A DNA stretch of 64,000 nucleotides, taken from NCBI GenBank assembly GCA_002704915.1, contig PAIP01000032.1:1-64000 (forward strand), given 5' to 3'. The notes beneath the pieces are model-generated. The model saw only the letters and a program-made list of their open reading frames with translations. It had not been told where the DNA came from and did not search any database. How positions within the stretch are numbered: the first letter of the stretch is position 1; each line of letters opens with the position of its first letter. Shown here in pieces: positions 1-64,000 of the stretch. The position numbers and the translations under genes are program-made. Origin of the DNA: Parvularcula sp. Lineage in GTDB: Bacteria > Pseudomonadota > Alphaproteobacteria > Caulobacterales > Parvularculaceae.

Positions 1-622
1 CGATGTAGCCGGCGCCGATCACCTGCGCCACATCGTGAATGGTGGCGCCGAGAAAGACGCCCGACTGCATGTCGGTGAAAGTGAAGAGGTGCGTGATCGA
101 CGGATATGTCACCATGGCGATGGTGGAGAGCGTGGTGACGCCGACGACCGTCAGTATCAGATTTCGCTCGCTCTCCTTCGTTTGCGGCAGAACGGATGCG
201 ATCGCCATCGCCGCCGAGGCGCCGCAAATGGCGACGGCCCCCGCGGACAGTGTTGAATGCGGCGCGGTCAATCCTGCGCTGCGGCCGATCAGAAATCCCG
301 CCCCCATTGTCGTCGTCACCGCCGCGACGACAAGCAGCGCTGTCGCCCAGCCGAGTTCTGCGATTTCAGAAAACGTCACCGACGCGCCGAGCAGAATAAC
401 GCCCAGTTGCAGCACTCGCTTCGAAGCAAACTGGACGCCGGGACGCGTCTTGGCGTCTTCATTCATGAAGTTGAAGGCGATGCCGAACAGGATCGCATAC
501 AGCATAACCGGCCCGCCATAACGCGAAGAGATGAACAACGAGGCGAGCGCCACCGTTACGGCGAGAAGCAAGCCGGGCGCCTGCATTTTCGCCTGATCGG
601 CGATGCGCGTGAATTGGGTCAT
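1..622 (-). CDS. YeiH-family putative sulfate exporter, partial (C-terminus outside window)
   Basis: Reading the minus strand from an ATG at 622 gives 207 residues that stay open to the window edge. The protein is hydrophobic, with several membrane segments. It shows the YeiH/UPF0324 hallmarks: a CGASAA motif near residues 133-138 and the stretch LGATIHDVAQVIGAGY near 191-206. The family is a multi-spanning inner-membrane protein annotated as a putative sulfate exporter; transport has not been widely shown. The start lies 28 bases after the stop of the DUF6356 gene, so the two probably share a transcript divergent from the Lrp-type regulator. An upstream in-frame alternative start cannot be excluded. 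The missing part is the last third or so of the usual length of about 330 residues. Confidence 0.9.
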   Translation of the reverse strand, partial: MTQFTRIADQAKMQAPGLLLAVTVALASLFISSRYGGPVMLYAILFGIAFNFMNEDAKTRPGVQFASKRVLQLGVILLGASVTFSEIAELGWATALLVVAAVTTTMGAGFLIGRSAGLTAPHSTLSAGAVAICGASAAMAIASVLPQTKESERNLILTVVGVTTLSTIAMVTYPSITHLFTFTDMQSGVFLGATIHDVAQVIGAGYI

Positions 623-650
623 CGGCCGGAGCGCCTTTGCGCTGCGAGAT

Positions 651-926
651 CTACTCTGCGGCGTGAAGCGATTGCTTGTCGCGGGCAAGAGTGAGCAGGG
701 CCGCCTCAGAGCCTTTGCGCCGGTCGCGATGGGTCACCATGCGCCGGTGCAGGTCCTCGATGCAGGTGCGTCCGGTGCGCACAAACAGAAACGGAAAAAT
801 CCCATGAAGGAGGCAGGCGAGGCCGGAGAGGATCATTTTCCCCCCGAAACCGAAAGCCATGCCCATATGCTGGAAATAGGTTTCTCCGACGCTGGCCGGA
901 TGTTCGGTAAAGGCTCGCTTGATCAT
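651..926 (-). CDS. DUF6356 family small membrane protein
   Basis: This 91-residue protein begins MIKRAFTEHPASVGETYFQH, which matches the DUF6356 family pattern of a short amphipathic N-terminus with a conserved HPxSVGExYxxH motif. A hydrophobic segment follows at residues 30-50 (MILSGLACLLHGIFPFLFV), then a basic tail. The function of the family is unknown. It is the first gene of a minus-strand pair with the YeiH-type exporter and is divergent from the Lrp-type regulator at 1049, which may control both. Confidence 0.8.
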   Translation of the reverse strand: MIKRAFTEHPASVGETYFQHMGMAFGFGGKMILSGLACLLHGIFPFLFVRTGRTCIEDLHRRMVTHRDRRKGSEAALLTLARDKQSLHAAE

Positions 927-1023
927 GGTGCTTTCAGTTCCCGCTTTAAGGCTGAGATTACGCGCGAACCGGTGAAAAAATATCCTACTAAGGTAAATAG
1001 AAAAACTAATGATTGCGACTTTT

Positions 1024-1049
1024 TTCTAATTCTGCCATTATTATTAGAA
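1024..1049. promoter_or_regulatory. Inverted repeat at the start of the Lrp-type regulator
   Basis: TTCTAAT at 1024-1030 and ATTAGAA at 1043-1049 form an inverted repeat with a 12-base spacer. It lies in an AT-rich stretch between the divergent DUF6356 and Lrp-type genes. The right arm touches the ATG of the regulator. Lrp/AsnC proteins often bind AT-rich dyads upstream of their own gene, so an autoregulatory operator is plausible. No binding consensus was tested. Confidence 0.4.
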
Positions 1050-1507
1050 TGGACCCAACGGATAAAGCCATATTAGCGGCACTGCAACGCGATTCAGCGA
1101 CGCCAGTTAGTGAAATTGCCGAATCGGTCGGGCTTTCCGCGACCCCCTGCTGGCGGCGGATCAAAAAGCTGGAAGACGAAGGGGTGATCCAGCGCCGGGT
1201 GGCGCTCGCGGATCCGGAGGCGCTGGGGCTTTCTCTGACAGCCTTCATTTCGGTCAAAACCGCCCAGCACAACGAAGCCTGGTTGCGTCGGTTCGCGGAG
1301 ACCGTGGGGCGCATTCCGGAAATCGTAGAGGTCCATCGCATGAGCGGGGAGATCGATTATCTGATGAAAGTCGTCGTCCCTGACATGACGCATTACGACC
1401 GGGTTTATAAACGGCTCATTTCGTCCGTTGATTTCTCCGACTTCACGTCCACCTTTTCCATGGAAGTGTTGAAACAGACGACGGAGCTGCCGCTCGATTA
1501 TGTGTGA
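1049..1507 (+). CDS. Lrp/AsnC family transcriptional regulator
   Basis: The protein has 152 residues from the ATG at 1049, whose start MDPTDKAILAAL is the usual Lrp N-terminus. A TTG 36 bases upstream would add a poor extension. A winged helix-turn-helix spans roughly residues 18-50 (EIAESVGLSATPCWRRIKKL), followed by a RAM-type ligand-binding and oligomerisation domain from about 65 (LTAFISVKT, GEIDYLMKVVVPDM). Length and layout are normal for the family. It is divergent from the DUF6356/YeiH pair, the common arrangement for a regulator next to its target exporter. The effector is unknown, though an amino acid or sulfur compound is a reasonable guess. No clear Shine-Dalgarno precedes the ATG. 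Confidence 0.92.
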   Translation: MDPTDKAILAALQRDSATPVSEIAESVGLSATPCWRRIKKLEDEGVIQRRVALADPEALGLSLTAFISVKTAQHNEAWLRRFAETVGRIPEIVEVHRMSGEIDYLMKVVVPDMTHYDRVYKRLISSVDFSDFTSTFSMEVLKQTTELPLDYV

Positions 1508-1547
1508 GCCCGGCGGCTAACGAAAATCTACCGTTCCTGCAGGGCTT

Positions 1548-2348
1548 ATGACCATATTATCAAATATTCGAAACGAGTTTGCCCGGCGCGGCGTTTACCT
1601 GTCGAAGGTGACGCAAGACGATGATCTTATGGCGTTCTTTCGTCTCGTGCGCCCAACTGCGGTGGATAAGCCATTCATTCGCATTGGCGGAGATTTCGAT
1701 GGCGGATATGTGGCGCCAGATGACCTTGAAGGCATAGAAGTCTGCTTCTCGCCGGGAGTTTCGGATATTGCGACGTTCGAAAATGCTCTGGCGGCGCGCG
1801 GCATTCGATCATTTCTTGCAGATTACTCCGTCGAGCAGGCGCCAATCTCCGATCGTATGATCTCGTTTCAAAAGAAATTCCTGGGCGTCAGCGACGATGA
1901 AACTTTTATGCGCCTTGAGACATGGGTTCGCAATAATTCAGTGGACGGCGACCTTATCCTCCAAATGGATATTGAAGGCGCCGAGTACGAAGTGATCCTG
2001 GATACTCCGCGCGATGTTCTGCACCGCTTTCGCATTCTCATTATTGAATTTCACGGGATGGAGCGGCTATTCGACCGCGAGAGTTTTGGGACCATTCGAC
2101 AGGTCTTTAAAAAACTCCTGGAAAGCCACTATATCTGCCATATTCATCCGAATAACGCTGATCCGGCCTGGTCCGTGAGAAATTTCACCGTACCGCGCAC
2201 GCTTGAATTCACGTTCTTAAGGCGTGACAGATCTGCTGTTGGGATGCAGCCTCTCTCTTTTCCTCATGCCCTCGATATGCCCAACATCCCGGACAAAAAG
2301 GATATTGTCTTGCCGGAATGCTGGCATAAGGCGGCGTTAGAGGAATAG
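1548..2348 (+). CDS. FkbM-like methyltransferase domain protein
   Basis: This 266-residue soluble protein has features of the FkbM SAM-dependent methyltransferase family: a glycine-rich GGDFDGGYV stretch near residues 47-55, a CFSPGVSDIATFE segment around 66-78, and the acidic LQMDIEGAEYEV motif around 138-149, which is highly characteristic. Such proteins O-methylate sugars or polyketides and often sit in glycan loci, but no glycan genes are adjacent here. It stands 40 bases downstream of the Lrp-type regulator and convergent with the amidohydrolase. Its codon use looks slightly more AT-rich than its neighbours, so recent acquisition is possible. The substrate is unknown. Confidence 0.75.
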   Translation: MTILSNIRNEFARRGVYLSKVTQDDDLMAFFRLVRPTAVDKPFIRIGGDFDGGYVAPDDLEGIEVCFSPGVSDIATFENALAARGIRSFLADYSVEQAPISDRMISFQKKFLGVSDDETFMRLETWVRNNSVDGDLILQMDIEGAEYEVILDTPRDVLHRFRILIIEFHGMERLFDRESFGTIRQVFKKLLESHYICHIHPNNADPAWSVRNFTVPRTLEFTFLRRDRSAVGMQPLSFPHALDMPNIPDKKDIVLPECWHKAALEE

Positions 2349-2378
2349 ATGTCGGCGTCAACCGGAATGGATTTTTCA

Positions 2379-3689
2379 TTATGGTCTTTTGTAGACAACG
2401 CCTTCCTTCATCACAAAGTCGATGTCTTCAAGCTCGGTGACGTCGGATAAGGGGTCGCCCTCGACGGCGACGAGATCTCCATATTTGCCGGGCGCTATTG
2501 ATCCGAGCACGTCGGATTTGCCGAGATTGTCGGCGCCGGCGACAGTGGCCGCGCGGATCGCCTCCATCGGCGTCATGCCCGCCGAGACGAGCAGCGCGAA
2601 TTCGCGAGCATTCTCGCCATGTTTCGAAACGCCGGTGTCAGTGCCGAAGGCGATCTTGACGCCGCCTTCATGGGCGCGTTTCGCCATGTCATGCATCACC
2701 GGCCCTACCTGCAAGGCTTTTGCGCGTTGCGGCGGCAGCAGGAAGGATGTCGGGTCTTCCGCCCATTCCACGACCGTGGCGCCGGCGAGCAGTGTCGGCA
2801 CAAGATAGGCGCCGGTGCGTTTGAACAACCGGATCGATTCATTGTCCAGATAGGTTCCGTGTTCGATGGAATCGACGCCGGCGCGCAAGGCCGCGTTGAT
2901 GCCGTTGACCCCATGCGCATGGGCCGTGACCTTGCGGCCCATGGCGTGGGCTGAATCCATGATGGCTTTCAGTTCATCGTCGAAAAATTGCTGTTCAAGA
3001 CCGGCCGCCGTGTTGGACAGAACGCCTGCCGTCGCCGTCAGCTTAATATGATCGGCGCCGCGGCGCACCTGCTCGCGCACCGCCTTGCGGCACTCGCCCA
3101 CGCCGTCGCATACGCCCTTTGAATGCAGAAGTTCTGCGATTTCGTCTGTATAGCCTTGCGTGCCGTCGCCATGGCCGCCGGTCACCGAAATGGTCGCGCC
3201 GGACGCGAAGAGGCGCGGGCCCGGAACATCGCCGCGCGCGATGCCGTCTCGCAATGCAAAGATGGCGTCGGAGGAGCCTGCGCCCACATCGCGCACGGTT
3301 GTAAATCCCGCCATCAGTGTTTTCTCGGCAAAGCCGGCGCCGGCAATGGCGAGATCGGCTTCTGACATTTCGACGCGCTGCAGGCGCGCCCGCGGATTGT
3401 TCTCGCTCAAGATATGCACATGGCCGTCGATCAGGCCCGGCATGACGAACATGTTTTTCAGATCATGGACGGCAACCGTGTCGTCTGCGCTTGCTCCAAT
3501 CTCATCCTGGCCGATGAAACCGGCCGCCACGCGCTCGACCATGCCGTCCTTGATAATGACGGTCTGATCTGACCTCGCCTCTTCGCCGGGAAAGGCGAGC
3601 AGACGGCCCGCATGAACAACCGCGTAGTCTGCGGCCTGTGCGCCGGCGGGCAGGCAAAAGAGAGCCGCAAGAAGAAACAAACGCGTCAT
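2379..3689 (-). CDS. Secreted metal-dependent amidohydrolase
   Basis: This 436-residue protein has a cleavable signal peptide (about residues 1-19, ending AQA). The amidohydrolase superfamily metal site is visible: HVH near 90-92 after GLIDG, a candidate carbamylated lysine in HIKLTATAGV near 216, HAHG near 257-260, EHG near 276-278 and GTDTG near 349-353. The layout matches imidazolonepropionase-like or prolidase-like amidohydrolases that are exported and act on dipeptides or related amides. It is followed on the same strand by no close partner, and the upstream gene on this strand is the retropepsin-like protein 30 bases away, so the two may be cotranscribed. The exact substrate cannot be read from sequence. 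Confidence 0.88.
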   Translation of the reverse strand: MTRLFLLAALFCLPAGAQAADYAVVHAGRLLAFPGEEARSDQTVIIKDGMVERVAAGFIGQDEIGASADDTVAVHDLKNMFVMPGLIDGHVHILSENNPRARLQRVEMSEADLAIAGAGFAEKTLMAGFTTVRDVGAGSSDAIFALRDGIARGDVPGPRLFASGATISVTGGHGDGTQGYTDEIAELLHSKGVCDGVGECRKAVREQVRRGADHIKLTATAGVLSNTAAGLEQQFFDDELKAIMDSAHAMGRKVTAHAHGVNGINAALRAGVDSIEHGTYLDNESIRLFKRTGAYLVPTLLAGATVVEWAEDPTSFLLPPQRAKALQVGPVMHDMAKRAHEGGVKIAFGTDTGVSKHGENAREFALLVSAGMTPMEAIRAATVAGADNLGKSDVLGSIAPGKYGDLVAVEGDPLSDVTELEDIDFVMKEGVVYKRP

Positions 3690-3719
3690 AGGATACTCCC
3701 GAAAGATGGATGATCCGCC

Positions 3720-4700
3720 TTAGCGGCCGGAGGGGCCAATGTAAAATCGCTCGTTTTCAAAGTCGAAAATAAAGCTTCGTTCTGTGAACAGGTCCATGCC
3801 CGCCAGGCAAAAAGGCTTGCTGCTCGCATTCAAAGCTTCAAAGATTTCTGCGTCATAGACAATAACTACCTTGTTGCGCCAGGTGGCGCCGCCAATCTTC
3901 AGTCTGGACATATTGACCGCGACGGCCGTGTCGGAATCATCGAAAATGTCATTGACCCGGGAAGCGGTGGTGGAGCTTCGCCGCCCGAAGCTGTTTATGT
4001 AGAGGCCGCCCTGTAATTGCTGCAACGCCTCACGATTGAAGATCGTGCCGGAGGCGCCAAGATCGAGAACGCAGGGAATATCGAGACCACGGATGCGAAT
4101 GTTCACCGTATGAAGCGGCGTATCCTGATCGGCGATGTGTAGGGGCCGCAATGCCGTTCGGCTCCATCCGGAATGACGGCGGTCGGGTTTGGCGCTTCGC
4201 GAATAGAATTCGAGCCGCCTGCGATCGGCGTCTACCAGGACGGTGTGGCGTGTCAGAAGATCAAGACCGATCACGCCCTGAGGCGGCGTGTTTGGCGGCG
4301 CCCAGTCCGGAAGAATGACGCCCGTATGGTTTTCAAGCTTCAGGCGCCCGACGCTGATTTTCCCCAGAAGATAGGCTGGCAGGGCCTTCGCGCTCGCAAG
4401 CCCCAGAATGCGTATGGGGCCGCGATTGGCAGGCTGGAAATCCTGGCCTTCCGCAAGATTGGCGAAGACGGAGGTGATCGTGGCGCCGGAATCGACGATG
4501 AAATCGTGGGGGCCGTCGTCATTGACGCTCGCATTGACGGTTATCCAGCCCTGATAATCGAGCCGATAAGGAACCCACTCGACGGGATCGTAATCTGAAA
4601 GAGGGTGCGCTTCAGCGCCTTGGAGCAGGTTGAAGAACATGCAGGCGAGGATGCTGACCATCGTCGCCGCCGCCCTCGAAGTTCTTTTCGGTTCGTCCAC
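3720..4700 (-). CDS. Retropepsin-like aspartyl protease family protein
   Basis: This 326-residue protein has a hydrophobic N-terminal segment at about residues 12-30 (signal peptide or anchor). It carries two related halves. The first has the catalytic-type motif VDSGATIT with Asp near 70. The second has LDLGASGTIF with Asp near 213. The tandem arrangement fits bacterial aspartyl protease families (retropepsin-like) that fold as two lobes in one chain. In the second lobe Leu replaces Ser/Thr after the Asp, so its activity is uncertain. It lies upstream of the secreted amidohydrolase, suggesting an extracytoplasmic peptide-processing pair, which is inference. Confidence 0.8.
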   Translation of the reverse strand: MDEPKRTSRAAATMVSILACMFFNLLQGAEAHPLSDYDPVEWVPYRLDYQGWITVNASVNDDGPHDFIVDSGATITSVFANLAEGQDFQPANRGPIRILGLASAKALPAYLLGKISVGRLKLENHTGVILPDWAPPNTPPQGVIGLDLLTRHTVLVDADRRRLEFYSRSAKPDRRHSGWSRTALRPLHIADQDTPLHTVNIRIRGLDIPCVLDLGASGTIFNREALQQLQGGLYINSFGRRSSTTASRVNDIFDDSDTAVAVNMSRLKIGGATWRNKVVIVYDAEIFEALNASSKPFCLAGMDLFTERSFIFDFENERFYIGPSGR

Positions 4701-4830
4701 TAACTGCGCTCCGTCCTCATTATGCGGGATGAATGCGCGCCCCGGCGAATGCTACCTAGCTCTCCGACGCTTGTCACGGCGCGGCCGCAAGCCCCATAAT
4801 GAAGGGGAAACAGGGTGAAAGGAGTTGCAG

Positions 4831-4932
4831 GTGTTGCATATTGTGAAACGGCTGCCGCCGCGGGTTCAGGCGGTCTTGTTCGCGCTCTCTGCGGCGGCGC
4901 TCGCTGGCGGGATCCTTCTCCTGGTAAAATAA
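4831..4932 (+). CDS. Short membrane peptide (33 residues), GTG start
   Basis: A GTG at 4831 preceded by AAAGGAG at 4818-4824 (6-base spacing) opens a 33-codon reading frame. It encodes a basic N-terminus (VKRLPPRVQ) followed by one hydrophobic helix rich in Ala, Leu and Gly (VLFALSAAALAGGILLL) and ends VK. This is the build of a small single-span inner-membrane protein with a cytoplasmic N-terminus. It sits alone between the retropepsin-like gene (divergent) and the promoter of rpmI-rplT. I do not recognise the family. The strong ribosome-binding site is the main argument that it is real. Confidence 0.55.
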   Translation: MLHIVKRLPPRVQAVLFALSAAALAGGILLLVK

Positions 4933-4942
4933 GGAAAATCCC

Positions 4943-4970
4943 TTGCCATCCCGGGCTCTTCGGCTATAAC
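4943..4970 (+). promoter_or_regulatory. Putative sigma-70 promoter and leader of rpmI-rplT
   Basis: TTGCCA at 4943-4948 and TATAAC at 4965-4970 are separated by 16 bases and lie about 90 bases before rpmI. The resulting leader of about 80 bases contains a short hairpin, GTCC-GAAA-GGAC, at 5028-5039 just before the ribosome-binding region. In many bacteria ribosomal protein L20 represses this operon through its leader, but whether this hairpin takes part is not known. Confidence 0.5.
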
Positions 4971-5057
4971 CCGCGCCTTCTCACCGGTCGCCGGGCCATA
5001 TGGCATGCCTTGGCGGTCTTGTTGCGCGTCCGAAAGGACCCTTAAAGGAAAAGCAAA

Positions 5058-5258
5058 ATGCCCAAACTGAAGACCAAATCAGGCGCCAAAAAGCGCTTCA
5101 AGATGACCGCCTCCGGGAAGGTCAAGGCCGGCGTCTCCGGCAAACGTCACGGCATGATCAAGCGTACGCCCAAGCAAATCCGCCAGAACCGCGGCATGGA
5201 TGTGCTTGCGGACGCCGACGCGAAAATCGTCAAGAAATACATGCCCTACGCGCGCTAA
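5058..5258 (+). CDS. rpmI: 50S ribosomal protein L35
   Basis: This 66-residue basic protein starts [17 protein letters not shown] and ends in YMPYAR, the standard L35 signature and length. It is a component of the large ribosomal subunit. It is preceded by an AAAGGA ribosome-binding site and followed 12 bases later by rplT, the universal rpmI-rplT pair. infC, which often precedes it, is not present here, so the operon starts with rpmI. Confidence 0.98.
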
Positions 5259-5270
5259 GGAGATTTCCAT

Positions 5271-5627
5271 ATGTCACGTGTGAAAAGAGGCGTCACCGCC
5301 CACGCCCGCCACAAGAAAATCATCGGCAAAGCCAAAGGCTATTACGGCCGCCGGAAAAACACCTTCCGCGTCGCCAATCAGGCCGTGGAAAAGGCCGGCC
5401 AGTATGCTTATCGCGACCGCCGCGCAAGAAAGCGCAATTTCCGCTCTTTGTGGATCCAGCGCATCAATGCGGCCTGCCGCGAACTCGATTTCACCTATGC
5501 CCGCTTCATTGACGGCCTGACCAAGGCCGGCGTCGAGGTGGATCGCAAGGTGCTGGCCGACATCGCCGTTCATGAGCCGGAAGCCTTTAAGGCGCTGGCC
5601 GACAAGGCGAAAGCGGCCCTCGCGTAA
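5271..5627 (+). CDS. rplT: 50S ribosomal protein L20
   Basis: This 118-residue protein starts [18 protein letters not shown] and contains [19 protein letters not shown], both diagnostic of L20. L20 binds 23S rRNA early in assembly of the large subunit and in many bacteria represses its own operon. Length is normal. It is the second gene of the rpmI-rplT operon and is followed by a clear intrinsic terminator at 5655-5690, so the operon ends here. Confidence 0.98.
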
Positions 5628-5654
5628 CAACCTTTTCGCGATAAAAACGACTCT

Positions 5655-5690
5655 GAAAGGCGCTTGGTTCCCAGGCGCCTTTCTCTTTTG
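5655..5690 (+). terminator. Intrinsic terminator of rpmI-rplT
   Basis: GAAAGGCGC at 5655-5663 pairs with GCGCCTTTC at 5675-5683, extended inward by two further pairs, and is followed by a T-rich stretch (TCTTTTGG). It lies 28 bases after the rplT stop codon. Confidence 0.85.
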
Positions 5691-5845
5691 GTTGGGTCGA
5701 ATTTCATATAAACTGTACGCAACACATACAAAATGCTTGACTGAATGAGCGAGCATGATATTCATTGTGCGTCGCAGCATTGTTGTGATCAATAACAAAA
5801 GGAGACGCCCGGGCTTTCGCTAACCTATTGAAAAGGATAATCGAA

Positions 5846-6160
5846 ATGATCCGGACCCTTGCTATCGCCGCCTCTGTTTTTGCTGTCGCTCAGTCGGCGG
5901 CCTCCGCCGCCGAAATGGTGGTCGAATACGACCGCACCCGTCTCAATGACGCCGCCTATGTGGAAGAGCTGTATGCAGAGCTCGAATCCGCCGCCAAATC
6001 CGTCTGCAAGAAGGAGCTGGCCGGTTCCCCAATCATCGTCTCTACGATGAGAAGCTGCATAGAGACGACGCTTGCGGAAAGCGTTGAAAAGATTGGCGCC
6101 CCGCTTTTGACCGCCTATGCCGATGGCGCGGAAATCCAGCAACTGGCCTCGACCCAGTAA
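5846..6160 (+). CDS. UrcA family protein
   Basis: The protein has 104 residues from the ATG at 5846, chosen because AAAAGGA sits 8 bases upstream; a TTG 18 bases earlier is less likely. A signal peptide covers about residues 1-22 (ending ASA-AE). The mature part, with VVEYDRTRLNDAAYVEELYAELESAAKSVC and a second Cys in MRSCIETTL, matches the UrcA family of small secreted proteins with two conserved cysteines, common in Caulobacterales and Sphingomonadales. Function is unknown. It is flanked by terminators on both sides, so it is monocistronic. Confidence 0.8.
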   Translation: MIRTLAIAASVFAVAQSAASAAEMVVEYDRTRLNDAAYVEELYAELESAAKSVCKKELAGSPIIVSTMRSCIETTLAESVEKIGAPLLTAYADGAEIQQLASTQ

Positions 6161-6193
6161 GCTGACGCCTTCTCTCACCGGACCAAGCCATGA

Positions 6194-6227
6194 AGCGGGC
6201 CCTCGACAAGAGGGCCCGCTCTTTATA
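6194..6227 (+). terminator. Intrinsic terminator after the UrcA gene
   Basis: AGCGGGCCCTC at 6194-6204 and GAGGGCCCGCT at 6210-6220 form a perfect 11-bp stem with a 5-base loop, followed by CTTTATAT. Confidence 0.85.
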
Positions 6228-6244
6228 TGGAGAGATCGCAAGCA

Positions 6245-6357
6245 GTCAGGATCCGCTTTCATGCCGAAATTTGAGTTCTTTTTTGGGAGCGCTCATTGAA
6301 CGGGTGACCGAAGCGGCGTCTGCCGATAAGCGTCATCCGAGGATGGCGCTTTTTTTG
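6245..6357 (+). promoter_or_regulatory. Phenylalanine attenuator of the pheS-pheT operon
   Basis: The stretch holds a Phe-rich leader peptide (6261-6299) and two mutually exclusive hairpins. The terminator is AGCGTCATC (6329-6337) paired with GATGGCGCT (6342-6350), a CGAG loop, and a run of seven T (6350-6356). The antiterminator is CGGGTGAC (6301-6308) paired with GTCATCCG (6332-6339), which removes the 5' arm of the terminator. A ribosome stalled on the Phe codons (6270-6284) would leave 6301-6308 free and allow readthrough. One that reaches the stop codon at 6297-6299 would cover it and permit termination. A possible bulged stem with 6246-6255 may complete the 1:2 pairing. The mechanism is known from E. 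coli pheM-pheST; here it is inferred from sequence. Confidence 0.82.
6261..6299 (+). CDS. Phe-rich leader peptide of the phe operon
   Basis: A 12-residue open frame reads MPKFEFFFGSAH and then a TGA. Four of twelve residues are Phe, three of them consecutive. AGGA at 6248-6251 can serve as ribosome-binding site 9 bases before the ATG. The peptide is not expected to act as a protein; its translation senses charged tRNA-Phe. It plays the role of PheM in enterobacteria, although the sequences are unrelated beyond the Phe codons. Confidence 0.82.
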   Translation: MPKFEFFFGSAH

Positions 6358-6382
6358 TTTTAGCGACGGGAGACCGGACCCC

Positions 6383-7459
6383 ATGTCCGACATTGAAAAT
6401 CTGGAGCGCGATCTTCTCGCCAAAATCACCGCCGCTGAAACCGGCGCGGCGCTTGAAGACGTGCGCGTCGCCGCACTCGGCAAAAAGGGCGTCGTTTCCG
6501 AGCGGATGAAAACGCTCGGCAAGATGAGCCCGGAAGAGCGCAAGGAAATGGGACCGGCGCTCAACGGCCTGAAATCCCGTATCGCCGATGCGATCGAGGC
6601 GAAGAAAACCGAGCTTGAAGAGGCGGCGCTCAATGCGCGGCTGGCCTCGGAAAAAATCGACGTCACGCTGCCGATCCGCCCAGAACCGAAAGGCAAGATT
6701 CACCCCGTCAGTCAGGTGACGGAAGAAATCATTGCGATCTTCTCCGCCATGGGATTCGACGTCGCTGAAGGCCCGGACATCGAAGACGATTTTCATAACT
6801 TCACGGCGCTGAACTTCCCGCCCGACCACCCGGCGCGGGAGATGCATGACACGTTCTTCTTCGAGCCGAAGGAGGACGGCAGCCGCATGCTGCTCAGGAC
6901 GCATACCTCGCCGGTGCAGATCCGCACGATGATGAGCCAGAAACCGCCGATCCGGATCATCATTCCGGGCCGCACCTTCCGCTGTGACTCGGATCAGACT
7001 CACACGCCCATGTTTCACCAGGTCGAAGGCCTCGTCATCGACAAGGAAACCCATATGGGTCATCTGAAAGGCACGCTCGAGGCCTTCGTCAAAACCTTTT
7101 TCGAGATTAGCGATGTGAAAACACGCTTCCGGCCGCATTTCTTTCCGTTCACGGAGCCTTCGGCGGAAATGGACGTGCAGTATGAGCGAGTCGGAAATGA
7201 AGTGCGTTTCGGCCAGGGCGACAAATGGATGGAGATTCTCGGCTGCGGCATGGTGCATCCGAATGTGCTCCGCAATTGCGGCCTCGACCCGGATGAATAT
7301 CAGGGCTTCGCCTGGGGCATGGGCGTCGACCGCCTCGCCATGCTGAAATACGGCATTCCCGATTTGCGCGATTTCTTCGCCGCCGATGCGCGCTGGCTCG
7401 AGCATTACGGATTCGACGCCGCCGACCAGCCGAGCCTCTGGGCGGGATTGAGCAAATAG
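6383..7459 (+). CDS. pheS: Phenylalanine--tRNA ligase alpha subunit
   Basis: This 358-residue protein has the usual PheS layout: an N-terminal coiled coil (about 1-90) that binds tRNA, then the class II catalytic core with motif 2 ([21 protein letters not shown], about 195-215) and motif 3 ([20 protein letters not shown], about 312-331). It charges tRNA-Phe together with PheT as an alpha2-beta2 enzyme in the cytoplasm. It follows the attenuator hairpin by 26 bases and is the first gene of a four-gene operon. Unusually, pheT does not follow directly: two other genes lie between. Confidence 0.98.
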
Positions 7460-7469
7460 GAGGCTTCAC

Positions 7470-7853
7470 ATGACCTACTACATCGCGAAAACCGTTTCCG
7501 GCGGCTTTGACGACGTGATCGCACGCGTGACGGAAGCGCTGAAAGCCGAAGGCTTCGGCGTGCTCACCGATATCGATGTCGCTGCGACCATGAAGAAGAA
7601 GCTAGACGTGGATTTCCGGCCCTATCGCATTCTTGGCGCCTGCAACCCGCAAATGGCGCTTAAAGCGCTGACCGCTGAGAGCAAGATTGGCGTCATGCTT
7701 CCCTGCAACGTGATAGTTCAGCAAACGGATGATGGCGTTGAAGTCGCTGCGGTCGACCCTGTCGCTTCCATGCAGGCGGTTGATAATCCCGGCCTCGCCG
7801 AAATCGCCGGCCCCGTTAAAGACGCGCTGAAAAGGGTTGTTGAGGCGCTCTGA
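7470..7853 (+). CDS. DUF302 domain protein inside the phe operon
   Basis: This 127-residue cytoplasmic protein matches the DUF302 pattern: an N-terminal segment MTYYIAKTVSGGFDDVIARVTEALKAEGFGVLTDIDV, then YRILGACNPQMALKAL and GVMLPCNVIVQQ with two conserved cysteines near residues 58 and 79. The family is a small alpha/beta fold of unknown function, sometimes linked to metal or redox stress. It starts 10 bases after pheS and its stop overlaps the next start by one base (TGATG), so it is translated with the phe operon. Placement inside the operon is unusual. Confidence 0.88.
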   Translation: MTYYIAKTVSGGFDDVIARVTEALKAEGFGVLTDIDVAATMKKKLDVDFRPYRILGACNPQMALKALTAESKIGVMLPCNVIVQQTDDGVEVAAVDPVASMQAVDNPGLAEIAGPVKDALKRVVEAL

Positions 7854-8485
7854 TGACCAAGCCGGAAAAACGTCTTTCCTTCAATTTCGAAACCGTCGGC
7901 TCCATCGCGGCGATGGTCATCGGCGCCTGCGCGCTGTTCGTCGCCTGGGATCAGGCGCAGATCATGCGCAAACAGCAGCATGCGAGCGTCCTGCCCGCGG
8001 TCAGCATCACCAGCGGTTTCTCGACAGAGCCCGAAGGCTACGCCATGCGCGTCGCCATCAAGAATGACGGCATCGGCCCCGCCATGATCGAAAGCGCGGA
8101 GTTGGTCGTTGACGGCGCGCCGGTTCGCGACTGGGCGGATTTGCGCGACCGCCTGTTGCCGCCGCAATTGCATGAAGGGTTTTCGTCGAGCCTCGATTCC
8201 GCCATCGGCATGCTGGCGGCGGGCGAAAAAAGCGAGGCGATCCTCCTCCTCTGGGACCGCAACGAACAAACCCGCGCCGGCTTTGAAGCGTTGAAAGCGC
8301 GCGTCTTCGCCGCCGACACGGCTGAGACTTATTTCGGCGTCTGCTACTGCTCGGTCTTTGAAAAATGCTGGGTCGCGGGGCCGGAAAATGCGTCCCGGCC
8401 AAAACCTGTCAAAAAATGCGAAAGCGCCGGCGAGGATGTCGTCGCGCGCCTCCTGCAAACCATTTCGGAAGATGAAGCGTCATGA
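7853..8485 (+). CDS. Membrane-anchored protein of unknown function in the phe operon
   Basis: This 210-residue protein has one membrane segment at about residues 16-33 (VGSIAAMVIGACALFVAW), followed by a soluble domain rich in beta-strand patterns (LPAVSITSGF, YAMRVAIKNDGIGPAMIESAELVVDG) and a C-terminal part with several cysteines (CYCSVFEKCW, KKCES). I do not recognise a named family. The layout resembles small bacterial N-anchored proteins with an immunoglobulin-like domain. Its start overlaps the DUF302 stop by one base and its stop overlaps the pheT start by four (ATGA), so it is translationally coupled to both. Confidence 0.75.
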   Translation: MTKPEKRLSFNFETVGSIAAMVIGACALFVAWDQAQIMRKQQHASVLPAVSITSGFSTEPEGYAMRVAIKNDGIGPAMIESAELVVDGAPVRDWADLRDRLLPPQLHEGFSSSLDSAIGMLAAGEKSEAILLLWDRNEQTRAGFEALKARVFAADTAETYFGVCYCSVFEKCWVAGPENASRPKPVKKCESAGEDVVARLLQTISEDEAS

Positions 8486-10905
8486 AGTTCACCCTGTCCT
8501 GGCTGAAAGAACATCTCGAGACGAACGCCAGCCTCGATGAGATCGTCGAGACCATGGTCGCGGTTGGCCTTGAGGTTGAAGAGGTCGAGAATCCGGAAGA
8601 GCGCCTTTCAGCCTTCACCATCGGCGAAGTTCTTTCCGCAGAGCCGCATCCCGATGCTGACAAGTTGCAAGTCTGCAAAGTGGCGACCAGGGATGGCGAG
8701 ATGCAGATTGTCTGCGGCGCGCCCAATGCGCGGGCCGGGATCAAGGTCGCCTATGCGCCTGTGGGCGCCTATGTGCCGGGCATTGATGTCACGCTCTCGA
8801 AAGCGAAAATCCGCGGCGTCGAGAGCCACGGCATGATGTGTTCCGTGCGCGAACTTGAATTGGGCGACGATCATGACGGCATTATCGAGGCGCCGGTTTC
8901 GGCAAAGGTCGGCGAGCCGGTGGCCAAGGTCATGGGCGCCAATGACCCGGTGATCGATTTCGAGGTAACGCCGAACCGCCCCGATACGAACGGCGTCGAT
9001 GGCGTCGCCCGCGACCTCGCCGCAGCCGGAATCGGCAAGTTCATTTCGCCCGAGCCGAAGCCGGTCAAGGGGGCGTTCCCCTCGCCGCAAAATGTCGTTC
9101 TCGACTTTCCGGCGGGCGCTGAAAACGCTTGTCCCGTATTCGCCGGGCGTTATGTGCGCGGCGTTAAAAACGGCCCCAGCCCGAAATGGCTGCAGGACCG
9201 GTTGCGCGCCATCGGCCTTCGCCCCATCAGCGCCCTCGTCGATATCACCAACTATATGTCATACGACCGGGCGCGCCCACTGCACGTCTTCGACGCCGAC
9301 AAGCTGAAAGGCGTCATTCGCGCGCGTCTCGGTAAGGAAGGCGAAAAATTCCTCGCCCTCGACGGCAAGGAATATGTAATCGACGAGACCATGACCGTGA
9401 TCGCCGACGACAATGGCGTCCTCGGTCTCGGCGGCGTCATGGGCGGCGAGGATACGGGTTGCACGGAAGAAACCAAAAACGTGTTCATCGAATGCGCCTA
9501 TTTCGACCCGTTGCGCACGGCGAAAACCGGCCGCAAGACGGGCATAAATTCCGATGCGCGCTACCGGTTCGAGCGCGGCGTCGATCCGGATTTCATCCTG
9601 CCGGGCATGGAGATGGCGACGCAGCTCGTCATAGATATGTGCGGCGGCGAGCCTTCAGAGGTTGTGCTGGCGGGCGAAATTCCGCAGACGGACAAAACCG
9701 TTCTCTTTCCGCCGTCCGAGGTCAAGCGCCTCACCGGCCTCGATGTGCCGCCCGAGGCCTGCGAACAGATTCTGTCGGCGCTTGGCTTCACGGTGCGCAA
9801 AAGCGACCCGTGGCAAGTGGATGTTCCGTCCTGGCGGCCCGATATTGAAGGCAAGGCCGATCTCGTTGAGGAAATCGCCCGGATCACGGGGTTCGACAAA
9901 CTTCCTGCGGCGCCGTTGCCCATGCTCAAAGCGGTCGAAACGCCGAAGCTGACGGCGGGCCAGGAGCGCCGCCGTATGGCGCGCCGCGCGCTTGCCGGCC
10001 GAGGCCTTCTGGAAGCCGTGACCTGGTCGTTCCTCGATCAGAAACACGCCGAGCTTTTCCTGAGCGAAAGCGAGATCAAGGCGAAAGGCCTCATTCTCGC
10101 TAATCCCATTGCTTCCGACCTTGGCGTTATGCGTTCGTCGCTTTTGCCGAACCTTATCGCCGCGCTTCAGCGCAATGCTGATCGCGGCCGAGAGGATCTT
10201 GCGCTCTTTGAAGTCGCGCCGATTTACGGCGGCGATCAACCCGAGGACCATGCGAACGCCGCTGGCGGCGCCCGGTTGTCCGATCCGCAACGCCACTGGC
10301 AGGGCGCTGCGCCGAAAGCGGACGCGTTCACGGTGAAGGCTGACGCCATCGCAGCGCTGGAAGCGGCTGGCGCGCCGGTCGCCAGCCTGCAAACCAGTGC
10401 GGATGCGCCGGACTATTTCCATCCCGGCCGGTCCGGCGTTCTGCGCCTTGGTCCAAAGGCGCTCGCCCATTTCGGCGAGATCCATCCGCGGGTCTTGAAG
10501 GCCATGGATGTGGACGGGCCTGTTCAGGGCTTCGAGGTGTTTTTGGACCTGATCCCTGAGCCGAAAAAGAAACCGGCGAAGACCCGTCCCGCGCTCGACG
10601 CATCGGAGCTCCTGCCGCTGTCGCGCGACTTCGCCTTTGTCGTCGACGACGCCGTCGCCGCCGAGGCGCTCTTAAAGGCTGTGCGCGGGGCGGAGAAAAA
10701 GCTCATTGCCGATGTCAGCCTTTTCGACGTTTACCAAGGCAAGGGCGTGCCCGAGGGCAAGAAATCCCTCGCCATCGAAGTGGTGCTTCAGCCGCGGGAA
10801 AAAACCCTGACGGACGAGGAAATTGAGGCCATCTCCGCGCGGATCGTCGCTCAGGTGGAAAAGGCGACCGGCGGGACGCTGAGGGGCTTAGACCCAGGGG
10901 CTTGA
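8482..10905 (+). CDS. pheT: Phenylalanine--tRNA ligase beta subunit
   Basis: This 807-residue protein is of normal length for PheT. It shows the N-terminal tRNA-binding EMAP-like domain (about 40-150; VCKVATRDGEMQIVCGAPNARAG), the B3/B4 editing domain (about 215-380; RLRAIGLRPISALVDITNYM), the B5 domain (about 405-475; RPDIEGKADLVEEIARITGFDKLP), a catalytic-like core and the C-terminal ferredoxin-fold anticodon-binding domain (LPLSRDFAFVVDD to the end). It pairs with PheS. Start codon overlaps the preceding gene by four bases. A terminator-like hairpin overlaps its stop codon. Confidence 0.98.
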   Translation: MKFTLSWLKEHLETNASLDEIVETMVAVGLEVEEVENPEERLSAFTIGEVLSAEPHPDADKLQVCKVATRDGEMQIVCGAPNARAGIKVAYAPVGAYVPGIDVTLSKAKIRGVESHGMMCSVRELELGDDHDGIIEAPVSAKVGEPVAKVMGANDPVIDFEVTPNRPDTNGVDGVARDLAAAGIGKFISPEPKPVKGAFPSPQNVVLDFPAGAENACPVFAGRYVRGVKNGPSPKWLQDRLRAIGLRPISALVDITNYMSYDRARPLHVFDADKLKGVIRARLGKEGEKFLALDGKEYVIDETMTVIADDNGVLGLGGVMGGEDTGCTEETKNVFIECAYFDPLRTAKTGRKTGINSDARYRFERGVDPDFILPGMEMATQLVIDMCGGEPSEVVLAGEIPQTDKTVLFPPSEVKRLTGLDVPPEACEQILSALGFTVRKSDPWQVDVPSWRPDIEGKADLVEEIARITGFDKLPAAPLPMLKAVETPKLTAGQERRRMARRALAGRGLLEAVTWSFLDQKHAELFLSESEIKAKGLILANPIASDLGVMRSSLLPNLIAALQRNADRGREDLALFEVAPIYGGDQPEDHANAAGGARLSDPQRHWQGAAPKADAFTVKADAIAALEAAGAPVASLQTSADAPDYFHPGRSGVLRLGPKALAHFGEIHPRVLKAMDVDGPVQGFEVFLDLIPEPKKKPAKTRPALDASELLPLSRDFAFVVDDAVAAEALLKAVRGAEKKLIADVSLFDVYQGKGVPEGKKSLAIEVVLQPREKTLTDEEIEAISARIVAQVEKATGGTLRGLDPGA

Positions 10906-10923
10906 GGCGCCATTTTGGCGCCT
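10905..10923 (+). terminator. Hairpin at the end of the phe operon
   Basis: AGGCGCC at 10905-10911 and GGCGCCT at 10917-10923 form a 7-bp stem with an ATTTT loop immediately after the pheT stop. There is no T-run after it, so termination may be weak. Confidence 0.5.
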
Positions 10924-10980
10924 ATGACCGCTTGCGGATTGCGCCCGCCCAAGTTATGACGCGCCTCCGCCAGCCGGTAA

Positions 10981-11056
10981 GCCGCTTTAGCTCAGCTGGT
11001 AGAGCACATCATTCGTAATGATGGGGTCACGTGTTCGAGTCACGTAAGCGGCACCA
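10981..11056 (+). tRNA. tRNA-Thr (anticodon CGT)
   Basis: The 76 bases fold as a full cloverleaf. The acceptor stem is GCCGCTT/AAGCGGC, the D stem GCTC/GAGC, the anticodon stem CATCA/TGATG with loop TTCGTAA (anticodon CGT, reading ACG), the variable loop five bases, and the T arm ACGTG-TTCGAGT-CACGT. The CCA end is encoded after discriminator A. A possible promoter is TTGCGG (10932-10937) with TATGAC (10955-10960), 17 bases apart. Confidence 0.97.
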
Positions 11057-11189
11057 CTTCCTCAAATACGAGCCGGCGGTTTTCTGAAAGTTTGGGTATA
11101 GCGCCTTCTTACGGTAAGACCGTTTGGGTCGCTGCGCATGAAGGCTTGCCGCTATTTTTAGAGAAACCGTAAAAGCCACCCGTCCGATT

Positions 11190-12743
11190 GTGTTCTGGCC
11201 GCCAGTGGTCTTGCTGACCGCTGCGCTCGCTTTCAGCCTGATTGATTTTGACGGCTTTCATCACATGGTGAGCGCCGCCAACCAATGGATATTGAGGCGT
11301 TTCGACTGGCTTTTCAGTTACGCCTCTTTCGCGGCGGTTCTCCTGATGGGCTGGGTCGTGTTTTCACCGCTGGGCGGCGTCAGGATTGGCGGGCCTGATG
11401 CGAAGCCGATCCTCAATCGGTGGAACTGGTTTTCCATCACGCTCTGCACGACGATCGCCATCGGCATTCTTTTCTGGGGCTCGGCGGAGCCTATGTTTCA
11501 TATCAAGGCGCCGCCGCCTTATACCCATATTGACGCTTATTCGGAGGAGGCGTCGGAGTTCGCGCTATCCTCCATGTTCATGCATTGGACGATTACGCCT
11601 TACGCGATTTACACCGTGCCTGCGCTCGCTTTCGCCTTGGCCCATTACAATCTCGGCCGGCCCTATTCTTTAAGCGGGCCTTTGTCGCTGTTGCTTGGCC
11701 GAGCGGCCACGGGACGCGCGGGCGCCGTTATCGATGCTGTCGGGCTTTACGCATTGGTGGCGGGCGTCGCCGCATCGCTCGGCGCCGGCGTCATGACTCT
11801 CGCAGGCGGGCTCGAAGCCATCGCCGGCATTTACGACACGACCCTGCTGAGGTTTTTCGTGACGCTCTCCATCGTCGCTCTTTTCGTGGCGTCTTCCATC
11901 AGCGGCCTGCAAAAAGGCATCAAGATCCTTTCCGATTTCAATACACGGTTCTTTTTCGCTTTGCTTGTCTTCGTGCTGGCGGCGGGACCGACCGTCGATA
12001 TTCTGGCCTTGGGCGCGAAAAGTCTGGGCGAATATGTGGTGGAGTTCATCCCGCGCAGCCTTGCCCTGGGCGAGCGGGCAGGCTCCGACTGGACCCGAGA
12101 CTGGACGGTGTTTTATTTCGCCAACTGGCTCGCCTGGGCGCCGGTGACCGCGCTCTTTTTGGGCAGGATCTCCGTCGGCTATACGGTGCGGGAATTCATT
12201 CTTTTCAACCTCGCTGCGCCGGCATTATTCGGGGCCCTGTGGATGACCGTCTTTGGCGGGGCGGCGATCGGCGTCGATGCGGCGGAAAACCACGCTCTTG
12301 TGGCCGCGCTTGACGCAAACGGTCCTGAAGCGGTGATCTATGCCCTTTTCGATGCCTTGCCGGCGAGCGCGATCATCATGATGCTGTTTGTCGGGCTCAC
12401 TTTTATTTCGTTTGTTACGGCAATGGATTCAAATACGCATTCCATCACCAGCATTTGTTTGAAAAACATGCGCCCAGGCGAAAAACGGCCGCGGGCAGAG
12501 CGCTGGGTGAAAATCTTCTGGGGCGCGCTTATTGGCGCCGTTGCGTTTATCATGACATCGACGACAGGGATCGATGGCGTCCGAATGCTCTCCAATCTCG
12601 GCGGGCTGCCGGGGCTTTTCATTCTCATCGCCATGGGCGTCGTGATCGTCATTATACGCATCAATTGGCTGCCGGAAATCCGCGCCGCGGTGCAGCCGGC
12701 CTCAGCGGAAAAACCCGAAGGGCAAAAGATCGCCGTAGAATGA
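11190..12743 (+). CDS. BCCT family (betaine/carnitine/choline) transporter
   Basis: This 517-residue, roughly 12-span membrane protein has BCCT landmarks: GILFWGSAEPMFHI near residues 94-107, the conserved FMHWTITPYAIYT near 130-142 and a central WTVFYFANWLAWAPVTALFLGRIS segment near 308-331 that lines the substrate site. BCCT carriers import quaternary ammonium compounds such as glycine betaine, usually for osmoprotection. The only usable start in frame is GTG 11190, which cuts off the expected N-terminal tail; removing one T from the run at 11155-11159 would join an upstream ATG at 11138 to this frame. The 3' end overlaps the convergent pxpC by 42 bases. Confidence 0.9.
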   Translation: MFWPPVVLLTAALAFSLIDFDGFHHMVSAANQWILRRFDWLFSYASFAAVLLMGWVVFSPLGGVRIGGPDAKPILNRWNWFSITLCTTIAIGILFWGSAEPMFHIKAPPPYTHIDAYSEEASEFALSSMFMHWTITPYAIYTVPALAFALAHYNLGRPYSLSGPLSLLLGRAATGRAGAVIDAVGLYALVAGVAASLGAGVMTLAGGLEAIAGIYDTTLLRFFVTLSIVALFVASSISGLQKGIKILSDFNTRFFFALLVFVLAAGPTVDILALGAKSLGEYVVEFIPRSLALGERAGSDWTRDWTVFYFANWLAWAPVTALFLGRISVGYTVREFILFNLAAPALFGALWMTVFGGAAIGVDAAENHALVAALDANGPEAVIYALFDALPASAIIMMLFVGLTFISFVTAMDSNTHSITSICLKNMRPGEKRPRAERWVKIFWGALIGAVAFIMTSTTGIDGVRMLSNLGGLPGLFILIAMGVVIVIIRINWLPEIRAAVQPASAEKPEGQKIAVE

Positions 12744-13649
12744 GGCCTTTTGCGCCGCGATTTCGCATGCAGCGTCTGCAGAGACTTCCTGAAACCAGAT
12801 CCGGTCGCCAGGGCGTATCTGGCCGGTGAGAGGCAAATCCGCCGCGATGACCTGAGCAATGCGGGGATAGCCTCCCACCGTCTGCGCATCGTACAGCAGC
12901 AGGAATGGCTCCCCGGCGGCGGGACATTGGACCGTGCCGGGAAAGACCGGGCTTGACGCCATCGGCGGGGCGTCCAGAACCTTTAGCTGTGCGCCCTCGA
13001 GCTGAAGTCCCATACGGTCAGCGCGCCGCCCCGCCGTCCAGCCGCATGAAAAAAAACGCGCCAGCTCGGTGGCTCCCAACTGCGCCGATTCCGGTCCGGG
13101 CAGCGCGCGCAGAAAAAAGTCATGCGCGATGACGGGGCACAGCGTTGTCGGTATGTCCCTGCGCGCAGCGGGGCGCATTCCTGCAGATATGAGAGTATCG
13201 CCCGCTGCAAGCATGCGGCCGTTTATGCCGCCCAGTTTTGCGGGCAAATAGGTGGACGCGCTTCCCAGAAAATCATCGCCCTGAAGCCCGCCCTGAAAGA
13301 CGATATAGCCGCGCGCGCCGGTTTGCGCCGCGCCGAGCACAAGCTCATCGTCAGCTTGCGCATCATACGGCGTATAGAGTTGGAGCGCGTTTCCGTTGAG
13401 ATGCGCTTTCATGTCCGCGCCGCCAAGCGCAAAACTGCCGGACGCCTTGAAACGAAGGCTGGGCCCTTTGAGCGTGCATTCAAGGCCGGCCGCAGTCGCC
13501 TTATTGCCGATCGCCGCATTGGCCAAGGCAAAGGAAACAGGATCGGCGGCGCCGGAAAGCGGCACGCCCTGATGCCTGAGGCCGGGACGGCCGAGATCCT
13601 GAATGGTCGTCATCAGGCCAGGCTTTAAGATTTCAGCGATGGCGGTCAT
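12702..13649 (-). CDS. pxpC: 5-oxoprolinase subunit PxpC (biotin-dependent carboxyltransferase-like)
   Basis: This 315-residue protein begins MTAIAEILKPGLMTTIQDLGRPG, the typical PxpC/KipA start, and continues with GVPLSGAADPVSFALANAAIGN, also family-typical. With PxpA and PxpB it forms the ATP-dependent prokaryotic 5-oxoprolinase that converts 5-oxoproline (pyroglutamate) to glutamate. Its ATG overlaps the pxpB stop by four bases (ATGA). It is the last gene of the operon and its end runs into the convergent BCCT gene. Length is normal. Confidence 0.92.
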   Translation of the reverse strand: MTAIAEILKPGLMTTIQDLGRPGLRHQGVPLSGAADPVSFALANAAIGNKATAAGLECTLKGPSLRFKASGSFALGGADMKAHLNGNALQLYTPYDAQADDELVLGAAQTGARGYIVFQGGLQGDDFLGSASTYLPAKLGGINGRMLAAGDTLISAGMRPAARRDIPTTLCPVIAHDFFLRALPGPESAQLGATELARFFSCGWTAGRRADRMGLQLEGAQLKVLDAPPMASSPVFPGTVQCPAAGEPFLLLYDAQTVGGYPRIAQVIAADLPLTGQIRPGDRIWFQEVSADAACEIAAQKASFYGDLLPFGFFR

Positions 13650-14335
13650 GACCGCTCTGCTTTCAATGCGGTGTAAGTGGGCTCGTCAATGGGGGTAAAG
13701 CGGACTGTCGCTCCGGAAGAGAACAGAAACGGCTCGTCTGTTCCCGCATCGAAAAGACATTTCGGCGTACGGCCGATCAGCGGCCATCCGCCGGGAGAGG
13801 CAAGGGCGTAGACCCCTGTCATGGCGCCGGCGACGCCAACCGATCCGGCAGGAACATGGGCGCGCGGCGTTGCAAGACGCTGTGTTTGCAGCTCGTCCGG
13901 CAGCGGGCCGAGATAGGCAAAGCCCGGGGCGAATCCAACGGTCAGCACACGATATGTTTTTGCAGAGTGAAACGAGATCAGCTCTTCGCCGCTGATGCCG
14001 AGCTTTTCACAAAGCATTTCGAAGTCTGGGCCGTATTCACCGCCATAGCAAACCGGTATCTCAATAACCGCTTCGGATCGAGCAGAATGCGCCTTTGCCG
14101 TTTGGAGGGCGTCGTTGAGCATTGTCTTTGCCGCTTCGGCAGTGACCTCTGAAGGGCGAAATCGCAAGACGATGCTTTCAACGCCGGCGACGGCGTCCGT
14201 AACGCCAGGCCGGTCACGAAGCGCATCTGCCGCCGCGTTGACTGTGAGCGCTCGCTCAACCATGTCGCTTTTTGACAGCGTCGCGATCCAGCCATTCTCG
14301 CCATAGGGCTCAATTGAAAAAGAAAAGACTGTCAT
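13646..14335 (-). CDS. pxpB: 5-oxoprolinase subunit PxpB
   Basis: This 229-residue protein shows PxpB/KipI hallmarks: an IPVCYGGEYGPDFEMLCEKLGIS stretch near residues 96-118, GFAPGFAYLGPLPDEL near 131-150 and PRAHVPAGSVGVAGAMTGVYA near 158-178. It is the second subunit of 5-oxoprolinase; the Bacillus homologue KipI was first known as an inhibitor of kinase A. Start and stop overlap both neighbours by four bases, so the three subunits are translationally coupled. Confidence 0.93.
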   Translation of the reverse strand: MTVFSFSIEPYGENGWIATLSKSDMVERALTVNAAADALRDRPGVTDAVAGVESIVLRFRPSEVTAEAAKTMLNDALQTAKAHSARSEAVIEIPVCYGGEYGPDFEMLCEKLGISGEELISFHSAKTYRVLTVGFAPGFAYLGPLPDELQTQRLATPRAHVPAGSVGVAGAMTGVYALASPGGWPLIGRTPKCLFDAGTDEPFLFSSGATVRFTPIDEPTYTALKAERS

Positions 14336-15075
14336 GCGAACGGCCTGATGGCGACCCCGGCATGTTCAAGAGTTTTACGCACGGCTTTGGCGGTATCAAC
14401 CGCCCCGGGTGAGTCGCTGTGAATGCAAAGCGTATCGGCCCTGACTACAGGCGCGCCGTCGCTGGCTTTGATTTTTTCCCCTTTTGCGATAGCGAGCGCC
14501 TGCGCCGCGCGGGCTTCGATATCGGCGATAATCGCGTCCGGTTCGCTGCGCGGGGTCAGCGCCCCGGAAGCAAGATATAGCCGATCCACAAAGCCTTCCG
14601 GTGAGAAACGAAGCCCCGTTTCGCTCGCGGCGCTTTCAAGGGCCGATCCGGCAGGTCCGACAAGAACGGCGCCGGTGCTGACGGATGCAACGGTGCGCGC
14701 AAGGTCGATATTCTTCGCGGCTTCATTATAAAGCGCGCCGTGCGGTTTCACATGAGAGAGCATCATATTCTCAGTCGCAAGCACGCCCTTCAGCGCTTCC
14801 ACCTGCAAGCTGAGCGATAGCCGCAATTCTTCCAGAGAGATGGATAACGCGCGCCGCCCGAAGCCCTCGCGGTCGGGATAGGACGGATGTGCGCCGGCTT
14901 TCACATTGTGAGTTTTGGCGAGTCTTGCCGTTAGACGCATGGTTTCCGCCGTGCCTGCATGTCCGCCGCAGGCGATGGAACAGGAAGTGACAAGCGGCAT
15001 CAGCGCAGCCTCGACCTCTTGCTGCGCTTTGTCGGCATATTCTCCCATGTCGGCGTTGAGATCGATGGCTTGCAT
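14332..15075 (-). CDS. pxpA: 5-oxoprolinase subunit PxpA (LamB/YcsF family)
   Basis: The protein has 247 residues from the ATG at 15075 (TGATG overlap with the transporter stop); a GTG directly before it would add one residue. MQAIDLNADMGEYAD and SCSIACGGHAGTAETMRLTARLA are the LamB/YcsF signatures, as is MLSHVKPHGALYNEAAKN near 124-140. This subunit carries the substrate-binding site of the ATP-dependent 5-oxoprolinase. It is the first enzyme gene after the transporter. Length is normal. Confidence 0.94.
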   Translation of the reverse strand: MQAIDLNADMGEYADKAQQEVEAALMPLVTSCSIACGGHAGTAETMRLTARLAKTHNVKAGAHPSYPDREGFGRRALSISLEELRLSLSLQVEALKGVLATENMMLSHVKPHGALYNEAAKNIDLARTVASVSTGAVLVGPAGSALESAASETGLRFSPEGFVDRLYLASGALTPRSEPDAIIADIEARAAQALAIAKGEKIKASDGAPVVRADTLCIHSDSPGAVDTAKAVRKTLEHAGVAIRPFA

Positions 15076-16292
15076 CACATCACTCCGATTGCCCGAAGAA
15101 TGCCTCTGATCCCAAGACCCGCTGCAATCAGCGTCACGAGGACGCCGCCGAGATTGGCGAGCATCCCATTCGCATGATCGCCCAGTAATTTACGATTGTT
15201 TGCTGCGTAAAGAAGAAAAACGGCGATCACCGGCAGCAAAACACCATTGGCGATCTGGGCGAAGAGAATGACTTCTACGGGACGGGTACCGGTCACGGCG
15301 ACAAGAGCGCCAACCAACAGGACTGAACCTGCAACAATCCGAAAGGCCGGCGCGGAGGGGTCGCTTTCAAAGCCAAAGAGTTCCGCCGCTGCGAACCCGG
15401 TGGCGAGCGGCGCTGTAATGGCGGAGGAAAGCCCCGCGGCGAACAGCCCGAGGGCCAGCAGATAGGTGGCGCCGGCGCCAAAGGCCGGCTCCAATTGCCG
15501 CGCCATGTCCCCGGCATTCGTGATTTCGAGACCGGACCCGAACAGACTCGCCGCCGCTGTCGACAGCACGAGAATGGAAACGACGCCGCCCATGCCGATG
15601 GAAAGACGTGCGTCGAATCGCGCTTCCGCAAGCCCCTCCGCGCCCTGCCAGCGTTTGCGCGCTGCCGCTGCGTGCAGGAAAAGATTATAGGGCACGATGG
15701 TTGTGCCGATGAGGCCCAGCACGATGGGGAAGGCCCCCGCTGGTATGGAAGGGATTGCAGCGCCCTTGAAAAGCGCGCCCCAGTCCGGCCCGATCATGAA
15801 AAGCGCCGCCGCGAAAGCGAGCGTCATTACAAGGACGGCTCCAATCAGCACCTTTTCGATCAAACGGTAACCGCCCAGCAGCAGGATGGCGCCGGCGAGA
15901 CTTGCAAGAGCGCCGGCGATCGTGGCGCGAGAGGCAAGCCCCGGCGCCGCCGCTTCCACGCCAAGCACGGCGCCGGCGATATTGCCGCCCTCATAAGCGG
16001 CGTTGCCGATGAAGAGCGCTGAGACGATGAGTGCGGCGGCGGCCCACTTTATGGAAGGAGAGTCCTCGAACCGCCGCATGACCGCTTCGCCGAGGCCAAG
16101 GCGCGACACCACGCCGAGCCGCGCCGCTGTTTCCTGGAGAATGATCGCAGCGACAGTCGCAAAGACCAGCGTCCATGCGAGCGCATAGCCATAGCCTGCG
16201 CCGGCGAGGGTCGCCGTCGTTACTGTGCCTGGACCGATAAACGCGGCTGCCGTTAGCGCCCCCGGGCCGATCGCGCGAAATCGTCTCAACAT
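15075..16292 (-). CDS. Nramp-family-like transporter lacking the metal-site motif
   Basis: This 405-residue protein has about 11 membrane segments and aligns by pattern with Nramp carriers (start GPGALTAAAFIGPGT, later GLIGTTIVPYNLFLHAAAA). In metal-transporting Nramp proteins the first helix reads DPGN and the sixth MPHN. Here they read GPGT and VPYN, so the Asp, Asn, Met and His used for divalent metals are replaced. It heads the pxp operon, as ycsG does in Bacillus, and overlaps pxpA by one base. A carrier for 5-oxoproline or a related acid fits the context better than a metal carrier; this is inference. Confidence 0.85.
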   Translation of the reverse strand: MLRRFRAIGPGALTAAAFIGPGTVTTATLAGAGYGYALAWTLVFATVAAIILQETAARLGVVSRLGLGEAVMRRFEDSPSIKWAAAALIVSALFIGNAAYEGGNIAGAVLGVEAAAPGLASRATIAGALASLAGAILLLGGYRLIEKVLIGAVLVMTLAFAAALFMIGPDWGALFKGAAIPSIPAGAFPIVLGLIGTTIVPYNLFLHAAAARKRWQGAEGLAEARFDARLSIGMGGVVSILVLSTAAASLFGSGLEITNAGDMARQLEPAFGAGATYLLALGLFAAGLSSAITAPLATGFAAAELFGFESDPSAPAFRIVAGSVLLVGALVAVTGTRPVEVILFAQIANGVLLPVIAVFLLYAANNRKLLGDHANGMLANLGGVLVTLIAAGLGIRGILRAIGVM

Positions 16293-16473
16293 CCTGTGGC
16301 GCAGCTTAGCGCGAGTGCCGCCGATTGCGATAGCGGGCAGGCAACAGTTTCCGTCAGTTCAGAATTTGGCTCTGAAACGCGAAAACCGCTCCAGACCCTG
16401 CCCGGAGCGGCTCACGCTACTGGCGCTTCGTACGCAGCGCCCCAATCAGCCCCCCGATCGGTTTTGAGACTGA

Positions 16474-17502
16474 TTATTCGTCGTTTTTCAGTTCGATGCC
16501 CGGCTCCAGCGGTTCCGGTTCCGCCGGCATGGAGGCCCGTGTCACCGGAGCCGCTTCCATGAGCGCGACAGGCGCCTTGTCGGCGTCTTCTTTTTCTTGC
16601 TTGGGCTCTTCCTGAAGCTGCGGCTTCGTCGAGGGCGCAGACGGAGAAGGCGAAAGCGGCGCAGACGGGACATCTTCGAAATTCGGCGTTTCCACATCGC
16701 CGGCTGCATACTGATCCCAATAGGCGGGCTGGTTCATGAGCTGGCGATAAACATCGATATTGTTGTCAGCGACCAAGGGCGGCAGGTCGGAACGGGCGAG
16801 ACGTTCAGCCTCGCGCATTTCGCCGGAGAGGGCGAGCACGAGCGCGAGGTTCTGGCGCACGCGCGAGTCGGCGCCGGCATTGGTTGCGGCCTGACGCAAG
16901 GTTGCGCGGGCCAGCGAAAGATTGCCGTCAAGCGCGTAGGAGAGGCCTTTATTATTCAGCACCATGACATCGCCGGGCGACATGGCGAGCGCGCGGTCGT
17001 AAATCACACGCGCCTGGTCATGTTCGCCGATCTGGTCGAGCGCCACGCCATAAGCGGACATGGCGCGCCAGTCTGTGGGCGATTTCGCCACAGCCGTTTC
17101 GAGATAACGAACCGCTTCAAAGGCGCGGCCGCTCTCCACGAGCACCTTGCCATATTCAAGATTAACATCGCCGTTATCCGGATGGGCGGCGGCGGTCTTT
17201 TGCATGACGCTGACGGCTTCTTCGTTGGAGCTGATTTTGCGCAAGGCTTTTGAGAAATTGACAGCGACCGCGGGATCGGACTGGTCTGTGTTGTACCGCG
17301 TGCCCCAAAACGCCGCGGCGGCGATGGGGTCCATGCCTTCATCGCCGGCCGGCGATGAATAAACGCCGATGGCGTCGCGATAATCGCCATTGCCGACGCC
17401 GGCGGCGGCGGTTGTTTTCTGCACGGATGCGCAGGCAGGCAGCAGAATAGCCGCGCCAGCGGCAATCGCGTATTTCGTTGCAAGCTTGGATGCGGTAAGC
17501 AT
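16474..17502 (-). CDS. TPR-repeat lipoprotein (TadD-like)
   Basis: The protein has 342 residues from the ATG at 17502, chosen because GAGG lies 8 bases upstream and a lipoprotein signal follows (hydrophobic segment ending LLPAC, Cys near 24). Several tetratricopeptide repeats cover about residues 75-245 (GDVNLEYGKVLVESGRAFEAV, WRAMSAYGVALDQIGEHDQA, NNKGLSYALDGNLSLARATL). The tail from about 265 is rich in Pro, Ser and Glu. The pattern resembles TadD, the pilotin-like lipoprotein of Flp pilus systems, but no tad genes are in view. An earlier in-frame start would add 30 residues before the signal. Confidence 0.82.
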   Translation of the reverse strand: MLTASKLATKYAIAAGAAILLPACASVQKTTAAAGVGNGDYRDAIGVYSSPAGDEGMDPIAAAAFWGTRYNTDQSDPAVAVNFSKALRKISSNEEAVSVMQKTAAAHPDNGDVNLEYGKVLVESGRAFEAVRYLETAVAKSPTDWRAMSAYGVALDQIGEHDQARVIYDRALAMSPGDVMVLNNKGLSYALDGNLSLARATLRQAATNAGADSRVRQNLALVLALSGEMREAERLARSDLPPLVADNNIDVYRQLMNQPAYWDQYAAGDVETPNFEDVPSAPLSPSPSAPSTKPQLQEEPKQEKEDADKAPVALMEAAPVTRASMPAEPEPLEPGIELKNDE

Positions 17503-17631
17503 GAGTCGCGCCTCGATGAATTCCATTGACGGATCGCGCGGATAGTGACGGAAGGAATTCAATAAAGGCTTAACCGTATGCTTAATGTGCAATCTAACGC
17601 GGTTCTGACTTGGTAAGTTAACGGATTATTC

Positions 17632-18999
17632 ATGGCCCCTCATCTGTTAAACGACTATGAACAAGCGGCTGCAAATGCCGCAACAAAGATCTATCTCGTA
17701 GAAGACGGAGCGCTCGACGATAGCGATGCGCCCGCGGCGCTGAAGCAGCTTGCTCGCGCCAACGGATTTAACGGTGAAGCCGGCGCCGTGCTCTCCAATG
17801 GCGAGGCTGTGCTTCTCGGCGTGGGGGACAAGAGCGATCCGTTCATTACGGCGGCGGCCGCCGAAAAACTTGTCGAGGGCGAGTATGTCTTCGCCGGCTC
17901 ATTCGACAAAACCGCGGCCGACCTTGCGGTGCTGGGCTGGCTCCTCGGGGGATACCGTTTCGACCGCTACAAACAGCAAAAGCCTGCGCTCGCCCGGCTT
18001 GTGGCGCCGGAGAATGCGGACGCTGCCGCCATGCGCCGTGCGGCGCAATCGGTTTTCCTGGTGCGCGATCTCGTCAATACGCCGGCGGGCGACATGGGGC
18101 CGGCGGCGCTGGAACAGGCGGCGCGCAATCTCGCCATGGAGATGGGCGCGCAGATCGAGACGATCGTGGGCGACGAACTTCTCGGAAATAACTTTCCGAT
18201 GATTCATGCAGTGGGGCGCGCCGCCAAAGGCGCGCCGCGCCTGATCGACATGCGCTGGGGCGACGCTGGCGCGCCAAAACTGACGCTTGTCGGCAAGGGA
18301 GTGACCTTCGATTCCGGGGGGCTCAACATCAAGGGCGGCGCCGGAATGGCCCTGATGAAAAAAGACATGGGCGGCAGCGCCCATTGCCTCGGGCTCGCCC
18401 GCCTGATCATGGAAGCCGGCCTCAAAGTGCGCCTCAGGGTTCTGATACCGGCGGTGGAGAACGCCATTTCCGGCGACGCGTTCCGGCCGGGGGACATTCT
18501 GCAAAGCCGGCAGGGCCTCTCCGTGGAAATCGGCAATACCGATGCGGAAGGTCGTCTTATCCTGGCGGATGCGCTGACCTATGGCGGGGAAGAGGAGCCC
18601 GACCTGATGATCTCCCTTGCGACGCTGACCGGTGCGGCTCGCGTGGCGCTTGGGCCCGAGCTTGCGCCTTTTTATTGCGATGATGGCGATCTGGTTGAGG
18701 CGCTGGAAAAGGCGGCCGAGAAGACTGCCGATCCGGTGTGGCGGATGCCGCTCTGGCGCGGATATGAATCCATGCTCTCCTCGCAGATCGCCGATGTGAA
18801 CCACATTTCGGGGGGCAGCTTTGCGGGGTCGGTGACGGCGGCGCTCTTTTTGAAGAAATTTGCGGGCGAAGCCGCGCGCTGGATGCATTTCGACCTTTAC
18901 GCCTGGCGGCCGAAAGCCGCGCCGGGCAGGCCCCAGGGCGGCGAGGCCCAGGCGATTCGCGCGCTCTTTGAGGTGCTTGAGGGGCGCTATGGCGCATGA
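17632..18999 (+). CDS. Leucyl aminopeptidase family protein (M17)
   Basis: This 455-residue cytoplasmic protein contains the M17 catalytic half from about residue 215: LVGKGVTFDSGGLNIKGGAGMALMKKDMGG with the metal-binding Lys and Asp, and the signature NTDAEGRLILADAL near 303-316. The N-terminal part (1-160) is the variable domain. The enzyme removes N-terminal residues from peptides with two metal ions. It is divergent from the TPR lipoprotein and is followed 76 bases later by a MarR regulator in the same direction. Length is near the 450-500 usual for the family. Confidence 0.95.
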   Translation: MAPHLLNDYEQAAANAATKIYLVEDGALDDSDAPAALKQLARANGFNGEAGAVLSNGEAVLLGVGDKSDPFITAAAAEKLVEGEYVFAGSFDKTAADLAVLGWLLGGYRFDRYKQQKPALARLVAPENADAAAMRRAAQSVFLVRDLVNTPAGDMGPAALEQAARNLAMEMGAQIETIVGDELLGNNFPMIHAVGRAAKGAPRLIDMRWGDAGAPKLTLVGKGVTFDSGGLNIKGGAGMALMKKDMGGSAHCLGLARLIMEAGLKVRLRVLIPAVENAISGDAFRPGDILQSRQGLSVEIGNTDAEGRLILADALTYGGEEEPDLMISLATLTGAARVALGPELAPFYCDDGDLVEALEKAAEKTADPVWRMPLWRGYESMLSSQIADVNHISGGSFAGSVTAALFLKKFAGEAARWMHFDLYAWRPKAAPGRPQGGEAQAIRALFEVLEGRYGA

Positions 19000-19075
19000 T
19001 TCGGCCTTGCCCTTTTCGGGCGAACGGTTGCAAGCATAAGGCTTCGTTTCAAAGGGCAGGGCGACAGGCCGAGCA

Positions 19076-19429
19076 ATGGCGTCGACGGATATCTTAACAA
19101 GCTGGCGGGAAGTGATGTGCGACGCGGTGCGAGCCGACGGCCCGGACCTTTCCATGCGCCAATGGTCAATCCTGTTGACCGTCTATCTGCGTCCCGGCCC
19201 GCATACGGTGCGCGCGCTCGCCCGGGATCTGAACGTGCCGAAACCGGCGATCTCCCGCGCCCTCGATGCGTTGTCGATCCTCGGCTTTGTGAAACGGGTG
19301 CGTGACGGCAAGGACAAGCGCATCGTGATTGTCCAGAAGACGGCGGAAGGCGCCATCTATCTCGACAGCTTTTCGCGTCTTGTTGAGACGCACACGGAAG
19401 ATGCGCCGCTTGGCGCCATGTATGGTTGA
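19076..19429 (+). CDS. MarR family transcriptional regulator
   Basis: This 117-residue protein contains a winged helix at about residues 26-95: MRQWSILLTVYLRPGPHTVRALARDLNVPKPAISRALDALSILGFVKRVRDGKDKR, the classic MarR recognition helix and wing (DxRD/K-type). It is shorter than typical MarR proteins (about 140-150), because the C-terminal dimer helix is short. It follows the aminopeptidase gene by 76 bases and is followed by a strong hairpin. The target is unknown. Confidence 0.88.
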   Translation: MASTDILTSWREVMCDAVRADGPDLSMRQWSILLTVYLRPGPHTVRALARDLNVPKPAISRALDALSILGFVKRVRDGKDKRIVIVQKTAEGAIYLDSFSRLVETHTEDAPLGAMYG

Positions 19430-19433
19430 TCGG

Positions 19434-19462
19434 TTTCCGCCGCGGGGATTGCGCGGCGGAAA
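19434..19462 (+). terminator. Hairpin after the MarR gene
   Basis: TTTCCGCCGCG at 19434-19444 and CGCGGCGGAAA at 19452-19462 form a perfect 11-bp stem with a 7-base loop. No T-run follows, but a second small palindrome (GGTTTCGCGAAACC) begins just downstream. Confidence 0.6.
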
Positions 19463-19599
19463 GGGTTTCGCGAAACCTGCGGTCTCCCGTCTCTGCTCTC
19501 ACATCCCTGGCTGTCACGTCCGGCGCTACATGGTTCGCGTTCTGAGGGTTTCGGCGTCGGGTCTTTCCCGTCATGCGCGCCGTGCATGGGGCGTGGAAG

Positions 19600-19671
19600 G
19601 CGATCATCCCTAAGCCGGCGACGAAGGAAGAACGCACGCGTCCACGCGTGGTCACGCCGGGATAAGATCGC
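19600..19671. repeat. Imperfect intergenic palindrome
   Basis: The outer arms GCGATC-ATCCC (19600-19610) and GGGATAAGATCGC (19659-19671) are complementary except for a two-base bulge, and the centre contains a second pairing around CACGCGT-CCACGCGTG. The build resembles REP-type intergenic repeats. Confidence 0.5.
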
Positions 19672-19785
19672 CATCACACAATCTGTCTTGCGCGCCCAAT
19701 CGGCGGGCGCGTTCCGGGCCGCGCCGCTCTTTTGATGCGCGCGGCGGCTGAAACCCTGCGCGGCGAAAGGAGGTCCGAGATGGCG

Positions 19786-19829
19786 GGAGCAGAAAATGCC
19801 AAATGGCGCCACATCGGCCGCAACGCCAG
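19786..19829 (+). repeat. Dispersed 44-bp repeat, copy A
   Basis: The 44 bases match 30045-30088 (opposite strand) at 42 positions, with the first 31 identical. The element begins GGAGCAGAAAATGCC and ends AACGCCAG. Both copies lie in gaps downstream of genes. Confidence 0.8.
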
Positions 19830-19917
19830 CAAAACCGGGCTGTTTTTAGAACGCAAAAGTCAAAAGCGCCGATTGTTTCATGGGCGGCGGGCGCCGCTCG
19901 CAGAAGCCGGACCGGTC

Positions 19918-20883
19918 TCAGGGAAGGTCCGCGATCTTGACGCCCGCAAGATGGGCGGCGCCGTCTTTCAGTTCCACGGGCGCCGTCAGCTTGCCGCCCG
20001 CGGCGATGCTCGCCAGCGTCAGCGATGCGGCGGCGCTGTCCGCATCTTCTTCGCTCATGGCGCCGGCTTGTGCGAGCAAACGGATGAAAGGGGCGGGCGC
20101 GATGATTTCGGTTTTCAACGCGCCTTCCGGTCGGCCGTCCCGGTCGAGCGCCAGAACGCCAGCGGCGGCGAAGCGCGCTTCCTCAAGCTGTGCGAAAAAG
20201 CTGTTGACCTGAAGCGCGCCGCCCGCCTGTCGCCATGTCGCAGCATTGGCGAGCGCGTAAGTTTTGCTTACCGCCAGTGCCGTTTGCAGCTTGTCGAGCC
20301 TGATGGCGGCGTCCTCTATGTTCGCCCGCATCTGTGTCGCCATCAAAGTCAGTGTTGTATTCTCAGCGTCATCGGGGGCGAGGTCCAGCACCAGACTTCC
20401 AAGCGATGCAGTGGCGCCGTCTTCCTCTCGCCGCGCCTTCGCGCCGCCGATGGTTGTCGCGAAAACCCAGTCGCGTTTTTTGTCATTGGCGATAGACACG
20501 CGAAAATCATCGGCATTCACGCGCCAGCGGCCAGCGCCATCCAAGAAGACTTCCTGTTCGCTGCGCGTTGAAAAAATCAGCTTGTTGAGATCGTAAGGCA
20601 GCGCGTCGATGGTCAGGCGGTCTGTTCGCCAATCCCATGCGCCGGGCGAAGCGATATGCGGTTCGTCTATGTGAAGGCGCAGGAAAAACGGAAAGCCGTC
20701 GGTTTTGAGCGCGCCATGGGAGACATCGAAACCCGCAGCGCGCTGATCTTCCACCCACTCGCCGACGGCAGTTTTCATTTCGGAGGCGCCATAGCGCCAA
20801 AGCATGAAATAGGCGACGAAGATGACAGCAGCGACAGTCCACGGAATATAGAACCAGCGATGATATGCTTTTCCTTCAGCCAT
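19918..20883 (-). CDS. DUF2125 domain-containing protein
   Basis: The protein has 321 residues from the ATG at 20883, preferred over an upstream start because it overlaps the plsC stop in ATGGCTGA. One N-terminal membrane segment (about 12-30) is followed by a periplasmic domain with the DUF2125 features: VGEWVEDQRAAGFDVSHGALKTDGFPFFLRLHIDEP and long beta-strand stretches to the end. The family is alphaproteobacterial and of unknown function, with a beta-rich fold related to envelope proteins. It is the last gene of a minus-strand group with plsC and a YdcF protein. Confidence 0.85.
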   Translation of the reverse strand: MAEGKAYHRWFYIPWTVAAVIFVAYFMLWRYGASEMKTAVGEWVEDQRAAGFDVSHGALKTDGFPFFLRLHIDEPHIASPGAWDWRTDRLTIDALPYDLNKLIFSTRSEQEVFLDGAGRWRVNADDFRVSIANDKKRDWVFATTIGGAKARREEDGATASLGSLVLDLAPDDAENTTLTLMATQMRANIEDAAIRLDKLQTALAVSKTYALANAATWRQAGGALQVNSFFAQLEEARFAAAGVLALDRDGRPEGALKTEIIAPAPFIRLLAQAGAMSEEDADSAAASLTLASIAAGGKLTAPVELKDGAAHLAGVKIADLP

Positions 20884-21604
20884 GAGGCGGCCCCTTTGCA
20901 ACCGCCAGATCGGGCCGCGCGTTTTCGAGCCTCGCGGCGAGGGTGTCTAGAAACTCTTTCCGGTCGAGCCCGGGCGGAATTGCGGGAAGAATGCGCAAGG
21001 TGATGACGCCGGGAATTTTTTCGCCGCCCGGATGACGCCAGAAGCGGCCGCTGTCATGGGCGACAGGCGTGCAGGGCGCGCCCGTTGTTGCATAGATGCC
21101 GGCGACGCCCGGCTGGAATTTCCGCGTTTCGCCCGGCTTCAGCCGGGTGCCTTCGGGGAAAATGATGATCTGTTCGCCGGCGTCAGTGTGTTTTTTCGCT
21201 TCGCGCGTCATGGCGCGCAACGCCTTTGCGCCGCCCTTCCTGTCGACTGCGATATTGCCGGCGGCGCCTGCCCACCAGCCATAAACAGGGATGCGCAAAA
21301 GCTCTTTTTTCAGGATCATGACGGGATTGGGCGCCAATGCGTAAAGCGCGATTGTCTCCCACTGGGATTGGTGATTGGCGGCGATGAGTGCGCCGCCCTG
21401 CGGCATGTTTTCCGCGCCTTCAACCTTGAAGGAAACGCCTGCGATTTGATGGAGACCGAACAAGGCGAGGCGCGACCAGAGCTTGACGGTTCCGCGCGCC
21501 GCCCTGCGGCCGAACAGGATCAGGGGAAGGCAGGCAATGCCCATGACTGCGATGGTCATGACAAGGTAGACCGAAAAAACCGCAGAGCGGATGCTCGTCA
21601 TCAT
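20876..21604 (-). CDS. plsC: 1-acylglycerol-3-phosphate acyltransferase (PlsC)
   Basis: This 242-residue protein has an N-terminal membrane segment (about 8-30), the acyltransferase motif NHQSQWE near residues 77-83 (an H-x4-E variant common in this class, in place of H-x4-D) and FPEGTR near 150-155. It adds the second acyl chain to lysophosphatidic acid at the inner membrane. Its stop overlaps the DUF2125 start by eight bases and it follows the YdcF gene by three bases, so the three genes form an operon for envelope lipid work. Confidence 0.93.
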   Translation of the reverse strand: MMTSIRSAVFSVYLVMTIAVMGIACLPLILFGRRAARGTVKLWSRLALFGLHQIAGVSFKVEGAENMPQGGALIAANHQSQWETIALYALAPNPVMILKKELLRIPVYGWWAGAAGNIAVDRKGGAKALRAMTREAKKHTDAGEQIIIFPEGTRLKPGETRKFQPGVAGIYATTGAPCTPVAHDSGRFWRHPGGEKIPGVITLRILPAIPPGLDRKEFLDTLAARLENARPDLAVAKGPPHG

Positions 21605-21607
21605 GCC

Positions 21608-22192
21608 TTAAAGGCCGCCGCCAGGAACAAAAGCCTTGATGCGCGCCAGCAGAAATTTCGTGTATTCGCCCGCGAGCTTCAATGTCGCATTGAGCGAATC
21701 GGGGCGGCCCTTTTCATCGAGATAGCCGGACCGCACAACGTAAGGTGTGATCGTGGCGCCGCGCATGCGCGCGCGGGTGACGGCCATGGCGCGCGGCATG
21801 TGATAGTCCGACGTCACGAGCACGATATCCGTAAAATTATGACTCGTCGCCCAGGCGCGCAGTTCGCCGGCATTGCCTTCCGTAGTGAGCGCGTCGCGGC
21901 CGAGATCGACGCAGCAGTCGAAGCGCTCTTTCGGACCGATCCAGAATTCCGACAGGCGCGCCGCCGAAGTGTCAGGATGGACGCCTGAGATCAACAGCCG
22001 TTCACCGGCGCCGTCTGCAAAAATCGCCATGGCTGAGGAAATGCGGACCCCGCCGCCGCCGGTATAGACAACGATCCCATGCGGCCCCTTGGGAACGCCA
22101 GCCGAGGGTTGAGGCAGGGACCCGATAAAAACGACGAGGCCGCCCGCCCAGAGGAGCGCCGTCGCGATAAAAACAACAAACAGCCGTCTCAC
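21608..22192 (-). CDS. YdcF/ElyC family (DUF218) membrane protein
   Basis: This 194-residue protein has a short N-terminal membrane segment (about 4-24), then the DUF218 core: IVVYTGGGGVRISSAMAIF near 40-58, LLISGVHPDT near 66-75, the TEGNAGELRAWATSHNFTDIVLVTSDYHMPRAM stretch near 104-136 and a C-terminal Arg-rich part. Members of this family (ElyC, SanA, YdcF) are linked to envelope and peptidoglycan maintenance. It starts an operon with plsC and the DUF2125 gene, 91 bases after ftsX. Confidence 0.88.
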   Translation of the reverse strand: MRRLFVVFIATALLWAGGLVVFIGSLPQPSAGVPKGPHGIVVYTGGGGVRISSAMAIFADGAGERLLISGVHPDTSAARLSEFWIGPKERFDCCVDLGRDALTTEGNAGELRAWATSHNFTDIVLVTSDYHMPRAMAVTRARMRGATITPYVVRSGYLDEKGRPDSLNATLKLAGEYTKFLLARIKAFVPGGGL

Positions 22193-22283
22193 GCCAGAAT
22201 CCGTCTTAATATCCGTTCAAAAGATCAGCCCGGATGCGAGCTTAACCGATGGGCCCGCGCCGCGCCATCGCGCAGATCGGGGT

Positions 22284-23237
22284 TTAATATTGTTTGCTCA
22301 AGGTTTTCAAAACCGTAAGCCGGGCCGTCAGGGCGGTGACGAGGCAGGTCGCCGCCGGCGCCGCCGCCAGCCACAAGATCATCCAGCCGCCGAGGCGCAG
22401 GGAAGGCAGGAAATTGTCCGCCGCGCCTCCGGCCCGGACCGCCAGCCCCGCCAGAACAAGCGCCGCCAGCGCCGCGACAAGACCGATCAGCGCGCCTCTG
22501 AGGCCGAGAATAAAGAACCGTCGCTGCACTTCGGCGGCGATAAATCCGTCCGTGGCGCCCACGAGATGCAGCACCGAGACGATCTCGTGATTGGCGGCGA
22601 GCCCGGCGCGGGAGGCGAAAATCGAGATGGCGCAGGCCGCTCCCATAACCAGAATGAAGACGCCGAAGGCCATGGCCTGGCCTGAGCGGGCGGCGCCGGA
22701 AAGACGGTCGTGCCAGCGTGCGTGATCGTCAAGCGTTGCGCCGGGCGCCGCCGTTGTGAGGCGGTTCCGCAAAAGATCGAGATTGTCGCGCAAGGCCGGG
22801 GCAGCTTTCACTTCAATGATCGCGGGAATGGTGAGGAAGGCCGCCGCGTTCCCTTCTCCCAGCCAGGGATCGAGCAGTTCGGCCGTTTCTTCCCGGCTTT
22901 TTTCTTTTGCTTCCAGGACGCCGTCGGTTTCATTGAGGACGCGCAGAACCGCGTCGACGCCGCTCTCGATGTCGGCGGGGCTCGCGCCTTTCACCTGGAC
23001 AGTGATTTCCGAACGCAACGCAGATGTCCATTCGCTGGTGGCGCGGTTCACCATGAGGAGCGACGCCATGGCCAGCACGGCGAGAAACGACATGACGGCG
23101 ATGACGGCGGTCAGCGGCGCGCCGGCGGCGCCGGCTTCAGGCAGCAACGGCGCCGCCCGACGGCGAAAGAGGCCACGACGCGGCGGCGCCTGGATATTTT
23201 CCGCCTCATCCGTTTCATAGTCGTTCGCCTGCGTCAT
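22284..23237 (-). CDS. ftsX: Cell division protein FtsX
   Basis: This 317-residue protein has the FtsX plan: a cytoplasmic N-terminus rich in Arg, one membrane span (about 42-64), a periplasmic domain (about 66-180) and three further spans in the C-terminal half (about 185-300). With FtsE it forms the ABC-type complex at the septum that activates peptidoglycan hydrolases. The start lies one base after the ftsE stop. Length and spans are normal for the family. Confidence 0.93.
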   Translation of the reverse strand: MTQANDYETDEAENIQAPPRRGLFRRRAAPLLPEAGAAGAPLTAVIAVMSFLAVLAMASLLMVNRATSEWTSALRSEITVQVKGASPADIESGVDAVLRVLNETDGVLEAKEKSREETAELLDPWLGEGNAAAFLTIPAIIEVKAAPALRDNLDLLRNRLTTAAPGATLDDHARWHDRLSGAARSGQAMAFGVFILVMGAACAISIFASRAGLAANHEIVSVLHLVGATDGFIAAEVQRRFFILGLRGALIGLVAALAALVLAGLAVRAGGAADNFLPSLRLGGWMILWLAAAPAATCLVTALTARLTVLKTLSKQY

Positions 23238-23238
23238 G

Positions 23239-23946
23239 TTATGCAGCGCCTCCCGCGCCGGCGCTGCGGGTCACCTTGCCATTGGCGATCCTCAAGACAG
23301 GCTTGCCGATAGATTGGACGAGGTGAAGGTCGTGAGTCGCCACGATAACGGCGGCGCCGAGTTTATTAAGCTCTACGAATAATTTCATAATGCGTTCGCC
23401 CATCGCCGGGTCCACATTGCCCGTGGGCTCGTCCGCGAGAATCAAATCCGGTTTTGAAACCAGTGCTCGCGCCAGTGCGACGCGCTGTTTCTCGCCTCCC
23501 GACAAGGTCGGGGGATTGGCGTGCATTCGGTCGCCCAGCCCCACCCAATTTAAGAGTTCGCTTACGTCTTCCCGATATTGGTTTTGGTTAACGCCGGCGA
23601 CTTTCATAGGCAGCGCCACATTTTCATAGGCCGTGAGATGATCGAGGAGACGGAATTCCTGGAAGACGACGCCAATACGCCGGCGCAGCGCAGGCAACGC
23701 TTCGCGCGGCGCCTCTGCGGCGTTTTCTCCGAACAGGAAAAAGCGCCCTCGCGTCGGCTTGTGCGCCAGATAAATCAGCTTGAGCAGCGACGTTTTCCCG
23801 GCGCCGGACGGTCCGGTGAGAAAGCGGAACTCCCCTTCCTTAAGCGTCATGGTGACATCGGTCAGGGTTTCGGGCGCATCCTCATAGGCAAGGCCGGCTT
23901 TCTCGAACCTGACGATTTCCCGGTTGTCGTGTCTGACGGCTTCCAT
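23239..23946 (-). CDS. ftsE: Cell division ATP-binding protein FtsE
   Basis: The protein has 235 residues from the ATG at 23946, which has AGGA 5 bases upstream; an earlier in-frame start adds 20 unlikely residues. Walker A is LTGPSGAGKTSLL near 43-55, the ABC signature LSGGEKQRVALARAL near 146-160 and Walker B LILADEPTGNVDP near 167-179. It couples ATP use to FtsX and peptidoglycan hydrolase activation during division. It is divergent from a zinc-ribbon membrane protein, a common alphaproteobacterial arrangement. Confidence 0.95.
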   Translation of the reverse strand: MEAVRHDNREIVRFEKAGLAYEDAPETLTDVTMTLKEGEFRFLTGPSGAGKTSLLKLIYLAHKPTRGRFFLFGENAAEAPREALPALRRRIGVVFQEFRLLDHLTAYENVALPMKVAGVNQNQYREDVSELLNWVGLGDRMHANPPTLSGGEKQRVALARALVSKPDLILADEPTGNVDPAMGERIMKLFVELNKLGAAVIVATHDLHLVQSIGKPVLRIANGKVTRSAGAGGAA

Positions 23947-24026
23947 GGCGATCCTGTTGCAGCGCGCTGGCGCTCGCTGACCCGCGCGCCGCATCACCGC
24001 GAACACATAAACGATTCTGGCCTCAC

Positions 24027-25388
24027 ATGATAATCACCTGCCCCGATTGCGCCACGCGATACGATGTCGACGATGAGCGGTTTTCCCCAAATGGCCGCTC
24101 CGTTCGCTGTTCGGCCTGCGGCGAGAGCTGGTTCGTGCCAGCGCCGGAGCTTCTGGATGTGGAGCCCCTCGACAAGGAACCGCCAAAACGCCGGGCCAGC
24201 GACGATCCCCGCGAGGAGGACCGCGCGGAGAAGGGGCCGGAGGCGCGGCCATGGATGAAAGTCGGCGTGCCCGAGAGCGAGGGACGCGACGGCCGGGAGC
24301 GCGAGAAGTCCGCCCGCCGCGACTGGCGCGAAGATGACGGGCCGGACCGTCAGGAAAGGCGCAGTTCCGAACGGGCAGTCGATGACCGTCGCATCGAGCA
24401 TGACGATATCGATGACGACGATGATGCGCTGTTCGACACGCCAGCTTCCCGCAGGGGCCGCGATGAAGCGTCGCGCACAGGCAAAGCCGATGAAGAGCCG
24501 GCCGGCAAGGGCTGGCGCAAGGGGCGTCAGTTCGTTGTCGAGGATGATGAAGACGAGCACGAGCGGCGTCCGTTTTTCGCCCGCAAGCGTGAGGAAAGAC
24601 GCGAGACGCGCGAATCGCTGCGGTTCGCCGATGAAGAGCCGGACGACTTCGAAGAAGACGACTATAACGCCGTCCATGGCGTCGTCGATGCAGACTGGGA
24701 AGATGTCGACGAAGAAGAGGATCGCTCGCGAGGCTTCGGGCGCAAGGTTCGCGCCGAGCGGCGGCGGGCGACGGCGCTGGCGCGCATGGAAGATGTGAGG
24801 TCGATCGATCCCGAGGACCTTGATGAGGAGTTTTTCGCGTCCTTGCGCGTAACGCCGCGCGAGCTTGAAAAGGCGATCAGCAAAGCCCGCAGGCGCGCCG
24901 AAGCGCGCGAGAAAAATCGTCTTACGCCGCTGCGGTTTCTTGGCTGGGCGGTATGGGTCATCGTCATTTTCGGCGTCGCCTATGGCGTTTTTTTCTATCG
25001 CGATGAAATCGTGAAAGTCGCGCCGAAAGCCGCCGACGCCTATGCCGTTATTGGCATCGAAGCCAATCCTTATGGCCTCGCCATAGAAAATGTGCGCCAT
25101 CGTCTCGCCATGTCGACGGGCGGGCCCACCATCGAAATCACCGGCAATCTGCGGAATGAAACCGGCGAGGCTGTCTCTGCGCCCTTGTTGCAGGCTGAGG
25201 CGCTCGGCGCACGCGGAGAACTCTTGGCGCGCTGGACATTCGCCGCCGATCAGGCGGAGGTCGGCCCCGGTGGCATGGCCGATTTCATGACGCGCGCGCC
25301 GGCGCCGGATGGCGTCGCCGAAGTGGCCCTTTCCTTTGCGCCGGAAAAAAGCGTTCTGGAATCGCTGATGCCGCGCAGCGGCGAATAA
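24027..25388 (+). CDS. Zinc-ribbon (MJ0042-type) membrane protein, DUF3426-like tail
   Basis: This 453-residue protein starts with a zinc ribbon (CPDC near 5-8 and CSAC near 29-32). A long, highly charged region follows (about 45-290, rich in Asp, Glu and Arg), then a membrane segment (about 309-331, LGWAVWVIVIFGVAYGVFFY) and a periplasmic C-terminal domain like DUF3426 (GPTIEITGNLRNETGEAVSAPLL). Proteins of this build sit next to ftsE in many alphaproteobacteria and are divergent from it. The function is unknown. The central region is low-complexity and probably disordered. Confidence 0.82.
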   Translation: MIITCPDCATRYDVDDERFSPNGRSVRCSACGESWFVPAPELLDVEPLDKEPPKRRASDDPREEDRAEKGPEARPWMKVGVPESEGRDGREREKSARRDWREDDGPDRQERRSSERAVDDRRIEHDDIDDDDDALFDTPASRRGRDEASRTGKADEEPAGKGWRKGRQFVVEDDEDEHERRPFFARKREERRETRESLRFADEEPDDFEEDDYNAVHGVVDADWEDVDEEEDRSRGFGRKVRAERRRATALARMEDVRSIDPEDLDEEFFASLRVTPRELEKAISKARRRAEAREKNRLTPLRFLGWAVWVIVIFGVAYGVFFYRDEIVKVAPKAADAYAVIGIEANPYGLAIENVRHRLAMSTGGPTIEITGNLRNETGEAVSAPLLQAEALGARGELLARWTFAADQAEVGPGGMADFMTRAPAPDGVAEVALSFAPEKSVLESLMPRSGE

Positions 25389-25472
25389 CCTCATCGAAGA
25401 TGTGCGCGGCTGGCGCAGCGCCGGAAATGATTCTATGAGCAGTGCCGTAGCAAAGACGGCAGACCGGCATTC

Positions 25473-25988
25473 ATGCGCACGCTTTTTACCGAAGACGAAA
25501 TCGCCAGGCGGATTGACGAGATGGCCGCAGAAATGGCGCGCGACCTGCCGAAAGAATTTCTGCTCGCGCCGGTCCTGACCGGCGCCTTCATTTTCGCCGC
25601 GGATTTGCTGCGCGCTTTGTATCGGCACGGCGCCGATCCGCTGGTGGATTTTGTGCAACTTTCTTCATATGGCGGCGCGCGGTCATCGTCGGGCGTCGTC
25701 ACCTTGCTCAAGGATTTCTCTATCGACATCAAGGGAAAGACTGTTCTGCTGGTTGACGATGTTCTCGATACCGGACGTTCCCTGCATTTCGGCAAGGGCA
25801 TGATCGAGGATCGCGGCGCAGCCGATGTGAAGCTCTGTGTTTTCGTGAAAAAACTTACGGGCCACGCGGAAGATCTCAAATGCGATTATATCGGATTTGA
25901 GGCGGGCGCGGATGATTTCCTCGTCGGCTATGGCATGGACGATGACGGCCGCAAACGCGGTCTGCCGCTCCTCGGCGCCGCCAACTGA
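25473..25988 (+). CDS. hpt: Hypoxanthine phosphoribosyltransferase
   Basis: This 171-residue cytoplasmic enzyme has the type I phosphoribosyltransferase PRPP motif VLLVDDVLDTGRSL near 92-105 and an N-terminal substrate-loop region FLLAPVLTGAFIFAADLLRAL near 27-48. It salvages hypoxanthine (and often guanine) to the nucleotide using PRPP. The length is normal for Hpt. It follows the zinc-ribbon gene by 84 bases in the same direction, with no shared role evident. Confidence 0.93.
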   Translation: MRTLFTEDEIARRIDEMAAEMARDLPKEFLLAPVLTGAFIFAADLLRALYRHGADPLVDFVQLSSYGGARSSSGVVTLLKDFSIDIKGKTVLLVDDVLDTGRSLHFGKGMIEDRGAADVKLCVFVKKLTGHAEDLKCDYIGFEAGADDFLVGYGMDDDGRKRGLPLLGAAN

Positions 25989-26021
25989 GCTCCTTTTTTG
26001 CTGCGCTGCAGGGCGTTCTCC

Positions 26022-26041
26022 CCGGTTCCCTTTGGAACCGG
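26022..26041 (+). terminator. Hairpin after hpt
   Basis: CCGGTTCC at 26022-26029 and GGAACCGG at 26034-26041 form an 8-bp stem with a 4-base loop, 34 bases after the hpt stop. No T-run follows. Confidence 0.45.
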
Positions 26042-26110
26042 TCACAAATGCGCGTGTTAACAAATCGCAACAGACGCCGGTCAGCCGTAATCGGCAAAGG
26101 AGAAAGCACA

Positions 26111-26182
26111 ATGCACGGAATAATTTATCTTGTCGGACTTGTCGTCGTCGTACTCGCAATCCTGTCGCTATTGGGACTTTAA
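26111..26182 (+). CDS. Short membrane peptide (23 residues)
   Basis: The ATG at 26111 is preceded by AAAGGAGA with good spacing. The 23-residue product MHGIIYLVGLVVVVLAILSL plus GL is a single hydrophobic helix with no charged residues except the start His. The stop lies three bases before the next start, so it is cotranslated with the 266-residue membrane protein. Small peptides of this kind are found upstream of membrane-protein genes in related bacteria; the family is not named with confidence. Confidence 0.65.
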   Translation: MHGIIYLVGLVVVVLAILSLLGL

Positions 26183-26185
26183 GTC

Positions 26186-26986
26186 ATGAGCGCAACAGAC
26201 ACAGTCGGCGTCGTCGTCACCGATGGCGAGGGCGAGACACACTCTTATATGGAATGGGGCGCGGTGTTTGCCGGCGCATTCGTCGCTGCTGCGATTTCTC
26301 TCGTCCTCTTCACCTTTGGCGGCGGGGTCGGTCTTTCGATTTCATCTCCCTTTCCGGGCGAAGGCGCGGAAGCTGATACGCTGAGCTACATCACCATGGC
26401 ATGGGTCCTGGTGGTGATGATCTTCAGTTTCATTGCCGGCGGTTATATGGCTGGGCGATTGCGCCGTCCTTCTATCGGGGCCACGGAAGATGCGGTGGAG
26501 TTCCGCGACGGCGCCCATGGACTTGTCGTCTGGGCGGCGGGTCTCCTGATTGGCGCGACTTTATCGGCGCATATGGCGACCGGCGCGGCCAGCATAGGCG
26601 CAAGCGCTGTCGGGTCGGCGGCGGGCGACGCTGCGATCATGCTTCGCGGCGGCGAAGCTGAGGCGGGCGATCGCGAAACGGTCCAATCGATCCTGTCCGA
26701 TGTGAATGAAGACGGCGAACTGTCGGCGTCCGGCAGGGAAGCCGCCGCTGAACTGATCGCCGAAACCACGGGGTTGTCGGAGACAGAAGCGCGAGCGCGC
26801 GTTGACGAATGGGAAACCCAAAGCCGCGAAGCCGCGGCGACGGCGCGCACGGTCGGCGCCATTACCGCCTTCCTTCTTGCTGCGAGTGCGCTTGTGGCTG
26901 CGGCCGGCGCTTATTTTGCTGCGGGCATGGGCGGGCGCCATCGCGACGCGAATTCCCCGTTCCCCTGGACGCGAGCCCGCTCCTGA
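26186..26986 (+). CDS. Multi-span membrane protein of unknown function
   Basis: This 266-residue protein has four or so membrane segments: about 25-50 (WGAVFAGAFVAAAISLVLFTF), 70-90 (MAWVLVVMIFSFIAGGYMAG), 108-128 and 233-258. The loop between the last two (about 145-225) is acidic and holds ELSASGREAAAELIAETTGLSE, like a helical signal domain. Related proteins are annotated as PhnA-like or YrzE-like membrane proteins; no function is established. It follows the 23-residue peptide by three bases and ends at a strong terminator. Confidence 0.7.
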   Translation: MSATDTVGVVVTDGEGETHSYMEWGAVFAGAFVAAAISLVLFTFGGGVGLSISSPFPGEGAEADTLSYITMAWVLVVMIFSFIAGGYMAGRLRRPSIGATEDAVEFRDGAHGLVVWAAGLLIGATLSAHMATGAASIGASAVGSAAGDAAIMLRGGEAEAGDRETVQSILSDVNEDGELSASGREAAAELIAETTGLSETEARARVDEWETQSREAAATARTVGAITAFLLAASALVAAAGAYFAAGMGGRHRDANSPFPWTRARS

Positions 26987-27006
26987 TAGAGAGCCAAAAC
27001 TTTTAG

Positions 27007-27044
27007 AAAGACCGGCGCGTGTTTTCATGTCCGGTCTTTTTTTT
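27007..27044. terminator. Bidirectional terminator
   Basis: AAAGACCGG at 27007-27015 and CCGGTCTTT at 27031-27039 pair around a 15-base loop, followed by a T-run on the plus strand and preceded by A-rich bases on the other side. It separates the convergent membrane-protein and TIGR02302 genes. Confidence 0.85.
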
Positions 27045-27060
27045 ATCCGTATACTGATGA

Positions 27061-29520
27061 CTAAAACCGTTCCAGCAGCCGTTCGAGATACTCGACCTCG
27101 TCTTCGTCGCGGCCCGGTTCGCCAAGGCGCCGGCGCAATTCTTCGATGACGGCGCGGGTGCGGCCCGCTTCGCTTTCGCCCGGCACTTCAACGCCTTCGC
27201 CGGCGATCCCGCCCGCCGGTCGGCCCAATGGATCGGAGCCCGCCCCTTCGCGCCGGCCTTCCTGACCTTGTCCGTCGCCCTGTGCCTGGCGCATCTGCTC
27301 GCGCGCCAGCGCCTCGGCTCCATCGCGCAGATTGGCGATGGCCCGTTCCATGGCGTCGCCCGCGGCGTCGAAATCGTCGCCGGCGAGCGCGCCTTCGGCT
27401 TCGCGCATGGCGCTTCTGGCGCGCCCCAGGGCGCGGCCGGCTTCGCCATCGGGGTCGGCCCCCGCATCGCCTTCAAGGGCGTCCATGAGTGCGTCGAGAT
27501 CGCCGCCAAGACCGCCTTCGCGCGCGGCGAGATCGTCGCCGTTAAGATCGCCATTCTGGCGGCGTTCGAAAGTTTCGTCGGCGAGCTCGCGCTGGCGGCC
27601 GATCAGCTCACCGGCGGCGCCGGCGGCCCCGCCCGACTGCCCCTGGCCGCCCTGGCCCTCGCCGCTTTGCTGTTGCCCCTGTCCGCCGCCGCCCTGGGAG
27701 AGGCGAAGATTGTTCAACAGGTTCTCAAGGTCGGACAGCATCTGCCGCGCGGCGTTGTTGGCGCCCTGCTGCGACAGATCGCGGATCGAATCGAGCATTT
27801 CGTCGAGGTCCGATTGCTCAAGCTGCTGGGCGTTCCGCGACGTCTCCTCCATGGGTTGGCCGGACTGGGCGAGCGCGGTGAGATAATCGTTCATGGCCTG
27901 ACGCAGCTCCTCCACCAGCCGTTCGATTTCTTCATCGCTGGCGCCCCGCTCCAAAGCTTCGCGCAAGGCTTCGCGCGCGGCTTCCAGACGCTGGCGCGCA
28001 AGCTCCAGCGCCTCGTCTTCGAGCTGAAGGGCGAGGGGCCAGAATTTCTCGACGGCGTCGTCATAGCCGTCGCCATTCTGGCGCATCACTCGCCAGAACG
28101 CTGAGCGCAGCAGAAGGTAATTTGTCGGTTTCTCGGCGTAGAAAATATCAGGCGCCATGGTCATCGCATCGAAAGACCGCGCAGCCCGGCGCCAGTCGTC
28201 AGCCGATACCGCAAGGGTCTGGCGCTGTTCGATAACCGCTTTCGCCACCGGATTGTAAAACATCCGTGTGGGGAGGGTTGCCTTGACGGTGTCGGTTTCG
28301 CCTTCCTGGCCCGCGCCGTCGCGGGCGACGACTTTGGCGAGGACCTGAAGCCCGGCCCAGGGGTCCGCCTGAAGATCCAGTGTTGCGGCGCGTTCGCCGC
28401 TGACGCCCGTCACGCCGTCAAGCGGAATGCTTCTTGTTTCCGTCAGTGCTTGCGCATCGAAGTCGGGCGCGTCCAGCGGGCGCTCCTGCGAAGGGTCGAG
28501 GCGCATGACGAGCCAGGCGTCGGCGACGCCGTAATCGTCTTCAAGCTCGACCGCAAAGCTCAGCCGGCCGTCATCGGTGCGCGCCGGGGCGGTGGTAAAG
28601 GCGATGCGCGGCGCCGCATCGGCAAGGACCCCAATCGGCCAGCGGCCTTCTTTTGCGCCCAGCTTGAGGCGCAACAGTCCGCTTTCGCCGATGTCGATTT
28701 CCGCGCGCGACGCGTTTGTTTCGCGATCGAAGCGCGCCCGCTTCGTTTCTTTTTCCGTCTGGAAGCTCAGGCGCACGCGCCCGCCGCCATTGACCTGCGC
28801 TTTCAGGACCGAGCCTTCCGGCGCGTCGATCTGGTCGGCGCTCGTCGGCAGCGGCTGTCCGGCGCGCAAAAGATAGATGGGCGCGCGGCCGGCATAGGCG
28901 GGCGGCTCGATCCACAAATCGGCGACGAGCTTGCCCGCGCCCGCATGGGCTTCCGGATCGAAGCCGAGCGCGAGACGCGCCATCGTCTCCTTACCCCCGG
29001 CGATGAAACCGATGACGAGAAGACCGAGGGCGATGAATCGCAGGCCCCACGGGTCGCGGGCTTCCGCCGTGTCGCGCGCCCGGTTTAGCCTTGAGGCGCG
29101 CGCTCGTTCCGCGCTCGCCTCCAGATGGGCGCGCCAGAGCGGATTTTCATCTGCATTGAAAGGTCGGTCGTCCATGGCCTGCAGCGGCGCATGGGCGACG
29201 CGCCCGTCTTCTTCGAGCCGAGCCTGCGCCTCCCGGCGGGACGGCAGTTTCAGGTCTTTGAGGTCGCGATAGAGCAGAGCGGCGAAGAGGACGCCGCCGA
29301 GCCCGAGCGCCAACCAGTGGGCCCATGCAGGCGTGAACTTCCAGAGGTCGCACAGGCTGATGAAAACGAACAGGAAAGGGATCGCCAGCGCCGGCAAGAC
29401 CGCCGGCCATAGCCTTTCCCAAAACAGGACGGCCCGGGCGGCGAAAATCGCGCCGGCGCCGGGAATGCGGCGGGACCGCTGAGTTTTGGGCTCTTCCGCC
29501 TGTTTCACGCTGGTGGTCAT
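27061..29520 (-). CDS. TIGR02302-family large membrane protein
   Basis: This 819-residue protein has two or three membrane segments near the N-terminus (about 40-90) and one near 165-185, then a long periplasmic part. Residues about 480-600 are helical, and about 610-650 are rich in Gly and Gln (GGGGQGQQQSGEGQGGQGQS). The rest is charged and repetitive, with predicted coiled-coil helices. The pattern matches the alphaproteobacterial family TIGR02302 (DUF4175), conserved and of unknown role. Length is at the lower end for the family. It is convergent with the YrzE-like gene across a terminator. Confidence 0.83.
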   Translation of the reverse strand: MTTSVKQAEEPKTQRSRRIPGAGAIFAARAVLFWERLWPAVLPALAIPFLFVFISLCDLWKFTPAWAHWLALGLGGVLFAALLYRDLKDLKLPSRREAQARLEEDGRVAHAPLQAMDDRPFNADENPLWRAHLEASAERARASRLNRARDTAEARDPWGLRFIALGLLVIGFIAGGKETMARLALGFDPEAHAGAGKLVADLWIEPPAYAGRAPIYLLRAGQPLPTSADQIDAPEGSVLKAQVNGGGRVRLSFQTEKETKRARFDRETNASRAEIDIGESGLLRLKLGAKEGRWPIGVLADAAPRIAFTTAPARTDDGRLSFAVELEDDYGVADAWLVMRLDPSQERPLDAPDFDAQALTETRSIPLDGVTGVSGERAATLDLQADPWAGLQVLAKVVARDGAGQEGETDTVKATLPTRMFYNPVAKAVIEQRQTLAVSADDWRRAARSFDAMTMAPDIFYAEKPTNYLLLRSAFWRVMRQNGDGYDDAVEKFWPLALQLEDEALELARQRLEAAREALREALERGASDEEIERLVEELRQAMNDYLTALAQSGQPMEETSRNAQQLEQSDLDEMLDSIRDLSQQGANNAARQMLSDLENLLNNLRLSQGGGGQGQQQSGEGQGGQGQSGGAAGAAGELIGRQRELADETFERRQNGDLNGDDLAAREGGLGGDLDALMDALEGDAGADPDGEAGRALGRARSAMREAEGALAGDDFDAAGDAMERAIANLRDGAEALAREQMRQAQGDGQGQEGRREGAGSDPLGRPAGGIAGEGVEVPGESEAGRTRAVIEELRRRLGEPGRDEDEVEYLERLLERF

Positions 29521-29631
29521 ACTTCTTGCACAATAGCCCTCGAAGCGGCATTCGTCGACGCCGCCTGCCTTAAAGCTTTCTCAGTCTGGCGCATTGCTGG
29601 CGAAAACAGGTTAACGGAACGGGAGATAGGT

Positions 29632-30006
29632 TTGGTCTTCACGCTCGCCTCATCAAAACGCCGCCAGCAATTGGGGGAGGATGCGCGCCGCTCCCGCGCG
29701 TCCATGTGGCAGACCGGGATCGCCTGGAGCCTCGTCATTTTCTACAACATTATCGGAGTCGCCGACATCATCTCGACGGTGATCGCGCTCGACGCCGGGG
29801 CGGGGGTCGAGGCGAACCCGTTTCTCAACGCCATGATGGTGCATGCAGGCGACGGCTGGATCATCGCCAAGCTCGGCCTGCAAGGGCTGATCAGTTTCAT
29901 GGTGTTGTGGTTTCCGCATTTCATCGTCCTGTTCTTTTTCGCCATGGCGACGACGGGCAATCTCTTGATCGTCCTCAACAACTTTTCCATCGCCGGCGTG
30001 ATCTGA
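29632..30006 (+). CDS. Small three-span membrane protein (DUF5658-like)
   Basis: This 124-residue protein uses TTG 29632, which has GGAG 6 bases upstream; an ATG at 29704 is the alternative. Three membrane segments are visible (about 27-47, 70-85 and 92-120). The loop DIISTVIALDAGAGVEANPFLNAMM, with the ExNP motif, resembles DUF5658-type proteins. Function is unknown. It is divergent from the TIGR02302 gene and followed by a repeat-rich gap. Confidence 0.7.
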   Translation: MVFTLASSKRRQQLGEDARRSRASMWQTGIAWSLVIFYNIIGVADIISTVIALDAGAGVEANPFLNAMMVHAGDGWIIAKLGLQGLISFMVLWFPHFIVLFFFAMATTGNLLIVLNNFSIAGVI

Positions 30007-30044
30007 AGAGTCGCGCAGCGCGCCGGTTTTTACCCCCATGTTTT

Positions 30045-30088
30045 CTGGCGTTCCGGTCGATGTGGCGCCATTTGGCATTTTCTGCTCC
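30045..30088 (-). repeat. Dispersed 44-bp repeat, copy B
   Basis: On the minus strand this matches 19786-19829 at 42 of 44 positions; the 31 bases from the GGAGC end are identical. Confidence 0.8.
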
Positions 30089-30111
30089 GGTTCATTTTCA
30101 ATCTTTCCTCG

Positions 30112-30214
30112 GTCATCCCGTGCGCTGCAGACACGGGATCTCCGCAACGCAGCCAATGCGCCAGAAAGACCCCGGATCGCCGCGCCGGCAAAGCCGCCGC
30201 TTGTCCGGGATGAC
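30112..30214. repeat. Palindromic intergenic unit
   Basis: GTCATCCCG (30112-30120) and CGGGATGAC (30206-30214) form terminal inverted repeats of a 103-bp unit that also contains the inner pair CCCGTG/CACGGG. Repeats with GTCATCCCG ends are common between genes in alphaproteobacteria. Confidence 0.6.
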
Positions 30215-30289
30215 AGTGGAGAGATCATATATCCGCTACAAAACCCGTGGATAACTATTCACCAACATTGGGATTCCTTGAAGAATTCC

Positions 30290-30314
30290 GGCCTTATGCA
30301 GCAAGCGCAGGAAG
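30290..30314 (+). repeat. Left terminal inverted repeat of the IS1595 element
   Basis: GGCCTTATGCAGCAA, then G, then CGCAGGAAG. The right end has A in place of the G at position 16. Confidence 0.85.
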
Positions 30315-30395
30315 GGAAAACAGCCTCTCACGAGGCCCGAGAAGATCAAGGCTCTGTTATTGATCAGCCTGATCACGCTCAATTTTTCCGGCGCT

Positions 30396-31340
30396 CTACA
30401 TAGCGGGGGCTCGATTCCCTTTAGAGCGTTCGGGTTGAAGCATGCCATACCGCCAGTCGAAAATCATGGTGCTGACCATAGGGTCGAGAACGTCATTTAC
30501 GCCCGTTTGCCAAAAAGTTTCCTTAAATTGGACTTCGCCATAGACGTTCCACCATTTGGTGACGATCACGACCTCGAACAAAAGCTGCGCATTAGCAAAA
30601 GCATCAAGTTCAGTCTTACTAAGCGCTCCGATTCCGCGTTGAATGCCATACTTTTCACCGCTCGCGAGGTCCTTGCCAAGCCCGAGATAATCCATAGGTT
30701 CGTCAAGATTTCTCGGTGGGTCTTCCCCCCGTATTGGAGAATAAGCGAAGTCAAAATTGTCGATAATCTCTTCAGGGGCGTCAAATTCGTAATATCTAGC
30801 CGTTCTGAATATTGGATAATGAAAGATATCCATAGCGACGGTTTCACCGATATTTTCGGCGCTAATTATCAAATTAAATCGATCACGCTCTACTTCAAGC
30901 CTAACTCCATAAACGCGCACGACGCTAGATCGCGCGCGCTTTTCAGCATTCAGCATTTGAAGCGTCGCGTCGGTAGTTTTTTCAGCTTCTGCGAGCGTTT
31001 CTTGAGTAACGCGAAGAGTCAACGCGATATAGACAACCCCCGCGCCAGTAACAAAAAGGCCCGCGACCGACGCACCAAACATCGCCAAGGCCCACTTGGC
31101 CATATCCCGTTGGGCGTTAAGGTCTGTTTCCTCGCGCCACTCATCGCGTTTGGGCTGTGGTTCGGCTATCGGGGCTTCCGGGCCAAGTCGCCCACTGACG
31201 GCGCCATCATCCTCATAGCGGGTAGCATCGTCGCCGCCATCGCCGTAACCTTGATTATAGCCTAGCTCGTGGCCCACCCAGATTGCGAACAATAGAACTG
31301 CTATAATCGCAGCTCCTGAGAGCCAATTGCTTCCATGCAT
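30396..31340 (-). CDS. Passenger membrane protein of unknown function
   Basis: This 314-residue protein has two membrane segments, about 5-24 (NWLSGAAIIAVLLFAIWVG) and about 82-108 (KWALAMFGASVAGLFVTGAGVVYIAL), then a coiled-coil-like stretch and a soluble C-terminal domain. Part of that domain (VVRVYGVRLEVERDRFNLIISAENIGETVAMDIF) reads like a beta-sandwich. It resembles small cargo proteins of phages and insertion elements but no family is named with confidence. It overlaps the DUF6471 gene by 40 bases on the same strand, so the two are likely cotranscribed. Confidence 0.7.
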   Translation of the reverse strand: MHGSNWLSGAAIIAVLLFAIWVGHELGYNQGYGDGGDDATRYEDDGAVSGRLGPEAPIAEPQPKRDEWREETDLNAQRDMAKWALAMFGASVAGLFVTGAGVVYIALTLRVTQETLAEAEKTTDATLQMLNAEKRARSSVVRVYGVRLEVERDRFNLIISAENIGETVAMDIFHYPIFRTARYYEFDAPEEIIDNFDFAYSPIRGEDPPRNLDEPMDYLGLGKDLASGEKYGIQRGIGALSKTELDAFANAQLLFEVVIVTKWWNVYGEVQFKETFWQTGVNDVLDPMVSTMIFDWRYGMLQPERSKGNRAPAM

Positions 31341-31519
31341 TGAAAAAGAAACACCGCCGAGAATTTGCCCCTAGAGAGCTTATTCTTGATGTTTGCCTCC
31401 TTTTCTTCAACGCCTATCTCCGCCAGCTTTTCCACTAGCCCGGCATAGGTGACGCCTTTTCGTTTCAACTCAGCTTTCAGGAGGTTGCTGACCCTCTTTT
31501 CCCATTCTGCTTCGCTCAT
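31301..31519 (-). CDS. DUF6471 protein, candidate regulator of the IS element
   Basis: This 72-residue protein (MSEAEWEKRVSNLLKAEL, then KRKGVTYAGLVEKLAEIGVEE) has the look of a small helix-turn-helix protein of the DUF6471 family, found beside IS1595-type transposases. The segment EKEANIKNKLSRGKFSAVFLFQCMEAIG may hold the recognition helix. It is divergent from the transposase and is preceded by a promoter whose -35 box overlaps a repeated operator-like motif (TTTACA at 31570-31575 and TATAGT at 31547-31552 on the minus strand, 17 bases apart). Confidence 0.75.
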   Translation of the reverse strand: MSEAEWEKRVSNLLKAELKRKGVTYAGLVEKLAEIGVEEKEANIKNKLSRGKFSAVFLFQCMEAIGSQELRL

Positions 31520-31520
31520 T

Positions 31521-31625
31521 TAGGTACCGTTTATGTGACTTTTTTCACTATAAACGAGACCAAGGGTATTGTAAACAGTACCTAATAGTACTATATACGA
31601 TGCGCAAGGCATCGGAAACAGTACC
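31521..31625. promoter_or_regulatory. Divergent promoters with triplicated operator-like motif
   Basis: Three copies of a related motif lie between DUF6471 and the transposase: TAGGTACCGTTTAT (31521-31534, inverted), GTAAACAGTACCTA (31571-31584) and GGAAACAGTACC (31614-31625). A plus-strand promoter reads TTGTAA (31569-31574), 17 bases, TATATA (31592-31597). The minus-strand promoter reads TTTACA (31570-31575) and TATAGT (31547-31552), 17 bases apart. The middle motif covers both -35 boxes, and the third ends directly at the transposase ATG. A regulator binding here could repress both genes; DUF6471 is the obvious candidate. Confidence 0.7.
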
Positions 31626-32588
31626 ATGACGCAACATTTTCTCCTCTCAGCAGCTTCCAAGACCCTGAAACTAAAAGACATTTATCAGGGTGGTGAGGAT
31701 GCGGCCTATGCCAAATTCTGCACCCTTCGCTGGCCTGAAAATGACGGCGAAGCCGTTTGCCCTCGCTGCGGGTGTTGCGACGCCTATTCGATCAAGTCGC
31801 GCCGCAAGTTCGAGTGCAAAGCCTGCAAGCATCATTTCTCGGTCACGTCGGGGACGATCTTCGCCAGCCGCAAGCTGTCTTTCATGGATATTCTGGCGGC
31901 GATCTGCATTCTCGCGAATGCGGCGAAGGGCCTGTCATCGGTTCAACTGAGCCGCGACCTTGGCGTTCAATACCGCACGGCGTTCGTTCTCGCCCACAAG
32001 GTCCGCGAAGCCACCGCGACCGAAACGAAAGAGACGATCCTTGACGATGAATGCGAAATTGACGGCGCCTATTTTGGCGGCGCCGTTCGCCCGCACAACA
32101 TCGAAGCTAAACGCGTTGACCGCCGCCTGAAAGAAAACCGTTCGCCGAAACGCCGCGTTGTGATTGCGCTTCGCGAGCGTAATGGCCGCACCCTGACGAA
32201 AGTCGCCCGTCGTGAAGCGGAAGGCGTTGAGTTCGCCATGGAGCGCCTTGACCGCACCGCGCGCCTGAATGCAGACGAGGCGGCCCATTGGGATGAATTG
32301 GAAGCCATCTTCCCGCTGAAACGCATCAACCACAGCGAGGCGTATTCGCTGAACGGCGCTTGCACCAATCAAGCGGAAAGCTACTTCTCGCGCCTTCGCC
32401 GCATGGTCGGCGGCCAGCATCACCATGTTTCGGCACAGTACCTTCACCAATACGCCGCCCACGCCGCTTGGCTGGCTGACCATTGCCGCGAGAGCAACGG
32501 CGCGCTCGCTAACCGCATCGTCCGCAACGCCATGACCGCGCCGGTCAGCCGTCAGTGGAAAGGCTATTGGCAGCGCCACGCCGCCTAA
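31626..32588 (+). CDS. IS1595-family (ISXO2-like) transposase
   Basis: This 320-residue protein starts with a zinc ribbon (CPRC near 45-48 and CKAC near 64-67), then a helix-turn-helix-like region (about 85-125) and the ISXO2-like catalytic domain. Candidate catalytic residues are Asp146 in EIDGAYFGG, Asp217 in NADEAAHWDEL and Asn248/Glu251 in TNQAESYFSRLRR, with a conserved NHSEAY just before. All appear intact, so the enzyme may be active. It shares a control region with DUF6471 and overlaps the 133-residue gene by 44 bases at its 3' end (convergent). Confidence 0.95.
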   Translation: MTQHFLLSAASKTLKLKDIYQGGEDAAYAKFCTLRWPENDGEAVCPRCGCCDAYSIKSRRKFECKACKHHFSVTSGTIFASRKLSFMDILAAICILANAAKGLSSVQLSRDLGVQYRTAFVLAHKVREATATETKETILDDECEIDGAYFGGAVRPHNIEAKRVDRRLKENRSPKRRVVIALRERNGRTLTKVARREAEGVEFAMERLDRTARLNADEAAHWDELEAIFPLKRINHSEAYSLNGACTNQAESYFSRLRRMVGGQHHHVSAQYLHQYAAHAAWLADHCRESNGALANRIVRNAMTAPVSRQWKGYWQRHAA

Positions 32589-32946
32589 GGGCCTTGCGCG
32601 CATGGCGCACCTTTTCGGAAATCACGCCTAAGAGTTCGCCGTCATCTTCCCATCCCATTTTCCCAAGGATGATGACGGCGATTTCCTCGTGGCTTATCTC
32701 GGCTCCATGCTCGCGCTCTGCGGCGTATATGAAGCGCCGCAACTCGCCCCGCCGGAACATGGCGCGGCGCTTCCTACGGCTCTGTATGGCTTCCGGGTTG
32801 CCTTCAAAGCCCATGACTTTCAGCGCGCCGTCTACATGGCGAAGGTTCGTGAGAAGCTGGCGCCGTTTGCGGTCCAGCTCGTCAATCTCGGCGGCGATGG
32901 ACGCCCGCCGGGCTTTCAATCCAGTGATGACATGAGTTTCGGCCAT
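32545..32946 (-). CDS. IS1595-associated passenger protein (coiled-coil)
   Basis: This 133-residue protein has an N-terminal coiled coil (MAETHVITGLKARRASIAAE, IDELDRKRRQLLTNL; about 1-45), then a basic middle (RRKRRAMFRRGELRRF) and a helical end. Similar short proteins sit beside IS1595-type transposases in other alphaproteobacteria. The role is unknown; a DNA-binding or transposition-accessory function fits the charge pattern but is inference. It overlaps the transposase end on the opposite strand. Confidence 0.7.
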   Translation of the reverse strand: MAETHVITGLKARRASIAAEIDELDRKRRQLLTNLRHVDGALKVMGFEGNPEAIQSRRKRRAMFRRGELRRFIYAAEREHGAEISHEEIAVIILGKMGWEDDGELLGVISEKVRHARKALRRRGAANSLSTDG

Positions 32947-32988
32947 GGGCCGTTTTTAGGATTCACGAGGCCTGCAATCGACGTTATT

Positions 32989-33013
32989 CTTCCTGCGTTT
33001 GCTGCATAAGGCC
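32989..33013 (-). repeat. Right terminal inverted repeat of the IS1595 element
   Basis: On the minus strand it reads GGCCTTATGCAGCAA, then A, then CGCAGGAAG, matching the left end at 24 of 25 positions. It ends 40 bases before the lysA stop codon. Confidence 0.85.
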
Positions 33014-33052
33014 GCGCTATCGGTGCAAAATCCGCAATCGGAGAATCCGAGT

Positions 33053-34312
33053 CTAAAGCCAGTCCGGCGAGGCTTCGAGCGCGATCATCTCGTCGAAACT
33101 CGGGCGGCGGCGGATCACCGCGTGGCGGTCGCTATTGACCAGCACTTCAGGGATCAGCGGGCGCGTATTGTATTGCGACGCCTGCACCGCGCCATAGGCG
33201 CCGGCGGACATGATCGCGGCGAGGTCGCCCTCTTTCATTTCCGGCAGGGCGCGTGCTTTTGCAAAGAAATCGCTCGACTCGCAGACGGGTCCGACGACGT
33301 CATAGGTTGTGCGCGGCGCCTCGTCATTCTGGATGACCGGAATGATCTCGTGATGGGCGTCGTAAAGCGCCGGGCGGATAAGATCGTTCATGGCGGCGTC
33401 GACAATCAGGAATTTGCGCGCGACGCCTTCTTTCACAAAGATGACCCGGGTGACGAGGATGCCCGCATTGCCGCAGATCATCCGGCCAGGCTCGAAGATA
33501 AGGCGCACGCCAAGCGGCGCCGTCAGCCTTTTAATCAATGCCGCATAGTCATTCGGATGCGGCGGCGTGGCTGCGTCGCCATAGGGGATGCCGAGGCCGC
33601 CGCCGAGATCGAGGCGGTCAATGGAACAGCCATCGGCGCGCAGATCCGCGATCAGTTGCGCGGCCTTGGAAAACGCCGCTTCAAAGGGCGCGAGGTCTGC
33701 GATCTGCGATCCGATATGAAGGTCGACGCCGACGACATCGACGCCTTTCATCTCCCGCGCGCGCCCGTAAAGCCCGCGCGCCTCTTCCCACGCGACGCCG
33801 AATTTGTCCTCCTTGCGGCCGGTTGAGATTTTGTCGTGCCCGCCGGCGGCGACATCCGGATTGACGCGCAGCGCCACCGGCGCCGATTTGCCTGTTTCAA
33901 GCGCCAGGGCGTTCAGCGCTTCGAGTTCCGGCGCCGATTCCACATTGAACTGGTAGATGCCGGCGTTGAGCGCGGCTTTCACCTCGTCGCGGGTTTTGCC
34001 GATGCCGGAAAAGACAATCTTGTCCGGCGCGATGCCGGCCTTGAGGGCGCGCTGCAACTCGCCGCCGGAAACGACATCGGCCCCGGAGCCTTCGCTTTGC
34101 AAAATTTTCAGAACGGCGATGTTCGAATTCGCCTTGACCGAAAAGGCGACCAGCGGATCGGCGCCTTCGAACGCCTTGTGAAAGACCCGCATATGCCGAC
34201 GCAGGGTCGCCTCGGAATAGACATAGAAGGGGGAGCCGATGCGATCGGCCAGCGCCGCCACATCCACATCCTCCGCATAAAGACGGCCGCTTCTGTATTC
34301 GAAATGATGCAA
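33053..34312 (-). CDS. lysA: Diaminopimelate decarboxylase
   Basis: This 419-residue PLP enzyme has the fold-III pattern: FSVKANSNIAVLK with the PLP lysine near residue 59, HIGSQ near 199-203, GGGLGIPYGD near 234-243, EPGR near 275, the catalytic Cys in GPVCESSDFF near 341 and GAYGAVQASQYNTR near 367-380. It makes lysine from meso-diaminopimelate. It is the last gene of the argH-lptM-lysA cluster common in proteobacteria. The IS1595 element lies just downstream and does not disrupt it. Confidence 0.97.
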   Translation of the reverse strand: MHHFEYRSGRLYAEDVDVAALADRIGSPFYVYSEATLRRHMRVFHKAFEGADPLVAFSVKANSNIAVLKILQSEGSGADVVSGGELQRALKAGIAPDKIVFSGIGKTRDEVKAALNAGIYQFNVESAPELEALNALALETGKSAPVALRVNPDVAAGGHDKISTGRKEDKFGVAWEEARGLYGRAREMKGVDVVGVDLHIGSQIADLAPFEAAFSKAAQLIADLRADGCSIDRLDLGGGLGIPYGDAATPPHPNDYAALIKRLTAPLGVRLIFEPGRMICGNAGILVTRVIFVKEGVARKFLIVDAAMNDLIRPALYDAHHEIIPVIQNDEAPRTTYDVVGPVCESSDFFAKARALPEMKEGDLAAIMSAGAYGAVQASQYNTRPLIPEVLVNSDRHAVIRRRPSFDEMIALEASPDWL

Positions 34313-34319
34313 GGCGCGC

Positions 34320-34430
34320 CTACTGCGTCATAGACTGTTCTTCGGGTTCGTCAGGCGCGCGCAGGGGCGCCTTTTTACCGCAGGCGGAAATCGCGAAAGA
34401 AAGAGCGAGCATGATGAAGAGGGCGCGCAT
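34320..34430 (-). CDS. lptM: Small lipoprotein LptM (YifL-like)
   Basis: This 36-residue protein has a signal peptide ending in the lipobox ISAC (Cys near 17), then GKKAPLRAPDEP, the conserved short mature part of LptM. LptM helps mature the LptD/LptE lipopolysaccharide translocon at the outer membrane. It lies between argH and lysA, the usual place. The start is 4 bases from the argH stop and the stop 7 bases from the lysA start. Confidence 0.9.
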   Translation of the reverse strand: MRALFIMLALSFAISACGKKAPLRAPDEPEEQSMTQ

Positions 34431-34434
34431 GGGA

Positions 34435-35856
34435 CTACTCCTTTTTCAGCGCATCGAGCCAGCGTTCGGCTTCTCGCTTAACATTCTCCGGCGCCGTTCC
34501 GCCATAGGCCCGGCGCGAGGCGGCGGAGGCCTCGACGGAGAGCACGTTGAAAATGTCGCCGGTGATTTTCGGTTCGACCTTTTGCATGTCTTCCAGCGAA
34601 AGCTCATCGAGGCGTTTGCCCGATTGCTCGGCGAGGGCGACGACGCGCCCGGTGACGTGATGGGCCTCGCGGAAGGGCATGCCGAGCTCGCGCACCAGCC
34701 AGTCGGCGATGTCCGTGGCGGTGGAAAAGCCGCGCGCCGCCGCCTCGCGCATGGCTTCGCGATTAGGTTTTAAATCGCTCACCATGCCGGTCATGGCGGA
34801 GAGGGCGAGGGCGAGGGCGTCGACGGCCTCGAAGGTCGCCGCCTTATCCTCCTGCAGATCCTTGGCGTAAGCGAGCGGCAAGGCCTTCATCACGCTTAAG
34901 AGCGAATTGAGGGAGCCGTTGATGCGGCCGGTCTTGGCGCGCACCAGTTCGGCGGCGTCGGGATTGCGCTTTTGCGGCATGATCGACGAGCCGGTGGAGA
35001 AGGCGTCGGTGAGCGACGCGAAGCCGAATTGCGGCGAGGTCCACAACACGATCTCTTCCGCGAGGCGCGACAGATGCACCGCCGCAATCGCTGCTGCGGA
35101 CAAAAGCTCCAGCGCAAAGTCGCGCGAGGAAACGCCGTCGAGAGAATTCGCACACGGACGATCGAAGCCGAGCGCATCCGCCGTCATCACCCGGTCGATG
35201 GCGAAGGGCGTGCCGGCGAGCGCCGCGGAGCCAAGCGGGCTTTCATTCATGCGCTCGCGCGCATCCATGAAACGGCTCGCATCGCGCGAGAACATCTCAA
35301 CATAGGCGAGCAAGTGATGACCGAAAGTCACGGGCTGCGCCGTCTGCAAATGCGTAAAGCCCGGCATGATGGCGTCGGCGTTTTCAAGCGCGCGTTCGGA
35401 AAGCGCCGCCATAAGGTCGCCGAGCGCCGAGGCGGCGTCTTCCGCCGCGCTACGGCACCACAGGCGGAAATCGGTCGCAACCTGGTCGTTGCGTGAGCGC
35501 GCGGTGTGCAGCCGCCCGGCGGGCTCGCCGATGATTTCTTTCAGCCGCGCCTCGATATTCATGTGGATGTCTTCAAGCGCTCGCGAAAATTTGAAGGTCC
35601 CGCTCTCGATCTCGTTCGCCACCTGATCGAGCCCTTCAAGGATCGCTTCGGCGTCGGCGCGGGCGATGATCCCCGCTTCCGCGAGCATTGCCGCATGGGC
35701 TTTTGAGCCCGCGATATCCTCGCGCCAAAGCCGCTTGTCGATATCGATGGAGGCGTTGATCGCCTCCATGATTTCCGCCGGGCCTTGCGAAAATCTGCCG
35801 CCCCACATCTGGTTGCCGGATGCTTGGTTTTGGGGCTGTTCGGTTTTATCTGACAT
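34435..35856 (-). CDS. argH: Argininosuccinate lyase
   Basis: The protein has 473 residues from the ATG at 35856; a TTG six bases earlier is less likely. It shows the fumarase-superfamily motifs: [13 protein letters not shown] near 118-130, a TH in [13 protein letters not shown] near 162-174 and the signature [15 protein letters not shown] near 284-298 with the catalytic Ser loop. It cleaves argininosuccinate to arginine and fumarate. It heads the argH-lptM-lysA run and is divergent from the thioredoxin-like gene, with only 36 bases between their starts. Confidence 0.97.
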
Positions 35857-35892
35857 GGGCAATAATCTTTGGCAGGCTTCGGAGTGGTGCTG

Positions 35893-36501
35893 GTGTCTTC
35901 TTTACTCAAGCAGCCGCGTTTCTGGCTTCTCTTCTGGGGCGGTCTTGGCGCGGCGTTTCTCCTCTACGTCATCATAAGCGCGAGCGTAAGCCCAAAGAAT
36001 GAGAAGCCCGCCTCGGCGCTCGATCATGACCGCACGCTCATTACCGGCGAGATGGCCGATTTCGCCTACGCCTTTCCGCCGCGCGGCGCGCCGGAGATCG
36101 CTTTCAACCATGAAGGCGAAGATATGACGCTTGCGGATTTTCGCGGCAAGGCGGTTCTCGTCAATTTCTGGGCGACCTGGTGCGCGCCCTGTCTGAAGGA
36201 GCTTCCCTCTCTCGACATGCTTGAAGCCGATCTGGGCGGAAGAAAATTCGAAGTCGTCGCGATCGCCGCCGATCCGCGGGGGCCGGAGGTGGCGCGCCAG
36301 TTTCTCGACCGGCTCGGGATCGAGCATCTGAAACTCTACGCCGACCCCGATCTGAAATTCGCCTTTGCCATTGGCGGCGCGGATATTCTCCCCGTTTCGA
36401 TCCTTTACGACGCGAAGGGACAGGAAGTGGGCCGGCTCGTGGGCGAGGCGGACTGGTCCGCCCCGGAAGCGCGTCGTCTGATCGAATCCGCGCTTCCCTG
36501 A
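35893..36501 (+). CDS. TlpA-like thiol:disulfide protein
   Basis: The protein has 202 residues from a GTG at 35893, which has GGAG 8 bases before it and yields an N-terminal membrane anchor (about 10-30). The thioredoxin-like domain carries the redox motif WCAPC near 96-100 and a cis-Pro near 168 (GADILPVSI). TlpA/ResA-type proteins reduce periplasmic disulfides, often for cytochrome maturation. No cytochrome genes are adjacent. An upstream TTG start in frame adds eight residues. Confidence 0.88.
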
Positions 36502-36610
36502 CCCTAGGATTAGAGCCTCAACATCGATATACGGGGCCCCGAGATTTTGATCGGGGGCCGCGCCTGCGGGATGTAGGGGCGGGCTTGTAATGTTGAGGAG
36601 CCCAATTCCC

Positions 36611-38287
36611 ATGAAATTTTCCAATATCCTGCTCGCGGGCGTCGCTGCGATTGCTCTTGTTTCCTGTGGAAAAAAAGACGAGGCGGGGGATGCGCCCCGG
36701 TCTGAAACCAGCCGTGAGGCGGCCAGGGCCGATGCAGGCTCGCCGCTGGACAAGCGCTTCAGCCTGAAAGGGGCCGAGGAAGTCGATGTGGACGCGCTTT
36801 TCGCGCTGATGCCGGAAGACGAGCGTCCGTCCTATGACACCGCGCGCTTCGATGAAAGTCTCGGCGCCACGGTGGTCGAAAATCTTCGCTTCGCCGACGC
36901 CGATGACGGCGAGGCGGTCGTCGTTTCCCGCGCTGAGTTTTACGGCGTCGACATGGACGCTATCGAGCGGATTCGCGGCGCCGAAGAGGCTGGCCTCGAC
37001 GCGCCCTTCGAAACGGTTTTCCAGAAAGTGCGTTTCCTCGACATCGCGTCCACGGGGCATATGGAGGAAGACGAGGCGGCGACGCTCACCATTGGCGGCG
37101 TCGAATTCGACCGGCTTCAAATTCGCCAAGGCGGTTTCGATGAGGAGGGCCCGGGCGATGAAGGCGCGCGGTTCCTCAACGCCGTCAATCTCGCGGGGCT
37201 TTATTTCAAGGACATGGAGCTCGTGACGACAAGCGATGAGGCGCCGTCGGTCGCCTTTTCCGCGCCGGATCTGCGGTTCGTCGGGATGGGCGGCGGCCGC
37301 GTCGGCGCCGTTATCGCCAACGATCTTTCCTACGATATGAAGCAAAGCGCTGAGTCCCTCGCCGCCATGCGCGAGGCCATGGGGCCCCAGGGCGCCGTTT
37401 TCCTGTCGGGGCCGCTTGCCGGGATTGTCGCGCCGGAAAGTCAGCAGGTCGCCATGGAGAGCCTCGAATGGCGCGACATCGATTTCTCGGGACTGCTTGC
37501 CTGGGGGCTTAAAGACGAAAAGCCGCCCATGAGCGAAAAGGACCTTATCGATCTCGGGACCATGAAAGCGACGAACATGATGACCAAGGTCAATGGCAAG
37601 ACGGCGGCGACCGTGGAGGAAGCCTCGGTTTCCGCAGCGAATTTCACTTGGCTCATCCCGTCCGACATCCGCGCCGACACCAAGGGCGCCGTCTATGATT
37701 TCACAGCCTATGTTCCGGAGACGGAAGAAGAGGCGATGAAAGTCCTGAAAGACGCCGGCCTCGACAAGGTGACGGGCGACGGCAAGATGAGCTGGGCATG
37801 GAATGAAAAAAGCGGCGCCGCGGATTTCAACTATGTCGCCAATCTCGACAAGGTGGCGAGCCTTCAGGCCGATATGGCCTTTTCCAATATGAAGCTCGAC
37901 GAAATCGCTGCGGCCATGGATGACGGCGAAGAGGACGCGGTTCTCTCGAACGGGGCCTTCAAGAGCCTCAATATCAAGCTTGAGGATCAAAAGGCGCTCG
38001 ACGCGATCTTTTCTCTCGCCGCGCTGCAGATGGGCGGCACGGGCGAGGATCTCAGGATGTCGGCGCCGGCCATGATCCGCCTTTCGGGCGCGCAGGTCGC
38101 CCAAATGAACCCGCGCTTTACCGATTATGTGAACGCCGTGGCCGATTTCGTCGCCAAAGGCGGGTCTCTTGAAATCTCGGCGAAGCCCGCCGAGCCGGTG
38201 CCCTTCGCGACCCTTCAGGCAAATGGCGCGACCGCGCCGCAAACCATGCCCGATATGCTCGGGCTGACGGTGACGCACGAGGAATAA
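36611..38287 (+). CDS. Large lipoprotein of unknown function, paralogue 1
   Basis: The protein has 558 residues from the ATG at 36611 (GAGGAG 10 bases upstream). A lipoprotein signal ends VSC at Cys 19. The mature part has repeated beta-strand and helical stretches: FSLKGAEEVDVDALFALMPEDE, a central ENLRFADADDGEAVVV and the C-terminal QMNPRFTDYVNAVADFVAKGGSLEIS followed by PQTMPDMLGLTVTH. The same order recurs in the next gene, so the pair is a tandem duplication. I recognise no named family. Two further proteins of this length in tandem suggest an envelope role. Confidence 0.75.
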   Translation: MKFSNILLAGVAAIALVSCGKKDEAGDAPRSETSREAARADAGSPLDKRFSLKGAEEVDVDALFALMPEDERPSYDTARFDESLGATVVENLRFADADDGEAVVVSRAEFYGVDMDAIERIRGAEEAGLDAPFETVFQKVRFLDIASTGHMEEDEAATLTIGGVEFDRLQIRQGGFDEEGPGDEGARFLNAVNLAGLYFKDMELVTTSDEAPSVAFSAPDLRFVGMGGGRVGAVIANDLSYDMKQSAESLAAMREAMGPQGAVFLSGPLAGIVAPESQQVAMESLEWRDIDFSGLLAWGLKDEKPPMSEKDLIDLGTMKATNMMTKVNGKTAATVEEASVSAANFTWLIPSDIRADTKGAVYDFTAYVPETEEEAMKVLKDAGLDKVTGDGKMSWAWNEKSGAADFNYVANLDKVASLQADMAFSNMKLDEIAAAMDDGEEDAVLSNGAFKSLNIKLEDQKALDAIFSLAALQMGGTGEDLRMSAPAMIRLSGAQVAQMNPRFTDYVNAVADFVAKGGSLEISAKPAEPVPFATLQANGATAPQTMPDMLGLTVTHEE

Positions 38288-38318
38288 TTTAGGGCACTGA
38301 AAGAAAAGTGACTTCTTC

Positions 38319-38346
38319 TCCCCTCTCCCGCTAGCGGGAGAGGGGA
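38319..38346. repeat. Perfect 28-bp palindrome
   Basis: TCCCCTCTCCCGCT is followed directly by its exact reverse complement. Palindromes of this sort with CTCCCGC arms occur between genes in several alphaproteobacteria. It may also end transcription of the first lipoprotein gene, though no T-run follows. Confidence 0.7.
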
Positions 38347-38533
38347 TTTGCGTCGAGAGCTTTGAAAGTTCGGAGCAAATAAAAATTTCCCATTTAAGCA
38401 ATGGGTGACACGTCGCGGCGAGTGCATCAACTGTTTCGATTGAACGCTTCATGCGCTAGTCTCTTTCCAGCGCACCCGCGGTGGGGCGAGTGCGCGTGAG
38501 CGCAGCGTGATCGCTGCGAGGGAGGGGAAGACC

Positions 38534-40342
38534 ATGCCGTCATTTCACCAGACACCTGCGCGCGCCATGCGGAATTTGTTCTGTGCTTCCGTTGCGGCGG
38601 TCGCGCTTCACGCTTGCGCCACGGCGCCGGCGCCCCTGACCGCGTCCGATCTTCTCACCGCGCCCTATAGCTTGCGCGGCGGGGAGGCTTTCGATGTGGA
38701 TCGGATGTTCGCCGCCTTGCCGGACTGGGTGCAGGTGGAGCATGGCGGCGCCAGCTTTGACGCCGCGCTGGGCGCTATGGTTGTGAGCGACCTGCGCTTT
38801 GTCTTTGACGCTTCGTCCGGCGCCGGGATTCATGCGGAACGCGCGCTCATCTGGGGCGGCGATCCGGCGGCCATGGAGGCTGTCTTTTCGGGCGAGGCGA
38901 GCCTTGCCGACATGTCGCTGCTTTTCGACCGGATGACGCTTGAAAATGTTGCATCGGAAGGCCTGCAATGGGAGGCAGGCGCGCAGAGCGCTTCGCTGGC
39001 CATAGACAAGTTTGTTCTGGATGGCCTTGCGGCGCGCTCCTATGCGCTGACCGCGAAGCCCGGCGCGCCTCAAGGGGCAAGCGTGTTGCGCCATATCGGG
39101 GCGGTGATGGGCGCCTTTGAATATGACGGCGCCGCCTATTCCGGCTTTTCCTTCACGCTCGCCAATAGCCGCGGCGATACTGTGGAGCTGGATCTTCAGG
39201 AAGCCTTTGCACGGGATTATCGCGCCGGGGCGGTCGCCTATCAAAGCGCAAGCGGCATGCGCATGGCGATTCAAAGCCTCGGCGTCGATCCCCTGGTGGA
39301 GGTGGCGGGCGAGGAAAGAACCGAAAAGGCCGACCCGAACAACCCTTATGCGAAAATCATGAACAAGCCGCCGGCGGATATGGCGCGCGAGATCGTGACC
39401 CGCCCGGCGGAATTTCTGGCTGCGGCGACGGGCGCCGGCATTCTCGAATATCAGGTCGATATGACGGATGCGCGCAATGTCGACCTTTCAAAGGCGCTCG
39501 CCTGGCTGGCGAAATGGGAATTGCCGCCGATCACTGAAACCGAACTCATGGATTTCGGCCAGCAGACCATGACCGGTTATCGCGAGATCTGGAACGGCCA
39601 GCCCTATTATACGGTTGACCGGGTCTATGTTTCCGCCGCCGATTTTTACTGGCTCGTGCCGTCTCAATATGAGGTCGCCTATAAAGGCTTCACCTTCGAC
39701 ACGACGGTCATGATGGACCAGATGAGCAACAGCATGGGGCCCGGCATGGCGACCGAGGCCGCGCCGCAATTGGCTCAGGTGACGCAAGCGCTCTCTGCGC
39801 TCGGCTTTGAACGGATCGCCGGCGATATGGCGTTCGCCTGGGACTGGAACGGCGAAACGGGCGATGCGGCAGTGACGGCGACGAGCGACGTCATCGACAA
39901 TTTTTCAAACGATGTCGGCTTCAATATCGGCGGACCGTCTCTGGCGGAGTGGGACGTCATGGCCCGCGACGACACGCTGGCGAAAGATGCGGTCGGCGGC
40001 ATGACGCTGCAGGATTTCAGCTTTTCTTTCACCGATCTGGGTTTTGTGGACCGGGCGTTCGAATTCGCCGCCGCACAGAATGGCGCCGGGTCCGGCGCGG
40101 AACTCCGCCAGGCGATTTCCGGGACAGTGCGCCTTTCCGGCATGCAGGCGGCGGAGATGAATCCGCGCCTGCCCGCCTATGCCGAGGCTTTCGCCGATTT
40201 CCTCGATAATGGCGGGACGATTTCAGTGGTCGCCGCGCCGGAACAGCCGGTGACTTTCGACGCAGTGCAAACGGCGGCTCAAGTCGCGCCGCAGACCCTG
40301 CCCGACCTGCTCAACATCAATGTGACGCATACGGAAAAATAA
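38534..40342 (+). CDS. Large lipoprotein of unknown function, paralogue 2
   Basis: The protein has 602 residues from the ATG at 38534 (GGAGGGG upstream). The lipobox LHAC places the lipidated Cys near 28. It shares the layout of its upstream neighbour: YSLRGGEAFDVDRMFAALPD near the start, MVVSDLRFVFDASSGAG, and the C-terminal EMNPRLPAYAEAFADFLDNGG with PQTLPDLLNINVTH at the end. The tandem pair is likely a lineage-specific duplication. Function is unknown. The gap between the two genes (38288-38533) holds a perfect palindrome. Confidence 0.75.
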   Translation: MPSFHQTPARAMRNLFCASVAAVALHACATAPAPLTASDLLTAPYSLRGGEAFDVDRMFAALPDWVQVEHGGASFDAALGAMVVSDLRFVFDASSGAGIHAERALIWGGDPAAMEAVFSGEASLADMSLLFDRMTLENVASEGLQWEAGAQSASLAIDKFVLDGLAARSYALTAKPGAPQGASVLRHIGAVMGAFEYDGAAYSGFSFTLANSRGDTVELDLQEAFARDYRAGAVAYQSASGMRMAIQSLGVDPLVEVAGEERTEKADPNNPYAKIMNKPPADMAREIVTRPAEFLAAATGAGILEYQVDMTDARNVDLSKALAWLAKWELPPITETELMDFGQQTMTGYREIWNGQPYYTVDRVYVSAADFYWLVPSQYEVAYKGFTFDTTVMMDQMSNSMGPGMATEAAPQLAQVTQALSALGFERIAGDMAFAWDWNGETGDAAVTATSDVIDNFSNDVGFNIGGPSLAEWDVMARDDTLAKDAVGGMTLQDFSFSFTDLGFVDRAFEFAAAQNGAGSGAELRQAISGTVRLSGMQAAEMNPRLPAYAEAFADFLDNGGTISVVAAPEQPVTFDAVQTAAQVAPQTLPDLLNINVTHTEK

Positions 40343-40347
40343 GACGC

Positions 40348-40454
40348 CTTCATCCTGAGGAGCGAAAATATCTTCGTCCCCCGGGGCGCGCCAGAGGCGC
40401 GCCCAAGGACATGCTTCGAGTCGCGCACGCTTCGCAAGCGTCCTCAGGATGAAG
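40348..40454. repeat. Intergenic inverted repeat
   Basis: CTTCATCCTGAGGA (40348-40361) and TCCTCAGGATGAAG (40441-40454) are exact reverse complements about 80 bases apart. A second pair, AAATATCTTC and GAAGATATTT, overlaps them. The unit is of the type seen in alphaproteobacterial intergenic repeats and may also terminate both flanking genes. Confidence 0.65.
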
Positions 40455-40508
40455 ATATTTTTTCGTCTCGAAGGATCGAAGATGTGAGTTGCCGATAATT
40501 CAAAGCTC

Positions 40509-40712
40509 TTAGTCGTCGAGAACGAACGTCACTTTCATCACGACGCGATATTCCTTGATCTTGCCTTTATCAAGAATAATCGACTGATCTTTCACCCAGG
40601 CGCCTTCAACATTTTTAAGCGTCTTGTTGGCGCGGTCGATGCCCTGTTCGATGGCGTCTTTAAAGCCTTTCGGCGATCCGGCGATGATTTCTGTAACCCG
40701 TGCGACAGCCAT
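40509..40712 (-). CDS. Dodecin family flavoprotein
   Basis: This 67-residue protein matches dodecin: MAVARVTEIIAGSPKGFKDA near the start and GAWVKDQSIILDKGKIKEYRVVMKVTF near the end, with the conserved Trp for flavin stacking (W39). Dodecins form hollow dodecamers that bind riboflavin or FMN and buffer flavins. It stands alone after a palindromic gap. Confidence 0.92.
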   Translation of the reverse strand: MAVARVTEIIAGSPKGFKDAIEQGIDRANKTLKNVEGAWVKDQSIILDKGKIKEYRVVMKVTFVLDD

Positions 40713-40856
40713 AAATTCTCCTCCGTTGTTTGTTGTTCCGGTCTATTGTCGGCAACCGGCATGGCGGAGAATTAGAGCGCCTTTAAGGCATTAAAGCAAA
40801 CCGCCGGCAACGCCTGCGCATTCAAGTTCCGGCGATTTAATTCAAGGGATTGCCGA

Positions 40857-41735
40857 TCAGCGCGTGGGTTTCGGCGTGTCGCCGGAATAGTCGTAAAAGC
40901 CGCGCCCGGTTTTGCGCCCGAGCCATCCCGCCTCCACATATTTAACCAGCAGCGGGCACGGGCGGTATTTCGAATCCGCAAGGCCTTCATAAAGCACCTG
41001 CATGATCGCGAGACAAATATCGAGACCGATAAAGTCCGCAAGCTCCAGCGGGCCCATGGGGTGATTGGCGCCGAGCTTCATGCCGGTGTCGATGGCTTCA
41101 ACCGAGCCGACGCCTTCGTAAAGCGTATAGATCGCCTCGTTGATCATCGGCATGAGGATGCGGTTGACGATGAAAGCCGGAAAATCTTCCGACACAGTCA
41201 TGGTCTTGTTGAGGCTGGCGACCACATCTTTCGTCGTTTCGAAAGTTTCTTTCGCCGTGGCGATGCCGCGAATGACTTCCACAAGCTTCATCACCGGCAC
41301 CGGATTCATGAAATGAATGCCGATGAACTGTTCGGGCCGGTCGGTGCCGGCGGCAAGGCCGGTGATCGACAGGGAGGAGGTGTTTGAGGCGATAATGGCG
41401 GACGGTTTCAGGACGCCCTTGAGGCTTGCAAAGATTTCTTTCTTCACGCCCTGAACTTCGCTCGCCGCCTCGATGACGAGATCGCAGTCGGAGAGCGCGG
41501 CGACATCCGTATCGGTCTTGATCTTCGCAATGGCGGCTTTTTCTTCCGCCTGGGTGATAAGACCTTTGGCGCTCTGGCGAGTGAGGTTTTTGGAGATGGT
41601 CGACAGGGCCGCTTCAAGCTGGCCCGCGCTGATGTCGGTTAGGACGACATCATATCCGGCGGCGGCGAAAACATGGGCGATGCCGCGCCCCATCTGACCT
41701 GCGCCGATAACGCCGACTGTTTTGATATCGCTCAT
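40857..41735 (-). CDS. 3-hydroxybutyryl-CoA dehydrogenase
   Basis: This 292-residue enzyme has an N-terminal NAD-binding fold ([28 protein letters not shown] near 6-33), a [17 protein letters not shown] catalytic stretch near 139-155 and a C-terminal dimer domain ([17 protein letters not shown] near 228-244). It interconverts 3-hydroxybutyryl-CoA and acetoacetyl-CoA in fatty acid or PHB metabolism. The length matches the family. The etf genes at 45931-47606 fit a nearby role in acyl-CoA oxidation. Confidence 0.95.
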
Positions 41736-41937
41736 AGTTTACTCCGTCCGCCCTCTTCGCCCGCTCTTTTTTCGTATCTGGCGGGGCGCGAATACTGCAC
41801 CGCAACATTGATACTGGCAAGGGCGGAACGTTGGTTAACGTCGCCGGTCGCCGCGCACGGTCATACGGGCGCAAGGCAGGTGGCGGTTGCGCGCGGAATT
41901 TGCGACATTCGCCCCGAGATCAGCGAGGACCAAGAAC

Positions 41938-42903
41938 ATGCTTTCTCAAATGTTGCTGGCGATGGGGCTTGCCGCCGCGCTCAATTTCTTGGCGATCGGG
42001 GCGGGGCTGGTCTTCGCGTCGGGCCGCGCCGCGCCGTTTCGCTTTGTCGGCGCCGTAGGCGCGTTTCTGACAGCGGCCGCCATGGTCATGATCTGGGCCG
42101 GAGAAGTCGCCATGCCGTTTTGGCGCAATCTCGCGGAACAGGCTGAGTTTCTTCTGACGCTCGCATCCGGGCCGGTGTTCTTCCTCATTATCGCGTCTCT
42201 CGCCGGCGCGGCGCGCCGCTATGGCCTGATTGTAGCGCCGGCCATCGCTGCAGGCGTTATACTGGCAGGGATGTCGGGCGGGGCGCCGGACATTCGCGGC
42301 GCCGTGCTTGTTCAGATCGGTTACACCGCCGCAGCGTATGTCGCCGTCATGCGTTTTGCACTCCGTCCCAAGACATTTTATTTTGCGAAAGCGATGGTGT
42401 TTGCCCTCGCCGCCATTCATGCAGCACAGCTCTTGCGCATGGCGGGGCCAGGCAACGCCATGCTTGCGCCGATTGTGCCGACCGCAACGGCGATTGTCGC
42501 CTCGATCTTCGTCTCTGTGATGGTTGCGCGGCTCGTCGCAACACGCTCCTCTCCAAAGGCTACTTCGTCCGCGACACTTGAAGACTTGAGAACGGCGCTT
42601 GTTCGTGAGAACGCCTATCTCGACCCGGACTTTAAGCTCGCCGATCTTGCGAGCGCGGCGGGACTGCGGTCGGCCGAGGCCTCGGCGCTGATCAATCAGG
42701 AAACCGGCGCCGGCTTTGTGAGCTTTTTAAACTCAGAGCGCCTGCGTCACGCAGCGGCGCTGTTAGCCGCGCCGGAAGAAGAACGCACGTCCATCGAGGC
42801 GATTGCGCTGATGTCGGGATTTCGCTCGCGCTCTGCTTTTTACCGCGCCTTTCAGGCGGCGTTCGGTCAAACGCCCGCCGCATACCGGAAATCGCACGCT
42901 TAA
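41938..42903 (+). CDS. AraC family regulator with membrane N-terminus
   Basis: The protein has 321 residues from the ATG at 41938, which has GAGGA 8 bases upstream. The N-terminal 200 residues hold six or seven membrane spans, and the C-terminal part (about 225-321) is an AraC-type double helix-turn-helix: LADLASAAGLRSAEASALIN, then SIEAIALMSGFRSRSAFYRAF and FGQTPAAYRK. Membrane-bound AraC proteins of this plan exist but ligands are unknown. It is followed by a strong hairpin and then a serine hydrolase, a possible target. Confidence 0.87.
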   Translation: MLSQMLLAMGLAAALNFLAIGAGLVFASGRAAPFRFVGAVGAFLTAAAMVMIWAGEVAMPFWRNLAEQAEFLLTLASGPVFFLIIASLAGAARRYGLIVAPAIAAGVILAGMSGGAPDIRGAVLVQIGYTAAAYVAVMRFALRPKTFYFAKAMVFALAAIHAAQLLRMAGPGNAMLAPIVPTATAIVASIFVSVMVARLVATRSSPKATSSATLEDLRTALVRENAYLDPDFKLADLASAAGLRSAEASALINQETGAGFVSFLNSERLRHAAALLAAPEEERTSIEAIALMSGFRSRSAFYRAFQAAFGQTPAAYRKSHA

Positions 42904-42933
42904 CCTGTCCTGAAACATCTTTCAGGACAGGTT
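42902..42933 (+). terminator. Strong hairpin between AraC and serine hydrolase genes
   Basis: AACCTGTCCTGAAA (42902-42915) and TTTCAGGACAGGTT (42920-42933) form a perfect 14-bp stem with a 4-base loop, overlapping the AraC stop codon. It lacks a T-run. Confidence 0.7.
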
Positions 42934-42997
42934 CCGGCCTGACCTTCGCGTGAGCCTTTTCCTATTCTCGAGGCGATGAGAATGGGAGAAAGCCTGC

Positions 42998-44206
42998 ATG
43001 AGAGTGGGAATGTTTGGGATCGTCGCGTGCATGGCGGCGTTTATGTCTGGCGTTGCGGCGGCTGAGCCATGGGACCCTTGCGGCGAGGTGGCGGCCTGGC
43101 CCGGTCGGGAATGGCGACTGACGGAGGCAACGGCGCTCGGATGGGATGCTGCAAAACTGACGGACGCCAAAACAAAGTTCGAAATGCTGCAATCGGCGTC
43201 CGTCGTCATTGTGCATAAGGGTCGCCTCATCGCGGCGTGGGGCGACGACGCCGAACGCTTTACCGCGCAGTCCGTCCGCAAGGGGCTCCTGAATTCGCTT
43301 GTCGGCATCCTGGTCGATGACGGCAAGCTCTCTCTGGATGCTACGCTTGCCGATCTCGGTATCGACGACAGCGAGCCGCCGCTGACCGAAGCCGAAAAAC
43401 AGGCGAGTTTGCGCGATCTGCTCCACTCGCGATCGGGAATTTTCCATTCCGCGCTCTATGAGGTTGGCGGGTGGAAGCGGATGCGGGCCGAACTGGCGCG
43501 GGAAAAGAGTGAAACTGGCGGATACGCCCCTGGCGACTACTGGATTTACAACAATTGGGATTTCAATGCGCTCGGCACGATCGTGGAAGACGCGGCAGGC
43601 GAGCCTATCGGCGCTTTTTTCGAAGAAAAGATCGCGAAACCCATCGCCATGCAGGATTTCCGGCCCAAGGACGTTGAGTACACGACAAAAGACCATCCGG
43701 CCGAACAGCGCTTCAACAATGTTTCGGATCACCGCGCCTATATGTTCAACATCTCGACGCGCGATCTCGCGCGTTACGGCGTCCTTTATCTCGGCTGCGG
43801 CAAGTGGAAATCGCGCGAGATCGTCTCAAAAGACTGGGTGCTGGCAAGCCTCGACGGCATCGACACGCGGCGGGGACGCGGGCCTGATGAACAACACACG
43901 GGTTTTGGCGATTACGGATATCTCTGGCAGATCGACCGGCCCGGCGCGCGCCGTTATCCGGAATTGAAGACGCGCGAACCCGCCTATTTCGCCACCGGCA
44001 ATCGCGGTCATGTGCTTGCGGTGTTTCCCTATCTCGATCTCGTCATCGCGCATCAGGTGGGGACCCGCGGGGGCGTCTCCATGGAGGCGCAAAAGAAACG
44101 GGCGATCGAGGGCTCTCCCGAAGTCACCGATGAAGAAATGACCGATCTCTTCAAGGCGATCATCGCTGCGCACCCCGCAGGCGCGACCGCGTTAGACGGG
44201 CAGTGA
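42998..44206 (+). CDS. Secreted serine hydrolase (beta-lactamase/DD-peptidase fold)
   Basis: This 402-residue protein has a signal peptide (about 1-23). The class C-like SxxK motif is SVRKG near 90-94 and the YxN motif is YNNWDFNALG near 184-193; the third motif HQVGTRG lies near 351-357. Proteins of this fold hydrolyse esters, amides or small peptides and are not always beta-lactamases. It follows the AraC gene after a hairpin, 95 bases away. Confidence 0.88.
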   Translation: MRVGMFGIVACMAAFMSGVAAAEPWDPCGEVAAWPGREWRLTEATALGWDAAKLTDAKTKFEMLQSASVVIVHKGRLIAAWGDDAERFTAQSVRKGLLNSLVGILVDDGKLSLDATLADLGIDDSEPPLTEAEKQASLRDLLHSRSGIFHSALYEVGGWKRMRAELAREKSETGGYAPGDYWIYNNWDFNALGTIVEDAAGEPIGAFFEEKIAKPIAMQDFRPKDVEYTTKDHPAEQRFNNVSDHRAYMFNISTRDLARYGVLYLGCGKWKSREIVSKDWVLASLDGIDTRRGRGPDEQHTGFGDYGYLWQIDRPGARRYPELKTREPAYFATGNRGHVLAVFPYLDLVIAHQVGTRGGVSMEAQKKRAIEGSPEVTDEEMTDLFKAIIAAHPAGATALDGQ

Positions 44207-44674
44207 CTGGGCGCGCCTGACCTCGGCGGCGAAGCAGCCATGCGCCGCGTTGTGCGCGTGGATATAGGCGACCTTTTCATCGCTGAACGCCGTCTCTATT
44301 TTTTCTTTTGCGTCGCCATTTAAGGCGAGGCTCGCGCCGACGAGGTGGCCGTCTTTGTTGAAGTGCCGCAAGGCGAGCGGGCGGCTTTCGAGCACCGGCG
44401 GCAAGGCATCCGTGAAAGAGGCGGACTCTTTTGCGCTTTCGCGCACATAGATCGCGTAAGTCGACCGATAGGGCGTCGCCGCCTTGTGGCTTTCATAGTT
44501 GAGCAGCAGAACTGTCTCGCCCGGCTCTGCGTCTTCAAGCGTCACGCGGCAGGGAAAGCCGGGTTTCGATGTCGCAGTTTTGCGGATCACTCCTCGCCGC
44601 TCCAATTCCTCATCGGAAAGGGCGAATAAGGGGGCGAATTCTGCGGCTGACAGGCCGGTGATGGTGAAAGACAT
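44192..44674 (-). CDS. DUF1203 domain protein
   Basis: This 160-residue cytoplasmic protein matches the DUF1203 family: MSFTITGLSAAEFAPLFALSDEELERRG near the start, then KPGFPCRVTLEDAEPGETVLLLNYE with a conserved Cys, and HNAAHGCFAAEVRR near the end. The function is unknown. Its end overlaps the convergent serine hydrolase by 15 bases. Confidence 0.9.
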   Translation of the reverse strand: MSFTITGLSAAEFAPLFALSDEELERRGVIRKTATSKPGFPCRVTLEDAEPGETVLLLNYESHKAATPYRSTYAIYVRESAKESASFTDALPPVLESRPLALRHFNKDGHLVGASLALNGDAKEKIETAFSDEKVAYIHAHNAAHGCFAAEVRRAQSLPV

Positions 44675-44793
44675 GGGGCGGCTCCTTGTTGCGGAGCCTC
44701 ATACTTTACGTCGCGCCCCGCCGCAGCCACCCGGTTCTTGCGCAACAAAATGTCTATGCGGATTCAGGGTTTCTCATTGATTATCTGTCCCGC

Positions 44794-45390
44794 TTAACAT
44801 GGATCTTTCAATAGGCTTCTGGTAATGGCGCGCGCCAAAACTTTGGCGGCTTTCTTTGCAGACCAATGGCAATCGCGGGTAAGCAGCCCCCAAACCTGAA
44901 CACTAAAAGCGACCCAAAGATAGTCGGCCGCTTCCTGTGTCTTCCATGCGGGTAAGAGAGCGCCGTCCTTATTGAGAGAGGTGATTAAAATTTTTAGCCA
45001 ACCTCGCAAATCAGTCATTCGGTCTTCCCATGCGTTGGCGGCGGATTCATCCGTATCCCGCAGCCTGATCAGGTCGGAAGCGACAGGATAAATCGTCAAG
45101 ACAAAATCGATCCAAATGGCGATTGATTTTTCCAGGCGCTCATAAGGATCGTGAATCTGAAGACAGGAAAGCAGCCGTTCCTCAATTTCAAATCGAATGT
45201 CTGCCCGTTTCACCATCGCCATTAGCAACCCGCCACGGCTGCCGAAATGCAGATAGATAGCTTGCCGACTGACTCCGGCGGCGGCGGCGATGTCTTGCAG
45301 CGAGACTTCCGCGCCTTCCTTGCTGATCAGGTCCCATGCAGCATCGAGAATGTGGGTTTGGGTATCGGCGGATTTTTGTATGCTTGACAC
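44794..45390 (-). CDS. TetR family transcriptional regulator
   Basis: The protein has 198 residues from a GTG at 45390, inside an operator-like palindrome; an upstream in-frame start adds 43 unlikely residues. The N-terminal helix-turn-helix is clear: THILDAAWDLISKEG, then SLQDIAAAAGVSRQAIYLHFGSRGGLLMAM (about 11-56). The C-terminal ligand-binding domain is helical. It is divergent from the DUF1330-like gene, and two copies of a TTTACACGTGTAAA-type site lie between them. The start codon within an operator suggests tight autorepression and a short or absent leader. Confidence 0.88.
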   Translation of the reverse strand: MSSIQKSADTQTHILDAAWDLISKEGAEVSLQDIAAAAGVSRQAIYLHFGSRGGLLMAMVKRADIRFEIEERLLSCLQIHDPYERLEKSIAIWIDFVLTIYPVASDLIRLRDTDESAANAWEDRMTDLRGWLKILITSLNKDGALLPAWKTQEAADYLWVAFSVQVWGLLTRDCHWSAKKAAKVLARAITRSLLKDPC

Positions 45391-45422
45391 GTGTAAAGTT
45401 TCCGATAATTTACACGTGTAAA
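45386..45422. promoter_or_regulatory. Duplicated TetR-type operator and divergent promoter
   Basis: A perfect palindrome TTTACACGTGTAAA occupies 45409-45422. A second, imperfect copy (GACACGTGTAAAG) lies at 45386-45398, with centres 25 bases apart. A plus-strand promoter reads TTGACA (45384-45389), 16 bases, TAATTT (45406-45411), so the sites overlap both the -35 and -10 boxes. The GTG start of the tetR gene lies in the left copy. Such pairs are the usual targets of TetR repressors. Confidence 0.8.
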
Positions 45423-45438
45423 GTACGGGAAATTGATC

Positions 45439-45876
45439 ATGGACGTCAATCGACAGGCCAAAAAGCTCACAGCTTTGTATGCCAAATGGAATTCGCGCTT
45501 TGCGCCAAGCGCACAGCAATGGTCGCGAATCTTGTCACAGCCTCCGTCGGAACCAATCACGTTGGTAAACCTCTTCAAGCTGAGAATGAAAGCGCGCTAT
45601 CAGGACAGTGAGTTCGCGGGAACAGGAGAAGAAGCATTCCAGCGTTATGCGGCGGTCAGCATGCCTACAATGGCGCGCATAGGTGGTGAGTTTTTACTCG
45701 TCGGCGAATTTTGCGGCTCTTTTATCGGAAGGGATGAAGACTGGGATGTGGTCGCTATCGGGCGCTATCCCAATCTCGATGCGTTGATCGCGTTACATGA
45801 AGATAAAGACTACGTGGCGTGTTTTCGGCACAGGGCGGCGGCATGCGAGCGGCAGATGGTTTTTGCCTGCGGCTAG
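45439..45876 (+). CDS. DUF1330-like protein
   Basis: The protein has 145 residues from the ATG at 45439. It is a small alpha/beta protein with a C-terminal stretch like DUF1330 or a dimeric alpha-beta barrel ([38 protein letters not shown]). No catalytic motif is visible. It is divergent from the TetR gene and shares its operators, so it is the likely target. It is followed by a bidirectional terminator. Confidence 0.75.
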
Positions 45877-45882
45877 ATGAAA

Positions 45883-45913
45883 AAAACCCCGCCGGAGCGG
45901 GGTTTTGTTTTTT
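45883..45913. terminator. Bidirectional terminator
   Basis: AAAACCCCGC (45883-45892) and GCGGGGTTTT (45897-45906) pair around a CGGA loop, followed by GTTTTTTC on the plus strand and A-rich bases on the other side. It separates the convergent DUF1330-like and etfA genes. Confidence 0.9.
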
Positions 45914-45930
45914 CGCCATGTAAGCGTCGA

Positions 45931-46860
45931 TTAAAGCGCGTCGTTGAGTTCCGGCAGCGCCTTGAAGAGGTCGGCGACGAGGCCGTAATCGGCGACCTGG
46001 AAGATCGGCGCCTCTTCGTCCTTGTTGATGGCGACGATGACTTTGGAGTCCTTCATGCCCGCAAGGTGCTGGATTGCGCCGGAAATGCCGACGGCGATGT
46101 AAAGCTCCGGCGCGACGACCTTGCCGGTCTGACCTACCTGATAGTCGTTCGGCACATAGCCCGCATCGACCGCCGCGCGCGAGGCGCCGACGGCGGCGCC
46201 GAGCTTGTCGGCCACGGGGAAGATATATTTCTCGAAATTCTCATAGGAGCCGAGCGCGCGGCCGCCGGAGATGACGATCTTGGCGCCGGTGAGTTCCGGG
46301 CGTTCCGATTCCGTCAGCTCCTCGCCAACGAAAGACGAAAGCCCCGGGTCGTCCGCCGCATCGACAGTGACGATCTCCGCCGAGCCGCCGTCGCCCGCCG
46401 CGCCAAAGGCGGTGGCGCGCACGGTGATGACTTTCTTGGCGTCGTTCGACTTCACCGTCTGCATGGCGTTGCCCGCATAGATGGGGCGCACGAAGGTGTC
46501 CGGCGCCTCGACCGCGACGATTTCCGAGATCTGCATGACGTCGAGGAGTGCGGCGACGCGCGGCATGACGTTCTTGCCGGTGGTGGCCGCGGATTTCAGG
46601 ATCGCGTCATAGTCGCCCGCGAGGCTGACGATGAGATCGGCAAAAGGCTCGGCGAGGCGATGGGCGTATTGCTCGCCATCGGCGTGGAGCACCTTGCGGA
46701 CGCCGTCGATTTTGGCGGCGGCCGCGGCCGCATCGCCCGCGCCGGAGCCCGCGACCAGCACGTCGACATCGCCGCCGATTTCTTTGGCGGCGGTGACGGT
46801 CTTCAGCGTGGAATCGTCGATGGAATTTTCGTGAACGTCTGCGACAACGAGGATGGCCAT
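45931..46860 (-). CDS. etfA: Electron transfer flavoprotein alpha subunit
   Basis: This 309-residue protein has the EtfA/FixB C-terminal FAD-binding motif [27 protein letters not shown] near 228-254 and [22 protein letters not shown] near 259-280. It accepts electrons from acyl-CoA dehydrogenases and passes them to ETF-ubiquinone oxidoreductase. Its start overlaps the etfB stop by one base (TGATG). Confidence 0.96.
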
Positions 46861-47606
46861 CAGAGCACTCCCTCTTCTTTCAATTTGGAAACGAGTTCTG
46901 AGACGCTTTCGACTTTGACGCCGGCTTCGCGTTTCGGCGGCTCGGTGACCTTCACCGTTTCGAGACGCGGCGCGATGTCGACGCCGTAATCGCCGACCTC
47001 TTTCACATCGAGCGGCTTTTTCTTCGCCTTCATGATGTTCGGCAGCGACGCATAGCGCGGCTCGTTAAGGCGCAAATCCGTGGTGACAATGGCGGGCAGA
47101 TTGATCGAGACGGTCTGAAGGCCGCCGTCGATCTCGCGCGTGACTTTCAGCGCCTCGCCGTCCTTTTCGACTTTCGAGGCGAAAGTGCCCTGGCCCCAGC
47201 CGAGGAGGGCGGCCAGCATCTGACCGGTCTGGTTCGAGTCGTCGTCGATCGCTTGCTTGCCGAGAATGACAAGCTGCGGGCTTTCTTCCTCGACGACTTT
47301 TTTCAAAAGCTTGGCGACGGCGAGCGGCTCCACCGTTTCGTCCGTCTTGATCAGAATCGCCCGGTCCGCGCCCATGGCGAGCGCCTGGCGCAACTGGTCC
47401 TGCGCCTTTTCCGGGCCGATGGAGATGGCGACGATTTCCTCCGCCGTGCCGGCTTCTTTCAGGCGGACCGCTTCTTCGACGGCGATTTCGTCGAACGGGT
47501 TCATGGACATCTTCACATTGGCGAGATCAACGCCGGTCTGGTCCGATTTCACGCGCACTTTGACGTTGTAGTCGATGACGCGTTTCACGGGCACGAGAAT
47601 CTTCAT
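46860..47606 (-). CDS. etfB: Electron transfer flavoprotein beta subunit
   Basis: This 248-residue protein starts [19 protein letters not shown] and has the EtfB signature [30 protein letters not shown] near 100-129. It pairs with EtfA to hold FAD and AMP. Length and motifs are normal. It lies 170 bases downstream of the HIG1-like gene on the same strand, a conserved alphaproteobacterial order. Confidence 0.96.
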
Positions 47607-47777
47607 CTCAATTGCTCCTGCGGGAGGTTGGGAAAAAGCCGCCCGGCCGGGCCGGGGGCGGTCAGTCGAAGCGGACCATAGTCGGGGGTCTTCAAGGTTT
47701 CAACGGCCAAAGGCGCCTGCGCGCGAAGAGTTCCGTCAGGCTGGTGGGCGCCGAAGGAAGGGCCGCTTTTTAAGGCG

Positions 47778-47981
47778 TCAGGAGCCTTTGCCCACGAGCC
47801 AGAGAAACAGCATCATCAGCGCAATGGTGACCGCCTGCGCGGCGACGCGCATGCGCATCAGTTTGTTCGAGTTTTCCTTGGCGAAGCTGCCGCCCTTGGC
47901 GAGGGAATAGATGCCGACGCCGAGGATGATGGCGGTGACTAGTAGGCCGATGGGGATCAGGAAATAAACAAAGGCTTCCAT
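47778..47981 (-). CDS. HIG1-like (twin transmembrane) small protein
   Basis: The protein has 67 residues from the ATG at 47981 (AGGAG 8 bases upstream). Two membrane segments are visible, about 8-30 (FLIPIGLLVTAIILGVGIYSL) and about 44-63, joined by a basic loop NSNKLMRMRVAAQAV. This matches the HIG1_N/twin-transmembrane family often found just upstream of etfB. The role is unknown; related proteins associate with respiratory complexes. Confidence 0.85.
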   Translation of the reverse strand: MEAFVYFLIPIGLLVTAIILGVGIYSLAKGGSFAKENSNKLMRMRVAAQAVTIALMMLFLWLVGKGS

Positions 47982-48077
47982 CAAAAAGGCTCCTGAAGCG
48001 GAATATTGTCTCAGTCTTGTTGCCGAATATAGGGACGCGGCCTCGCGAATGCCACCGGCTCGGCGGCGCTTGTGCAG

Positions 48078-49862
48078 CTATGGGCGGCGCTCATCTTGAA
48101 GGCGGCTGTGCCAGCGCGGGAAGAAAACGCCCTCCTCGGCTGCGTCATAATGCACCGGCGTCAGGACGGCTTCCCCTTCATAATAGTCGGCGACGAGCGG
48201 CGCGCCGAGCCGATAGAGATAGCCGCGAATATCCGCATCCGCCGGGGCGTCGACCCCGAGCCCGCCTTCCTCCGGCGGGGCCAGCATGGGCGGCTTCAAA
48301 TCATTCAGCGCGAAATCCATGCGCACGTCATAGGTCCGTTCCGCCTGAAAGCGTAAAAAACGCTGGGCGTTGTACCATTGGGATTTCACCTCGCCGTCGG
48401 TGCAGGTGTCGAGTTCGGCGCCGTCAGCGCCCCAGCGCCGCTCCGGACAGTGATAGGGATCGAAGGAAAGGTCCCACAACCGCTCCATGGCGTGGGCGAG
48501 ATTGAGGCGCACGCGCGTCGCGTCCGACCGCCAATAGGTGAAGGTGCAGGCGTTCTTTTCTTCTTCGAATGTCTTTATGAGGTCGGCGGCGAGATTGTCG
48601 CCCTCATAAGCCACGCCGGGTTCGCCGGCTTCCACATCTTCAACCAGTTTTTGCATGTCCCGGCGCAATTCGATGAAACTGACTTTGAGGCGCGCGTCGC
48701 GCGACGGCGTCGAATATTCCTCCCACTCGCCATAGGTGCCGAAAATATTCGGCGGCAGTTTTTCGGGATGCGGCTTTAAATGAATCCGTGACGTATAGGC
48801 GGCGTCGACGGCGACCTTGCGGGACTTCAAGTCGCCGCAAATGGTCTCAAGCCCGAAGCGCAGTTCCTCCACCGGATTGTAAACGAAATCGGGCGAGGCG
48901 AGCTTGCGGCGCACATAGTCATAATATTTCAGCGTGCGGCCGTTATGTTTGAATTGGCCGTAATGCCAGATGCCGGACGGATGCGGTTCCGTGCCGAAAT
49001 ACTGCTCCATGGAAAAGTCGGCGATCTCTTCGTTCTTCGCCGCATATAGCTTGCCGCCATGGAGCGAGCCGTCTTCGTCGGTCTTCGCGCCCTCGACGCG
49101 GATCGGGCGCCAGGCTTTAAGGCCCGCGCCCAGCGCCGGTTTGGAGCGCATGAAGTTCGGGCCATAAGCGGTGCGCGTCACCGAATTGTCCGGGTGCGAC
49201 GCAACGACGAGCACGCGCCCATCCTCAAGCACTTCGTAAACGATGCCCACATGACCGTATATGTCGTATGCGAGAATGCCTGGCTTTACCGCGCCGCGCT
49301 CGATTTTCACCGGATAGAAATCGTCATGGGTTCTGCCGGCGCCGTTTTCGGGATGTGTGCGGAACATCGCCGTAGACACTTCGCCGCCAATGCGCGCGAT
49401 AAAGGCGGGCGCATTCGAGACATAGTTCAAAATCTGCCGGCGCCCGGCGACGACATTGCCTTCGGTCGAATAGCGAAGGTCCTGGCGAGAGCGGTCCGCG
49501 GTGCGCATCGCGTTCTGATAAGAGAAGGGCAGGCCGTTTTTCCACGCATAATAGGCGCGCAGAATATAGGCCATGTCGGCGCAGTCGCCGGGAAGGTCCG
49601 GGTCCACATGGGAGCGGTAAGGGTTCGCCTCGCTCTTGATGCACGCATCGATGGACGAACAGTTCGACCGGCCGATAGCCTGAACGAAGGCGGCGTAGCC
49701 GGCCTCATCCTTATCGGTCCATTCGGCTTTATAAACTTCCCATCGTTTCCCGGTGTTCACCGCCGGGGGAATGTCGGCGCTTTGCGCATATGCCGGCGCC
49801 AGCCACGTCGCCATCACAGCGGCGGCCCCCAGAATCCGGCCCAAACTCCACGTCACACCCAT
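48078..49862 (-). CDS. Secreted protein with possible papain-like fold
   Basis: This 594-residue protein has a signal peptide (about 1-26, ending AYA-Q). A Cys in GDCADMAYILRAYYAW near 94 and a His in YGHVGIVYE near 204 have the spacing and context of NlpC/P60- or transglutaminase-type enzymes. The C-terminal 300 residues have no recognised motif, with several Cys. It may be a peptidoglycan-related amidase or a non-catalytic relative. The 594-residue length is unusual for NlpC/P60 enzymes. Confidence 0.65.
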   Translation of the reverse strand: MGVTWSLGRILGAAAVMATWLAPAYAQSADIPPAVNTGKRWEVYKAEWTDKDEAGYAAFVQAIGRSNCSSIDACIKSEANPYRSHVDPDLPGDCADMAYILRAYYAWKNGLPFSYQNAMRTADRSRQDLRYSTEGNVVAGRRQILNYVSNAPAFIARIGGEVSTAMFRTHPENGAGRTHDDFYPVKIERGAVKPGILAYDIYGHVGIVYEVLEDGRVLVVASHPDNSVTRTAYGPNFMRSKPALGAGLKAWRPIRVEGAKTDEDGSLHGGKLYAAKNEEIADFSMEQYFGTEPHPSGIWHYGQFKHNGRTLKYYDYVRRKLASPDFVYNPVEELRFGLETICGDLKSRKVAVDAAYTSRIHLKPHPEKLPPNIFGTYGEWEEYSTPSRDARLKVSFIELRRDMQKLVEDVEAGEPGVAYEGDNLAADLIKTFEEEKNACTFTYWRSDATRVRLNLAHAMERLWDLSFDPYHCPERRWGADGAELDTCTDGEVKSQWYNAQRFLRFQAERTYDVRMDFALNDLKPPMLAPPEEGGLGVDAPADADIRGYLYRLGAPLVADYYEGEAVLTPVHYDAAEEGVFFPRWHSRLQDERRP

Positions 49863-49997
49863 GGTTTTATTTTAACGCGGGCCGGCGCGTGAGAACAGGG
49901 CGGCAAGGCCGCTTCGGCGCGGTTTTCGCCCCTCAAGGGGCAGGGGCTTTCGAAATCCGAGACGGAACAGGGGCTTACGAGCCTTGTGCGCGCCTGT

Positions 49998-50456
49998 TTA
50001 ATAGGCGCGGCGGCGAAATTCCGAATGGGCAAGCGTGCGTCCGATGGGCCAGAGCGCGAAGCCGGCAAGCTTCAGATGCGCCCAGGCAAAGGGCAGGCCG
50101 ATAATCGTGATGGCGAGAGCGAACGCCGCGACCACATGGCCGAGCGCAAGCCACCAGCCTGCAAGCACGAACCAGATCAGGTTGCCGAGAAAACCCAGCG
50201 GCCCGGTGCCGATTTCTTCGCCGAACAAAATCTCGCGGTTGATCGGCTTCGCGCCAAACGGCCATAGCGTGTAGACGCCATTGTCGAAGGCCGCGCGCGC
50301 CCATGGAAGGCCGATGATGGTGATCATCAGCACGAAAGCGGCGACGAACCAGCCGAGCGCCGCAACGGCGCCGCCGAGCGCCAGCCACAAAATATTGAGC
50401 ACAAGCGAGAAAACCGAGATCGAGCTTTCATCGCGCAGCGGGTGTTCAGGATACAT
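49998..50456 (-). CDS. YccF domain membrane protein
   Basis: The protein has 152 residues from the second of two adjacent ATGs (50456), which has GGAGG 7 bases before it. It contains two DUF307 (YccF) repeats, about 17-70 (LNILWLALGGAVAALGWFVA, ITIIGLPWARAA) and about 82-135 (GNLIWFVLAGWWLALGHVVA, ITIIGLPFAWAHLKLAG), each with two membrane segments. YccF proteins are inner-membrane proteins of unknown function. Confidence 0.9.
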   Translation of the reverse strand: MYPEHPLRDESSISVFSLVLNILWLALGGAVAALGWFVAAFVLMITIIGLPWARAAFDNGVYTLWPFGAKPINREILFGEEIGTGPLGFLGNLIWFVLAGWWLALGHVVAAFALAITIIGLPFAWAHLKLAGFALWPIGRTLAHSEFRRRAY

Positions 50457-50586
50457 CATTCGCCTCCATCGATGAGCATTATATAGGCGCCGGCGCGGCC
50501 ATTTCATCTCGCTTCACCGCATGAGGCCCGCTATCCGGCGCGCACCGCGCCATAAGGACGCCGCATTTGGACGCTTGGATTGCGCC

Positions 50587-51207
50587 ATGGGGAGATTGCT
50601 TTTCATCGTCTTAACCCTGTTCGCCGCGCCGGCGCTCGCGCAGAGCGACGGGGCAGCGCCTGGTTTCGGCGAACGTCTTTCCGCCGCGGCGATTGAGCGA
50701 ACGACCTATCGCATTGTTTACGACCCCGCTTATGTGCGCCTGTCTTATCCTCTGGGCGACGTGGCGCCCGATCGCGGCGTGTGCGCAGATGTCGTCGTGC
50801 GGGCCTTGCGCGTTTTGGGGATCGATCTCCAAAAGCTCGTGCATGAAGACATGACGGCGGACTTCGCCGCCTATCCGTCCCATTGGGGGCTGGCGCGGCC
50901 CGATTCCAATATCGATCATCGCCGCGTTCCCAATCTGGAAACATTCCTGACGCGGAAGGGTGCGCGCCTGCCCGCCGGCAATGACATGTCGGACTATCTG
51001 CCTGGCGATATTGTCGCGTGGAATCTGCGGGGGGATGAGGGATGGCTGCCGCATATCGGCGTTGTAACCGGCCGCAAGGGACCCAAGGGACGGCCCATGG
51101 TCGTCCACAATATCGGTAGGGGTCCGAAGCTTGAGGATGTGTTGTTCGACTGGCCCATGACCGGTCACTATCGTGTGACCATGTCCATGTTCGAGGCGCA
51201 TACATAG
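50587..51207 (+). CDS. Secreted DUF1287 protein (NlpC/P60-like fold)
   Basis: The protein has 206 residues from the ATG at 50587, giving a signal peptide (about 1-18). DUF1287 markers are visible: GVCADVVVRALRVLG near 65-79 with a candidate catalytic Cys 66, YLPGDIVAWNL near 137-147 and WLPHIGVV near 153-160 with His 156. The family is related to NlpC/P60 amidases. An upstream ATG at 50521 is possible but gives a worse signal. It is divergent from the YccF gene. Confidence 0.88.
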   Translation: MGRLLFIVLTLFAAPALAQSDGAAPGFGERLSAAAIERTTYRIVYDPAYVRLSYPLGDVAPDRGVCADVVVRALRVLGIDLQKLVHEDMTADFAAYPSHWGLARPDSNIDHRRVPNLETFLTRKGARLPAGNDMSDYLPGDIVAWNLRGDEGWLPHIGVVTGRKGPKGRPMVVHNIGRGPKLEDVLFDWPMTGHYRVTMSMFEAHT

Positions 51208-51318
51208 GAATGCGCGGGCGCATTTTCAAGAATTGATGTGCAGCGGATTTTTGTGCCATGACTTTATCCATCGGCGCGCATTCTCGCGCCGTTTTCATGA
51301 AAAATTCAGGAGGCGCAT

Positions 51319-52308
51319 ATGCGCAAGGTTCCTTTGGGCCGGTCAGGCCTTGAAGTCTCGCGGCTTGGTTTCGGCTGTATGGGGCTTGCAGAGTTTTACG
51401 GCGATCCATTGTCAAACGCCGAGGCTGAGAAAATTCTTGAAGCCGCTCTTGAGCGCGGCGTGAATTTCTTCGATACGGCGGACATGTATGGGTCGGGCCG
51501 CAATGAAGAACAGCTTTCCGGTTTTTTGAAAAAGCATCGCGATGATGTCGTCCTGGCGACGAAATTCGCCATCCAGCGTGATGGCGAGGGGTGGCGCGGA
51601 ATTTCAAACGATCCGAAATACATCAAAGAGGCTTGCGATGCGTCGCTGAAGCGCCTCGGCGTCGATGTCATCGATCTTTACTACATGCACCGCCGCGACC
51701 GCTCCGTTCCCATTGAAGAGTCGGTCGGCGCCATGGCCGAACTCGTCAAGGAAGGAAAGGTGCGCGCCATCGGCCTGTCGGAGGTCAGCGTTGAAACCCT
51801 TCAGAAAGCAAATGCGGTTCACCCCATTGCCGCGGTGCAGTCGGAATATTCGATTGTGACGCGGGATATGGAAGCGACATTCATTCCTGCCTGCCGTGCG
51901 CTTGATGTCGCATTTGTCGCCTATTCTCCTCTTGGCCGCGGTCTCCTCACCGGGGCTTACCGCAGCGAAAAAGACTTCAGTGAAACCGACTATCGCATGT
52001 CGATGAGCCCGCGCTTTGCAGGCGGGGCGCTGGAGAAGAACCTGTCGCTGGTGGACCAGATCGCCATGATCGCCAAAACCAAAGACGCCGCGCCGGGACA
52101 AATCGCCCTCGCCTGGCTTCTCTCCAAAGGCGATGACATTATTCCCATACCGGGAACGAAAAAGCTGTCCCGTCTTGCGGAAAATCTTGGCGCGCTCGAT
52201 GTTCATCTCACGGATGAAGACATCGCGGCGATTGAGAAAGCCGTGCCGCCGGAGGCTGTTGTGGGCGAGCGATATCCGGAAACGACCTCATCGTCCTTAA
52301 ATGGCTAA
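51319..52308 (+). CDS. Aldo/keto reductase
   Basis: This 329-residue enzyme has the AKR tetrad: Asp and Tyr in FDTADMYGSGRNEE near 51-62, Lys in VVLATKFAI near 80 and His in YYMHRRD near 120. It uses NADPH to reduce aldehydes or ketones; the exact substrate is unknown. A strong CAGGAGG site precedes the ATG. Its stop codon overlaps that of the convergent gluQRS by two bases. Confidence 0.95.
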   Translation: MRKVPLGRSGLEVSRLGFGCMGLAEFYGDPLSNAEAEKILEAALERGVNFFDTADMYGSGRNEEQLSGFLKKHRDDVVLATKFAIQRDGEGWRGISNDPKYIKEACDASLKRLGVDVIDLYYMHRRDRSVPIEESVGAMAELVKEGKVRAIGLSEVSVETLQKANAVHPIAAVQSEYSIVTRDMEATFIPACRALDVAFVAYSPLGRGLLTGAYRSEKDFSETDYRMSMSPRFAGGALEKNLSLVDQIAMIAKTKDAAPGQIALAWLLSKGDDIIPIPGTKKLSRLAENLGALDVHLTDEDIAAIEKAVPPEAVVGERYPETTSSSLNG

Positions 52309-53171
52309 ACGCGCGAAAAGCCAAGGCGCGTGACAATGTCGTCCGCCTTGGCGCCGCTCTCGCGCATCGATTTCAGGGTCGCCGCCTTGTCGCGCTTGGC
52401 GAAGCGGCGGCCCGTTTCATCGGTCAACAGACGATGATGCCGGTAAACCGGTTCCGGAAGCGCCAGGAGGACCTGCAACAATCGATGCAGATGCGCGGCG
52501 TGATATAAATCTTCGCCCCGTATGACATGGGTGACGCCCTGCAGGGCGTCGTCATGGACGGAAGCGAGGTGATAGCTTGTGCCGTTATCCTTGCGCGCAA
52601 CGACCGCATCGCCAAAGATGTCCGGCGTCGCCTTTACGGTGCGCAGGCCTTCCGGCGTTTCTTCGGTAAAGGAAAGCGTCTCCCACTCTCCGCCCAGAAG
52701 GTCTTTCGCCGCCGCCATGGATAGGCGCCAGGCATAGGGCGCGCCTTCTTCGATCAGCGTCTGTTCTTCTTTCGGCGGCAGCGCTTCGCCGACATATTGC
52801 GGCCCTTCGGGGCCTTTGCGCGACAGATGCGGCGCGCGCGCGATTTCATCAAGAATTTCCTTACGCGTTTTAAAGCAGCGATAGACGACGCCTTTTTCCT
52901 GAAGCGTTGCAAGCGCTACGGCGTACTCGTCGAAATGATCTGACTGGCGACGGACCGGCGTCTCCCACTCGAGGCCGAGCCAGCGGAGATCTTCGTAAAT
53001 CGCCTCTTCGAATTCGGGTTTGCAGCGCGTGCGGTCGATATCTTCGATGCGCAACAGAAAGCGGCCATCCGCCTGCTTCGCCGCCTCATATGCCGTCAGC
53101 GCTGAAAAGGCATGGCCAAGATGAAGCAACCCCGTCGGAGACGGGGCGAAGCGGGTGACGAATTCCATCAT
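52305..53171 (-). CDS. gluQRS: Glutamyl-Q tRNA(Asp) synthetase
   Basis: This 288-residue protein starts VTRFAPSPTGLLHLGHAFSA, with the HLGH form of the HIGH motif, and has RIEDIDRTRCKPEFEEAIYEDL next, like the Glu-tRNA synthetase catalytic core. The RFAKRDKAATL segment near 255-265 replaces KMSKS. It lacks the C-terminal anticodon domain, as GluQRS does. It attaches Glu to queuosine in tRNA-Asp. The pair of Cys used for Zn in the E. coli enzyme is not evident. Confidence 0.93.
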   Translation of the reverse strand: MMEFVTRFAPSPTGLLHLGHAFSALTAYEAAKQADGRFLLRIEDIDRTRCKPEFEEAIYEDLRWLGLEWETPVRRQSDHFDEYAVALATLQEKGVVYRCFKTRKEILDEIARAPHLSRKGPEGPQYVGEALPPKEEQTLIEEGAPYAWRLSMAAAKDLLGGEWETLSFTEETPEGLRTVKATPDIFGDAVVARKDNGTSYHLASVHDDALQGVTHVIRGEDLYHAAHLHRLLQVLLALPEPVYRHHRLLTDETGRRFAKRDKAATLKSMRESGAKADDIVTRLGFSRV

Positions 53172-53267
53172 GCGATCATCTTAGCGGGTTTGCACCGCCG
53201 CGACACCACGCTGTTTGCTTCTCATGGGAACGGGATCTTGTTAGGTTCACATTGAAAGGCGAGGGGC

Positions 53268-54377
53268 ATGAGCGAAATCGACGATATTGACGGCGGCGAG
53301 GCCGGCGACGGCCTGCCGGGGCCGAGCGGCTTGCCGGAAGCGGCTGTCGCCGCTGGCGCTGCGTGCCTTTCCTGCGGCGGCGATGCGCGCGGCGCCTATT
53401 GCTCTTCCTGCGGACAGAAGAACGATGATCTGCGGCGCAGTTCTTTCGTGCTGGGGCGGGATTTCCTGCGGGACACCTTCGGCTTCGATTCGCGCATGTG
53501 GCGCACGCTGGGTCTTCTGGCTGCATCGCCGGGCCGCGTGCCGAAAGACTACGCCCATGGCAGGCGGTCGCGCTTCACGCCGCCGGTGCGGCTGTTTCTG
53601 GTCATCAGTTTTTTGTTCTTTCTGACCATCGGGCTCACCAACACCTTGTTTGTGGGCGTCGAGGTTAAGTTCAGGGACCCGGATCCGGAGGCGCTTGATC
53701 GCGCGATCGCGGAGGCGGAAAAAGCTGGCGTCGAACTCAGTGACTCGGCGAAGAACGGACAATGCAGCTTTCAGGGCCAGTTTCGATTCTTCGTAAAGGA
53801 AAAAGATCTCGAAAATGATCGCGAGCGCCTCAGGGCATGCCTCGGCGATGTGCGCGACGATGCGCGCGAAGTCATTGCTGAGTCCGAAGACGTCGCCGTC
53901 GGAGAGGATGAGGGGCTGGAGGCCGAACGCGAACAGGCGGGAGAGATCGTCGACCGTGTATTTAAAGGGATCAACTGGACCGTCGCCAATCCGCGCGAAT
54001 TCAATGACGCTTTCAATGACTGGCTGCCGCGGGTTTTGTTTTTCATGACGCCGGTGCTGGCGATCATCCTCGGTCTGTTTTTAAGGCGCGGGGTTCTGCT
54101 TTTCGATCACCTGGTGTTGTCGTTTTACACCCATGCCGCTGGCTTCGCGGTAATTGGACTCAGTCTCATTCTCGCGCAATTCGGCGCGCCTTATATGGGC
54201 CTCGCGGCCACCGTGGTCATGTCGGTCTATTACATCGCCGTTCTAAAGCGTGCTTATGGCCGCGGCTGGGTCAAGACGGTGTGGACGAGCATAGCGTCCG
54301 GCGTGCTTTATATGACGGTCTTGTTCGCCATCCTGCTGACGATCCTCACCAATATCGTATGGCAGGCGACAGCCTGA
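53268..54377 (+). CDS. DUF3667 membrane protein
   Basis: This 369-residue protein has a zinc-ribbon-like start (CLSCGGDARGAYCSSCGQ near 35-52), then RRSSFVLGRDFLRDTFGFDSRMWRTLGLLAASPGRVPKDYAHGRRSRF near 60-105, typical of DUF3667. Four or five membrane segments follow, with an acidic coil between the first and second (about 140-235). Function is unknown. It lies between convergent tldD and divergent gluQRS. Confidence 0.88.
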   Translation: MSEIDDIDGGEAGDGLPGPSGLPEAAVAAGAACLSCGGDARGAYCSSCGQKNDDLRRSSFVLGRDFLRDTFGFDSRMWRTLGLLAASPGRVPKDYAHGRRSRFTPPVRLFLVISFLFFLTIGLTNTLFVGVEVKFRDPDPEALDRAIAEAEKAGVELSDSAKNGQCSFQGQFRFFVKEKDLENDRERLRACLGDVRDDAREVIAESEDVAVGEDEGLEAEREQAGEIVDRVFKGINWTVANPREFNDAFNDWLPRVLFFMTPVLAIILGLFLRRGVLLFDHLVLSFYTHAAGFAVIGLSLILAQFGAPYMGLAATVVMSVYYIAVLKRAYGRGWVKTVWTSIASGVLYMTVLFAILLTILTNIVWQATA

Positions 54378-54383
54378 TCCTGA

Positions 54384-55802
54384 CTATGCCGCCGCGCCCC
54401 CAACGGTGAGGCGGTCAATCTTGATCGTCGGCTGGCCGACGCCGACGGGCACGCCTTGTCCGGCCTTGCCGCAAACGCCGACGCCGGGGTCGAGTTTGAA
54501 ATCATTGCCGATCATCGAAACCTGCGTCAGTACGCTCGGCCCGTCGCCGATCAGCGCCGCATTCTTGATCGGGGCGCCTAGCTTGCCGTCTTTGACGCGA
54601 TAGGCCTCGGTGCAGTTGAAAACGAATTTGCCCGACGTGATGTCCACCTGCCCGCCGGAAAAGTTCACGGCGTAAATGCCGTTCTTCACGGTGCGGAGGA
54701 TTTCTTCCGGATCTTTGTCGCCCGCAAGCATGTAGGTGTTGGTCATGCGCGGCATGGGTTGGTGCGCGAAGCTTTCGCGCCGCCCATTGCCGGTGGCGCG
54801 CGCGCCCATGAGGCGCGCATTGAGGCGATCCTGCAGATAACCTTTCAGGATGCCGTCCTCGATCAGGGTCGTGTGCGAGGTCGGCGTTCCCTCATCGTCA
54901 ACGGTCAGGGAGCCGCGCCGTCCGGCGATGGTCCCGTCATCGACCACGGTGACGCCGGGCGCGGCGACGCGCTCGCCGATCCTCCCCGCAAACGCAGAGG
55001 TGCCCTTGCGGTTGAAATCGCCTTCAAGCCCGTGGCCCACAGCCTCATGGAGAAGAACCCCGGTCCAGCCCGGTCCCAGGACCACTTCCATCTCGCCGGC
55101 GGGGGCGGCCTCGGCTTCGAGATTGACGAGCGCCTGGCGCAGCGCCTCATCGACCTGGGCCTGCCAGGCGTCGGGGGTGATGAAGCGGGCGTAGCCCTCG
55201 CGGCCGCCCGCGCCGTAGCTGCCCGATTCTTGCCGGTCGCCTTCGCCGGCGGTCACGGAGACGTTGAGGCGCACCAAGGGTCTGAAATCCCTGATGATTT
55301 CCCCGCCGGGGCGGAGAATTTCGACAGCCTCCCAGGAGCCTGATAGGGAGCAGGAGACCTGGCGGACCCGCGGGTCTTTGGCGCGGGCGTAGTCGTTAAT
55401 ATCGGCGAGAAGCTTGGCTTTTTCTTCAAAACTCTCGGCGCCGAGGGGATTGTCATCCGGATAGAGCTTGGCGTTGGTGCGCGACGGCCCGTCGGCAAGC
55501 GTTCCGCCGCGGCCGGATTTCACGGCCTGGACGGCGTCCGCCGCACGCTTCAGCGCAGCCTCGGAAAGCTCGGACGCATGGGCGTAGCCCGTTGATTCTC
55601 CATTGACGGCGCGCAGGCCAAAGCCCTGATTGACGTCGAAATTGGCGGTTTTCAGCCGGTTGTCGTCGAAAACGAAGGCCTCGGACTGACCGTATTCAAG
55701 ATAAAGCTCGCCATCGTCAGCGCCATTGAGGGCGTCGTCGAGGATCGATTGGGTGCGGGCGCGGTCGAGATCGGTGCGGGAGAAGAAATAGGAATCTGTC
55801 AT
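54384..55802 (-). CDS. tldD: Metalloprotease TldD
   Basis: The protein has 472 residues from the ATG at 55802. The zinc motif is HEAVGHGLEGDF near 265-276 (HExxxH), with a glycine-rich region at RRESFAHQPMPRMTNTYMLAG near 352-372. TldD acts with TldE as an intracellular protease that processes peptides such as microcins, and in some strains antitoxin CcdA. TldE is not in this window. Confidence 0.95.
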   Translation of the reverse strand: MTDSYFFSRTDLDRARTQSILDDALNGADDGELYLEYGQSEAFVFDDNRLKTANFDVNQGFGLRAVNGESTGYAHASELSEAALKRAADAVQAVKSGRGGTLADGPSRTNAKLYPDDNPLGAESFEEKAKLLADINDYARAKDPRVRQVSCSLSGSWEAVEILRPGGEIIRDFRPLVRLNVSVTAGEGDRQESGSYGAGGREGYARFITPDAWQAQVDEALRQALVNLEAEAAPAGEMEVVLGPGWTGVLLHEAVGHGLEGDFNRKGTSAFAGRIGERVAAPGVTVVDDGTIAGRRGSLTVDDEGTPTSHTTLIEDGILKGYLQDRLNARLMGARATGNGRRESFAHQPMPRMTNTYMLAGDKDPEEILRTVKNGIYAVNFSGGQVDITSGKFVFNCTEAYRVKDGKLGAPIKNAALIGDGPSVLTQVSMIGNDFKLDPGVGVCGKAGQGVPVGVGQPTIKIDRLTVGGAAA

Positions 55803-55870
55803 GCGATCCGATGTAAGGCGCTCATTGCCTTGCCGCAATGCGAAAGGGGCCTTCCGGCAATCGGAAAGGG

Positions 55871-56404
55871 TTAAATCCCGGCGCTGGGGACCGGTCCGAG
55901 GCCCGCATTGATGCGCGCCGGCAGTTTTGAGCGTTCATAAATAGGCTTTTTCAGCTCATCGAGCCGTCGGCGGGCTGTTTTGTTGTCCGGATTGAAGGCA
56001 AGGGCGGATTCATAATCGACGCGGGCCATGCGCTCCGCTCCGGCCGCCTCATAGGACAGGCCGCGATTGACCAGCACTTTGGCCTTCACGTGGATCTTCA
56101 GGTCCAGCGCCATGGTAAAGTCGTCGATGGCGTCTGCATAATCGCCGAGATTATAGCGGATCACGCCCCGGTTTACATGAAGGATGGCGGTTTGCCGCGC
56201 CGTCAGGGCCTCGTTTTGAAGCGCGAGATCGCAAGGATCGAGCAGGGCGTAGTCCGCGTCGCCGTCGCGGGCGTTGTGATAACAGTCGTCATAATAGGGG
56301 ATCTCGTTATCGATCACCGCTTTGAAGATAAGCTCGCCGCGCTCTCCATTTTGTCCGAGGGCGGCGAGGGCCATCGCCATCCAAAGGCCCGCTGTGAAGG
56401 TCAT
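55871..56404 (-). CDS. TPR-repeat secreted protein
   Basis: This 177-residue protein has a hydrophobic start (about 1-17) and three tetratricopeptide-like repeats at about 70-160 (ILHVNRGVIRYNLGDYADAIDDFTMAL, VLVNRGLSYEAAGAERMARVDYESAL). TPR proteins mediate protein contacts; partners are unknown here. It is upstream of tldD on the same strand with a 68-base gap. Confidence 0.8.
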   Translation of the reverse strand: MTFTAGLWMAMALAALGQNGERGELIFKAVIDNEIPYYDDCYHNARDGDADYALLDPCDLALQNEALTARQTAILHVNRGVIRYNLGDYADAIDDFTMALDLKIHVKAKVLVNRGLSYEAAGAERMARVDYESALAFNPDNKTARRRLDELKKPIYERSKLPARINAGLGPVPSAGI

Positions 56405-56563
56405 AAGGCGGCTATCCTTTCACGACTTTCCCCAGCCTAGCGGATTCAAGGCCTTGCGGCCAGCTCCGCGAAGCGCGTGCTGCGACCATTTTTCCCTCGC
56501 GGGCGCGATGACGCGCCGCCCGTGGGCGGCTTATAACCCGCCCTGATCGATTGATCGAAAAGT

Positions 56564-56593
56564 TTGACCTTGGCGCTCGGGCAGGCGTATCGA
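56564..56593 (+). promoter_or_regulatory. Possible promoter of the cytochrome oxidase cluster
   Basis: TTGACC (56564-56569) and TATCGA (56588-56593) are 18 bases apart, 63 bases before the subunit II start. The match to the -10 consensus is only partial. Confidence 0.35.
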
Positions 56594-56655
56594 AGCGGCA
56601 AGTTTTGACAGGGCCGGCCTCGCGATAAGGTTGGCGACAGGCGCGGGATGCGACA

Positions 56656-57816
56656 ATGAAAAAGACTATTTCGGGGCTTCTCGGACTAAGCGTGATGGCG
56701 GCGTCCGCAGCCTATGCTTTGCCGGAACCCGGCGGGATCGATATGCAGCCGGCGGCTTCGGCCCTCGCTGAAGAAGTTCACTTTTTCCATAACGGCATTC
56801 TGATGCCGATCATGACAGGCATCAGCCTTTTGGTGCTTGCGCTGCTCATCTGGGTGATGGTTCGCTACAATTCCAAGTCGAACCCGGTTGCGAAAAAGTT
56901 CAGCCACAACACGCTCGTTGAAGTGATCTGGACCGGCATACCGATCCTGATCCTTTTGATCATCGCACTCCCGTCTTTTGAACTTCTTTTCAAGGAAGGC
57001 GTGACGCCCGACGGCAAACAGGTCGTGGCGCGCGGCGACGGCCAGACTGTCGATTTCGTTTTTCCCAATGATTTTCCGGAAAGCCGCATGGTCAAGCGCG
57101 CCGATCATCTTCAGGTGATCGTTGATACCGGCGCTGAACGGCGGACGCTGAAACACCGTAAGGATTTCAGCGTCGATGGCTGGGGAGAAAGCGATCTGGT
57201 CGTTTCGCTCAACGAACCGGCGCCGCGCGGATCGAGCGTCATCCTCCGTGGCGGCCGGTCGACGCAAAACGTCACCGACTGCCCCACGGCCAAACGCTAT
57301 ATCGACGCTTGCGAGAAGGAAATTGTGCTTGCCCCGACCATGACCCTGAAAGTGACAGGGCGGCAATGGGGCTGGAACTACGCCTATCCCGATTTCGGCG
57401 ATTTTGAATTCCTTTCGGACATGGCGCCCGAAGATCAGACCACCCCGGAGCTCTATCGTCTTGAAGTGGACAACCGGGTTGTCGTTCCTGTGGGCGAAAC
57501 CGTTCGCGTGACGACGACGGCGTCCGATGTCATTCACTCCTGGGCGCTGCCGAACTTTGCGCTGAAGATCGACGCCGTGCCGGGCCGCTTTAACGAGACC
57601 TGGTTCCGGGCCGAAGAGGAAGGCGTCTATTACGGGCAGTGCTCTGAAATCTGCGGCATCCGGCATGCGTTCATGCCGATCGCGGTCGAGGTGGTCTCCC
57701 GTCCGAAATTCGAAGCATGGGTCGACAGCCAGCGCGCGCTGGCCGGTCTCGAACCCATGTTCGCCGACGATAATGTGAAGCTCGCGCAGGCCGGCGCCGG
57801 CGCTCAAGCTGAATAA
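56656..57816 (+). CDS. ctaC: Cytochrome c oxidase subunit II
   Basis: This 386-residue protein has a signal-like start (about 1-22), two membrane spans (about 47-70 and 92-112) and the CuA site: the [20 protein letters not shown] stretch near 294-313 and [14 protein letters not shown] near 333-346. It receives electrons from cytochrome c and passes them to subunit I. It is longer than usual (about 280-300): an insertion of some 60-90 residues (about 150-225) lies before the CuA domain. It heads the aa3-type oxidase operon. Confidence 0.96.
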
Positions 57817-57833
57817 GAGAAGGGCAATCATCA

Positions 57834-59522
57834 ATGGCTGACGCACAAGCACACGGCGCCCATCACGACGCACACGACCACACGCCGCCTTTCTTTGTCC
57901 GCTGGTTCTTTTCCACGAACCACAAGGATATCGGCACGCTCTATCTGATCTTTGCGATTATCGCCGGCATTGTCGGCGGCGCGATGTCGGGCCTCATGCG
58001 CTGGGAGCTTGCAGAGCCCGGCGTGACGATCCTCACGCACTGGACCGCGGCGAACCCTGCCGATGTGCAGCCAGACGAGTATACGGCGGCCTATAACTTC
58101 TACAATGTGCTGACGACCTATCACGGCCTCATCATGATCTTCTTCATGGTGATGCCCGCGCTGATCGGCGGGGTCGGCAACTGGTTCGTGCCGATCATGA
58201 TCGGCGCGCCGGACATGGCCTTCCCGCGGATGAACAACATTTCGTTCTGGCTCTATGGCGCATCGGGCATTCTCATCACCATGTCGCTGTTCGTGCCCGG
58301 CTACGGGTCCAATCTCGGCTTCGGCGGCGGCTGGGTCTTGTATCCGCCATTGTCATCAGCGACGGGCAATCCCGGGCCCGCGATGGATCTGTTGATCCTG
58401 TCGCTGCACCTTGCGGGCGCCTCGTCGATCCTCGGCGCCATCAACTTCATCACGACGATCTTCAACATGCGCGCACCGGGCATGACGCTGCACAAGATGC
58501 CGCTCTTCGCCTGGGCGGTTCTCGTGACGGCGTTCCTCCTGGTGCTGTCGCTTCCTGTGCTCGCGGGCGCGATCACCATGCTTCTCACCGATCGCAATTT
58601 CGGCACGTCTTTCTTCGATGCGGCCGGCGGCGGCGACCCGCTTTTGTTCCAGCATCTGTTCTGGTTCTTCGGCCACCCGGAAGTCTACATTCTCATCCTT
58701 CCGGCGTTCGGCATCATCTCGCACATCGTGTCGACCTTCTCGCGCAAGCCGATCTTCGGCTATCTCGGCATGGCCTACGCCATGGTGGCCATCGGTTTCG
58801 TCGGCTTCATCGTCTGGGCGCACCACATGTACACAGTGGGCCTTTCAGTAAACATGAAGGCCTATTTCGTGGCGGCGACCATGGTCATCGCGGTGCCGAC
58901 CGGCATCAAGATCTTCTCCTGGATCGCGACCATGTGGGGCGGCTCGATCCAGTTCAAGACGCCCATGGTCTGGGCCATCGGCTTCATTTTCCTCTTCACC
59001 GTGGGCGGCGTCACCGGCGTGTTGCTCGCCAATGCGGGCATCGACCATTACATGCACGACACCTATTATGTCGTCGCACACTTCCACTACGTGCTTTCGC
59101 TTGGCGCCGTCTTCGGGATTTTCGCTGGCTGGTATTACTGGTTCCCGAAAATGACCGGCAAGATGTATCGCGAATGGCTCGGCCAGTTGCATTTCTGGGT
59201 CATGTTCATTGGCGTGAACCTGATCTTTTTCCCGCAGCATTTCCTCGGCCTGCAGGGCATGCCGCGCCGTTATATCGATTATCCGGAAGCCTTTGCCTAT
59301 TGGCACGGGGTGTCGTCCCTTGGTTATGCGGTGACCCTTGTGGGCATGGCGGTTTTCCTCGTCGCCATGATCGACGCCTTCTTCATCTACCGGAAGAAAG
59401 CCGCCGCCAATCCCTGGGGCGAGGGCGCCACGACGCTGGAATGGACGCTGCCATCGCCGCCGCCCTTCCACCAGTTCAACGAACTGCCGCGTTTCGACAA
59501 GAACGCCGCGGAATTCCACTAG
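57834..59522 (+). CDS. ctaD: Cytochrome c oxidase subunit I (aa3-type)
   Basis: This 562-residue protein has the 12-span heme-copper oxidase fold with all key residues: [14 protein letters not shown] near 280-293 with a CuB His and the Tyr crosslink, HHMY near 330 for CuB, and [17 protein letters not shown] near 416-432 for heme a/a3. The N-terminal span also holds the proton entry residues. It reduces oxygen to water and pumps protons. It follows subunit II by 18 bases. Confidence 0.98.
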
Positions 59523-59600
59523 GAGCGTTTTCAGCAAAAGCGGGAACCGGTTTTGCGGTTCGAAAACGCGACCTAGCTGCTCCAGGATTCCCGCTTCCGA
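59521..59600. repeat. Likely dispersed intergenic repeat after ctaD
   Basis: A stretch after the ctaD stop reads GAGCGTTTTCAGCAAAAGCG, then GGAACCGGTTTTGCGGTTCG and AAAACGCGACC. Units with a GAGCGTTTTC start, a GGAACCGGTT core and an AAAACGCG end are common between genes in Rhizobiales and Caulobacterales. No second copy was seen in this window. Confidence 0.5.
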
Positions 59601-59602
59601 AT

Positions 59603-59637
59603 AAAACCCCGCCCGGCGCCGCCGCGGCGGGGTTTTT
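59603..59637 (+). terminator. Intrinsic terminator after ctaD
   Basis: AAAACCCCGCC (59603-59613) and GGCGGGGTTTT (59626-59636) form an 11-bp stem with a GC-rich loop, followed by TTCTTTGGG. Confidence 0.8.
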
Positions 59638-59781
59638 CTTTGGGCTTTGAAAAACCTTCATGATTCAGGCGCCTTGCATGGCTGGCGAGGCGCAGCGGAA
59701 TCCGTTAATATTCATTAACCATGAGGCAACCGCCCGCTGTGAGAGGTGTTTGGCAAGCGGGCAAGACAATGTGGAGGGGAC

Positions 59782-60150
59782 ATGCTTGAAACCATCATCA
59801 ATGATGTGGCGGGGATTTTCAGGGCGACTTTTCTAAACGGCGACATGCTCGCGCTGGTTATCGCCTTCGGGTCGGTGCTGGTGGCGTCGCTCCTGATGCG
59901 GCGCGGCACGCAGATCGGATCGATGACGCTGCTGGCGCTGGTGCTGTTTGCGCTTGGCGGTTTCCTGCGTGGCTATTTCCGCGGGCCCTCGCCCGAGGCG
60001 ACCTATGGCGACCGCGCGGTGTGGCAGCTCGAATCGAGCTGGTCGCATTTTATGAACTTGCAGGCGGGAACGCTGCTCGCCTATTTCATCGCCTTTATGT
60101 TCCTCATTCTGATCCTGTTTGGCGTGCGGACGGTCTTCGGCCGCTCGTAG
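59782..60150 (+). CDS. Small membrane protein between ctaD and ctaB
   Basis: The protein has 122 residues from the ATG at 59782, which has GGAGGGG upstream. Three membrane segments are visible (about 22-45, 52-70 and 92-115), with the loop GYFRGPSPEATYGDRAVWQLESSW between the last two. I recognise no family. It is set apart from ctaD by a terminator and from ctaB by 101 bases, so it may be transcribed independently. Confidence 0.7.
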   Translation: MLETIINDVAGIFRATFLNGDMLALVIAFGSVLVASLLMRRGTQIGSMTLLALVLFALGGFLRGYFRGPSPEATYGDRAVWQLESSWSHFMNLQAGTLLAYFIAFMFLILILFGVRTVFGRS

Positions 60151-60251
60151 AGGGATCGAAATTAAGATCAGGGGCGGCTGCGGCGTCGAAACACGCTGCG
60201 GCCGCCTTGTTTTTGTTCCCTTGTCAGCGGCTTTGAGGCATAAGCCGCGCC

Positions 60252-61181
60252 ATGAGCGATACTGCGATGAAGCCTGAGCCCTATACGCTTGCGGGGCAGA
60301 CCTATTCCCTGGCGGGTCCGGGCGATTATTTCGCGCTGTTGAAGCCGCGCGTCATGTCGCTGGTTATCTTTACCGCTTTCGTGGGCATGATGGCCGCGCC
60401 GGGCGGGCTCAACCCGCTGCTGGCGCTCGTTTCGCTGTTTGCGATCGCCGTGGGCGCCGGCGCGTCTGGCGCACTCAATATGTGGTGGGACGCGGATATC
60501 GATGCGGTCATGACGCGCACCGCAGGCCGGCCCGTGCCCGCCGGCCGCGTGCCCCGCGCCGAGGCGGCCGCGTTTGGCGGTTTTCTGTCGGCCCTCTCCG
60601 TGGCGCTTCTGGCGCTGGCCTCCAACTATCTCGCCGCAGGGCTCCTTGCCTTCACCATCTTTTTTTACGTCGTCATCTATTCCATGTGGCTGAAACGCTC
60701 GACGCCGCAGAATATTGTCATCGGCGGCGCGGCCGGCGCATTGCCGCCAGTTGTCGGCTGGGCCGCCGCTTCCGGAACGGCGCCGCTGGAGCCGTGGGTC
60801 CTCTTCGCCATCATCTTCTTGTGGACCCCGCCGCATTTCTGGGCGCTCGCTTTGTTCCGCAGCGGCGATTATGGGCGCGCCGGAGTCCCGATGATGCCGG
60901 TGGTGAAAGGCGAGGCGTCGACACGGCGTCAGATTTTCGCCTATGCGCTGATCCTCGCCGCCGCCGGGCTGGCGCCGTTTTTCCTCGGCATGGCGGGTTA
61001 CCTTTATCTTGCGGTCAGCGCGGCGCTAGGCGCTGGGTTTGTCTGGCTGGCCTGGAAAGTCTATCGCGCAAGCGAGGGCGATTACGCGTCGGCCAAGAAA
61101 CTCTTCGGATTTTCAATAATTTACCTTTTTGCGCTTTTCGCCGCATTGCTAATCGAGGCCATGGCGGCGACTTATCTCTGA
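60252..61181 (+). CDS. ctaB: Protoheme IX farnesyltransferase (heme o synthase)
   Basis: This 309-residue protein has about eight membrane spans. The prenyltransferase motif [24 protein letters not shown] near 76-99 (N-D-x-x-x-D type) and the second, [23 protein letters not shown] near 209-231, are both present. It makes heme o from protoheme for the aa3 oxidase. Length is normal. Confidence 0.96.
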
Positions 61182-61206
61182 TCTCTGCCAAGAGCAGGAA
61201 AGAGCG

Positions 61207-61326
61207 ATGACGCCTGAAGAAGAAAAACAGCGAAAGCGCCGCAATCTGGCGATCGCCCTGTCGCTGGCGGGGTTCATGCTGATTGTTTTTCTGGTGACGA
61301 TTTTAAAACTCAGCGCGAATATTTGA
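61207..61326 (+). CDS. CoxF-like small membrane protein
   Basis: This 39-residue protein (MTPEEEKQRKRRNLAIALSL, then AGFMLIVFLVTILKLSANI) has a charged N-terminus and one membrane segment. Proteins of this kind lie between ctaB and ctaG in alphaproteobacteria (CoxF or cytochrome oxidase assembly-associated small protein). Its stop overlaps the region just before ctaG. It is too short for most automated callers. Confidence 0.85.
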   Translation: MTPEEEKQRKRRNLAIALSLAGFMLIVFLVTILKLSANI

Positions 61327-61340
61327 GGACCTACCGGGCC

Positions 61341-61907
61341 ATGATCAATGAAAGCGCGAAAAGAAACCGCAAGACCGCGATGATTGTTTCAGGCGTCGTC
61401 GCCGGCATGGTGGCGATGTCGTTCGCCGCCGTTCCGGCCTACCGCGCCTTCTGCCAGGTCACCGGCTGGGGCGGGACCGTCCAGCGCGCCGACGCGGGCG
61501 CCCGCGAGGTTCTGGACCGGCCGATTACGGTGCGTTTCGACGCCGCCGTGAACAACGGCCTTTCCTGGCGTTTCAAGCCGGAGCAGGTGTCGCAGAGCCT
61601 CAAGATCGGCGAAACGAAGCTCGCGTTCTTCGAGGCGGAAAACCAGTCCTCCCGCCCTGTCACGGGTCGCGCGAGCTTCAATGTCACCCCCGCCAAAGCC
61701 GGAATTTATTTCAAGAAAATCGAGTGTTTCTGCTTTACCGAACAAACGCTTGAGCCGGGGGAGAGGGTCTCCATGCCGGTCACCTATTTTATCGATCCGA
61801 AACTTGCCGACGACCCCAATCTCGACGATGTCCAGACAATTACGCTCGCCTACACCTTTTTCCCCTGGGAGACTTCCGGCGGGGGCGGCGACGCTGCGGC
61901 CGAATAG
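61341..61907 (+). CDS. ctaG: Cytochrome c oxidase assembly protein CtaG/Cox11
   Basis: The protein has 188 residues from the ATG at 61341. It has a membrane anchor (about 13-34), then FCQVTGWGGTVQRA near 39-52 and the copper-binding ECFCFTEQ near 127-134, both hallmarks of Cox11. It delivers copper to the CuB site of subunit I. It lies between the CoxF-like gene and subunit III, the usual order. Confidence 0.96.
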   Translation: MINESAKRNRKTAMIVSGVVAGMVAMSFAAVPAYRAFCQVTGWGGTVQRADAGAREVLDRPITVRFDAAVNNGLSWRFKPEQVSQSLKIGETKLAFFEAENQSSRPVTGRASFNVTPAKAGIYFKKIECFCFTEQTLEPGERVSMPVTYFIDPKLADDPNLDDVQTITLAYTFFPWETSGGGGDAAAE

Positions 61908-62013
61908 CGCGGCGGGGAGCGCGCCTTAGACGCCCTTGGCGCTTGGATTTTCGGCCCGCCCCAGTATAGAAATCTCACAAAGCATTTCCGGATTCGCTTC
62001 AGAGGGACCAGCT

Positions 62014-62997
62014 ATGGCGGGCGCCGAAGTCAAGCACGACTACCATCTCGTTAATCCTTCTCCATGGCCGTTCATCGGCTCGGTCTCCGCCGCCATCATG
62101 ATGATCGGCGCGGTCGCCTGGATGCAGTCCAGCGGCGACGGATGCGGCCTTATGATCGGCGGGGCGGTTCCCGGCGAAGACTGTGTCGCCAAGATGATCG
62201 GTTTCAGGGGCAACTGGCTTTTCATGCTCGGCTTCGCCGGCGTGATCGTCACCATGATTGGCTGGTGGCGCGACATCATCAAGGAAAGCCTGACGGGCGA
62301 AAACACCTCAACCGTCGTGCGTCTCGGCCTGCGTTACGGCATGCTGCTCTTCATTGCGTCGGAGGTGATGTTCTTCGCCGCCTGGTTCTGGGCGTTTTTC
62401 GGCGCCGCGCTGTTCCCCGGCGCCTTTGAGCCGGTGACGCTTGCCGATGGCGCGCAGATGCTGAACCCGGCGGGCGATCCCGCCTATATCGGCAATGACG
62501 GTCGCTTGCATGCGACAGGCGGCGTCTGGCCGCCGGTGGGCGTCGAGCCCCTGTCCCCATGGGGACTGCCGCTGCTCAACACGCTGATCCTGTTGCTTTC
62601 CGGCACGACCGTGACCTGGGCGCATTACGCTGTTCAGCACAATGATCAAAAAGGCCTCGTCAACGGCCTCATCCTCACCATCATTCTCGGCATGATCTTT
62701 ACCGCGCTGCAGGCGGTCGAATATTACGAAGCCCTCCACTACGAGCTGTTCACCTTTTCCGGCGGCGGCATTTACGGCGCCTCCTTCTTCATGGCGACCG
62801 GCTTTCACGGGCTTCACGTGATTATCGGCACGATCTTCCTGATCGTGTGCCTGTTCCGGGCGCTCGCCGGCCATTTCACGCCGGAGCGCCATTTCGGCTT
62901 TGAATGCGCCGCCTGGTACTGGCACTTTGTGGACGTTGTCTGGCTGTTCCTCTTCGCCTTTATCTACGTTCTCGGCAATCAGGGGCTTTTGTCCTAA
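62014..62997 (+). CDS. ctaE: Cytochrome c oxidase subunit III
   Basis: The protein has 327 residues from the ATG at 62014, with AGAGGGA 7 bases before it; an upstream ATG at 61936 lacks a good site. Seven membrane spans, the EVMFFAAWFWAFFGAALFP stretch near 116-134, FHGLHVIIGT near 265-274 and the C-terminal WHFVDVVWLFLF near 304-315 mark subunit III. It supports proton uptake by subunit I. Confidence 0.95.
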   Translation: MAGAEVKHDYHLVNPSPWPFIGSVSAAIMMIGAVAWMQSSGDGCGLMIGGAVPGEDCVAKMIGFRGNWLFMLGFAGVIVTMIGWWRDIIKESLTGENTSTVVRLGLRYGMLLFIASEVMFFAAWFWAFFGAALFPGAFEPVTLADGAQMLNPAGDPAYIGNDGRLHATGGVWPPVGVEPLSPWGLPLLNTLILLLSGTTVTWAHYAVQHNDQKGLVNGLILTIILGMIFTALQAVEYYEALHYELFTFSGGGIYGASFFMATGFHGLHVIIGTIFLIVCLFRALAGHFTPERHFGFECAAWYWHFVDVVWLFLFAFIYVLGNQGLLS

Positions 62998-63028
62998 ACT
63001 GCCTTTGCAGCAGATTTGGGAGGGCGCC

Positions 63029-63607
63029 ATGCGCTCTCTGATCCATCTTCGTGTCGCGCTTGCGCTCGCCGCCATGCTGGCGCTCGCCGGATGCCTTGTT
63101 TCCGAAACGCCGGTGCTTGATGCAAAAACGGGCAAGGCGCGGCCTTTCCGCGATGGCGACTTTCTCGCCTGTCCGCTTGAAGACGGAGAGATCGCCGACG
63201 GCGCCGATTGCGACCGCTTCGCCGTAGAGCGTCAGAAAACCCGCGATTATCTTTTCCTGACGGAAGGCGAGGAGCCGGCGCGGTTGCGCTTCCGGAAGAT
63301 TGCGCGGGGCGGCTACGCCGTCCAGTCCGCGGAAGGCGACAGTTTCGTTTATTATTACGGCAAACGGCGCGATGGCGGATTGCTGCTCATCATGATGAAT
63401 TGTCCCGAACTGCCCGCAGAATTGCGCGCGCGGCTGATCGCGCGCGGCGATCTTGAAACCGATGACGATGATTTCGAAGTCTGTGCGGTCAAGACGCTGC
63501 GCGGACTGGTCGAGCCGGCGAAAGCCTATCACCGCGGCGATGTGCGACAGATGATGGACGCCGCGATCCTGATTACGCCTGCGCAGCCCTTAACAGAAAT
63601 GGAATAA
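63029..63607 (+). CDS. Lipoprotein of unknown function near the oxidase cluster
   Basis: The protein has 192 residues from the ATG at 63029 (GGGAGG upstream). The lipobox LALAGC places the lipidated Cys near 22. The mature part has no named motif; it carries KARPFRDGDFLACPLEDGEI and DDDFEVCAVKTLRGLV near the end. It lies between ctaE and the DUF983 gene, and the spacing is tight on both sides. Confidence 0.75.
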   Translation: MRSLIHLRVALALAAMLALAGCLVSETPVLDAKTGKARPFRDGDFLACPLEDGEIADGADCDRFAVERQKTRDYLFLTEGEEPARLRFRKIARGGYAVQSAEGDSFVYYYGKRRDGGLLLIMMNCPELPAELRARLIARGDLETDDDDFEVCAVKTLRGLVEPAKAYHRGDVRQMMDAAILITPAQPLTEME

Positions 63608-63617
63608 ATCACCCTTC

Positions 63618-63986
63618 ATGGCCTATTATCCTCCCGTCTCGCCTTACGCCGCCGGTTTCGGCGGCAAATGCCCGCGCTGCGGACAGGGAAAACTGTTCGA
63701 GGGCTTTTTGAAACTGGCGCCGGTTTGCGAGATCTGCGGCCTCGATTACGCTAAGGCGGATTCGGGCGATGGCCCGGCGGTTTTTGTTATTTTCATCGTC
63801 GGTTTCATCGCCGTGGCGCTGGCCTTTATCGCGCGTTTTGTCTGGTATGCGCCCATTGGCGTGGCGCTGGGATTGAGCATGCTCTTTGCCGTCGTTCTGA
63901 TCCTCGCCTTGCTGCGGCCCCTAAAGGCGACGCTGATCGCGCTGCAATACGCCAACAAGGCCGAAGAAGGCCGTCTCGACGAATAG
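63618..63986 (+). CDS. DUF983 protein
   Basis: This 122-residue protein has the DUF983 zinc-ribbon start (CPRCGQGKLFEGFLKLAPVCEICG near 18-41) and two membrane segments (about 50-72 and 78-100). The family is found in alphaproteobacterial oxidase clusters just before surf1; the function is unknown. It starts 10 bases after the preceding lipoprotein gene. Confidence 0.9.
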   Translation: MAYYPPVSPYAAGFGGKCPRCGQGKLFEGFLKLAPVCEICGLDYAKADSGDGPAVFVIFIVGFIAVALAFIARFVWYAPIGVALGLSMLFAVVLILALLRPLKATLIALQYANKAEEGRLDE

Positions 63987-64000
63987 ATGGGCGCGTACCG
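63987..64000 (+). CDS. Possible start of surf1, truncated by the window edge
   Basis: An ATG directly follows the DUF983 stop codon and reads MGAYR to the window end. Surf1, a cytochrome oxidase assembly protein, is the expected next gene. Only five codons are visible, so the call rests on position alone. Confidence 0.35.

Follow-up and report, generated by a model that had tools for sequence, protein, structure and literature searches.

The closest described system to the locus reported here is pheM of E. coli, a Phe-rich leader whose RNA can adopt either terminating or non-terminating structures and which lies beside rplT and before pheS and pheT (PMC5371410). Leader-peptide attenuation of other aminoacyl-tRNA synthetase genes is reported for Streptomyces trpS and leuS (PMC1262725). 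Among alphaproteobacteria, attenuation by a leader peptide is reported for trpL-trpE(G) of S. meliloti (PMC7298713), and an ilv leader and a leader coding sequence before trpS are reported for C. crescentus (PMC4117421). Titles and abstracts among the matches listed in our literature search contain no pheST attenuation in alphaproteobacteria; the comparative surveys Vitreschak 2004 and Lopatovskaya 2010 lie outside that scope.

The window analysed here is a stretch of 64,000 nucleotides from Parvularcula sp. (contig PAIP01000032.1, assembly GCA_002704915.1). The region in front of its pheS gene is very probably a ribosome-mediated transcription attenuator of pheST, as judged from its sequence and that of its relatives. 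It has in common with E. coli pheM-pheST the Phe-rich leader, the alternative structures, the rplT neighbour and the pheS/pheT target, but in the window rplT and the leader are set apart by an UrcA-like gene and a hairpin, and the core of the switch also occurs in a form that has no Phe leader. With S. meliloti trpL and the C. crescentus ilv and trpS leaders it shares the mechanism class and the bacterial class, whereas the amino acid and the target differ. The Streptomyces trpS and leuS attenuators act on the same kind of target gene, but in another phylum and for other amino acids.

The Rfam model Phe_leader (RF01859) scores over its cut-off in none of the 28 genomes of the window's genus, in agreement with an earlier note on this DNA, made from the letters alone, which had called the leader unrelated in sequence to that of E. 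coli. RF01859 is also absent from the gathering matches of the window and from the seven weak Rfam matches over positions 6180–6400, all of which fall far below their cut-offs. Since the model is not matched above cut-off, the resemblance to pheM of E. coli seems to be convergent. In 14 control genomes, RF01859 matches two at all (E. coli and L. lactis) and one over the cut-off. A similar match in G021 (E 9.2e-4, below the cut-off) was rejected, as it looks like the ordinary terminator region of an unrelated gene. Over the whole window, Rfam gives a single gathering match, to a tRNA (10981–11053). A T-box riboswitch was likewise discarded, with none among the gathering matches of the window and none up to E 10 over 6180–6400.

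The leader ORF, as read from the window sequence, agrees to the base with the earlier note, which had described 12 codons, four of them for Phe. It runs on the forward strand from the ATG at 6261 to the TGA at 6297–6299 (ATG CCG AAA TTT GAG TTC TTT TTT GGG AGC GCT CAT TGA), with Phe codons at 6270 (TTT), 6276 (TTC), 6279 (TTT) and 6282 (TTT). A short leader with several cognate codons, four out of 12, thus stands before the target gene, and pheS starts 83 nt 3' of the leader stop. The downstream genes had been correctly named: pheS comes next and pheT two genes later (Table 1). Between them (7470–8485) lie a DUF302 gene and a 210-residue ORF with no Pfam or NCBIfam match. Upstream, one hairpin was computed at 6194–6220, and another was seen by eye after rplT (5656–5682). 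A consensus scan of the window found no sigma-70 promoter before the leader. The candidate -35 element, CCTCGACA, is present upstream of the leader in all nine loci of the Phe-leader form described below, and a putative promoter is placed at 6201–6229. In three of these loci (L012, L013 and L019), the candidate -10 region (TTTTTTATGG) lies only about 10 nt 5' of the leader ATG, so that their leader may be nearly leaderless, as is reported of S. meliloti trpL (PMC7298713).

Table 1. Features of the pheST leader region and its neighbouring genes (positions in the window)
Feature	Position	Strand	Basis and remarks
rplT, ribosomal protein L20	5271–5627	+	PF00453, 4.1e-48
UrcA-family small secreted protein, between rplT and leader	5846–6160		TIGR04433, 4.7e-12
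Candidate leader promoter	6201–6229	+	CCTCGACA (6201–6208) and TATATG (6224–6229); overlaps the G+C-rich hairpin 6194–6220
Shine-Dalgarno-like AGGA	6248–6251	+	9 nt 5' of leader ATG; read from sequence
Strand 1	6249–6266	+	Pairs with 6301–6321 if the leader is untranslated; MFE fold, P(6256–6313) 0.987 in free RNA
Phe leader peptide MPKFEFFFGSAH and stop	6261–6299	+	Phe-rich leaders at the equivalent place in eight more genomes
Strand 2, antiterminator 5' arm CGGGTGAC	6301–6308	+	Pairs with 6332–6339; counterpart arm in 31/31 loci
Inner hairpin of antiterminator	6314–6325 (6314–6317 with 6322–6325)	+	G+C-rich, four pairs, in the 2–3 spacer
Strand 3	6328–6339	+	Common to antiterminator (6332–6339, GTCATCCG) and terminator (6328–6337)
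Strand 4, terminator 3' arm	6342–6351	+	Terminator search; pairs with strand 3
Terminator U tract (U7/T7)	6350–6356	+	Read from sequence
pheS, phenylalanyl-tRNA synthetase alpha subunit	6383–7459	+	PF01409, 2.9e-104; PF02912, 9.8e-23
pheT, beta subunit, two genes beyond pheS	8482–10905	+	B3_4, tRNA_synthFbeta, FDX-ACB, B5 and tRNA_bind domains

Both helices proposed in the earlier note were recovered. The antiterminator, CGGGTGAC with GTCATCCG, consists of eight pairs, one of them G-U. The terminator has a 4-nt loop and the T7 tract, and was also found by the terminator search; its arms, given earlier as 6329–6337 and 6342–6350, can be extended to 6328 and 6351. Because both structures use 6332–6337, they are mutually exclusive, as had been claimed, so that the locus has the competing antiterminator and intrinsic terminator of an attenuator, and both are kept over the 31 loci of the family described below. 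The window contains 43 terminator-like sites (24 on the forward and 19 on the reverse strand), of which only this one is accompanied by a leader-like ORF with at least four Phe codons.

A translating ribosome shields about 12–14 nt ahead of its A site. The leader stop codon and strand 2 are separated by a single base, so a ribosome terminating there would cover strand 2. Constrained folding agrees with the ribosome-stalling geometry that the earlier note had proposed. When the RNA is free from 6284–6291 onward, the antiterminator forms (P 0.79–1.00), and once the free stretch starts at 6292 or beyond, the terminator forms (P 0.96 or more). Untranslated RNA folds into the 1:2 and 3:4 pairings, which amounts to termination (P 0.987). 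Before strand 4 is made, the 2:3 pairing forms with P 0.97–1.00 while strand 2 is free, and does not form when the free stretch starts at 6310. With RNA free from 6292 the terminator wins at equilibrium, so for a ribosome stalled at the last Phe codon 2:3 would have to form first in time.

We infer from this arrangement where the promoter lies, where ribosomes would stand and how the locus would respond to Phe-tRNA charging. Transcription would start between the UrcA-like gene and the leader, and a ribosome would translate the 12 codons behind RNA polymerase. With ample Phe-tRNA, it would reach the stop codon and cover strand 2, and the 3:4 terminator would form. With scarce Phe-tRNA, it would stall on the Phe codons at 6276–6284 and leave strand 2 free to pair with strand 3, aided by the inner hairpin, so that no terminator would form and pheS would be transcribed. 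If the leader is untranslated, strand 1 would hold strand 2 and the transcript would end. Low Phe-tRNA should thus raise the synthesis of PheRS.

Taken singly, the fold is unexceptional. The whole fold of the region has a z of -1.70, with 10 of 200 shuffles equally stable, and out of 1000 shuffles of the 2:3 duplex 77 are as stable in the window, 151 and 46 in its two nearest relatives and 60 in L005. The case is therefore carried by the comparative evidence. The window's genus comprises 28 genomes (25 with pheS) and its family 62 (57 with pheS); the nearest named relatives of the window, among the best 80 of 574, are Marinicaulis / Parvularculaceae. A covariance model of the 2-3-4 core was built from 20 loci. 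The underlying MAFFT alignment misaligned strand 2 in L006 and L014; the model was nevertheless built from it, and base pairs were for this reason counted by script. Strong matches (E 4.2e-8 or better) were found in 31 of the 62 family genomes, one in each, distributed over 24 of the 28 genomes of the window's genus and one of one and six of nine genomes of two others. Among 249 genomes of the order, the family included, there is no comparably strong match outside the family (best non-family E 1.1e-5).

All 31 matches lie upstream of pheS, at 18 to 2051 nt. rplT is found upstream of the core in 30 of them, and in the remaining locus (L230) the stretch covers only about 560 nt upstream. In eleven loci (L004, L009, L010, L015, L017, L022, L023, L025, L026, L008/L230 of G004 and L113/L233 of G020), the switch is more than 300–350 nt before pheS; it stands behind rplT or behind the leader, with other sequence before pheS. 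Strand 2 was placed at the best of 30 positions per locus; in every one of the 31 this lay within -27 to -31. Over these loci, the 2:3 pairing is formed in 244 of 248 cells and the 3:4 pairing in 243 of 248. The 11 loci outside the 20 of the model, whose discovery relied on a model that includes strand 2, have 87 of 88 cells paired in each helix. Two core positions vary: one is A-U, G-U or G-C, depending on the locus, in both helices; the second is G-C, G-U or A-U. Among 1000 shuffles of the 2:3 duplex, 0–14 are as stable in the 13 rplT-linked loci tested and 7–151 in the seven Phe-leader loci tested.

The attenuation interpretation of the earlier note is thus well supported by comparison with related genomes, and the conserved stems that it had said should be sought are present. 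Its expectation of Phe-rich leaders upstream of pheS in relatives holds in part: nine of the 31 genomes with the switch have one, with the same spacing between stop codon and terminator, and the other 22 have none; close relatives thus do not all share the leader. The rplT-linked sister form, strand 1 and the inner antiterminator hairpin are additions to that note.

In the 22 genomes of the sister form, the core follows rplT (e.g. L007, 1413–1475; L145, L137, L004), and a leader scan that finds all nine Phe leaders finds none here. The distance from the rplT stop codon to strand 3 is 63–67 nt in 13 loci, 97–109 nt in eight and 215 nt in one. In 19 of the 22, the rplT stop is followed 2–11 nt later by the start of a strand 1 complementary to strand 2, of several different sequences. 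Out of 300 shuffled spacers per locus, at most 16 attain its energy in 16 loci, and 35–102 do so in the other six. With strand 1 located just after the rplT stop, the sister form likewise possesses the elements of a 1-2-3-4 attenuator, in which the end of rplT takes the place of the leader, and the ribosome finishing rplT may be its reader. In longer rplT-switch loci (L018, 1418–1479; L025, 650–712; L010, 3401–3465), an extra hairpin, noted by eye, appears to sit between strand 1 and strand 2 and would leave the effective spacing unchanged. Two candidate leaders of this form were discarded: a TTG ORF in L011 (LSFFRPRPTPD), with two Phe and in one genome only, and a GTG ORF overlapping strand 2 in some loci (VTFHAEFD-like), a by-product of the conserved arm. 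In pyrBI-type attenuation, a ribosome close to the polymerase prevents the terminator and the signal is UTP. The rplT-linked form resembles this type, but its candidate reader is the ribosome finishing rplT rather than a UTP signal.

The presence of the same core behind rplT without Phe codons in 22 genomes could also mean that the core answers another signal, such as L20 or RNA polymerase pausing, and that the Phe codons merely tune translation of the leader. This is unlikely, given that the Phe-leader form lies 253–835 nt away from rplT (in the eight of its nine loci where rplT was found) and that the Phe codons sit where a stall would free strand 2.

The Phe-leader form, which we read as the ribosome-mediated attenuator, comprises the window and G025, G022, G013, G004, G023, G015, G001 and G020. 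Its geometry is fixed: in all nine genomes, the leader stops exactly 29 nt before the terminator arm (AGCGTCA). The leaders are 12, 23 or 31 codons long and start with ATG or GTG. All nine have Phe at codon -5 from the end; at codon -6, eight have Phe and L019 has Leu. TTT and TTC replace each other at both positions. Summed over the nine, Phe accounts for 44 of 171 codons, a figure that depends, as do the leader lengths, on the choice of start, since L012, L013, L005 and L230 have more than one in-frame candidate. The G+C-rich four-pair hairpin in the 2–3 spacer is present in all nine loci (-4.8 to -7.0 kcal/mol), and the corresponding spacers of the 22 others reach -2.3 kcal/mol or weaker. 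The switch lies 1.2 kb before pheS in L230 (G004, 563–622) and 2.1 kb before it in L233 (G020, 2241–2302); at these distances, pheST may not be the sole target, and the intervening sequence may be controlled too. The interval between rplT and the leader holds an ORF of 103–108 residues with a signal-like N-terminus in six of seven Phe-leader loci examined (absent in L003); three such ORFs were tested against families, of which two scored as UrcA and one had no match. ORFs similar to the UrcA-like one of the window in size and place are found in five more Phe-leader loci, as if inserted along with the new leader.

These regularities bear on the possibility that the hairpin is simply the end of the rplT/UrcA-like transcript and the Phe-rich ORF a chance reading of a T-rich stretch. 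The ORF of the window is indeed only 12 codons long and includes a T6 run, and 22 relatives have the hairpin without a Phe leader. The constancy over nine genomes of the Phe positions, with TTT/TTC exchange, and of the 29-nt distance from the stop argues against chance. In L012, L013 and L019, moreover, the Phe codons are spread over the leader rather than gathered in one T run, and separate hairpins are already available at 6194–6220 and after rplT. We regard this explanation as very improbable. Equally improbable is control of pheS translation by reinitiation or coupling, with the terminator as a constitutive partial stop. pheS does start 83 nt after the leader stop, and reinitiation after leader peptides is proposed in general (PMC4833913), but the leader and pheS are separated by a terminator of the intrinsic type, with U7, and all 31 loci retain a strand 2 complementary to the 5' arm of this terminator.

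Outside the family, the scan that finds all nine leaders within it found no Phe-rich leader before pheS in 115 alphaproteobacterial loci, 40 of which have a terminator-like site. These loci were drawn from the best 80 of 574 relatives, together with loci from the 191 of 193 class genomes that were matched (29 besides the window, nearest by pheS). Among 24 order genomes, stretches L160 and L162–L165, which have no recognisable pheS start, were dropped, as were loci with less than 130 nt upstream and the duplicate L192; other near-duplicates were retained.

A tree of pheS+pheT from 38 genomes places all nine Phe-leader genomes in a single fork of 24 rows (97/99), which also holds 15 rplT-linked genomes. 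Outside this fork are G002 and six genomes of another genus that have the rplT-linked form. Since rplT-linked genomes are also found outside the fork that holds every Phe-leader genome, the rplT-linked form is probably the older one, and the 2-3-4 core probably predates the Phe leader. The Phe-leader form requires four changes on the tree as drawn, only one of which is forced by well-supported branches. Its grouping as a single clade is rejected at an AU p of 0.003, for a group named after inspection and within a fork that is unresolved. A tentative account, for which the chances are somewhat under even, is an exchange of sensors, inside a single family, on a retained expression platform. In the older form, the ribosome finishing rplT would mask strand 1, and pheST would follow the translation of L20; in nine genomes, where the switch is at a distance from rplT, a Phe-tRNA sensor would have taken over, accompanied by a promoter-like motif and the inner hairpin. 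In general terms, the switching of sensors in attenuated genes has been described (PMC2965389).

The locus adds to the alphaproteobacteria a probable Phe-tRNA-dependent attenuator of pheST that seems to be independent of the one in E. coli. The sister form is the stronger point of interest, as it bears on how the sensor was acquired. Relatives that have the switch and no Phe leader would make it possible to test how an amino-acid sensor originates. They raise the question of whether regulation by a leader peptide arose from an attenuator that may have coupled the synthetase to the synthesis of ribosomal proteins.
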